Source: Sedimenticola sp. (GTDB lineage: Bacteria; Pseudomonadota; Gammaproteobacteria; Chromatiales; Chromatiaceae). From it: 33,179 bases of DNA. Below the pieces are notes generated by a model. The model saw only the letters and a program-made list of their open reading frames with translations, made no database searches and was not told the DNA's origin. Both the position numbers and the translations under genes were made by a program. Shown here in pieces: positions 1-33,179 of this stretch (within the stretch, counting starts at the first letter, position 1; every line of letters begins with the position of its first letter). The stretch is taken from the NCBI GenBank assembly GCA_026196795.1, contig JAPHUE010000160.1, positions 1 to 33,179 on the forward strand, in the 5' to 3' direction.

Positions 1-1
1 C

Positions 2-790
2 GATATCACCGTATCTTCAATCGGTGATGCGAAGAGCCTGCGAGGCGGTACATTGTTGATGTCGCCGCTGAAAGGTGCCGATGGAAAGGTGTATGCCATT
101 GCTCAGGGTAATCTGGTGGTAGGTGGTTTGAGCGCATCAGGTGCTGATGGGTCAAGTATCACGATCAATATCCCCAGTGTTGGTCGTATTCCGAATGGTG
201 CGTCGGTAGAACGTACTGTCGCCTCCGGTTTTCATCAGGGTAACTTCCTTACACTGAACCTGCACGAAGGGGATTTTACTACGGCCAAACGGGTTGTGGA
301 TGCCATTAATACCGCGATAGGCCCTGGAATGGCTAAGGCCATCGACTCGACTTCTATACGGGTCAATTCCCCTTCTGATCCGGGCCAGCGTGTCACCTTT
401 GTTTCGCTGGTTGAGAATCTTCCTGTGAACCCGGGTGAAACGGCTGCCAAAGTAATTGTAAATTCACGCACCGGAACGGTGGTGATCAGTAACCAGGTTC
501 AAGTCTCCCCCGCAGCTGTTTCCCATGGCAGCCTGACTGTGACTATTAGTGAAAATACCGATGTTTCTCAGCCTGAGGCACTCTCCGGTGGCACAACCGC
601 AGTTGTGCCGCGTTCGGATCTCAATGTGGCTGAAGGGGGGAGCCGGATGTTCCTGTTTAATCCAGGCGTTTCACTTAATGAAGTAGTGCGTGCTGTCAAT
701 CAAGTGGGTGCTGCGCCATCTGATCTGGTGGCTATCCTGGAGGCATTGAAACAAGCGGGTGCACTGAAAGCGGAACTGGTTGTTATCTGA
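2..790 (+). CDS. flgI: Flagellar P-ring protein FlgI, 3' part
   Basis: FlgI forms the periplasmic P-ring, the bushing around the flagellar rod in the peptidoglycan layer. The reading frame is open from base 2 to the stop at 788-790, so the gene enters from outside the window and its N-terminal part and signal peptide are missing; 262 residues remain. The characteristic FlgI stretch with [15 protein letters not shown] followed by [15 protein letters not shown] is at the very start of the visible part. The C-terminal region, with [18 protein letters not shown] and [15 protein letters not shown], also matches the family. The stop codon overlaps the flgJ start (TGATG), a translational coupling typical of the flgIJ pair. 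Confidence 0.97.
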
Positions 791-1764
791 TGGATATGCC
801 TAACGCCTCAATCTACACCAGCATGGAAGGTTTGACTGCGCTTAAAGCGCGGGCATCAACCGATGCTAAAGGTTCGCTGGATGAGGTGGCGCGTCAGTTT
901 GAGTCCCTGTTTGTGCAGCAGATGTTGAAAAGCATGCGGCAGGCAGGTCTCGGTGAAGGATTGATGGACAATGATCAAAGTCTCTTTTATCGCGATATGT
1001 ACGATCAACAGCTCGCCATTCACCTCTCTGAGAGTGGTGGAATGGGATTGGCTGATGTGATCAAGCGGCAAATGGGTGGGGCAGAAACAGGTGAAGATGC
1101 CAAGGCAACGATACCTGTAAAATCAATTGAAGATTATCGGCGCATGGCCATGGCCATAAGGTTATACCAAGCACCGGACTCTAACGATCGTGTTGATGGG
1201 GCATCTGAAGTAGATGAAATGGCGTCAGTGGCTGAAAAAATTGATCAGCCTGATCCGACAGAGTGGAATGCAGAAGAATTTGTGGAAAAACTCCTGCCCT
1301 GGGCTACTGAGGCGGCCGGACTGCTTGGGTTAAAGCCTCAGGCGTTGATAGCTCAGGCAGCTCTTGAAACCGGTTGGGGGAAGCACCTGATTCGTACGTC
1401 AGATGGCAATCCAGCCAATAATCTGTTTGGTATAAAGGCCGATAAACGCTGGGATGGCGATCGGGTGAGTGTAAATACTCTGGAGTATGAGCAGGGAACA
1501 GCCGTTAAAAAGCGGGCCTATTTCCGATCCTACGACTCACTGCGTGACAGTTTTCATGATTATGTGGATTTTTTGCAATCCAACCCACGCTATGAGAAGG
1601 CGCTGGAATCAACGTCAGACAGTGCATCTTACTTCTCAGCATTACAACGCGCTGGTTACGCAACAGATCCAGAATATGCGAATAAAATCAATGCAGTAAT
1701 GAATGGTGCGGAGATGACCCGCGCCCTGGAGAAGCTCAAGCTTGAAGAGAATCAGCCGATATAA
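790..1764 (+). CDS. flgJ: Flagellar rod assembly protein / peptidoglycan hydrolase FlgJ
   Basis: FlgJ caps the growing rod and opens the peptidoglycan for it. The 324-residue product has both expected parts. An N-terminal rod-binding domain spans about residues 25-95, with FESLFVQQMLKSMR near residue 37. A C-terminal glucosaminidase-type hydrolase domain spans about 160-315, with the motif ALETGWGKH and E193 as the likely catalytic glutamate, followed by NNLFGIKA and a YVDFLQSNPRY stretch. The start ATG overlaps the flgI stop by one base, suggesting coupled translation. A 7-bp hairpin begins on the stop codon (1763-1778). The dual-domain form is the usual gammaproteobacterial one. No abnormality is seen. 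Confidence 0.96.
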   Translation: MDMPNASIYTSMEGLTALKARASTDAKGSLDEVARQFESLFVQQMLKSMRQAGLGEGLMDNDQSLFYRDMYDQQLAIHLSESGGMGLADVIKRQMGGAETGEDAKATIPVKSIEDYRRMAMAIRLYQAPDSNDRVDGASEVDEMASVAEKIDQPDPTEWNAEEFVEKLLPWATEAAGLLGLKPQALIAQAALETGWGKHLIRTSDGNPANNLFGIKADKRWDGDRVSVNTLEYEQGTAVKKRAYFRSYDSLRDSFHDYVDFLQSNPRYEKALESTSDSASYFSALQRAGYATDPEYANKINAVMNGAEMTRALEKLKLEENQPI

Positions 1765-1778
1765 CGCCCGAGGGCGTT
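1763..1778 (+). other. Short GC-rich hairpin at the end of flgJ
   Basis: AACGCCC pairs with GGGCGTT across a 2-base gap (effectively a 6-bp stem with a 4-base loop), beginning inside the flgJ stop codon. No T-run follows, so it is a weak terminator at best. It could instead protect the 3' end of a processed flgIJ message. Confidence 0.35.
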
Positions 1779-1832
1779 TGGTGAATTGATTTATCTGAGC
1801 TGGGAGAGCGACAAGACGATCAGGATAAAGAA

Positions 1833-3818
1833 ATGGCGGGCATACTTAATATAGGTACATCGGCACTGCTCTCGTTTCAGCGTTCGCTGACAACGACCGG
1901 GCATAATATTGCCAATTCGGATACCGAAGGGTACAGCCGGCAGCGTGTGAACCTTGCTACGCAGCCCCCACAATTAAGTGGTGTGGGTTATCTTGGTTCG
2001 GGCGTGAAAGTCGTAGAAATACAGCGAATGTACGATGACTTTGTCGCTACCCAGCTACGTTCTGCCCAGACAACGGCCTCTGAAATGGAGAACTATTTCA
2101 GTCATGCCAGTCGGGTGGATAATATCTTGGCTGATCCCAATATCGGTTTAGATCCGGCCATTCAGGACTTCTTTGATGCCATGCAGGTCATGGCGGATGA
2201 CCCGGCATCGATATCAACCCGTCAGGTCGTGTTGTCTGAAGGTGGAGCGATGGTAAATCGCTACCATGACCTCTATCGGCAATTCACCGATATGAATCAC
2301 CAGCTGAATCAGGAGATGAGTGATCTCTCCAGTGAGATCACCGGTCTTGCGCAATCTATTGCCCGAGTCAATCAGGGCATTATTGAAGCGACTGGTGCTG
2401 CGGGCGGGGGTACGCCCAATGATCTACTGGATCAGCGCGAGGTGCTATTGAGTGATCTCTCCAAGCTGGTCAATATCTCTGTAGTACCTCAGGATAATGG
2501 TGCATGGAATGTCTTTATAGGAAAAGGGCAAGCGCTGGTTATGGGGGGTGCCAATGCTACGCTCACTTCCGTGAATAGCAGCAGTGATCTCAGTCAACGT
2601 GATATCGCCTTCACCAACGTGTCAGGCACTCAGGTTATAACCGATCAATTATCAGGTGGTGAATTAAGTGGCTTGATAAACTTCCGTGAACAGATCCTGA
2701 AACCGGCCATGAATCAGCTGGGCTTAGTCGCCATTGGTATGACTGACCGGATTAACACACAGCACCAGCAGGGGTTGGATCTGGATAGCAGTTTTGGTGG
2801 TCAGATGTTCGCGCCACACAGCGTGAATGTTTTGGATAATGCCAACAATGCCAGTGCTGCGGTGGTAACGGCGAGCTTTGTAGATACAGGAAACCTGACG
2901 TCCAGTGATTATGAATTGCGCGCTACGACAGTGGCCAATCAGTTCACCATGACACGGCTCTCAGATGGCCAGGTGACAAATATTAATACAGGTGGTACTT
3001 ATCCTTATACCACGACAGAGATTGATGGTATCACCGTAAGTATTTCAGCTGCCGCTACGGCAGGTGACCGCTATCTGATTCAACCAACGCGCTATGCGGC
3101 TAATAATCTTACGCTGTCGATAACTGATCCACGCAAGCTTGCGGCTGCGGGTCCCATCAGGGCAGAGCAGTCTACCAATTCTGGAGGTGGACCTAACCAG
3201 GGAACAGGTGATATTACCCAGCCGGATTATAGTAATACTACCAATCTGCCATTGACTGGCCCCGCTACCATTACCTTGCAATGGGGTGCGACAGCCCATC
3301 TTGGTGGTCCCGGTTTTACCGTGACGGGTGGTCCCGGCGGTACGATTGCTTATGATCCAGCTACCCAGAGTAATGGTGCGACCTTCACCTTTGCGGCTTA
3401 TGGTGGCATGAGCTTTACCATGACGGGTGCACCTGCTGCCGGTGACCGTTTCATTATTGAGAACAACAGTGGGGGGGTCGGTGATAACCGCAATGCCCTC
3501 AAACTAGCTGACCTGCAGTCGATGGATACCATGTTAGGGCAGACTGGTGGTGGTCTGGAGACAGCTACCTTTCAGGAAACCTATAGCCAGCTGGTCTCTG
3601 ATGTGGGTTCCAAGACACATCAAGCTGAAGTCAACTTTAACGCTACCGACGGGTTGAGAGAGCGCCATCAGAATACGCTGCAATCAATCAGTGGTGTTAA
3701 CCTGGATGAAGAGGCGGCAAATCTGATCAAGTATCAGCAAGCCTATCAAGCGGCTGCACAGGTGATCTCTGTGGCGGGTACACTGTTTGATACGCTTATC
3801 GGTGCGGTCAGGAGGTAA
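1833..3818 (+). CDS. flgK: Flagellar hook-filament junction protein FlgK (HAP1)
   Basis: FlgK is the first junction protein between hook and filament. The 661-residue protein has the flagellar rod/hook N-terminal helix (ILNIGTSALLSFQRSL, then GHNIANSDTEGYSRQRV) and the C-terminal coiled-coil helix (SGVNLDEEAANLIKYQQAY followed by QAAAQVISVAGTLFDTLIGA). Both belong to the axial family and are used for export and helical packing. It is longer than enterobacterial FlgK (about 547 residues). The extra length lies in the middle, about residues 330-560, where two similar segments each end in AGDR[YF]+I (near residues 411 and 540) and look like repeated surface modules. AGGATAA lies upstream of the ATG. 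flgL follows after 2 bases, so the two are co-transcribed. Confidence 0.97.
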   Translation: MAGILNIGTSALLSFQRSLTTTGHNIANSDTEGYSRQRVNLATQPPQLSGVGYLGSGVKVVEIQRMYDDFVATQLRSAQTTASEMENYFSHASRVDNILADPNIGLDPAIQDFFDAMQVMADDPASISTRQVVLSEGGAMVNRYHDLYRQFTDMNHQLNQEMSDLSSEITGLAQSIARVNQGIIEATGAAGGGTPNDLLDQREVLLSDLSKLVNISVVPQDNGAWNVFIGKGQALVMGGANATLTSVNSSSDLSQRDIAFTNVSGTQVITDQLSGGELSGLINFREQILKPAMNQLGLVAIGMTDRINTQHQQGLDLDSSFGGQMFAPHSVNVLDNANNASAAVVTASFVDTGNLTSSDYELRATTVANQFTMTRLSDGQVTNINTGGTYPYTTTEIDGITVSISAAATAGDRYLIQPTRYAANNLTLSITDPRKLAAAGPIRAEQSTNSGGGPNQGTGDITQPDYSNTTNLPLTGPATITLQWGATAHLGGPGFTVTGGPGGTIAYDPATQSNGATFTFAAYGGMSFTMTGAPAAGDRFIIENNSGGVGDNRNALKLADLQSMDTMLGQTGGGLETATFQETYSQLVSDVGSKTHQAEVNFNATDGLRERHQNTLQSISGVNLDEEAANLIKYQQAYQAAAQVISVAGTLFDTLIGAVRR

Positions 3819-3820
3819 CT

Positions 3821-5044
3821 ATGATCCGTATATCCACCCAAATGATTACAGAGCGAAGCATCAGCTCGATGCTGAAGCAGCAGAGTGGTGTTAGTGATAC
3901 ACAATTGCAGCTTTCAACGGGTAGGCGTGTCTTGGTGCCCTCAGACGATCCGGCCAGTGCCTCGCGGGTAATGGGACTCAATGGAGCAGTGGATACCCTC
4001 TCCCAATACCAGGGTAATATTGATCGACTGACATCTCGGCTTGAGACAGAAGAGGGAGCGTTAACGGGTGCAACTAATCTGCTGCAGCGAGTCAAGGAGT
4101 TGACAATACAGGGCAATAATGACGTGCTCTCGCAGACAGACAGGGCGGCAATTGCATCAGAGATCAGGCAGTTAAGAAACCAAATCTTTTCCATGGCAAA
4201 TTCAAAAGATAGTGGTGGGGAGTACGTGTTTGCCGGTTATCAAAGCGGTACGCGTCCTTTCTCCTACAGTGCCGGTGTCTACACCTACAATGGTGACAGT
4301 GGGCAGCGGGAGTTGCAGATTGCCTCTGACCGTACAGTAGCCGATGGTGATAACGGTTTCGATACTTTCATGAATGTGGCAACAGGCCCCATTACAACGA
4401 TCAATACCCTCGCGCCGACGGATCCGGCGCCGGCTGCGATAACGGCGGGTGATATCACCATTGATGGGGGGAACGGAAATGGCCCTGTCAGCATTGGTGC
4501 CTTGCCGCTTGCGGCAAACCCAACAGATAGAACCACACAACTACTGAACGCTATTAATGCGACTTCCTATCAGACAGGTGTTTCAGCTGTTAATGCAACA
4601 GCGACAACACTCACGCTGACGGCGGTAGGAGGAACTGGGGTTACAGTGGCCATTGCAGGCACAGCGACAACGGCGAATACCGGTTTGTCTAATGCGACCA
4701 CGGCCCCGGTTACTTCTAAGCAGAGCATATTTGAGACGCTGGATCTGCTGGCCACTGAATTGGAGGCTGGGAATTCAGTTGATCGTTATATAACGGATGT
4801 GGGTCTGGCTCTGGATAATATTATTGAGATTCGTACCACCGTGGGTGGCAGGCTCAATGCCATCGAGGAGCAGCAGACGGTGAATGAGGATCTTAAATTG
4901 ATCCTTGAAACTCATCGCTCTAAAGAGCAGGATCTTGATTATGCTGAGGCTATTGCCCGTTTTGAGAGCCAGATGGTGGCGCTGCAGGCGGCACAGCAGG
5001 CCTATGTGAAGGTGAAGAGTCTCTCACTGTTTAATTATTTGTAG
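3821..5044 (+). CDS. flgL: Flagellar hook-filament junction protein FlgL (HAP3)
   Basis: FlgL is the second junction protein, sitting between FlgK and flagellin. The 407-residue product carries the flagellin-like N-terminal helix (RISTQMITERSISSML, then LSTGRRVLVPSDDPASA) and a matching C-terminal helix (YAEAIARFESQMVALQAA, ending in SLSLFNYL). It is longer than the E. coli protein (317 residues). The surplus lies around residues 190-300, with a threonine/alanine-rich insertion containing a pattern like the flagellin hook motif (TDRTTQLLNAINA). A strong GGAGG ribosome site inside the end of flgK precedes the ATG. The next gene is the separately promoted fliC. Confidence 0.96.
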   Translation: MIRISTQMITERSISSMLKQQSGVSDTQLQLSTGRRVLVPSDDPASASRVMGLNGAVDTLSQYQGNIDRLTSRLETEEGALTGATNLLQRVKELTIQGNNDVLSQTDRAAIASEIRQLRNQIFSMANSKDSGGEYVFAGYQSGTRPFSYSAGVYTYNGDSGQRELQIASDRTVADGDNGFDTFMNVATGPITTINTLAPTDPAPAAITAGDITIDGGNGNGPVSIGALPLAANPTDRTTQLLNAINATSYQTGVSAVNATATTLTLTAVGGTGVTVAIAGTATTANTGLSNATTAPVTSKQSIFETLDLLATELEAGNSVDRYITDVGLALDNIIEIRTTVGGRLNAIEEQQTVNEDLKLILETHRSKEQDLDYAEAIARFESQMVALQAAQQAYVKVKSLSLFNYL

Positions 5045-5261
5045 ATCGCAAGGGTTCAGAGCCAAACCTAATAAGGATGCAGCTGAAAAAGTGTAAGGTA
5101 CTGAGTGGGTTAACTTTGACTCTTAATTTATTAAACGCTCAATAGCTTAAGAATTAAGCGATTTATAATGGGCATTTTTAGATCGAAAGTATTGTTTTTT
5201 CAACGGGATACGTTGACTATGGAATTTGTAGTGGAGTTCTCATGTTTTTCGCAGTTTTTCT
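5045..5261 (+). other. Intergenic region flgL to fliC promoter
   Basis: This is the first part of a 355-bp gene-free gap. No ORF with coding character was recognised. It is AT-rich, with a small GCTTAA/TTAAGC hairpin (5145-5159, loop GAA). A perfect TATAAT lies at 5164-5169 but lacks a convincing -35 box, so it may be a second, weak sigma-70 start for fliC or chance. Confidence 0.4.
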
Positions 5262-5288
5262 TAAAGAATCAGTGAGGATGGCCGTTAC
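5262..5288 (+). promoter_or_regulatory. Sigma-28 (FliA) type promoter of fliC
   Basis: TAAA at 5262-5265 and GCCGTTAC at 5281-5288 are separated by exactly 15 bases. The known enterobacterial FliA consensus is TAAA-N15-GCCGATAA, so the -10 element matches 6 of 8 positions and the -35 core is perfect. Transcription would start near 5295 and leave a leader of about 105 bases before the flagellin ATG. This is the expected late-class flagellar control. Confidence 0.75.
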
Positions 5289-5299
5289 AGACATCGGAG

Positions 5300-5335
5300 G
5301 CGGTAAATACCAGATCACAGATCAGGTATATCCGC
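5300..5335 (+). promoter_or_regulatory. Long hairpin in the fliC 5' leader
   Basis: GCGG/CCGC, ATACC/GGTAT and GATC/GATC arms are nested around a 3-base loop (ACA), with one A/A mismatch and a small internal loop. This gives 13 pairs in all. It lies immediately downstream of the predicted transcription start. It could stabilise the abundant flagellin message or shape a binding site for a post-transcriptional regulator. Confidence 0.5.
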
Positions 5336-5371
5336 TAAAAATCAACCTGACCCCGAGGGCACCCAAAGCGG

Positions 5372-5395
5372 TAGCTAAAGGGGAATAAGGAGCTA
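5372..5395 (+). promoter_or_regulatory. fliC ribosome-binding-site hairpin with GGA motifs (candidate CsrA site)
   Basis: TAGCT (5372-5376) can pair with AGCTA (5391-5395). The 14-base loop holds GGGGA (GGA at 5382-5384), and the Shine-Dalgarno AGGAG (5388-5392) straddles loop and stem 7 bases before the ATG. GGA in a loop next to the ribosome site is the known signature of CsrA repression of flagellin mRNA. The stem is only 5 bp, so this is a candidate. The presence of fliW in the same window supports it indirectly. Confidence 0.4.
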
Positions 5396-5399
5396 GACA

Positions 5400-6902
5400 A
5401 TGCCACAGATTATCAATACAAATATTTCCTCTTTGACCGCTCAGCGGAATCTGAATAAATCACAAACCTCACTTGCCACTGCCATGCAACGCCTGTCATC
5501 AGGTATGCGTATTAATAGTGCAAAAGACGATGCGGCTGGACTCGCCATCGCCGAGCGTATGAGTTCTCAGATCCGTGGCCTGAACCAAGCCATTCGAAAT
5601 GCTAACGATGGTATTTCTCTTTCCCAGACTGCTGAGGGTGCCCTCGCTGAGTCTACTAACAACTTGCAGCGTATTCGTGAGCTGGCTGTTCAGGCAGCTA
5701 ACTCCACAAACAGTGACTCAGACCGTGCGGCACTTCAGGCAGAGGTTGCCCAGCGCCTTTCAGAGATTACGCGTGTGGGTAACCAGACTCAGTTCAATGG
5801 ACTCAATTTGCTGGATGGCTCTTTCACCAGCCAGGCGTTCCAGGTAGGTGCAAATGCGGGTCAGACTATCAGTATTGACTCAATTGTAGATGCGCGGGCG
5901 TCAGCACTGGGTAATAACATTCTGCAGAAAAATGGTACCGTCACAAACACGGTCGTAGGCGCTTCAGGTACCAACAATGGTATCGCGGCTGAGACTGACT
6001 TGACCGTATCAACCACGGATGCTTCAGGTTCTGTCTTGACCACATCTGCAATATCTTATGCACAACATTCAGGTGCTAATATCATCGCGGGCGCAATTGA
6101 TCGTGCCGGTTCAAGTGTAGATGTCAATGCAACAGCGACAAACAGCACAACCATTTCTGGTTTAAGTGCTGCTGGAACGATTACCTTTACCCTGAACTCC
6201 CAGACTGATGATGGGGATGGTACTTTTACTGCGGTAACGGGTGCGATTAGCGCCGTTATTTCAGATCAAAATGACCTGTCTGGTTTGGTTTCAGCCATTA
6301 ATGGTGTGCAGTCTTCCACCGGTATTACCGCTGAGTTCACGACGGCCGGCAGTAAGGGTTCAATAACCCTTAATACTACAGATGGTCGTAACATCGGTAT
6401 CACCACATTTGCAAATAGCACCGCTGGTAATGATTCAGTTGTATTTGGTGGAACCACATTAACTGAGGGTGGTACTGTCAGTGCAGTGAAAACAGGCACT
6501 ATCGAGTTGACCAGCCCACGTGGTCAAATAACGCTGGCCAATGCAGGTACTGATGCATTCCAGGCGGCGGGTAGCGTGAGTGCATTCTCTTCACTGGCTG
6601 CTGTTGATATTTCGACCTCTGCAGGTGCTCAATCTGCGCTCTCTGTGTTAGACGCTGCACTGGGTAGTATTAACTCAGCCCGAGCTGATCTCGGTGCATT
6701 CCAGAATCGTTTTGAATCAACGATTGCAAATCTTGCGGTGAGTTCTGAGAACTTGGCTGCTGCCCGCTCTCGTATTCAGGATGCGGATTTCGCAGCTGAA
6801 ACCGCAGCGATGACGCGTTCGCAAATTCTGCAGCAGGCGGGTATTGCAATGGTTTCACAAGCCAATGCACTACCGCAGAGCGTACTGTCACTGCTTCAGT
6901 AA
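5400..6902 (+). CDS. fliC: Flagellin
   Basis: This is the filament subunit, exported through the flagellar secretion channel. The 500-residue protein has intact conserved ends. The N-terminal D0/D1 has INTNISSLTAQRNLNKSQ, LSSGMRINSAKDDAAGLAIA and NDGISLSQTAEGALAE. The C-terminal D1/D0 has NRFESTIANLAVSSENLAAA and the terminal helix SQILQQAGIAMVSQANALPQ. The variable surface domain is about residues 165-400 and is rich in Thr, Ser, Ala and Gly with no cysteine, as usual. A strong AGGAG precedes the ATG. A sigma-28-type promoter and structured leader lie upstream, and flaG, fliD, fliS and a fliT-like gene follow. Only one flagellin copy is present here. Confidence 0.98.
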   Translation: MPQIINTNISSLTAQRNLNKSQTSLATAMQRLSSGMRINSAKDDAAGLAIAERMSSQIRGLNQAIRNANDGISLSQTAEGALAESTNNLQRIRELAVQAANSTNSDSDRAALQAEVAQRLSEITRVGNQTQFNGLNLLDGSFTSQAFQVGANAGQTISIDSIVDARASALGNNILQKNGTVTNTVVGASGTNNGIAAETDLTVSTTDASGSVLTTSAISYAQHSGANIIAGAIDRAGSSVDVNATATNSTTISGLSAAGTITFTLNSQTDDGDGTFTAVTGAISAVISDQNDLSGLVSAINGVQSSTGITAEFTTAGSKGSITLNTTDGRNIGITTFANSTAGNDSVVFGGTTLTEGGTVSAVKTGTIELTSPRGQITLANAGTDAFQAAGSVSAFSSLAAVDISTSAGAQSALSVLDAALGSINSARADLGAFQNRFESTIANLAVSSENLAAARSRIQDADFAAETAAMTRSQILQQAGIAMVSQANALPQSVLSLLQ

Positions 6903-6912
6903 GGGAATAAAT

Positions 6913-6947
6913 GCCAGGAAGACTGATTAATAATCTGTTTTCCTGGC
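6913..6947 (+). terminator. Hairpin after fliC (partial terminator or mRNA stabiliser)
   Basis: GCCAGGAA pairs with TTCCTGGC around a 19-base AT-rich loop, just after the fliC stop. No T-run follows the stem, so it is more likely a processing or stabilising element, or a leaky terminator that keeps fliC message more abundant than flaG. Confidence 0.45.
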
Positions 6948-6966
6948 TGACTGAATAGGTGGGAAT

Positions 6967-7398
6967 ATGATTAACGAGATCTCACAAAATACTGCAGGGA
7001 TACTCTCCTTGCAGTCCAAGGGGGGGTCGAGTAGTGTCAGTCGCACGCAAGAGCAGTCCGCAGTTGAGGCGTCAAACCTGCAGCAGTTGCCAAAGCAGGT
7101 TGAGAGCAAGGAGAACACCAAGCCACAATCTCAGGTAGTTAATGAGAAAGAGATTGAGGAGGCTGTGGATGATCTCAATCAGTATGCTCAGACAGTTCAG
7201 CGCCAACTGGAGTTTACGGTTGATAAGGACAGTGGCAAGACTATTATTAAGGTAGTCGACGCCAAGACTGGTGAAACTATTCGGGATATACCCCCAGAAG
7301 AAATTGTTAATATGCAGAAGCATTTGAAAGAAACCAGTGAGCGTATGTTTCATAAGGAAGGAACAGCTGTTTCACTGTTATTTCAGGGCAAAGCATAG
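6967..7398 (+). CDS. flaG: FlaG family flagellar protein
   Basis: FlaG-family proteins are encoded between flagellin and fliD in polar flagellates and are reported to influence filament length; the mechanism is not settled. The 143-residue product has a low-complexity N-terminal half (Ser/Gln/Lys-rich, residues 1-60). The compact conserved FlaG domain (about 60-140) contains LEFTVDKDSGKTIIKVVDAK and GETIRDIPPEEIVNMQKHL. GGTGGG precedes the ATG. A perfect 9-bp terminator hairpin lies shortly after the stop, separating it from fliD. No abnormality is seen. Confidence 0.9.
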   Translation: MINEISQNTAGILSLQSKGGSSSVSRTQEQSAVEASNLQQLPKQVESKENTKPQSQVVNEKEIEEAVDDLNQYAQTVQRQLEFTVDKDSGKTIIKVVDAKTGETIRDIPPEEIVNMQKHLKETSERMFHKEGTAVSLLFQGKA

Positions 7399-7407
7399 GA
7401 AGTAACT

Positions 7408-7437
7408 GGTCTGGCCACAGTAATGTGGCCAGATTTT
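7408..7437 (+). terminator. Rho-independent terminator after flaG
   Basis: TCTGGCCAC and GTGGCCAGA form a perfect 9-bp stem with a 6-base loop (AGTAAT), extended by two G-T pairs and followed by TTTT. It should end the fliC-flaG transcript, so fliD would need its own promoter or read-through. Confidence 0.8.
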
Positions 7438-7499
7438 AACTAATAACTGGATTGGGTCTGGACGGTCATTCCCTATTCAACTTGCGCTTCGGTTGTGTG

Positions 7500-7516
7500 C
7501 TTCTTGATAAAAGAAG
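7500..7516 (+). other. Small hairpin in the fliD leader
   Basis: CTTCTT pairs with AAGAAG around GATAA, ending about 17 bases before the fliD ATG and just upstream of its GGAGA ribosome site. It could modulate initiation; its function is unknown. Confidence 0.3.
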
Positions 7517-7533
7517 TGTAATAGGAGAGTCAA

Positions 7534-8895
7534 ATGCCAATATCATCACCAGGGCTTGGTTCGGGTCTCGATGTGACAGGAATTGTCTCCCAGTTAATGG
7601 CTGTGGAGCAGCAGCCGCTTGTTCGACTGAATGAAAAGGAAGCTCAGGCGCAGGCGGAAATTTCTGCCTATGGTTCTTTGAAAGGCGGCATGTCTGCGCT
7701 GCAAAGTGCATTGGCGAGCCTTAAAGACGCGGACAACTTCCAATCAACTAAAGCGACGGCATCTGATGCTGATATTTTGACTGCTTCATCTGATGAAAAT
7801 GCTGTTAAGTCTTCTTATAGTGTTACAGTCAATCGGCTGGCTCAGCAACATAAAATAGGTTCTGATGAATTTTCATCTGCGGCTACCTTTGGCGGTGCGT
7901 CAGGAGATGAACTGACTGTTACTGTTGGAACTGAAAGTTTTACACTCGATCTTTCTACTGCGCTGACACTTTCCGAGATTCAATCGGCGATAAATGTCGA
8001 TACCAATGAAACGGGTGTTACTGCCGGATTGATTACCGGTGATAGTGGAAATCAGACTCTAGTCTTTACCTCAAGCGCTAGTGGCTATGATAATCGAGTG
8101 CAGCTTTCCTTTGGCGGTGCTGTTAACGCTAGTACCTTCAATTTTTCAATGTTAAACCGCGATGAGAGTAATGTACTGCTTGCATCAGAGGCAGAGTTGG
8201 ACGCCTCTCTTACAATAGATGGTGTTTCAGCTACGAGAAGTGGAAATACTATAAGTGATGTGGTTACTGGGTTGACACTTAATCTTAAAAGTACCGGATC
8301 ATCGACTGTTTCAATAAGCAGTGACCCGTCTGTTGCAAAAAATGCAATGGATGCTTTTGTGAAGGCATTTAATACGCTAAAGGATCAACTCACTTCATTG
8401 TCAGCAAGTGGTGCCAGTGGTAGTGTGCTGCGAAATGTCGATTCCCAGTTGAGGGGCGTATTGAATACAAGCCTTGTTGGTTTAGGAAGTTACTCATATA
8501 TTTCAGAGCTTGGTATCACTACTAATGCGGATACGGGTAAAATGGAATTCAACAGTGAAATGTTCAATACTGCACTCGCAGATAATCCTAATAGTGTGAT
8601 GAATTTTTTCGCTGATGATGATGAGGGATTTGGTGCTAGGTTTGATTTAATGATAGAGGGTTTTATAAGCTCTGGCGGTACGCTTGATACGATGATCCAG
8701 AGTGGAAATACTCGAATTAATGATTATGAACGAAGCAGGGATTCGTTAGAGCGCAGGCTTGAGAATATTGAAGCGCGTTATCTAAGACAATTTGGTGCCC
8801 TGGATACTTTGATGGCTAGTTTAACTACCACGAGTGATTATTTGGCAAGCCAATTGGATATCTTGGCTAATTTGGCGACTGGAAACAACAATTAA
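7534..8895 (+). CDS. fliD: Flagellar filament cap protein FliD (HAP2)
   Basis: FliD forms the cap at the filament tip that folds incoming flagellin, and in some bacteria it acts as an adhesin. The 453-residue protein starts with the conserved PGLGSGLDVTGIVSQLMAVE and has the FliD_N coiled coil. The mid region contains a flagellin hook-like motif (SYSVTVNRLAQQHKIGSDEF). The C-terminal FliD_C part has YISELGITTNADTGKMEF and the final helix YLRQFGALDTLMASLTTTSD. The length is normal for the family. The ATG has GGAGA upstream at good spacing. fliS follows within 50 bases. The codon composition is slightly more AT-rich than its neighbours, which is common for cap proteins. Confidence 0.96.
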   Translation: MPISSPGLGSGLDVTGIVSQLMAVEQQPLVRLNEKEAQAQAEISAYGSLKGGMSALQSALASLKDADNFQSTKATASDADILTASSDENAVKSSYSVTVNRLAQQHKIGSDEFSSAATFGGASGDELTVTVGTESFTLDLSTALTLSEIQSAINVDTNETGVTAGLITGDSGNQTLVFTSSASGYDNRVQLSFGGAVNASTFNFSMLNRDESNVLLASEAELDASLTIDGVSATRSGNTISDVVTGLTLNLKSTGSSTVSISSDPSVAKNAMDAFVKAFNTLKDQLTSLSASGASGSVLRNVDSQLRGVLNTSLVGLGSYSYISELGITTNADTGKMEFNSEMFNTALADNPNSVMNFFADDDEGFGARFDLMIEGFISSGGTLDTMIQSGNTRINDYERSRDSLERRLENIEARYLRQFGALDTLMASLTTTSDYLASQLDILANLATGNNN

Positions 8896-8941
8896 TATTG
8901 TCATAGCATGAGCATGATGCTGGATGAACTTGGAGTACCTC

Positions 8942-9364
8942 ATGGTCAAAGCTCGTATGAAAAGCGCACTGTCACAATATAACAGCGTAAGTGTCAGTTC
9001 AGGAGTTGAAAGCGCCACCCCCCATCGTCTTGTACAGATGTTAATGGAAGGTGCGCTGGATAAAATTGCCGCTGCAAAAGGCCACATGGTTCGCAATGAG
9101 CTTGCTGATAAGGGGCGATTTATCAGTTGGGCCATCTCTATCATCAGTGGTCTGCAGAGCAGCTTGAATATGGATGCCGGCGGGGAGCTTTCCCGTAACC
9201 TGGATGATCTGTATGACTATATGGTAAGGCGTTTGGGTGAGGCAGGCGCCAAAAATGACCCTGCTATCCTGGATGAAATATCTTCTCTACTGCTTGAGGT
9301 TAAATCTGCTTGGGATGTTATTCCCACACAGTTGGATACTGAGAGCAGGAAATCGGCCGTTTAA
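8942..9364 (+). CDS. fliS: Flagellin export chaperone FliS
   Basis: FliS binds the C-terminal helix of flagellin in the cytoplasm and delivers it to the export gate; in some bacteria it also contacts FliW or FlgM. The 140-residue form starts at 8942, where GGAG sits 7 bases upstream of the ATG; an in-frame ATG at 8924 has no such site. Conserved features are the N-terminal LSQYNSVSVSSGVESATPHR, then LVQMLMEGALDKIAAAKG and a helical C-terminal half ending with LLLEVKSAWDVI. It is immediately followed by the FliT-like gene, whose likely TTG start is one base after the stop. Confidence 0.95.
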   Translation: MVKARMKSALSQYNSVSVSSGVESATPHRLVQMLMEGALDKIAAAKGHMVRNELADKGRFISWAISIISGLQSSLNMDAGGELSRNLDDLYDYMVRRLGEAGAKNDPAILDEISSLLLEVKSAWDVIPTQLDTESRKSAV

Positions 9365-9365
9365 A

Positions 9366-9665
9366 TTGATCAAACAACTTTTAATCATTAGCCAGGAAAT
9401 GCTTGTACTTGCCGGAAAGGATGAGTGGGAGCAGGTTGGGTCGCTACAGAAAGAGCGTCTGCAGCTAATGGAAAAGATATTCCCACTGGATGTGGAGAAT
9501 ATGAATCAGAGTGAAACAGCAGAGCAGATTCAATCCATACTTGATCTTGATAAACAACTTATGGATTTAGCCGCTGCTCAACAGAAAGAGATTGGTGCTG
9601 CCATTGGTAAATTTAATCAAGGTCGCCAGGCCACAAAGGCGTACCACGCCACCTCGCGCAGTTAA
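9366..9665 (+). CDS. fliT: FliT-like flagellar chaperone
   Basis: FliT-type proteins chaperone FliD and, in enterobacteria, also regulate the flagellar master activator. The frame runs to the stop at 9663-9665. The FliT-like part has a first helix LLIISQEMLVLAGKDEWEQV, then LQKERLQLMEKIF, and a second helical section with ILDLDKQLMDLAAAQQKEIG. This helix pattern and the position after fliDS support the assignment; sequence similarity in this family is always low. The start is uncertain. TTG at 9366 gives 99 residues, the usual size, but has only a distant AGGA. ATG at 9399 would remove most of helix 1 and its AGGA is too close. Confidence 0.75.
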   Translation: MIKQLLIISQEMLVLAGKDEWEQVGSLQKERLQLMEKIFPLDVENMNQSETAEQIQSILDLDKQLMDLAAAQQKEIGAAIGKFNQGRQATKAYHATSRS

Positions 9666-9700
9666 GGTTCCTTACACGCTTACCTATCCTCTTAATTGAC

Positions 9701-10510
9701 TCAGCTGCTGAGTACCAACTCCAGTACAAACTTGCTGCCAAAGTAGGCCAGCATCAGCACCACGAATCCTGATAGGGTCCAGGCCAGTGCCTTTTGACCA
9801 CGCCAACCAAATCGATGACGCCCCCACAGTAGTGTGCCAAAAACCAGCCAGGCCGCAATGGAGAGTATGGTTTTGTGAACAAGATGCTGAGTAAACAGGT
9901 TATCCAGAAAGACAAAACCACTCAGCAAAGCTATCGAAAGCAGGACAAAACCGAGCCCAATCATTTCAAATAGTAGAGCTTCCATGGTCTGCAAAGGTGG
10001 TAGCGCGCGAATAAACCCGCCGGGGTGGCGATGGCGTAGCTGGTAATCTTGTATGGCCAGCAGGATAGCCTGAACACTGGCCATTGCCAGCAAGCTATAA
10101 GCTAAGAGCGATATCAGTACGTGTATGCGCAGTGTCCAGGGGGAGTCTGCTGCCAGTACGTGGTTGGCTGGAAAGTGCATCTCCAGTGCGATAGTCAGTG
10201 CGGCCAACGGAAGCAGGGTGATGCCAAGATTCTCTACTGGTTTGGTAAGTGCCGATAGCAGCAGCAGCAGCATTATAGTCCAGGCAATCAGGGAAGATGC
10301 ACCGAAAAAGCTGAAATTAATGCCACCCTCGTTGTTCATTCCCTGATAGAGCAGGACTGCATGGAATAGCACGCCGGCTAATCCGGCCAGAATGCCGGTA
10401 TAGCGAGGGAGTGACCTTCCTGTGCGATCAGAAAAGAGACGGAGGGCAATTATTACCCCACTACCCAGGTAGCAGGCGATAGCCAAAAAAGCGACGACGG
10501 TATGGTTCAT
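9701..10510 (-). CDS. ypjD: YpjD/CcsA-family inner membrane protein (cytochrome c assembly-like)
   Basis: This is a 269-residue integral membrane protein with about eight hydrophobic segments. It belongs by appearance to the CcsA/HemX-type superfamily. Members of the YpjD subgroup sit next to ffh in many Gammaproteobacteria, as here (divergent, 213 bp apart). Its C-terminal part has HKTILSIAAWLVFGTLLWGR followed by FGWRGQKALAW, the usual YpjD ending. True CcsA proteins bring haem to the periplasm; the function of YpjD is not established, and I see no full WGxxWxWD haem-handling motif. It is convergent with the FliT-like gene, with only 35 bases between them. Confidence 0.85.
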   Translation of the reverse strand: MNHTVVAFLAIACYLGSGVIIALRLFSDRTGRSLPRYTGILAGLAGVLFHAVLLYQGMNNEGGINFSFFGASSLIAWTIMLLLLLSALTKPVENLGITLLPLAALTIALEMHFPANHVLAADSPWTLRIHVLISLLAYSLLAMASVQAILLAIQDYQLRHRHPGGFIRALPPLQTMEALLFEMIGLGFVLLSIALLSGFVFLDNLFTQHLVHKTILSIAAWLVFGTLLWGRHRFGWRGQKALAWTLSGFVVLMLAYFGSKFVLELVLSS

Positions 10511-10682
10511 ATTGGGCGGAATAATCGCATAGTTACCCTAGTCGTGACCAGCCCGAAACGATAAAGATTCGCCCTGGATCAATTACTTTGTTAATGAGTA
10601 GATTATTTTGCTCCGAACGCTATTAAATCCGATGGCGGTGGCCACTTCATGCATCAGGGGCGCGTGGAATCCTGTTTCCATA

Positions 10683-10688
10683 TATAAT
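10683..10688 (+). promoter_or_regulatory. -10 element upstream of ffh
   Basis: A perfect TATAAT lies about 36 bases before the ffh ATG. No good -35 hexamer is seen 16-18 bases further up, so promoter strength is uncertain. Confidence 0.4.
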
Positions 10689-10723
10689 GCGGGAAAAATT
10701 ATCTTGAGAGGTTCAGTTTAGGC

Positions 10724-12121
10724 ATGTTTGACAATCTGACAGACCGATTAGGTGGCGTTCTCGATAAGCTTCGCGGACAGGGTCGGCTGACCGAGGAGAA
10801 TATCAAGGAGACCATGCGGGAAATTCGTATGGCTCTGCTGGAAGCTGATGTTGCACTTCCGGTTGTGAGAGACTTCGTTGATCAGGTAAAGGCCAAGGCT
10901 TTGGGTGAAGAGGTTATGCGTAGCCTCACGCCTGGGCAGGTACTGATCAAGATCGTTAATGATGAGCTCATTAGGGTAATGGGTGAGGCGAATGCTGCTC
11001 TGAACCTGGCGGCCCAACCGCCAGCGGTCATTCTGATGGCGGGCCTTCAGGGTTCAGGTAAAACCACCAGTGTGGCGAAGCTGGCACGTTGGCTCAAAGA
11101 GAGCCAGAAGAAGTCGGTCATGGTGGTGAGCTGTGATATTTATCGCCCGGCGGCCATTGAACAGTTGAAAACGCTGGCGACAGAGGTTGAGGCACAGTTC
11201 TTCCCCAGTACTACGCTACAAAAGCCCTTGGCGATTGCCAAAGCAGCGCTGGATCAGGCCCGCCGACAGTTTGTTGATGTGTTGATTGTCGATACCGCCG
11301 GTCGCCTGCATGTGGACGAGGCGTTGATGGATGAGATCAAGCAGCTGCATGCGGGCATTACGCCAGTAGAAACGCTGTTTGTCGTTGATAGCATGACAGG
11401 CCAGGATGCGGCCAATACGGCCAAGGCATTTGATGATGCCTTGCCGCTGACTGGTGTGATTCTCACCAAAACAGACGGCGATGCACGGGGTGGTGCCGCA
11501 CTCTCTATCCGGCAGATTACTGGCAAACCAATCAAATTTCTTGGTGTCGGTGAGAAAACCACGGCACTGGAACCCTTTTATCCAGATCGTATGGCGTCCC
11601 GCATTTTGGGAATGGGCGACGTCCTCTCCCTTGTGGAAGAGGTGCAGGGTAAGGTTGATCAGGACAAAGCTGAAAAACTTGCCAAGAAACTGCATAAGGG
11701 GCAGGGCTTCGATCTGGAAGATTTCCGGGATCAGATGGAGCAGATGTCTAATATGGGCGGGTTGAACTCGCTTATGGACAAGCTTCCAGGCATGGGGAAG
11801 ATTCCAGATCATGTTAAGAATCAGGTTAATGATAAGGAGTTGGTGCGTACCGTCGCCATTATCAACTCTATGACGCCTCAGGAGAGGCGGTTTCCCAATC
11901 TCATCAAGGGCTCTAGAAAGCGTCGTATTGCATTGGGCTCCGGCACTCAGGTGCAGGAGGTGAATAAAATGCTTAAGCAGTTCACTCAAATGCAGAAAAT
12001 GATGAAAAAAATGAAAGGCGGCGGCATGGCCAAGATGATGCGCGGAATCAAGTCTAAAATGGGGCCAGGCGGTGGGATGCCGCCGGGTGGAATGCCGCCA
12101 GGCGGAGGGTTTCCGTTCTGA
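10724..12121 (+). CDS. ffh: Signal recognition particle GTPase Ffh
   Basis: Ffh binds 4.5S RNA and the signal sequences of nascent membrane proteins and docks with FtsY. The 465-residue protein has the N domain (1-90) and the G domain with P-loop GLQGSGKTTSVAKLA (about 105-120). DTAGR comes near residue 190, TKTDGDARGGAALS near 248, and GxGE after it. The methionine-rich M domain spans about 325-440 (QMEQMSNMGGLNSLMDKLPG; KMLKQFTQMQKMMKKM). The tail is a Gly/Pro/Met-rich repeat (GGMPPGGMPPGGG), a common but variable ending. It opens the conserved ffh-rpsP-rimM-trmD-rplS block, although rpsP appears to have its own promoter. Confidence 0.98.
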   Translation: MFDNLTDRLGGVLDKLRGQGRLTEENIKETMREIRMALLEADVALPVVRDFVDQVKAKALGEEVMRSLTPGQVLIKIVNDELIRVMGEANAALNLAAQPPAVILMAGLQGSGKTTSVAKLARWLKESQKKSVMVVSCDIYRPAAIEQLKTLATEVEAQFFPSTTLQKPLAIAKAALDQARRQFVDVLIVDTAGRLHVDEALMDEIKQLHAGITPVETLFVVDSMTGQDAANTAKAFDDALPLTGVILTKTDGDARGGAALSIRQITGKPIKFLGVGEKTTALEPFYPDRMASRILGMGDVLSLVEEVQGKVDQDKAEKLAKKLHKGQGFDLEDFRDQMEQMSNMGGLNSLMDKLPGMGKIPDHVKNQVNDKELVRTVAIINSMTPQERRFPNLIKGSRKRRIALGSGTQVQEVNKMLKQFTQMQKMMKKMKGGGMAKMMRGIKSKMGPGGGMPPGGMPPGGGFPF

Positions 12122-12185
12122 TTTGCTGGAATATCGGATGAGATTCCAAATGCCGGTGATTGTTGATTTTAACTAAGAAAAACAC

Positions 12186-12213
12186 TTCACTTTTCTTCTA
12201 AAACGAGTAGAAT
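12186..12213 (+). promoter_or_regulatory. Candidate sigma-70 promoter for rpsP operon
   Basis: TTCACT (-35, 4 of 6) and TAGAAT (-10, 5 of 6) are separated by 16 bases and lie about 70 bases before rpsP. The placement between ffh and rpsP fits separate control of the ribosomal operon. Confidence 0.5.
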
Positions 12214-12226
12214 GCCCCGTTTCACT

Positions 12227-12247
12227 CCGGCCGGTTTGGTTGGCCGG
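12227..12247 (+). other. GC-rich hairpin in the rpsP leader
   Basis: CCGGCC and GGCCGG pair around a 9-base loop, just downstream of the predicted start and 38 bases before the rpsP ATG. There is no T-run. It may be an ffh 3' stabiliser or a leader element. Confidence 0.4.
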
Positions 12248-12285
12248 CTGTGCGTGGCAGATTTTTTTATACTTAAGGGCTGGAC

Positions 12286-12537
12286 ATGGTAACAATTCGT
12301 CTTTCACGGACCGGGGCTAAAAAGCGCCCGTTCTACCACATCGTAGTAGCTGACAGCAGAAGCCCCCGCGATGGCAAATACATCGAACGTCTGGGTTTCT
12401 TTAACCCAATCGCTACAGGCGCTGAAGAGCGTTTGCGCCTTGATCAGGCCCGTGTGAGTCACTGGGTTTCTCAGGGTGCACAGCCGAGCGATCGTGTTGC
12501 TCAGCTGGTTAAGGAAGCGGCAAAAGCTGCAGCCTGA
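12286..12537 (+). CDS. rpsP: 30S ribosomal protein S16
   Basis: S16 is a small-subunit assembly protein binding 16S rRNA. The 83-residue length is normal. The beginning [20 protein letters not shown] and the following [20 protein letters not shown] are the family signature. The middle part with [20 protein letters not shown] is also typical. AAGGG lies upstream of the ATG. It starts the rpsP-rimM-trmD-rplS operon, with rimM 59 bases downstream. Confidence 0.99.
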
Positions 12538-12596
12538 TTTATCCGTGATGCCTGTAAGGTGTTGTCGGATATTCAAATCCACTATCGGGGGCTGAT

Positions 12597-13118
12597 ATGA
12601 GTGCGCCGGTAGAGAAGGAAGAGGCCGACTGGGCAATCCTGGGTCGGGTATCAGGCTTGTTTGGAGTGCGTGGGTGGATAAAGGTTTTCTCCCACACTTC
12701 TCCAAAAGAGAATATTTTGAACTACTCCTCCTGGTTTTTGTTACGGGATGGGCAGTGGCAAGAGTACAAGCTTAAGCAAGGCAAGCTCCAGGGAAAGGGG
12801 ATTGTGGCTTTACTGGACGGGATCAATGATCGTGACCAGGCAGCGGAGCTCTCCGGTTCAGATATCGCCGTAAGGCGTGACCAGCTACCTGAGATATCAC
12901 CCGATGAGTATTATTGGAGTGATCTGGAAGGGCGGCGTGTCATTACGCTGGAAGGTGTTGAGCTTGGGCGGGTAGATTACCTGTTTGAAACCGGGGCTAA
13001 TGATGTACTCGTAGTAAAAGGAGAGACGGTACGTCTCTTGCCTTTTATAGACCAGGTTATCAAAGAGGTCGATCTTGACGGTGATCAGATCACTGTCGAT
13101 TGGGATCCGGATTTTTGA
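12597..13118 (+). CDS. rimM: Ribosome maturation factor RimM
   Basis: RimM binds S19 and helps 30S head maturation. The 173-residue protein has the N-terminal RimM domain (about 12-95), opening [20 protein letters not shown], where the GxxGxxG-W-KV pattern is the family hallmark. The C-terminal PRC-barrel domain (about 100-170) has [20 protein letters not shown], then [10 protein letters not shown] and [14 protein letters not shown]. It sits between rpsP and trmD as in most Proteobacteria. trmD starts 8 bases after its stop. Confidence 0.97.
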
Positions 13119-13126
13119 GGGACGCC

Positions 13127-13870
13127 ATGCGGTTTGACGTGGTCACCCTGTTCCCTGATATGTTCAGGGCCATGATCGGCCAGGGTGTTACTGGTCGTGC
13201 AGTGGACCGGGGGCAGGTCTCCCTGGGACTCTGGGACCCGAGAGATTATACCGAGGATGTCCACCGTACAGTGGATGACCGACCCTACGGTGGTGGGCCT
13301 GGAATGGTCATGAAGATTGAGCCTTTGCTGGCTGCAATCGAACAGGCGAAAGTCGCTTCACCTAATGCCAAAGTGGCCTATCTCTCTCCGCAGGGACGCC
13401 GTTTTGATCAGGAGGCAGCAGGCGAGTTAGCCCAGCGAGACGGTCTGATTTTACTGGCCGGTCGCTATGAAGGGATTGATGAACGACTGATCAGCCGCTC
13501 AGTAGATGAAGAGTGGTCAATTGGTGATTATGTATTAAGTGGTGGTGAGTTACCGGCACTGGTCATGATGGATGCGGTTATCAGGCTTCTGCCCGGGGTA
13601 CTGGGAGCAGCCGATTCAGCTGAGCAGGATTCGTTTTCTGATGGCTTGCTGGATTGTCCGCATTACACACGACCCGAAAATTTTGAAGGTGACACGGTGC
13701 CTCCCGTTCTGATGGGCGGTAACCATGAGTTGATTCGCCGATGGCGGCTTCAGCAGTCACTGGGAAGAACATGGCAAAGACGGCCTGATCTCCTGGCGGG
13801 GCGAACCCTGACCCAGGAAGAAGAGTTTTTATTAAACGAGTTTATTGAGGCGCATAAAGGCGCTGACTGA
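13127..13870 (+). CDS. trmD: tRNA (guanine-37-N1)-methyltransferase TrmD
   Basis: TrmD uses S-adenosylmethionine to methylate G37 of tRNAs, preventing +1 frameshifts. The ATG at 13127 is chosen because GAGG lies 6 bases upstream and the product then begins [13 protein letters not shown], as in the family; an in-frame TTG at 13100 would overlap rimM. The 247 residues include [12 protein letters not shown], the knot-forming [14 protein letters not shown] and [20 protein letters not shown]. All belong to the trefoil-knot SAM site. The C-terminal domain (about 165-247) contains [10 protein letters not shown]. rplS follows 19 bases downstream. Confidence 0.98.
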
Positions 13871-13889
13871 AATACAGGAGCATACGATC

Positions 13890-14234
13890 GTGAGCAATAT
13901 CATTCAGGAACTTGAAGCCGAGCAGATGAACCGAGAGGTTCCCGATTTTGGCGCCGGTGACACCGTTGTAGTACAGGTGAAGGTTGTCGAGGGTACCCGC
14001 GAACGTCTGCAGGCCTTTGAAGGTGTAGTCATTGCCAAGAAAAATCGCGGCTTGAACTCATCTTTCACCGTACGCAAGCTCTCACATGGTGAGGGTGTCG
14101 AGCGTGTTTTCCAGACCTACAGCCCGTCTGTTGCTGAAATTCAAGTGAAGCGTCGTGGTGATGTTCGTCGCGCCAAGTTGTACTATCTGCGTGGTCGTAC
14201 CGGTAAGGCTGCACGTATCCGCGAGAAGATCTAG
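13890..14234 (+). CDS. rplS: 50S ribosomal protein L19
   Basis: L19 lies at the 30S-50S interface. The product is 114 residues from a GTG start at 13890, which has GGAG upstream at 9 bases and gives the family N-terminus [19 protein letters not shown]. The rest has [40 protein letters not shown] and the ending [19 protein letters not shown]. It is the last gene of the operon and is followed by a strong terminator. Confidence 0.98.
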
Positions 14235-14260
14235 TAAGTTCTGGATTTTTGCCCTGTACG

Positions 14261-14293
14261 AAAAAACACCCCGCCTCGGCGGGGTGTTTTTTT
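14261..14293. terminator. Strong bidirectional Rho-independent terminator
   Basis: A perfect 10-bp GC-rich stem (ACACCCCGCC/GGCGGGGTGT, 2-base gap at the tip) is flanked by six A on the left and seven T on the right. It can terminate rplS from the left and the convergent minus-strand gene from the right. Confidence 0.95.
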
Positions 14294-14305
14294 ACACAAT
14301 AACCA

Positions 14306-15436
14306 TTAGTCATTAACGTGCAGGTCGATTCCCTTTGTCTGTTCCATGATCTGTATAGCGCTTTCCAGGTCGACCTTATCCGGATTTTCCGGACTTTGGG
14401 CATTGAGCTGATCGAAAAGCGTCTGTTGTTCCAATGTTGCTCGCTTACCATTTGCCAGTTGGTAGTAGGCTGCCCAAGGTACGAATTTGGTCAAGGGGAA
14501 CAGCTGGCCAGGATTGGGTGAGATATCGATATTGATACCGGAAATCAGTAGCAGATTTTTACCTCGGAATTCACGTTCACGAATAATCGACCGATAGGCT
14601 CGGTCAAATTCAATCTGGGAATTGACTTGTGCTGCGGCCAGTGTGGGGTAGGGTGAAGTAAGAATCTGCGGCATGCTTTTGCTGAGATTGCTTTCCAGAT
14701 GATTGGAACCCTCTTTGGTGATGGCATGCTCTCTCCTGAAGTGGAAAAGGTCATCACTTAGCCGTTCACCAATCACCTGCTTCTGTTTTTCGCTCAATGT
14801 CAGGTTGCCAAGCCGGGGTAGAAATTCCTGATTAAGATAAAAAGCCTTGGATGTGCTGAAGATCTGCAGGGGCTTGATCCGTCCGGGTGTCTCCTCGTCA
14901 ATGATCTTTCCAAGATCCAGTATCAGTCCCTGTTTGCGTTCAATATCGAGTAGTTGGTTATCAACAATGACAGCAGGTCTGTTATTAATCAGCATGAAAG
15001 CGATATTGTTTTTGGCGAATTCAAATTCTGCTACATACCACTCCAATATTTTACTGATTTTCCCGCAGGCTGGTGTCGATTCATGATCGTGCCGTTGGAG
15101 TCGGCGATAACTGCCAAAGATATCTTCTTCTGGATCATAGCCCACATGGCTTGCCTGAATAATAACCAGGTCTTCACCGTGGTGGGCATGCGGGGCATGT
15201 CTGTCGGTAGCGACAACACCGCCTACAATGCCATGGTTGAATGGAAATGTGCCGAAGTGCTTGGCGATAAGAATGATCGGGAAACCCTGGCTCTCGTCTG
15301 AACAAAATGCCCGGGAGGGCATTATCTGGCCAGGCCTGAAGCCGAGCGATTTGCAGAGGTTATAGAGCCTGGGAATGAAGCTGCTATAACGCATCGTCAA
15401 GCCCTTGATATGGAAATCACCCATTACGTGCGGCAT
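14306..15436 (-). CDS. LCIB-type (theta-like) carbonic anhydrase family protein, putative
   Basis: The 376-residue cytosolic protein has no signal peptide. Its N-terminal third resembles the limiting-CO2-inducible protein B/C domain, a zinc beta-CA-like fold. Numbering from this start, there is C45-S-D47-E, a D78-R79 pair in GGVVATDRHAPH, H97 in ASHVGYD, and C124 in DHESTPACGK. A Cys...Asp/Arg...His...Cys set in that order is how this family binds zinc. Some members hydrate CO2 and others are inactive. The rest (about 150-376) is helical with no motif I recognise. The ATG at 15436 has GGGGA 7 bases upstream; a GTG at 15460 is an alternative. The gene is single, between rplS and divergent sbcB. 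The assignment is from memory of the motif pattern; function in CO2 handling is inference. Confidence 0.55.
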   Translation of the reverse strand: MPHVMGDFHIKGLTMRYSSFIPRLYNLCKSLGFRPGQIMPSRAFCSDESQGFPIILIAKHFGTFPFNHGIVGGVVATDRHAPHAHHGEDLVIIQASHVGYDPEEDIFGSYRRLQRHDHESTPACGKISKILEWYVAEFEFAKNNIAFMLINNRPAVIVDNQLLDIERKQGLILDLGKIIDEETPGRIKPLQIFSTSKAFYLNQEFLPRLGNLTLSEKQKQVIGERLSDDLFHFRREHAITKEGSNHLESNLSKSMPQILTSPYPTLAAAQVNSQIEFDRAYRSIIREREFRGKNLLLISGINIDISPNPGQLFPLTKFVPWAAYYQLANGKRATLEQQTLFDQLNAQSPENPDKVDLESAIQIMEQTKGIDLHVND

Positions 15437-15582
15437 GTTATGGTCCCCGTTTTTAGCCACATAGGTAGCTAACCATAAATAGCCATGCGGGGCGTGTCAA
15501 AACATGGTTTCAGTTGCGACATGGGGCAAAAACTTTCAAGATACGTATTGATACCCCTTTAAGCGCAATTGCCGGACTATAA

Positions 15583-17019
15583 ATGACTTTCACATTCTAT
15601 TGGCATGACTATGAAACATGGGGCGCTGATCCCCGTAAAGATCGAGCGGCACAGTTTGCCGGGATTCGTACAGATGCTGAACTGAATGTGATAGGTAAAC
15701 CACTGAGTATCTATTGTCAGCCGGCAGATGATTTATTACCCCAGCCACAAGCCTGTCTGGTCACTGGAATAACGCCACAAAAAGCCCGTCAAGAGGGGGT
15801 TAATGAGGCGGAGTTTTTCAGAGCAATTCACCAGGAGATGGCTCAGCCGGGGACCTGCGGAGTGGGTTATAACAGTGTACGATTTGATGATGAGTGTACC
15901 CGTTTCGGGTTTTACCGCAATTTCTATGACCCCTATGCACGTGAGTGGCAGAATGGAAATTCCCGTTGGGACATCATCGACATGGTCAGGCTTACGCATG
16001 CCTTGCGGCCTGAAGGTATTGTCTGGCCAAAGCGTGAGAATGGCGCAACCAGTTTTCGTCTGGAGGAATTAACCCAGGCTAATGGCATAACCCACCAATC
16101 AGCACATGATGCCTTGTCCGATGTGTATGCCACCATTGAGATGGCCAGATTGGTACAGCAGCAGCAACCCCGCCTGTTCAGTTATCTACTCTCATTGAGG
16201 AATAAGCGAAAGGTAGGTGAGCTGCTTAATCTGAAAACACAGACGCCTGTGCTGCATGTCTCATCCATGTACCCGGCTGAAAAGGGTTGTATTGCTCTGG
16301 TGATACCGGTGGCGAAACACCCGACAAATCCGAACGGGGTTATTGTCTATGATCTTGGGGTTGATCCTCGTCCCTTACTCGAGCTGGATGAAGAGACCAT
16401 TCATCAACGGTTATTTACTCCCCGTGATCAGTTGCCGGCAAGTGTTGAGCGTATACCGCTAAAGACAGTTCATCTCAATAAGTGCCCCGTCATTGTTCCA
16501 CTGAATACACTCACAGATCAGGCCGCTGAACGCTGGGCTATCGACATATCCCAGAGCTTGGCGAATGCTGAGCGGATCAGGCAGGCCGGCCATCTGGCCA
16601 GTAAGATAGAGGCCGTACATAACCGACAAGCCTTTGATCCCATTACTGACCCTGACCAAAGTCTCTATTCAGGTGATTTTTTTAGCAAGGATGATCGGAG
16701 TCGGATGGATCGTATCCTGACCGCCACACCAGAGGCGCTGGCAGGAATGGCGATGGCATTTGATGATCCGAGACTGCCTGAGATGCTATTTAGGTACCGT
16801 GCCCGTAACTGGCCTGAGAGTCTCACTGTCTCAGAGCGTGAGCGATGGCAAGAGTATCGTATGGATCGGCTGACGTCTGTTGACGGTGGGGGCAGTATAA
16901 CCCTGAAGGTTTTTCAGCAGGAGTTGGCCCGTCTGATGGTTGATCCCGCCCTTTCTCCAGAGAAAAAACAGATTCTATCCGAGCTGGCCGACTGGCCGGC
17001 GCTGATCAATGTGGCTTGA
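15583..17019 (+). CDS. sbcB: Exodeoxyribonuclease I
   Basis: ExoI degrades single-stranded DNA 3'-5' in recombination and mismatch repair. The 478 residues match the 475-residue E. coli enzyme in length. DEDDh catalytic motifs are visible: motif I FYWHDYETWG with D and E near residues 9 and 11, motif II GYNSVRFDDE near 98, and motif III THQSAHDALSDVYATIEM near 175. The supporting stretch DRAAQFAGIRTD is also typical. The SH3-like and C-terminal helical domains follow, ending PEKKQILSELADWPAL. The start ATG has only a weak ribosome site. It is monocistronic, with a 10-bp hairpin after the stop. Confidence 0.97.
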   Translation: MTFTFYWHDYETWGADPRKDRAAQFAGIRTDAELNVIGKPLSIYCQPADDLLPQPQACLVTGITPQKARQEGVNEAEFFRAIHQEMAQPGTCGVGYNSVRFDDECTRFGFYRNFYDPYAREWQNGNSRWDIIDMVRLTHALRPEGIVWPKRENGATSFRLEELTQANGITHQSAHDALSDVYATIEMARLVQQQQPRLFSYLLSLRNKRKVGELLNLKTQTPVLHVSSMYPAEKGCIALVIPVAKHPTNPNGVIVYDLGVDPRPLLELDEETIHQRLFTPRDQLPASVERIPLKTVHLNKCPVIVPLNTLTDQAAERWAIDISQSLANAERIRQAGHLASKIEAVHNRQAFDPITDPDQSLYSGDFFSKDDRSRMDRILTATPEALAGMAMAFDDPRLPEMLFRYRARNWPESLTVSERERWQEYRMDRLTSVDGGGSITLKVFQQELARLMVDPALSPEKKQILSELADWPALINVA

Positions 17020-17024
17020 TGCAG

Positions 17025-17053
17025 CTACCAGCCTTTTTTAGAGAGGCTGGTAG
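17025..17053. terminator. Hairpin between convergent sbcB and the small conserved gene
   Basis: CTACCAGCCT pairs perfectly with AGGCTGGTAG (10 bp) around a 9-base loop (TTTTTAGAG). It lies between two convergent genes, the usual place for a shared terminator, though neither side has a good T-run after the stem. Confidence 0.6.
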
Positions 17054-17064
17054 TGTCTATAGAT

Positions 17065-17349
17065 TTACTCTTTTGTCCATTTCTGCAGGGCTTCAATAAT
17101 AGACTCTGCCTGGGCTTTGCTTGAAATGTTGAATTTTGACTTTGGCATGTATTCGCCATTACGTTTCTGATAACGACGGATACTGTATTTGTCCGGGCTG
17201 TATTCTTCTTTGCTGCGGTTCCATTCCTGATAACGGAACATAACGGTCGACCAGGCACCCTTGGACAGAACAACCTTGTCCAGCTCTTTTACCACGTCAA
17301 TTCCATCTTCTGAGTAGTTAATGGTGAGTTCATCAACGGTCGATGCCAT
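17065..17349 (-). CDS. Small conserved protein, possible PC4-like fold
   Basis: The 94-residue product starts at the ATG at 17349, chosen because AGGA lies 9 bases upstream; an earlier in-frame codon would give an unconvincing extension. The protein is soluble and rich in Lys and Ser. The central stretch LSKGAWSTVMFRYQEWNR, then YSIRRYQKRNGEYMPKSKF and a final helix AQAESIIEALQKW, is a beta-beta-beta-beta-helix pattern reminiscent of PC4/YdbC-type single-stranded nucleic-acid binders. I believe close relatives are common hypothetical proteins in Gammaproteobacteria and Deltaproteobacteria, but no function is known to me. It is convergent to sbcB. Confidence 0.6.
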   Translation of the reverse strand: MASTVDELTINYSEDGIDVVKELDKVVLSKGAWSTVMFRYQEWNRSKEEYSPDKYSIRRYQKRNGEYMPKSKFNISSKAQAESIIEALQKWTKE

Positions 17350-17399
17350 AGCAGCTAATCCTGTATTCATGGCCATTAAGACCAATAGTAAATGGGTTG

Positions 17400-17418
17400 G
17401 CCTGTCTGAATGACAGGC
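17400..17418. other. Intergenic hairpin upstream of the small conserved gene
   Basis: GCCTGTC pairs with GACAGGC around TGAAT. A second hairpin, GTGACG/CGTCAC (17440-17456), lies beside it. They sit between the ankyrin gene and the small conserved gene on the minus strand. Without a T-run they may be weak terminators or leader structures. Confidence 0.35.
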
Positions 17419-17482
17419 TGAGGCGGAAACTTAACAGATGTGACGATGTTCGTCACCAGTTGAATCGAGTTTAAATGCTCAA

Positions 17483-18118
17483 TTACTCTGCTCCATTGCG
17501 CAGCAGAAGTCGCAGTATGTCCTGATCGCCCTGCTGTTTCGCAATGGTAATGGGTCTCTCTCCTGTTGTATTGGCAAGGTTGACGTCAGCGCCACTCTGA
17601 ATCAGTAGTTTGACCATGAGACGATTTCTGGCGGAAATTGCTGCCGTCAGTGGGGTTTCACCGGCGGCATTCGGCTGATTGATTTTTCCGCCTAACTCCA
17701 TCAGCAGGGGAATAATATACCGGTCAGTAACCCCGGCGCCAACGGCTAGGTTAATGAGTTGGGTTGGGTCATGTTTTGCCCCCTGCTTGATTAGATATTC
17801 GGTTATCTGGGCATGCCCATTTAAAACGGCCCTATCAAGCGGGCTATATTCTTCTTTATCAAGGACATCAATATCTGCGCCGCTCTTAACCAATAGCTTT
17901 ACGATGATGTAGCTGCCCTGGGTTGCGGCAAGATGAAGGGGTGTTTCGCCGCGATTATTTGGCCGGTTGATATCGCTGCCTGTCTGAACATGACGCTCGA
18001 TCTGGTTGATATCGCCGCGCTCTACGGCCAAATTGAGTGCAATCGTAGGCTTGTCAGGCTCAGAGCAGCCAGCAAGGAGTAGGGCGAACAGCATTGTAAA
18101 CCACTTCAATTTATTCAT
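17483..18118 (-). CDS. Ankyrin-repeat lipoprotein
   Basis: The 211-residue protein has a lipoprotein signal (MNKLKWFTMLFALLLAGC) with the lipobox LLAGC at residues 14-18, so it should be lipidated at C18 and anchored in the envelope. The rest, about residues 25-210, is roughly five to six ankyrin repeats, for example RGETPLHLAATQGSYIIVKL, then YSPLDRAVLNGHAQITEYLI and AGETPLTAAISARNRLMVKL. Ankyrin repeats bind protein partners, and here the partner is unknown. No clear ribosome site precedes the ATG. The upstream gene is divergent (about 70 bases away). Confidence 0.9.
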   Translation of the reverse strand: MNKLKWFTMLFALLLAGCSEPDKPTIALNLAVERGDINQIERHVQTGSDINRPNNRGETPLHLAATQGSYIIVKLLVKSGADIDVLDKEEYSPLDRAVLNGHAQITEYLIKQGAKHDPTQLINLAVGAGVTDRYIIPLLMELGGKINQPNAAGETPLTAAISARNRLMVKLLIQSGADVNLANTTGERPITIAKQQGDQDILRLLLRNGAE

Positions 18119-18189
18119 AGCTAGGTTGTTTTTTGATTCCTGTCTTCAATAATAGCGCCAATAGTGCCCTCATGATAAGGTACGCGCCC

Positions 18190-18582
18190 ATGTTCTTGAA
18201 ATTACTTCTAACTGCATTAGTTATAGCCGGCGCGCTCCTGACCCTGAGGATGCGTAATCAGCGTAACCTAAAACACTCTGCGCCTGCAGCAGTTCGTGTG
18301 ATTAATGCACAGAGTAACCAATCCCGCGAGATAAAACGAATGCCGCGGCTTTTGGCCGCCGGTGCTGTCTTGTTGATGATAGTTGGGGCTGGTCTCTATC
18401 TCTACCATCAATGGAGTGATGCTTATCAAGTGGTATCGGTCCGGGTGATTGATTCGCGGAGTGGGCAAACAGCCAGCTATCAGGCCTATAAAGGCGATAT
18501 AGAGGGACGGACATTTACCACAACTGATGGTCGTGTGATTACGCTGGCCGAGGTTGAACGTATGGAAATGGGTGCTAATTAA
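18190..18582 (+). CDS. Small membrane protein of unknown function
   Basis: This product is unrecognised. From the ATG at 18190, which has AGG 9 bases upstream, it has 130 residues; in-frame earlier starts exist at 18133 and 18172. There is a hydrophobic segment at the N-terminus (FLKLLLTALVIAGALLTL), then a basic loop. A second hydrophobic segment (LLAAGAVLLMIVGAGLYLYH) is near the middle. The tail of about 50 residues is soluble, with VVSVRVIDSRSGQTASYQAY and then GRTFTTTDGRVITLAEVERM. The tail looks like a small beta-rich domain, probably periplasmic or cytoplasmic depending on orientation. It stands alone between the ankyrin lipoprotein and the potassium channel. Confidence 0.65.
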   Translation: MFLKLLLTALVIAGALLTLRMRNQRNLKHSAPAAVRVINAQSNQSREIKRMPRLLAAGAVLLMIVGAGLYLYHQWSDAYQVVSVRVIDSRSGQTASYQAYKGDIEGRTFTTTDGRVITLAEVERMEMGAN

Positions 18583-18663
18583 CGCCCCTTTTCTTAAGGA
18601 ATTTCGTATCCTGTAATAAATCAGTTAAGCTCTAGATACTTTTAAGGCTTTTCGTACTAGATT

Positions 18664-20259
18664 ATGTCGTTAGCCAGAGCTGTTATAAAATACTGCTACC
18701 GTCTGGAAGACTCCCCGCGTTACAAGCGTGTAAAACGCTTCGTTTTTGATCTATTGGAAAATCCGCAGGCTCGTATCAGGCCCTATTTCGACATCTTCAT
18801 GATTCTGCTGGTGCTCTCCAGCGTATTTGTTCTGATCTATGAAGTGAAAGAGGATTTAGGTGTACCCAGCCAGATTTTTGAGCTTTGTGCTGTGGTGATA
18901 TTCCTTACCGAATACCTGCTCCGATTCTGGCTTTACAATGACAGCCATCGCATTTTTATCGAGCACTATGAAAGAGCACAATTTGTTGATCAGCCCTTTT
19001 CGCTGTGGCCGCCCCTGAAAGAGGTTTTGCAGAAAAAGTGGGCTTATATGACAACTCCGCTGGCTGTAATTGACCTGCTCGCCATTATTCCCAGTTATCG
19101 GCCCCTCCGTTTTCTTCGAATTTTCCTGCTGTTTCGTTTATTTAAGTTATTTCGCTATGCCCGCAGTATTAATGAATTCGTTAAAGTACTGACTGAAAAG
19201 CGTTTCGAATTTTATACCCTGGGAATTTTCCTTACCTTTGTTGTCTTTACGGCGGCTTCGGCGATCTACTTTTTTGAAGCGAGAAGTGAAGGTGGCGAGA
19301 TTGAGAACTTCTTCGATGGTATTTACTGGGCTGTTGTAACCATATCGACCGTTGGTTATGGCGATATCACGCCGATGACCACGGAAGGCCGGATGATAAC
19401 GCTGGTGCTGATTATCTGCGGCATTGGTGTGATTTCGTTTACTACTTCGGTCATTGTTGCTGCGTTCACAGAAAAAATGAGTGAACTTAGGGATAACCGG
19501 GTATTTGCCGAGCTGGAAAAACATAAAACCAGGCATATTATCATTTGCGGCTTTGGTCGAGTGGGGCTGGTGGTCGCTGAAAGATTGGCTGCCAGTAAAG
19601 AACGGTTTGTCGTGATTGACCCAGATGCCGAAAACATCGCGCATGCTAAAAGACTGGGGTACCTCGGTATTCAGGGGAATGCCGAAGATGGTGAGTTGCT
19701 GATCCAGTCAGGTATTCAAGAGCGAGCTGAACGAATTCTTTGCCTGACCGGCAGTGATGTGGTGAATGTCTATATCACCTTAACTGCTCGTGATCTGAAT
19801 CCTGATATCGAGATTATCTCCCGTGCGAATAACAAGGCATCGATACGCAAGCTCTACCAAGCAGGTGCCAATCATACAGTCGCCCCTTTCAAGGCGGTAG
19901 GAGCGATAGCCGGAGAGTATATTGGCCAGCCTGTCGCCTTTGAGGCGATTCATGGAATATTGTCTGGTCAGAATGGGATTGGTTTGGAGACAGTGACCGT
20001 TAGACCTGAATCCACTCTTGAAGGACGCACGATTAGCGAAGTCGACTTTGCTGGCTACAAGCTGATCCTGTTTGGTGTGATCAGCCATCTGGATCGCGAT
20101 CCCGATCACGATACCATTGCCTATGATTTGAAGTGGAAGCGCATTCACTTTAATCCTAAGGCCGGCTTTGTTTTAAACGGTAATGATCTGCTGGTCCTTA
20201 TTGGTCATGAATACAGTATTACTCACTTTAAAGATCGACTCGAAAGTGGAGCGCTCTAG
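18664..20259 (+). CDS. Voltage-sensor-like K+ channel with RCK (TrkA-N/TrkA-C) domain
   Basis: The 531-residue inner-membrane protein has S1-S4 (about 42-165), pore helices S5-S6 (about 183-270) with selectivity filter TVGYGD (229-234), and a cytoplasmic RCK domain. S4 (about 146-167) carries Arg or Lys at every third position (R146, R149, R152, R158, K161, R164, R167), the pattern of a voltage sensor. The RCK part has a nucleotide-binding turn GFGRVG (296-301), with a following VVIDPDAENIAHAKRLG. A TrkA_C region (about 440-531) ends the chain. It belongs to the Kch/MthK-like ligand-gated K+ channels. No clear ribosome site precedes the ATG. A free-standing RCK gene starts 1 base after the stop. 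Confidence 0.93.
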   Translation: MSLARAVIKYCYRLEDSPRYKRVKRFVFDLLENPQARIRPYFDIFMILLVLSSVFVLIYEVKEDLGVPSQIFELCAVVIFLTEYLLRFWLYNDSHRIFIEHYERAQFVDQPFSLWPPLKEVLQKKWAYMTTPLAVIDLLAIIPSYRPLRFLRIFLLFRLFKLFRYARSINEFVKVLTEKRFEFYTLGIFLTFVVFTAASAIYFFEARSEGGEIENFFDGIYWAVVTISTVGYGDITPMTTEGRMITLVLIICGIGVISFTTSVIVAAFTEKMSELRDNRVFAELEKHKTRHIIICGFGRVGLVVAERLAASKERFVVIDPDAENIAHAKRLGYLGIQGNAEDGELLIQSGIQERAERILCLTGSDVVNVYITLTARDLNPDIEIISRANNKASIRKLYQAGANHTVAPFKAVGAIAGEYIGQPVAFEAIHGILSGQNGIGLETVTVRPESTLEGRTISEVDFAGYKLILFGVISHLDRDPDHDTIAYDLKWKRIHFNPKAGFVLNGNDLLVLIGHEYSITHFKDRLESGAL

Positions 20260-20260
20260 T

Positions 20261-20956
20261 ATGCGGGATCGAGTCATCATCTTTGGCAGTAATTCACTCA
20301 GTTCAGCGGTAGCTATGCAGTTGAAGGAGCGCGACTGGGACCTCTTGCTGGTCTCCAGTGATGAGGCTGCATTAGCAAAGATGGCAGCGCGGGGCTTTAA
20401 TACGCAACTGGCAAATTATTCAGATGATGATGAGCTGATGGAATTGGGAATTGGCCAGGGTGTAGGTGTCATTTTTGCGTTTTTTGAAGAGGATTCGGAG
20501 AATGTTTTCCTGACTATATCGGCAAAATCACTTGATCCAGATATTAAGGTGATCTCGCTGACCCAGTCAGAAGATTCGGCACGAAAATTAAAGGCGGCGG
20601 GTGCCAGTAAGGTGATTGATCCTTATGAGATTAGTGGGCGAAAAGTGTATGACATGATCAAACGCCCACTGATCGCAGAGACGATTGAAAAGGTTGTCTA
20701 TGGTCAGGATTATCTTAACCTGGCCGAAATTACAGTAGTTCAGGGCTCTTTTATGGATGGTCAGATGCTCGGAGAGCTCGGGCTTTCACGTCGCTATGAT
20801 CTGATTGTGCTGGGCGTTGTTGATCGGGAGTTGGGTGATGAATTTATCTTCGCCAGCAGCGGACTCAATCATAAACTGGATGCGGGGGATGTACTGGTTG
20901 TGATAGGGGCTGGGCCGGCTCTGGAAAAGCTGCGCATTGAAGCGGGCCGGAACTGA
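20261..20956 (+). CDS. Free-standing RCK (TrkA-N/TrkA-C) protein paired with the channel
   Basis: The 231-residue soluble protein starts at the ATG at 20261, with GGAG 9 bases upstream inside the end of the channel gene; an earlier in-frame codon at 20183 is too deep in the channel. It has a TrkA_N-like domain (1-130) with VIIFGSNSLSSAVAMQLKER, where the usual GxGxxG turn is replaced by GSNSLS, so dinucleotide binding is doubtful. ARKLKAAGASKVIDPYEISG matches the second half of RCK domains. A TrkA_C region (about 150-225) ends the chain. One-base spacing shows co-translation with the channel, and it may join the gating ring or modify it. Confidence 0.85.
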   Translation: MRDRVIIFGSNSLSSAVAMQLKERDWDLLLVSSDEAALAKMAARGFNTQLANYSDDDELMELGIGQGVGVIFAFFEEDSENVFLTISAKSLDPDIKVISLTQSEDSARKLKAAGASKVIDPYEISGRKVYDMIKRPLIAETIEKVVYGQDYLNLAEITVVQGSFMDGQMLGELGLSRRYDLIVLGVVDRELGDEFIFASSGLNHKLDAGDVLVVIGAGPALEKLRIEAGRN

Positions 20957-20995
20957 GCCATACATCCCTCTAAATAGCGGATAAAGACAGGAGTG

Positions 20996-21331
20996 CTAGG
21001 CTGCAGATGATTCCAGTAGACGGGTCAACTGCCCGCTCTCCAGTTGACCATGCGCCTGTAAGGCGTTCTTTCCAGCCGACTCAATCTGTTCCCGTATTTC
21101 TGTGGCAAGTATTTTTGCCTGTTCGGCAGTCTGAATCGAACCACTACTTCGGTTGGTATCCTGACTGACCAGTCGTCCAGCGCTGCTTAGTTCAACAGAG
21201 TCATCAAGAGGCGGTGCAGGGTGGGTGCCTGCAGTTTTATCTTGAGCTGATCCTGACCGGGAGCCAGATGAAGTACTGTTTCGATCATTTGATGGCGGCA
21301 ATATTTTGTCGTTCGAGATAGGGCTGACCAC
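20996..21331 (-). CDS. Small Ser-rich protein, weakly FlgM-like
   Basis: The 111-residue soluble protein has a GTG start at 21331, supported by GGAGAG 5 bases upstream. The N-terminal half (1-45) is Ser/Thr/Asn-rich and probably disordered. Then comes DDSVELSSAGRLVSQ, followed by two helices (IQTAEQAKILATEIREQIES and NALQAHGQLESGQLTRLLES). The disordered N-terminus plus V-x-LS plus helices is the FlgM anti-sigma-28 layout, but the sequence similarity is weak and the gene is not beside other flagellar genes. It may instead belong to a family of unknown small proteins. It ends 40 bases from the RCK gene stop (convergent). Confidence 0.5.
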   Translation of the reverse strand: MVSPISNDKILPPSNDRNSTSSGSRSGSAQDKTAGTHPAPPLDDSVELSSAGRLVSQDTNRSSGSIQTAEQAKILATEIREQIESAGKNALQAHGQLESGQLTRLLESSAA

Positions 21332-21436
21332 AATAACTCTCCACTAACCGTCGATTATTTGACTAAGGCGTCTCTTTACGCCGCTTCTAACCACAGTTAA
21401 GCAAACTCCGGGCCAAATAGCTACTTTAGAGTACTG

Positions 21437-21452
21437 GATTAATCGATTAATC
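21437..21452. promoter_or_regulatory. Tandem palindrome GATTAATC x2 (candidate operator)
   Basis: The 16-base perfect palindrome is two head-to-tail copies of the palindromic 8-mer GATTAATC. It lies about 106 bases before the minus-strand small gene and about 253 bases before the transporter. Such a site suits a dimeric or tetrameric regulator, but no regulator gene is nearby. Confidence 0.4.
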
Positions 21453-21475
21453 GGTCTGTTGATAAGAGCATGCTG

Positions 21476-21487
21476 CCCTGATCAGGG
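21476..21487. promoter_or_regulatory. 12-bp perfect palindrome CCCTGATCAGGG
   Basis: This is a perfect 12-base dyad, 23 bases right of the GATTAATC pair and centred on TGATCA. It may be a protein-binding site; no regulator is identified. Confidence 0.35.
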
Positions 21488-21704
21488 GTAGGAATTGTGT
21501 TATCAGGATTGAAATCAAATCAAACCAATTCTGATTAAGGTTTTACCTGAATTGGCAGCGCATAGGCGTGGTTTTTATCTTGTACAAGTAGGCATTTAGA
21601 TTGAAGAAATGTTACAGTGCGCTCACATTTTTCGGGTGGCATGTTAAGTGACTAACTGAAGCTTGGCGTGTCTGTATCTAACCTAAATTCCCACTGAGTT
21701 TTTT

Positions 21705-23285
21705 ATGGAACTTCAGAGTATTAGTGAGCTTGAAAAGGCTACCAGTAAAGGCAGGCAAGAGCTGTTTCGGATAGGTATAGCACTGCTGTTTATTGTAGGC
21801 ATTATGCTATTTATTGGGATGCGTGGGGGAATGGATACTCCAGGCCATGTCATGCTGATGGTCGCAGCGGTCATTGGTGGCTATATGGCCATGAACATTG
21901 GTGCGAATGATGTCGCTAACAATGTCGGTCCGGCTGTAGGTTCCAAGGCGCTCACCCTGGGTGGTGCAATAGTCATTGCCGCTGTGTTTGAGGCTTCAGG
22001 TGCGCTTATTGCGGGTGGTGACGTGGTCAGCACCATCAAGAAAGGGATTATCGATCCCTCTGCTATTGGCAGCACCGATACCTTTATCTGGTTGATGATG
22101 GCGGCTCTACTGGCCGGTGCACTTTGGTTGAATATAGCCACCGCATTAGGGGCTCCGGTTTCCACGACCCATTCTATTGTGGGTGGCGTTCTTGGTGCTG
22201 GCATTGCTGCAGGCGGTGTGGGCATTGCCAACTGGAGCAAGATGAGTGCCATTGCCGCCAGTTGGGTGATCTCTCCTGTGTTAGGGGGGATTATTGCGGC
22301 GGCTTTCCTGTTGCTAATTAAACGAAGTATTACCTACCAGGATGACATGATAGCTGCGGCAAAACGTATGGTGCCGTTACTCGTCGGTGTCATGACCTGG
22401 GCATTTTGTACCTATATCATACTCAAAGGCTTCAAGAAGATCTGGAAGGTTGAGTTTGGATCCGCGCTGCTGATCGGCTTTGGTATTGCGGTGTTAGTCA
22501 TTCTTCTGGTCAGACCGCTAGTTAGTAAAGTGGCTGATAAGTTGCCGAATGAGAAACAGAGTATTAATAGACTGTTTACTCTGCCGCTGATCTTTGCAGC
22601 AGCGATGCTGAGTTTTGCTCACGGCGCAAATGATGTAGCCAATGCCGTGGGGCCGTTAGCAGCGATTAATGATGCGATTATGCATGGCGGCATTGCCCAA
22701 AAAGCCGCAATCCCCCTTTGGGTTATGATGGTCGGTGCACTGGGTATTGCCGTGGGTCTGGCGTTGTATGGGCCGAAACTGATTAAGACCGTCGGTAGTG
22801 AAATTACCGAGCTGGATAAGATGCGTGCCTTCTGTATCGCCATGGCGGCAGCTGTAACGGTGATTATTGCAACCCAGTTGGGTTTGCCTGTCAGTTCAAC
22901 ACATATTGCGGTAGGCGGTATCTTCGGCGTCGGGTTTCTTCGTGAATTTATTAAAACCAGTTACGCCAAGATGGTTGAAGAGATCAAAATGCATCATCAG
23001 GATGATGATCCTGAAGCCATTGAGGCCTACCTGATGGATTTCAAAAAGGCCTCTTTGAGCCGTAAGGGTGTGATGCTGGCTGAATTGAAAGAGCAGGCCA
23101 AGACTCAGCATGATGCACCTCTGACTAAAAAAGAGCGCAAAGGCTTGCGCAAAGTCTATCGGCATGAGTTGGTAAAACGCTCTGCGCTGATGAAGATTGC
23201 AGCGGCCTGGGTTATCACGGTACCGGTATCTGGTTTGATGGCTGCCCTCATCTATTTCATGATCAGGGGCATGATGTTGCCTTGA
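21705..23285 (+). CDS. PiT-family inorganic phosphate transporter
   Basis: PiT proteins import phosphate with H+ or Na+ (often as metal-phosphate). The 526-residue protein has about ten hydrophobic segments and the paired internal-repeat signatures. GANDVANNVGPAVGSKAL comes near residue 66 and GANDVANAVGPLAAIND near 307. PVSTTHSIVGG and PVSSTHIAVGG lie later in each half. A hydrophilic stretch (about 425-500, with HHQDDDPEAIEAYLMDFKK) sits before the last membrane segment. The length is close to the E. coli PitA type (499). GAG lies before the ATG, but no phosphate-starvation box was found, consistent with a constitutive low-affinity system. A terminator follows directly. Confidence 0.95.
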   Translation: MELQSISELEKATSKGRQELFRIGIALLFIVGIMLFIGMRGGMDTPGHVMLMVAAVIGGYMAMNIGANDVANNVGPAVGSKALTLGGAIVIAAVFEASGALIAGGDVVSTIKKGIIDPSAIGSTDTFIWLMMAALLAGALWLNIATALGAPVSTTHSIVGGVLGAGIAAGGVGIANWSKMSAIAASWVISPVLGGIIAAAFLLLIKRSITYQDDMIAAAKRMVPLLVGVMTWAFCTYIILKGFKKIWKVEFGSALLIGFGIAVLVILLVRPLVSKVADKLPNEKQSINRLFTLPLIFAAAMLSFAHGANDVANAVGPLAAINDAIMHGGIAQKAAIPLWVMMVGALGIAVGLALYGPKLIKTVGSEITELDKMRAFCIAMAAAVTVIIATQLGLPVSSTHIAVGGIFGVGFLREFIKTSYAKMVEEIKMHHQDDDPEAIEAYLMDFKKASLSRKGVMLAELKEQAKTQHDAPLTKKERKGLRKVYRHELVKRSALMKIAAAWVITVPVSGLMAALIYFMIRGMMLP

Positions 23286-23329
23286 TGGTTTAGCTTTGTG
23301 ATCCAAGGCCTTTTTCTAGGCTGTTTCAG

Positions 23330-23362
23330 AGGCTGTCCTTTAAATAAAGGGCGGCCTTTTTT
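23330..23362 (+). terminator. Rho-independent terminator after the phosphate transporter
   Basis: AGGCTGTCCTTT pairs with AAAGGGCGGCCT (12 pairs, two of them G-U) around loop AAAT, followed by TTTTTT. The opposite strand has A-runs rather than T-runs, but it may still help end the convergent gene. Confidence 0.9.
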
Positions 23363-23384
23363 CTTGCTGATTAAATGATATTAC

Positions 23385-23960
23385 TCAGTCACTGTTGTCG
23401 ACAATCTTGAGCTGGCTGATGTCGGGTAAGGGTGCCGGTTCTTTATGGATCTGACAGTCCTCCAGTGTGCCTGAATTGGCCGGAGCCAGGGTCAGTTCAC
23501 TGGTATCAATGGTGAGCGGATCAGGCCCTGCCGATCCATCTAGTACAGTCCCCGGGTTAGCCAGAGATAGGTAATCAGTATTGGGAATGGGCGCAGGGTT
23601 AATGACAGGTGCGCAGTCAGCGAGAGTGCCTGTGTTGGGTGGTAGTAACGAAAGGGACTCAGTATCTTCTGCAGAGTCAACTGGCTTGGCTTCAGCGCTT
23701 ACTCCACTCGCTTTAGCATCAATGGGATCGGCAGAGCGGATCTCGACCAAGGCGCCTGCATCCCTGAAGGCCACACGATATTTTACGGCGGTATCCTGGT
23801 CTACATTGTTCTTGATTTTAACGGAGGCACCGGAAAACAGATAATCCAACTGTTCTTCGTTAGCGTTGAAAATATGGGCGATTTTTTCTTTAACTGCTGC
23901 CAGATCTGCATCTTCGACAGTGTTACCAGAAAAATAGATATCATAGTTTTGAGCCGTCAT
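23385..23960 (-). CDS. Soluble protein with proline-rich repeats, function unknown
   Basis: The 191-residue product has a clear AGGAAG ribosome site 8 bases before the ATG. The N-terminal 80 residues form a small alpha/beta domain (YDIYFSGNTVEDADLAAVKE, then IFNANEEQLDYLFSGASVKI and TAVKYRVAFRDAGALVEI). This kind of domain recurs in gammaproteobacterial proteins, but I cannot name it. The second half is low-complexity with degenerate repeats of about 50 residues: LSLLPPNTGTLADC, LSLANPGTVLDG and LTLAPANSGTLEDC, joined by PAPIP/PAPLP linkers. There is no signal peptide or membrane segment. The cysteines lie only inside the repeats (about residues 116 and 169), which may matter for metal or disulfide binding. 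It is convergent to the phosphate transporter. Confidence 0.7.
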   Translation of the reverse strand: MTAQNYDIYFSGNTVEDADLAAVKEKIAHIFNANEEQLDYLFSGASVKIKNNVDQDTAVKYRVAFRDAGALVEIRSADPIDAKASGVSAEAKPVDSAEDTESLSLLPPNTGTLADCAPVINPAPIPNTDYLSLANPGTVLDGSAGPDPLTIDTSELTLAPANSGTLEDCQIHKEPAPLPDISQLKIVDNSD

Positions 23961-24055
23961 TGAGCAATCTTCCTTCCCAAGGCTGAGAGTGCTGAGTATT
24001 GGCTAAAGTATAATCCAACTGGAAATGTTGCGGGAACTTTAAACCCAATAGACCA

Positions 24056-24077
24056 ACAGGGGCCTTGTGGCCCCTGT
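24056..24077 (-). terminator. Hairpin downstream of the haem protein gene
   Basis: ACAGGGGCC pairs perfectly with GGCCCCTGT (9 bp) around a 4-base loop, 22 bases after the minus-strand stop. A T-rich stretch follows on the minus strand only loosely (TTGGTCTATT), so it is a moderate terminator. Confidence 0.65.
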
Positions 24078-24099
24078 GTATTTGAGTGGGCGGAATCTT

Positions 24100-24654
24100 T
24101 TAGAGTGGTTTGCTGAGCGTAAATGCGCCGCGGATATCACCCTCGTTGAAACCTCGTGCCTGATCACCGGGATAGAGTGCCTTCAGCTCAGCCTCCACCT
24201 CAGGTTTTAGCGTGGCAGCATGACAGTTCAGGCAGGCCTTTTCGGTAGGGATGGCCTTCATATAGCGGAACATTTTCTGGCCGTTGAGTTCAACAATCTC
24301 TGAGTGATCGAGTTTTGCGGGATCAGCTCCCGCGGCTTTTTTATTTTCAAACTCTTGGAGTACAGCGAGTTCCCAGGCATCTGGCGTATTCGCAGTGGAG
24401 CGAATTTTCAGGCTGGTTCTGCCAACCTCCCACCCAGAGCTGGTTGCTACGTCAGAGGCAATGCCGGGTGCCCTGAGATTGCAGAACTTAATCGCCTTTA
24501 CCGGGCCGCCTTCTTTCATTGCGCCGACCAGTTGCCCCTTCAGGGAGGAGCCAAACTGCTTGATCAGGCCGCGAGCTTCTGTAACTTCATCGGCTGCTAT
24601 GACGGGCTGTGAAATAATCGCAGCAAGTATTGTTATGGAAAGTGTCTTGTACAT
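24100..24654 (-). CDS. DUF3365/Tll0287-like periplasmic c-type haem protein
   Basis: The 184-residue protein starts at the ATG at 24654 with GGGAGA 8 bases upstream. A signal peptide (residues 1-20, MYKTLSITILAAIISQPVIA) sends it to the periplasm. The mature part carries one CxxCH haem-attachment motif (ACLNCH, near residue 145) and an overall pattern like Tll0287/DUF3365 domains, including KFCNLRAPGIASDVATSSGW and the ending RGFNEGDIRGAFTLSKPL. Such single-haem domains occur free or as sensor parts of histidine kinases. This one is free, with no kinase next to it. The role is probably redox or gas sensing, or electron transfer (inference). A hairpin follows the stop. Confidence 0.85.
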   Translation of the reverse strand: MYKTLSITILAAIISQPVIAADEVTEARGLIKQFGSSLKGQLVGAMKEGGPVKAIKFCNLRAPGIASDVATSSGWEVGRTSLKIRSTANTPDAWELAVLQEFENKKAAGADPAKLDHSEIVELNGQKMFRYMKAIPTEKACLNCHAATLKPEVEAELKALYPGDQARGFNEGDIRGAFTLSKPL

Positions 24655-24774
24655 TGTTATAGTCTCCCTTGAGTATATAGTGAGCACTGAGTGTGCTTCT
24701 CTTTTGTGAGGTTAGTCTGCCATGAAAAAAGCCTTGGATACTAGCCTCTTTGGTGTAGAAATGCTCAGTCTGGA

Positions 24775-25233
24775 TCAATACTGCTTTTTTTCAATGATTT
24801 CATAACCCAGGTTTGGCTTCCAGCCCCAGGAGTAACTGCGCAGATTGGATAGCGCGCGCTGTTCAGCTGCTTCGAGTGATTGGTTGTCAAAGCCGCAACC
24901 ATAACTGATTCTTTCGCGGCCAGTATAGGTGCGATAACGTGTTTTTATGATAACCATCCAGCCATGGTTGTTATGGCTGTTGGCTTGTGGGAATACATAT
25001 TCATAGCCCTGTTTATTCAAAGCCAGCTTTGCCTTGTCTATGGCCTGGGCTACCGATGGCTCTCCTGTAGTCCACTCTATCGCCAGAGAGTTCCCCAGTT
25101 TTTTCGCAACCACACAAGCGGCCCCGCCGCTCTCAAATGAGCCAATATTATTTGCGTTTTGGGCAATGGCTCCTGTTGTTGTGACAATAAAAGCCGATAT
25201 GAAAAATCGTAATATAAATTTAAGTGAGTTCAT
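24775..25233 (-). CDS. Exported small protein, unknown function
   Basis: The 152-residue product has an N-terminal signal-like segment (about 1-24, LKFILRFFISAFIVTTTGAIA, cut near AIAQ), so it is likely periplasmic. Two cysteines (about 40 and 117) may pair. Motifs are ESGGAACVVAKKLGNSLAIE, HNNHGWMVIIKTRYRTYTG and ERISYGCGFDNQSLEAAEQR. A DUF4189-like resemblance (repeated Ala/Cys/Trp pattern) was considered, but I am not sure. The gene is close behind a thioredoxin-fold gene on the same strand (17 bases), suggesting an operon of exported proteins that need disulfide handling. No known function. Confidence 0.65.
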   Translation of the reverse strand: MNSLKFILRFFISAFIVTTTGAIAQNANNIGSFESGGAACVVAKKLGNSLAIEWTTGEPSVAQAIDKAKLALNKQGYEYVFPQANSHNNHGWMVIIKTRYRTYTGRERISYGCGFDNQSLEAAEQRALSNLRSYSWGWKPNLGYEIIEKKQY

Positions 25234-25250
25234 TGATTAACTATCTGACC

Positions 25251-25754
25251 CTACTTTGCCTTTATTTGTTTATCCAGTGAGCCAATGGCGGCCTGGACAG
25301 ATTGATCAACATAATAATAGAACATGTCTGGTGTTTGGATGCCGACCATTTTTTCGACCAGTTCATTTCCGTTAGCGTCCAGAAACAGCAGGGTAGGGGT
25401 CAGCGATACTTTGTAGTCGTATGAGAAATCATGACTTTCCCTTCGTACACCCCTGAAATCAATAACATCTGACCCTGTGTCCAGAAGTAACTCACGAATA
25501 ATCAAGCGATTTTCGTAGGCGCGACTTTTAATCATCGGGCCGATGACTTCCTGCTTTATCTGAACACAAAAACCACAGTGTTCCTGAGAGACCAGAAGCA
25601 TAATCGCTCTTTTTTCCTGTTGTGCTTTCTGGCCGTCTGCTTGGAGGTTGGTGGCTTCAATGACTCCAATTTGTTCATGTTCGCCTCCATGAACGGAAGC
25701 GGCTGTCAGGCTGATGCTGGCCAATAGGCCTAAAAGTATGGTCAGGTACTTCAT
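25251..25754 (-). CDS. Periplasmic thioredoxin-fold protein (CGFC)
   Basis: The 167-residue protein has a signal peptide (about 1-22). Its thioredoxin fold carries an active-site motif CGFC (near residues 60-63 in SQEHCGFCVQIKQEV) and a cis-proline in VSLTPTLLFLDANG. The mid region contains a typical long insertion with TGSDVIDFRGVRRESHDFSY. The overall layout resembles SoxW/thioredoxin_7-type periplasmic proteins, which reduce or transfer disulfides. The exact partner is unknown. Its ATG overlaps the stop of the upstream unknown gene by 4 bases (ATGA), showing translational coupling. The downstream exported protein could be a client (inference). Confidence 0.85.
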   Translation of the reverse strand: MKYLTILLGLLASISLTAASVHGGEHEQIGVIEATNLQADGQKAQQEKRAIMLLVSQEHCGFCVQIKQEVIGPMIKSRAYENRLIIRELLLDTGSDVIDFRGVRRESHDFSYDYKVSLTPTLLFLDANGNELVEKMVGIQTPDMFYYYVDQSVQAAIGSLDKQIKAK

Positions 25755-26281
25755 AAGGGACTGAGCTTCCTTTTGAGTTCGCTCATGGCTCGGTATTCAT
25801 CGAGTGCTATTCCCGCGTCCTTGAAATTGAAGGCATCTGGAAAGCCACTCGCCGCGAGAGCTCTGCTTTCAGCATCCTGACACCATTCATCAACCCAAAT
25901 CTTGGTTGCCTGTTGCTGTGCCGATGAAAAACGCTTCGTCACTCGCTCCAAAATCAGGTCGTAGCCGTTTCTTGACATGGATTCATGAATCCTGGCAAGT
26001 TCCCTTGTTGACTTTTGTGACAATGCTGTTGCTAGATCTTCTGCATACTCTTTGAGTAACTGATCGCGGGTTTGTTCCGAGTAGTGCTGAATGGTATTGA
26101 TAATGTTGTGAAAGGCACCACTAAAAGTGTCTGTTGATGAGTGTCGGGTTATGAAGCCTTCCAGGGCAATCAAGCTGGCGTGTTTGCGGCTCACATTGGA
26201 TGATCCACGGCACAACTCTTCGCAATAGTGCTCAATCTCAGATGTAGAGATTTTTAACGTTATCTGATCCTGATTGGGCAT
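25751..26281 (-). CDS. Helical protein of unknown function, coupled to thioredoxin-fold gene
   Basis: This is unrecognised. From the ATG at 26281 it is 176 residues; an in-frame TTG at 26332 would add 17 residues, and neither start has a good ribosome site. The sequence is almost entirely helical and charged, with stretches such as SEIEHYCEELCRGSSNVSRK, FHNIINTIQHYSEQTRDQLL and TRELARIHESMSRNGYDLIL. It has no signal peptide and three cysteines (two close together in YCEELC). The 4-base overlap with the thioredoxin gene indicates co-translation, which suggests a shared process, though a cytosolic helper beside a periplasmic oxidoreductase is unusual. Confidence 0.65.
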   Translation of the reverse strand: MPNQDQITLKISTSEIEHYCEELCRGSSNVSRKHASLIALEGFITRHSSTDTFSGAFHNIINTIQHYSEQTRDQLLKEYAEDLATALSQKSTRELARIHESMSRNGYDLILERVTKRFSSAQQQATKIWVDEWCQDAESRALAASGFPDAFNFKDAGIALDEYRAMSELKRKLSPL

Positions 26282-26457
26282 AGGCGTAGTTTCAGCTATA
26301 TAGATAGCATTCTGCTTAGATAGAAAGTTCAAAATAAACTAATTTTCTGAATCTTGGCAAGTTAAATCATAGAGTTTGTAGCAGAGTTATATTGGCCCAC
26401 CTTGCTTGTTTAGCGTACTCTTCAGCGTTAATTCAGCTTCCTGCTCGAGGTGTTTAA

Positions 26458-26715
26458 GTGAAGCAAACTAGTACAGCACAAAAAATATCCTTTATTATCG
26501 CGATCTTCTCCTATCTAGCTGCTATTGGTTGCGTAGTTGGGGTTTATTACTATGAATCTAAACTTGGAGGTGATCATCCGGTTGTCGCCAGTTTTGGTTC
26601 GGCGATCGTCTTTTTTATCGGGGTTGGTATCGTTTTACATGTGATTGGTCGTGTAAACCTACCGGACCTCAGTATGAAATTCTCAAAGGAACAGCAAGAT
26701 AAAACCGATGATTGA
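26458..26715 (+). CDS. Small two-segment membrane protein, unknown function
   Basis: The 85-residue protein starts at a GTG (26458) with AGG 8 bases upstream. Two hydrophobic segments (about 11-31, ISFIIAIFSYLAAIGCVVGV, and about 44-65, FGSAIVFFIGVGIVLHVIG) are joined by a short loop, and a polar C-terminus ends SKEQQDKTDD. I cannot name a family. A gap with an interesting inverted repeat separates it from the next membrane gene. Small proteins like this are easily missed, and confidence that it is real rests on the ribosome site and the hydrophobic pattern. Confidence 0.6.
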   Translation: MKQTSTAQKISFIIAIFSYLAAIGCVVGVYYYESKLGGDHPVVASFGSAIVFFIGVGIVLHVIGRVNLPDLSMKFSKEQQDKTDD

Positions 26716-26735
26716 TCGCAGTTCAACTATCGTTT

Positions 26736-26780
26736 AAGCGGTTAGAAAAAGTGCAGGTGTAACCGTTTAATCAACCGCTT
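26736..26780 (+). repeat. Interlocking inverted repeats
   Basis: AAGCGGTT (26736-26743) pairs with AACCGCTT (26773-26780). The same left arm can also pair with an intervening GTAACCG (about 26759-26765). The two alternative pairings could form exclusive structures. They lie after the small membrane gene and about 150 bases before the next gene. Confidence 0.45.
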
Positions 26781-26930
26781 CAGATAGACGCTGTACGGGA
26801 TAGTCCCTGCGTCCTTTGTGTGAGGAACCTGGGTTTTTGCTCATAAAGGTCTAGAATTACTTCAATAGGGTAAGGTAATGTGCTGGTTTTCCAGCATAAA
26901 TAAAGATCAAAATTCAGAAGGGAGAGGCTG

Positions 26931-27665
26931 ATGTTCTCCGTAGTTTGGGAGTGGCTAACCCGGGGTTGGCAGGATTTCAGGCAGGCTGTATTGCTTAATA
27001 TGGCCTATGCGGGTTTTTTTCTGGTGTTTGGGCTGATAGCCGTATTGGGCCTGCACGATGGTGGCTTTAGTCTGGTCTATTTCATTATGGCGGGTGGCTT
27101 TCTCATTGTCGTACCTGGCCTTGTAACTGTTTATTACTATTTTGCCGAGCGATTACATGCCGGGCAGCGGCCGGAATTTTCCGACATCAGGGCTGCGTTT
27201 AAAAAATTTCCTGCCTCGATTCTAGTCATTGGTCTGGTCTCTTTGGTGATCTACCTCATCTGGATTACCGATGCGCTGATTATCTATAGCGTCTATTTCG
27301 ATTTTGTACCTATTTCGCTGGAGCAGTTTCAGGCTGATCCGGTTCTACGTGCTGATGCAACGGCCTTTCTGCTTTTTGCCTGTATATTGGGTTTTGTGCT
27401 TACATTCATCATTTTCTGTGTGACGGTACTCTCCATACCCTTTGCACTTCATAATCAATCAGGATTGGTCGATGCCGTATCCTTTAGCGTCAGAGTAGTC
27501 ACGCGTAATCCACGAATTATGTTTTTATGGGCTATCACGTTGGGAACGTTGACTTTTTTAACGGTTCTATTTGCCTTGCCGTTGCTACTGGTTGTGCTGC
27601 CCGTACTGGCTTATGCCAACTATGCGACCTATACCGATATGCTTAAATTGATGGAGGATCGGTGA
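26931..27665 (+). CDS. DUF2189-like integral membrane protein
   Basis: The 244-residue inner-membrane protein has about six hydrophobic segments. It starts VVWEWLTRGWQDFRQAVLL and has the repeated patterns G-hydrophobic-hydrophobic typical of DUF2189/YciC-like families (GFSLVYFIMAGGFLIVVPGL; YYYFAERLHAGQRPEF). The ending AYANYATYTDMLKLMEDR is cytoplasmic. AGAGG precedes the ATG closely. I assign the family by layout, not by specific function; the role of these proteins is unknown. It lies upstream of the fimV-like gene, but 167 bases apart. Confidence 0.7.
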   Translation: MFSVVWEWLTRGWQDFRQAVLLNMAYAGFFLVFGLIAVLGLHDGGFSLVYFIMAGGFLIVVPGLVTVYYYFAERLHAGQRPEFSDIRAAFKKFPASILVIGLVSLVIYLIWITDALIIYSVYFDFVPISLEQFQADPVLRADATAFLLFACILGFVLTFIIFCVTVLSIPFALHNQSGLVDAVSFSVRVVTRNPRIMFLWAITLGTLTFLTVLFALPLLLVVLPVLAYANYATYTDMLKLMEDR

Positions 27666-27832
27666 TTGACTACGTTTCATTTGTCTGCGTTGAAATAATT
27701 TATGTTTAGTTTTAAGTGACGTAGCTAACTGTTTGTTTTATATTGGCCCTGGGGAAATTGCCTGATTTATAGTCAGGTTAGGATATCGACAGATCAAGGC
27801 GAAGTGGGTTCGGTTTTGTCCAAAACAAAAGC

Positions 27833-29938
27833 ATGATTAAAAAGTTACTACCAATACTCGTACTCTTGGTGTTCTCCACCTCTGCTTTTGCATTGGGTCT
27901 GGGGAAGATTAGCGTCAGCTCGGCACTTAATGAGCCGTTAAACGCCCGAGTTGGCTTGATCTCAGCCAGTGCTACAGAGATAGAAGATATCAGGGTCAAG
28001 CTGGCCAGTGCTGCAGTCTTCCGGCGTGCGGGTATTGAGCGCCCTTTTTTACTCTCCAAATTGCGTTTCTCCGTGGTGGGACCTGAACAGGGTCAACCCT
28101 ACATTCAGATCAGTACCCGTGAATCTATACGCGAGCCTTATCTTGATTTTCTGATTGAGGTTAGCTGGGCAGGCGGTAACTTGGTTCGCGAGTTTACACT
28201 TCTGCTTGATCCGCCGACTTATACGCCACCGAAAGCACAACCGGTTAAGGCCGCACCTGTTCGCAAGGTGACTAAACAGACCGAGGTCGCACCTGCATCG
28301 CAGCCGGACAGCGGTACGTATGGGCCTGTTAGAAGTAGTGAAACGCTCTGGGTGATTGCCGGAAAAGTGCAGCAGGATAAAGGACTGTCGCGCAATCAGA
28401 CCATGGTTGCCCTGTTAAAGACGAATCCCGATGCCTTTCAGAATGGCAATATCAATCTGCTTAAGAAAGGCGCGATGCTGACTGTTCCGTCGTCAGAAGA
28501 GATTAGTGCCATCGGTAAAAGAGAGGCGCTTGCTGAAGTCAGGCAACAGATGTCAGAGTGGCGTCAGCAACGTGCTACCCCCAAGGCATCAACAGCCAAG
28601 AAGACCCCTGCAGAATCTACACCTGCTGCAATAGAGGGCGATCAGCCTGCAGCAGCATCAGTTACAACCGAGCAGCCCTCTACGCCAGTTCAACAGGACC
28701 AATCAGAAGTCAAGAATGCTCCAGCAGAATCAGCGCAAAGATTGCGGGTGGTTGATGCTGATCGGGATTGGCGGTTAAGTGACAAGAGTGAACTTGGTTA
28801 TCCAGCGCAAGAGAGTGACAAGCTGAGGGAGGCTATCAAAGACTCAGAGCAGGAGCTGGCTGTTGTGCAGGATATCAGCCAGGATATCGTTGAGCTGCGT
28901 GCTGCACTGGAGTCCAAAGTGCTGGCACTGAAAACCGCATTGGACGAGAAAGATGCCCAGCTTGAGTCGCTCAGAAAACAGATTGAGCAGGTGGGAGCCA
29001 ATCAGGCTGCAACTTCACCAAACCAGTCAGGTCTCTCTAGCAGTATCATGCCGGTGCCGGCAGGTGCTGCTTCACAGCAGGGCAACCTGGTGACAGATAA
29101 TACTATCAGTGATTCAACCCCGCTCGAGTCCTATTGGAAGGAGTCGTACTGGATGATCCTGATGGGAATCATTATCGTGATATTGGCATCCATGCTGCTA
29201 TTTGGTCGCCGCAAGCGAGAAAATGAAGGGGCCTTTGAGGCGCCGGATCTTTTTCAGTTATCAAGTGAGCAGGTCCTTATGGGGGAGCGAGGTGCTTCCG
29301 AGCCTGACGCGATGATCGATGAGTTATTAGAGACCCCTTCGGAGCCACGGAAAAAGCCAGCTGTACCGCCAAAGGAAGTTCTCGCAGATACAACGACGCT
29401 TACTGAATCGAATGCCGATATAGCCTCGATTTTGACGGAAGCCGACATCTATTTGGCCTATCGCCGATACAGCCAGGCCGAAACGCTGGTTGAGGAGGCA
29501 ATGAGTCAAAATCCTGAGAGTCCTGAATTAAAAGCTAAACTACTTGAGATCTATGCCTTCCGGCGTGATAAAAAGGCTTTTAGTCGTTACCTTGATCAGG
29601 TCTATCAAGTTCTCATGATTCAGTCACCTGAACTGTGGGAAAAAATAGTTGATATGGGGCATGATTTGGCTCCAGAACACCCTGCCTGGGCGGCTGAAGG
29701 GCAACCCTTCATTCCTTCTTCCCCTCCACAGCAAGCAGATGATACGCCTGAGGAGATTGATCCTCTGGATATCGATATGAACCTGGATATCGAGCTGGAC
29801 GAGTTGGATGTGCCAGAATCAGCCCACGACATGTCCATTTTTGATGAACTTGAAGAAGATGCTGAACCTGACTCATTGGGTCTCCCTGGCATTGATGTCG
29901 ATTTCGAACGGCTGGAAGATCCGACCAAAGATAAATAA
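27833..29938 (+). CDS. FimV/HubP-family polar landmark-type protein
   Basis: The 701-residue protein has a signal peptide (about 1-20, ending TSAFA), then the FimV N-terminal domain (about 22-125, with GLGKISVSSALNEPLNARVG and FLIEVSWAGGNLVREFTLLL). A LysM-like peptidoglycan-binding stretch follows (about 160-222, with SETLWVIAGKV). Then come a Pro/Ala-rich linker and a coiled coil (about 330-387). A single membrane segment lies near 438-458, and a cytoplasmic acidic region has a TPR-like unit (EADIYLAYRRYSQAETLVEE, about 540-600). The typical FimV C-terminal TPR-like domain is not seen: the chain ends in acidic Asp/Glu-rich sequence. In Pseudomonas and Vibrio, FimV/HubP organise pili, chemoreceptors and flagella at the pole. 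fliW follows 89 bases later. Confidence 0.85.
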   Translation: MIKKLLPILVLLVFSTSAFALGLGKISVSSALNEPLNARVGLISASATEIEDIRVKLASAAVFRRAGIERPFLLSKLRFSVVGPEQGQPYIQISTRESIREPYLDFLIEVSWAGGNLVREFTLLLDPPTYTPPKAQPVKAAPVRKVTKQTEVAPASQPDSGTYGPVRSSETLWVIAGKVQQDKGLSRNQTMVALLKTNPDAFQNGNINLLKKGAMLTVPSSEEISAIGKREALAEVRQQMSEWRQQRATPKASTAKKTPAESTPAAIEGDQPAAASVTTEQPSTPVQQDQSEVKNAPAESAQRLRVVDADRDWRLSDKSELGYPAQESDKLREAIKDSEQELAVVQDISQDIVELRAALESKVLALKTALDEKDAQLESLRKQIEQVGANQAATSPNQSGLSSSIMPVPAGAASQQGNLVTDNTISDSTPLESYWKESYWMILMGIIIVILASMLLFGRRKRENEGAFEAPDLFQLSSEQVLMGERGASEPDAMIDELLETPSEPRKKPAVPPKEVLADTTTLTESNADIASILTEADIYLAYRRYSQAETLVEEAMSQNPESPELKAKLLEIYAFRRDKKAFSRYLDQVYQVLMIQSPELWEKIVDMGHDLAPEHPAWAAEGQPFIPSSPPQQADDTPEEIDPLDIDMNLDIELDELDVPESAHDMSIFDELEEDAEPDSLGLPGIDVDFERLEDPTKDK

Positions 29939-30027
29939 CATGGCCTGAACGGCAACAGTGGCGCACATAAAGCGAGGTGTGTTTGCCTAGCACTGTTTCG
30001 GTTTAACTGGCCTGTCGTGGAGTTAAT

Positions 30028-30471
30028 GTGAAAATAGAGAGCAATCTTCTTGATCCTGAAGTAACTGCACCAGAGGCTCCTATTGTGTTTCCAAATGGGA
30101 TGCCAGGATTTGAAGAGGTGCATGAATTCCAGCTATTTCACCAGGACGACAGGGAGGTAGTCGGTTACCTGCAGGCGGTAGGTGAGCCCGGGCTCACTTT
30201 TTCAGTCCTTGCTCCTGAGAGCCTTAATATTTATTACGAATTCACCCTCACAGATGAGGAGCAAGCCCTACTTGTTCTCGATCAGGTTGAAGATCTGATT
30301 CTGCTGGTTATTGCCTATCGAAATGAATTAGGTGGGAAGCTGAAAGGTGGAGATGAGCTGGGCGTAAATGCCAATTTCATGGCGCCTTTGGTGATCAATG
30401 CTCAGACCAGAATTGGATTTCAGAAGGTCCTTGGTAAAGCCGAACGAAAGATCACTATTAAGGCGGGTTAA
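30028..30471 (+). CDS. fliW: Flagellar assembly factor FliW
   Basis: FliW binds flagellin and the translational repressor CsrA, linking flagellin synthesis to assembly. The 147-residue product has a GTG start at 30028 with GGAG upstream at 5 bases. The family pattern is seen in APIVFPNGMPGFEEVHEFQL, EPGLTFSVLAPESLNIYYEF and VNANFMAPLVINAQTRIGFQ, the APLVIN motif being typical. No csrA gene is beside it or in the window, although the two are often neighbours elsewhere. It lies about 25 kb from fliC and follows a fimV-like gene with which it may share transcription. It ends in a small GC palindrome. Confidence 0.9.
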   Translation: MKIESNLLDPEVTAPEAPIVFPNGMPGFEEVHEFQLFHQDDREVVGYLQAVGEPGLTFSVLAPESLNIYYEFTLTDEEQALLVLDQVEDLILLVIAYRNELGGKLKGGDELGVNANFMAPLVINAQTRIGFQKVLGKAERKITIKAG

Positions 30472-30476
30472 CCCGC
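30463..30476 (+). terminator. Short GC hairpin overlapping the fliW stop
   Basis: GCGGG and CCCGC pair around TTAA, spanning the stop codon. Only TGTTT follows, so it is a weak terminator. Confidence 0.4.
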
Positions 30477-30711
30477 TGTTTGCTGAATATCTAAACGCCT
30501 ATTTTTTTCCTGCCTGTTTTATCCATGCTATTTATTAAACTGTGGTTAGGGTTTAGATCAGACTTTCCTAACTTTGAACAATTGTGTCAGTTTGCCACTC
30601 AGCTGTTCTTTCCATGATTGTGCTGCGCTACTCTGCCTGGGTACTCACCCTGTTGTAGAAAAATCAACTTGGTGTGTTTATCACGGGAAAGTCTATTTAC
30701 GGAGAAATGCT

Positions 30712-30912
30712 ATGTCTGTTGCAAAGGTTACTGAAATTATTGTCACTTCCAATAAAAGTTTTGAAGATGCAATCAGCAAGGGAATCAAGCGTGCAAGCAA
30801 AACGCTGAAAAATATCAAAGGCGCCTGGGTAAAAGACCAGCAAGTGGTCGTCAGTGGTAACAGTGTGACCGAATATAAGGCCACGCTGAAGATTACCTTT
30901 GTACTGAACTGA
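30712..30912 (+). CDS. Dodecin family flavin-binding protein
   Basis: Dodecin is a small dodecameric shell that stores flavins. The start at ATG 30712 is chosen for GGAG 7 bases upstream and because it gives the family length of 66 residues; an in-frame ATG at 30574 has no such site. Family residues include VTEIIVTSNKSFEDAISKGI and the flavin-stacking tryptophan in GAWVKDQQVVV, with the final strand EYKATLKITFVLN. It is monocistronic, convergent with lpxH. Confidence 0.95.
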   Translation: MSVAKVTEIIVTSNKSFEDAISKGIKRASKTLKNIKGAWVKDQQVVVSGNSVTEYKATLKITFVLN

Positions 30913-30928
30913 AGGATTGATTCGGTTT

Positions 30929-30962
30929 GAGCAGGCCCAATTCATTTAAATACGGCCTGCTC
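30929..30962. terminator. Hairpin between dodecin and lpxH
   Basis: GAGCAGGCC pairs perfectly with GGCCTGCTC (9 bp) around a 16-base AT-rich loop, between two convergent genes. No T-run follows, so it is a candidate only. Confidence 0.5.
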
Positions 30963-30973
30963 ATAACTGAAGT

Positions 30974-31699
30974 CTAGCGGAAGGTTTCCTGGCTTATGTT
31001 CTTTCCGTTGACCCGAATATAAGATCCATACGTCTCATGCCAATCTTCCAGTACATAACGTTTCGCTTCTTTCCCGTCCAACAGAAACTGATGCAATGCG
31101 GGCCGATGCGTGTGGCCATGGATTAGCTGCTGTACGCCGTTTTCCTGCATATAGTCTGCTACGGTGAGTTGATTGACATCCATTATGTCTGCCGATTTAA
31201 GAGAGACAACTTCACCACTGCGTTTACGGTATTCGGCGGCCAGCTGCAGCCGTTCCGCAATCGATCTCGAGAGGAAATCGGCTATAAAGTCTTTACTGCG
31301 TAACAGCTTTCGGGCCTGTAGGTATTCCTTGTCATCACTGCAGAGCAAATCACCGTGCATTAGCAGGGTTGGTGTGCCGTTCAGATCAACTACCGATGGA
31401 TCAGGGATCAGGGTACAGCCAGTTGCATTGGCAAAGACCTCGCCGAGCAGAAAATCCCGGTTTCCATGCATTATCGATAACACACATCCCTGTTTGGAAA
31501 GGTGGTGCAGTCCTTCAATAATCTCGGGTACGGGGGGGGTGATGTCATCATCTCCGATCCAGGCGTCAAATAAGTCACCGAGAATATAGAGATAGCCTGC
31601 ATTTTGAGCCTGTTCCTTTAAGAAGCGGAGAAACAGGTCAATGGTGGCTGGTCGACCGCGAGACAGATGCAGGTCGGAGATGATGAGTATATCTTTCAT
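30974..31699 (-). CDS. lpxH: UDP-2,3-diacylglucosamine diphosphatase LpxH
   Basis: LpxH hydrolyses UDP-2,3-diacylglucosamine to lipid X in lipid A synthesis. The protein is about 241 residues from the ATG at 31699 (an in-frame GTG at 31702 adds one residue). The full set of calcineurin-like metal motifs is present: ISDLHLSRGRP, GDLFDAWIGDDD, HGNRDFLLGE, MHGDLL and IHGHTHRPALHQF. LpxH-type enzymes are typical of Gammaproteobacteria and Betaproteobacteria. It follows ppiB on the same strand by 11 bases, without a good own ribosome site, so it is probably coupled. The lpxH-ppiB neighbourhood next to divergent cysS matches E. coli and relatives. Confidence 0.97.
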   Translation of the reverse strand: MKDILIISDLHLSRGRPATIDLFLRFLKEQAQNAGYLYILGDLFDAWIGDDDITPPVPEIIEGLHHLSKQGCVLSIMHGNRDFLLGEVFANATGCTLIPDPSVVDLNGTPTLLMHGDLLCSDDKEYLQARKLLRSKDFIADFLSRSIAERLQLAAEYRKRSGEVVSLKSADIMDVNQLTVADYMQENGVQQLIHGHTHRPALHQFLLDGKEAKRYVLEDWHETYGSYIRVNGKNISQETFR

Positions 31700-31710
31700 C
31701 ACTAACGCAG

Positions 31711-32199
31711 TTATTCGTTGATGATGGCCTCTTCAAGTATCAGATCTTCAGCAGGAACATCCTGATGACCTGCGCGCATGGTGGTATCAACATTCTTCAT
31801 CTTGTTGATGATATCCATTCCTTCCGTCACTTTGCCAAATACACAATAACCCCATCCGTCCTGACCGGGATAATCAAGGAACTTGTTGTCAGCCACATTA
31901 ATGAAAAATTGGGCTGATGCGGAATGGGGATCCATCGTCCGGGCCATGGCGATTGAGCCGGTCATGTTGCTCAGGCCATTTTTTGCCTCATTCTCAATCG
32001 GCGCACGGGTGGTCTTCTCTTTCATGCCGACTTCAAATCCGCCGCCCTGAATCATGAAGTTGTTGATCACGCGATGGAAGATGGTGCCGTTATAAAAACC
32101 ATCTTTAACATACTGGATGAAGTTGGCGCTGGTGATAGGAGCCTTCTCTTCATCCAGTTCGATAACGATATCGCCGTGATTGGTCTTGAGAGTAATCAT
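31711..32199 (-). CDS. ppiB: Cytoplasmic peptidyl-prolyl isomerase PpiB (cyclophilin)
   Basis: This isomerises proline peptide bonds during folding. The 162-residue protein has no signal peptide. It has the cyclophilin core with [15 protein letters not shown] (catalytic Arg in FHRV) and [20 protein letters not shown], plus [21 protein letters not shown] lies 8 bases before the ATG. It stands in tandem with the exported paralogue ppiA upstream (17 bases) and lpxH downstream. The two cyclophilins share most core motifs, as expected for a local duplication. Confidence 0.97.
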
Positions 32200-32216
32200 G
32201 TGATGATTCCTGTTGT

Positions 32217-32789
32217 TTAGTTAGAGATTCGGGTGACGCTTTCAATAGTGACGGTTTTGGCGGGTACATTTTGCATACCCATGCTGTTAGTCGTTGCCAC
32301 ATCGGCTATTTTGTCGACGATGTCTAGGCCTTTCGTAACGCGTCCGAATACAGCATATCCCCAGCCATCAAAACTGGGGTGATCCAGATTGTCATTATCT
32401 TTGTGGTTAATAAAAAACTGTGAAGTGGCTGAATGGGGTTGGTTGGTACGGGCCATCGCGATAGAGCCGCGTTTGTTTGAGAGGCCATTTTTTGCCTCAT
32501 TTTTAACAGGTGCATGACCTCGTTTCTGATCAAGGTCGGCTGTGAACCCGCCACCCTGGATCATGAAGCCATTGATGACGCGGTGGAAGACCGTACCGCT
32601 ATAGAAGCCTTCATCAACATAGCGAAGAAAATTGGCGACGGTTGCAGGGGCCTTGCCACCATCCAGTTCAAGTTCAATTTCACCCAGCGAGGTCTTCATC
32701 AGAACGCGGGTCATCTCGGCATGGGCCTGACCGGTAAGGCCAAAAGTCAATAGAATCGGTAACAGATAGGAAAAAAGCCGTTTAATCAT
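32217..32789 (-). CDS. ppiA: Periplasmic peptidyl-prolyl isomerase PpiA (cyclophilin)
   Basis: The 190-residue cyclophilin has a signal peptide (about 1-24, [20 protein letters not shown] then QAHA). The core has [35 protein letters not shown] and [17 protein letters not shown]. It acts on folding of exported proteins. It heads the minus-strand unit ppiA-ppiB-lpxH, divergent from cysS (226 bases apart). Confidence 0.95.
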
Positions 32790-33015
32790 TCTCGATGCTC
32801 ACTAAATTGGGAGAATTGGACGCAATCAATCAAAGGAGATTGCCTAAACAGATTATCATAAAGGTTAGTGGCGTTAGAAAAAACCCTGAATTACCGCTAT
32901 CACTTTTTTGGTTGCCCGCTTTCGTTTACTATGCGCGGGATAGTGCGCTTGGAGAGGCAGCGTTTTGGCAATTCTGTGAACGCTGTTTCCCTATAAATGA
33001 TCTGCTGGAGCCGAT

Positions 33016-33179
33016 ATGTTGAAGATCTACAATGATCTGACCAACCAGAAACAGGAATTCGTTCCGATTGAGCCTGAAAAGGTTCGCATGTATGTCTGTG
33101 GTATGACGGTCTATGATCTCTGTCACTTGGGACATGCCCGGGTAATGGTGGTGTTTGATGTGGTCTATCGCTATCTCAA
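33016..33179 (+). CDS. cysS: Cysteinyl-tRNA synthetase CysS, 5' part
   Basis: CysS charges tRNA-Cys. Only the first 54 residues are in the window; the gene continues past the right edge. The start ATG at 33016 has GGAG 5 bases upstream. The family N-terminus is clear: [20 protein letters not shown] and then [20 protein letters not shown], which holds the zinc-ligand Cys and the class I HIGH-type motif (HLGH). Divergent from ppiA, as in E. coli. Confidence 0.95.

Follow-up and report, generated by a model that had tools for sequence, protein, structure and literature searches.

A long-form LCIB-type protein of Sedimenticola and related Gammaproteobacteria as a probable carbonic anhydrase of carboxysome-free carbon acquisition

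A gene of Sedimenticola sp., found in the 33,179-nucleotide stretch of DNA analysed here (referred to as the window), encodes a long member of the LCIB/LCIC group. To judge from its sequence, the protein is most likely a zinc carbonic anhydrase (CA) of the beta type, serving carbon acquisition without carboxysomes, a reading held with somewhat better than even confidence. The protein matches the LCIB_C_CA family, retains residues that are invariant among its long relatives and has the architecture of a distinct subfamily. An association with carbon genes is also observed: in related bacteria the gene tends to go together with genes for dissolved carbon uptake, and on this ground it probably has a role in CO2 supply.

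The open reading frame is real and conserved. In the open-reading-frame list it runs on the minus strand from an ATG at 15436 to a stop that ends at 14306, giving 376 codons. Starting instead at an in-frame GTG (15460) would lengthen the protein to 384 aa, but the ATG is favoured because the copy of Sedimenticola selenatireducens (L002) also begins MPHVMGDF. The closest named relative of the protein, 87% identical, belongs to Sedimenticola selenatireducens BK-1, of a lineage placed in Gammaproteobacteria, Chromatiales, Sedimenticolaceae, and the group is sulfur-oxidizing. Compared with L002 (protein 87% identical), 168 codons differ silently and 50 with replacement; dN is 0.097 and dS is saturated. 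The gene and the element next to it are as follows.

14306..15436, minus strand: coding sequence of a long-form LCIB-family protein, 376 aa (open reading frame, PF18599 match, relatives, 33-row alignment and mostly silent changes)
14272..14293, plus strand: terminator-like hairpin with a T run between rplS and the LCIB-like gene (stem 14272-14286)

On one side lies rplS, a plus-strand gene whose end is at 14234 and which is convergent with the LCIB-like gene. A link with rplS was rejected: the two genes converge, the hairpin lies between them (three terminator-like hairpins were found in the region, against 1.3 expected by shuffles), and among the neighbourhoods compared the order recurs only in the same-genus copy, so rplS is regarded as an incidental neighbour and the window gene appears to stand alone. 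On the other side, an exonuclease-I-like gene, named by reading its translation, lies at 15583 on the plus strand and is divergent from the LCIB-like gene. A promoter-like site at 15500-15472 was set aside as being at chance level (2 found in the region against 2.3 expected). Beyond the exonuclease gene, two translations read by eye as an ankyrin-repeat lipoprotein (17483-18118, minus strand) and a potassium-channel/TrkA-like protein (18664-20259, plus strand).

Assignment to the LCIB type had been made in an initial annotation, which called for an HMM search against LCIB_C_CA and gave the accession, PF18599, correctly. The search bears the assignment out, PF18599 being the sole Pfam family above cut-off for the window protein (26.3 bits, gathering threshold 25, E 5.2e-6).

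15035..15388, minus strand: PF18599 LCIB_C_CA match, residues 17-134 against profile positions 4-122 of 223 (Pfam, and 0 of 200 shuffles)

The match spans about half of the profile and not the whole domain. In six-frame genome searches the window gene scores 23.9 bits for PF18599, under the cut-off, as do several of its relatives. These relatives were gathered in an alignment (A1) of 33 full-length long-form rows from 32 genomes, which leaves out fragments and broken copies (L024-L031), duplicates (L001, L003, L038), a canonical LCIB (L032) and L043; scanned singly, all 33 members match PF18599 at E up to 1. When the N-terminal profile of the long family was compared with three canonical LCIBs, its score was reached by none of 200 column shuffles. 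The hhalign probability was 2.5% against one canonical LCIB, 56.6% against three and 79.4% when only the N-terminal parts were set against the three; in global mode it was 0.1%. The window protein had no match in an NCBIfam scan, no significant match among solved structures (PDB) by phmmer or profile search, and no Pfam match to CsoSCA (PF08936) or DabA (PF10070). Pro_CA (PF00484) is absent from the two Pfam families reported at E up to 10, a setting in which the filters drop most weak matches. AlphaFold2 gave a pLDDT of 33.9 for the window protein alone (one row) and 34.1 with one relative added (two rows).

Placing residues onto the solved LCIBs is our own reading of alignments and draws on sequence only. 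The following positions are considered to form the putative active site.

15302..15304, minus strand: C45, putative first zinc ligand, followed by S46 (32/33) and D47 (33/33); aligns with C-S-D of PtLCIB4 (PDB 5b5y)
15197..15202, minus strand: R79-H80, invariant; H80 aligns with PtLCIB4 H88 (conservation, PDB titles, alignment and our own residue counting)
15146..15148, minus strand: H97, putative zinc ligand in SHVG, 33/33; aligns with SHVG of 5b5y and PHVG of 6kfs
15101..15106, minus strand: R111-R112 (31/33 and 33/33), candidate active-site Arg; aligns with RRG of 6kfs and 5b5y
15065..15067, minus strand: C124, putative third zinc ligand in a C-G motif, 33/33; aligns with CCG of canonical LCIBs

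Twelve positions (C45, D47, E48, R79, H80, H86, H97, G99, Y110, R112, C124 and G125) are identical in all A1 rows, and D78 is Asp in 30 of them. The motifs listed in the initial annotation, C45-S-D47, D78-R79, H97 (in ASHVGYD) and C124 (in HDHESTPACG), all lie where it had put them and are conserved to this extent; H80 and R112, which it did not list, are invariant as well. F44 is not invariant across the whole long-form family, since L043 (G233), outside A1, reads SRALCSD. The N-terminal 135 residues would hold the site, with C45, H97 and C124 as the putative zinc ligands. D47 would be the Asp of a beta-CA-like dyad, and H80 and R112 would be supporting residues. PDB entries exist for the PtLCIB4 mutants S47R and H88A: S46 is the position altered to Arg in the first, and in the alignment H80-x-P82 falls on the H-x-P that contains H88. 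H80 and R112 may also correspond to the His and Arg called important in algal LCIB; in inactive LCIB homologs, His162/161 and Arg194/193 are reported to be disordered (PMC5876011).

The initial annotation had also described about 220 extra C-terminal residues in the window protein. These are not peculiar to it: A1 members align end to end, including the C-terminal ~220 residues, and the region is common to all 33 full-length relatives. Because it is conserved among them, the long relatives are regarded as a distinct subfamily.

14468..14554, minus strand: conserved C-terminal block, residues 295-323 (LLLISGINIDISP..GQLFPLTKFVPWAA), with invariant D304, S306, P307, F313, P320 and W321

Over the 33 A1 rows, A322 and A323 are invariant in addition to the six residues of the block. 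Residues 295-323 may be the counterpart of the stretch that closes the canonical LCIB domain. An alternative hhalign alignment of the C-terminal part to canonical LCIBs is collinear and in the expected place; the comparison with three canonical LCIBs is not above chance, with a score of 9.4 against a shuffle median of 12.3 and 187 of 200 shuffles as high. The long form may thus consist of an LCIB domain interrupted by an insert of ~100 residues, or of half an LCIB domain fused to a new part, and the conserved C-terminal 240 residues would complete or extend the domain.

Carriers of the gene were found in 27 of the 146 genomes sampled from the window's taxonomic family, a count that includes fragmentary matches (G013, G046, G113, G116, G134). 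In the class sample, PF18599 matches occur in 13 of 369 genomes. Twelve of these, the window's genome counted, show the long frame, open over 371-427 aa from stop to stop; the thirteenth is a canonical 246-aa protein scoring 255 bits (G261, L032). The only match among 398 genomes of the phylum sample was the window's own, and the viral contigs searched held no relative of the window protein. Canonical LCIBs sought in four genomes of the canonical member's family were found in one, the already-known case. Altogether 38 carriers were examined, 27 in the window's family and 11 outside it. Apart from the 87% copy, A1 members are 47-59% identical to the window protein. Within the same genus the gene is present in two of the six sampled genomes and missing from four, so that gain or loss is frequent. 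One genome (G138) has a broken LCIB remnant in three matched pieces (L079, G138:C1:1739894-1740762) where sister genomes keep an intact copy (L049, L050), and has an intact copy of its own elsewhere (L053).

Conserved site residues are also found in LCIBs for which no activity is seen: Chlamydomonas LCIB-type proteins with the zinc motif intact have been reported inactive (PMC5876011). The window protein could likewise be a non-catalytic relative that may bind zinc and serves transport systems as their partner, scaffold or sensor of CO2/HCO3-, comparable with the barrier proposed for LCIB-LCIC in Chlamydomonas. Such a role would fit a protein of which over half is a conserved region specific to the subfamily. 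It would also fit genomes that are already provided with an ordinary beta-CA: Pro_CA is matched in 14 of the 27 family carriers (two marginally) and in the window's own genome, which carries RuBisCO too. Retention of Ser at position 46 and the invariance of H80 and R112 argue against it, as do PtLCIB3 and PtLCIB4, which are said to appear constitutively active (PMC9614477). A purely non-catalytic protein is considered rather unlikely, and a catalytic long-form LCIB is preferred.

Evidence for the setting in which this carbonic anhydrase would work comes from the relatives. No operon around the LCIB gene is conserved across all relatives in the neighbourhood comparison. In G067 (L048), one strand carries a NuoM-like PF00361 gene (cut by the edge of the sequence stretch examined), DabA (PF10070, 752 bits), a NuoL-like PF00361 gene, two further PF00361 genes and then the LCIB gene, which starts ~95 bases after the last PF00361 gene. 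The G047 copy is divergent from SulP and NuoM-like genes and from the first part of DabA, at the end of the contig. The G359 copy is flanked by a PF00361 gene and a SulP gene, all three being on one strand and separated by 32 and 129 bases. A SulP gene is found within 5 kb in five of the 38 carriers, from four genera (G036, G029, G126, G047, G359), where 0.43 would be expected given how many SulP genes the genomes have and how large they are. The contig of G024 that has the LCIB gene also has cbbL (~2 kb away), a LysR-type-like regulator (by reading) and CsoSCA.

Several other features of these loci were noted. Long DabA (~1100 aa) and four PF00361-type genes form a conserved operon (L048:2890-11999; Pfam on the L048 copies, tblastn elsewhere) that is also seen in L082-L084, L086-L089, L093-L096, L100-L104 and L131, and a SulP gene stands at its start (L065, L091, L102, L103, L131) or its end (L086, L087). 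A CitMHS/TrkA_C transporter lies within ~6 kb of the LCIB gene in L051, L055, L056, L059 and L067 (Pfam on the L056 copy), in L059 only 3 bases upstream on the same strand. A histidine kinase and a sigma-54 response regulator lie upstream on the same strand in L051, L052, L053 and L067 (Pfam on the L051 copies). In G016 (L054:9760-18895) the LCIB gene converges on the genes of a membrane complex of several subunits, in which PF00361 was found and which reads by eye as energy-converting hydrogenase-related or Nuo-like.

At the level of whole genomes, any DabA is found in 20 of the 27 family carriers against 50 of the 119 non-carriers (p = 0.003), and in 23 of the 38 carriers overall. None was found in the other 15, which include the window's genome and eight of the 11 that lie outside the family. 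The DabA locus was examined in 21 of the 23 DabA-positive carriers (18 in the family and 3 outside, leaving G013 and G099), and all 21 have a long DabA with specific neighbours, the other 20 proteins being 47-60% identical, in the best piece, to DabA of G067. All five operon markers are present in 14 of these loci, while six are cut by contig ends (G001, G005, G014, G047, G060, G134) and G116 has DabA and the NuoL-like gene and lacks the last two markers though its contig continues. Among the non-carriers with DabA, one locus was examined in 40 of the 50, further copies in the same genomes not being counted; seven loci are of the long-DabA type (50-57%); in the remaining 33, DabA shares no more than 44% identity with that of G067, and DabB, where seen, is at 27-36%.

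The long-DabA operon type is therefore found in 20 of the 27 family carriers, a count that takes G013 and G099 as long type without locus inspection, against 7 of the 119 non-carriers, or 9 of 119 with G096 and G118, which belong to the ten whose locus was not examined and were assigned by score and length only (p ~1e-12). Counted by genus it is 10/14 against 3/47 (p = 2.5e-6), where one of the ten carrier genera (g13) rests on a DabA fragment without locus inspection and shared ancestry of the genomes is handled only partly. Mapped on the LCIB tree, the DAB label takes 6 changes, where shuffles give 11.2, and because it is clustered in this way close relatives are counted more than once. Seven genomes have the long-DabA operon type without the LCIB gene (three g7, two g21, one g59 and one g2). 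CsoSCA, the mark of alpha-carboxysomes, is found in one of the 27 carriers (G024) against 52 of the 119 others (p = 3e-5), and in complete genomes in 0 of 14 against 48 of 105. The role in inorganic carbon handling put forward in the initial annotation gains support from the relatives, through the association with DabA and SulP. In the window's genome (G000, 78% complete) no known carbon gene was seen adjoining the gene and no DabA (PF10070) was found; none was found either in the same-genus carrier (G061, 99% complete).

Two simpler associations were considered, of which the one with RuBisCO was rejected. Within the family RuBisCO is found in 19 of the 27 carriers against 107 of the 119 others (p = 0.013, in the opposite direction to a simple link), and in complete genomes in 13 of 14 carriers against 96 of 105 non-carriers; outside the family it is found in 9 of 11 carriers, a figure that has no matched control. 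Replacement of the ordinary beta-CA is weakly indicated, with Pro_CA in 14 of 27 against 91 of 119 (p = 0.016); complete genomes alone give 9 of 14 against 85 of 105 (p = 0.17).

For long-form LCIB we infer zinc binding, catalysis, location, direction and partnership along the following lines. The enzyme would interconvert CO2 and HCO3- in the cytosol of cells that mostly lack carboxysomes. In the relatives the accompanying toolkit would consist of a DAB complex, made of long DabA and several Nuo/Mrp-like proton-antiporter subunits, and of SulP anion transporters; in the organism of the window, whose genome yielded no DabA, the protein would act with other transporters or alone. Beside a DAB complex, an LCIB-type protein could recapture leaking CO2, as is proposed for algal LCIB (PMC5876011), or feed CO2 to RuBisCO. 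More tentatively, and with clearly less confidence than is given to the enzyme itself, long-form LCIB could be the soluble CA of a carboxysome-free CO2-concentrating system of chemolithoautotrophic Gammaproteobacteria, built around the antiporter-rich long-DabA DAB complex and SulP. It would then be a bacterial counterpart of the algal LCIB role and would take the place of the carboxysomal CA.

A closer tie has also to be weighed, in which the protein is a dedicated subunit of the long-DabA DAB complex and adds a second CA-like site to vectorial CO2 hydration. The strong co-occurrence with the long-DabA type speaks for it, together with the position of the gene behind the operon in G067 and the divergent pair in G047; these are the only two of the 21 carriers with an examined DabA locus in which the gene is beside the operon, no DabA was found in 15 of the 38 carriers, the window's genome among them, and g7 has the operon without the gene, all of which makes a fixed subunit improbable. 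It is just as improbable that the protein is an enzyme of another kind whose LCIB/beta-CA zinc site has been turned to some other substrate, its link with carbon genes reflecting only shared lifestyle or lineage. For this speak the Pro_CA already there in 14 of the 27 family carriers, the lack of a conserved operon overall, a conserved C-terminal block for which no counterpart scores above chance, and one more invariant His (H86) close to the site. Against it, residues known to matter in LCIB are retained, and in several genera SulP, DAB, or RuBisCO together with carboxysome genes are found close to the LCIB gene.

LCIB is key yet poorly understood in algal CO2 uptake, and some of its forms are active while others are inactive. 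The bacterial branch described here has retained the residues of the site and has a conserved half in addition; it accompanies a particular DAB operon, seldom occurs with carboxysomes and so provides a simple setting for asking what LCIB-type proteins do beside a carbon pump. The gene also leads to a type of DAB operon with four PF00361 genes beside DabA. In literature searches limited to open-licence papers, no description was found of a bacterial long-form LCIB or of such an antiporter-rich operon. Theta-CA and LCIB are related. Given this relation, and because a survey of the DIC toolkit counts theta-CA among the CA genes of prokaryote genomes (PMC10880623), an LCIB-group CA in bacteria is probably not new in itself.

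Among known systems, Pro_CA (PF00484) and CsoSCA (PF08936) are expected to have Cys-His-Cys zinc chemistry in common with the window protein. The window protein differs from both in having no Pfam match to them, and CsoSCA is nearly absent from the sampled family genomes that carry the gene (1/27). DAB/DAC complexes, made of DabA (PF10070) and DabB (PF00361) and represented by DAB1 and DAB2 of Halothiobacillus, are alike in the cell function that the association suggests, but the window protein has no PF10070 match and DabA was not found in its genome. DabA2 is described with a beta-CA-like zinc site and DAB2 as a membrane-potential-coupled system of vectorial CO2 hydration (PMC13144422); PF00361 genes are more numerous in the long-DabA operon of the relatives than in the two- and three-subunit DAB complexes described there. 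The closest likeness is to LCIB_C_CA proteins such as PtLCIB4 and Chlamydomonas LCIB/LCIC (PDB 6kfs, 5b5y, 5b5x, 5k5w, 9vzj), with which the window protein has in common the order and context of Cys-Ser-Asp, His-x-Pro, His-Val-Gly, Arg-Arg and Cys-Gly, along the N-terminal 120 positions of the Pfam profile. It differs from them in that only half of the profile matches, in its length (376 aa against 246 aa for the canonical bacterial member L032), and in that the long-form gene adjoins DAB or SulP genes in several relatives.
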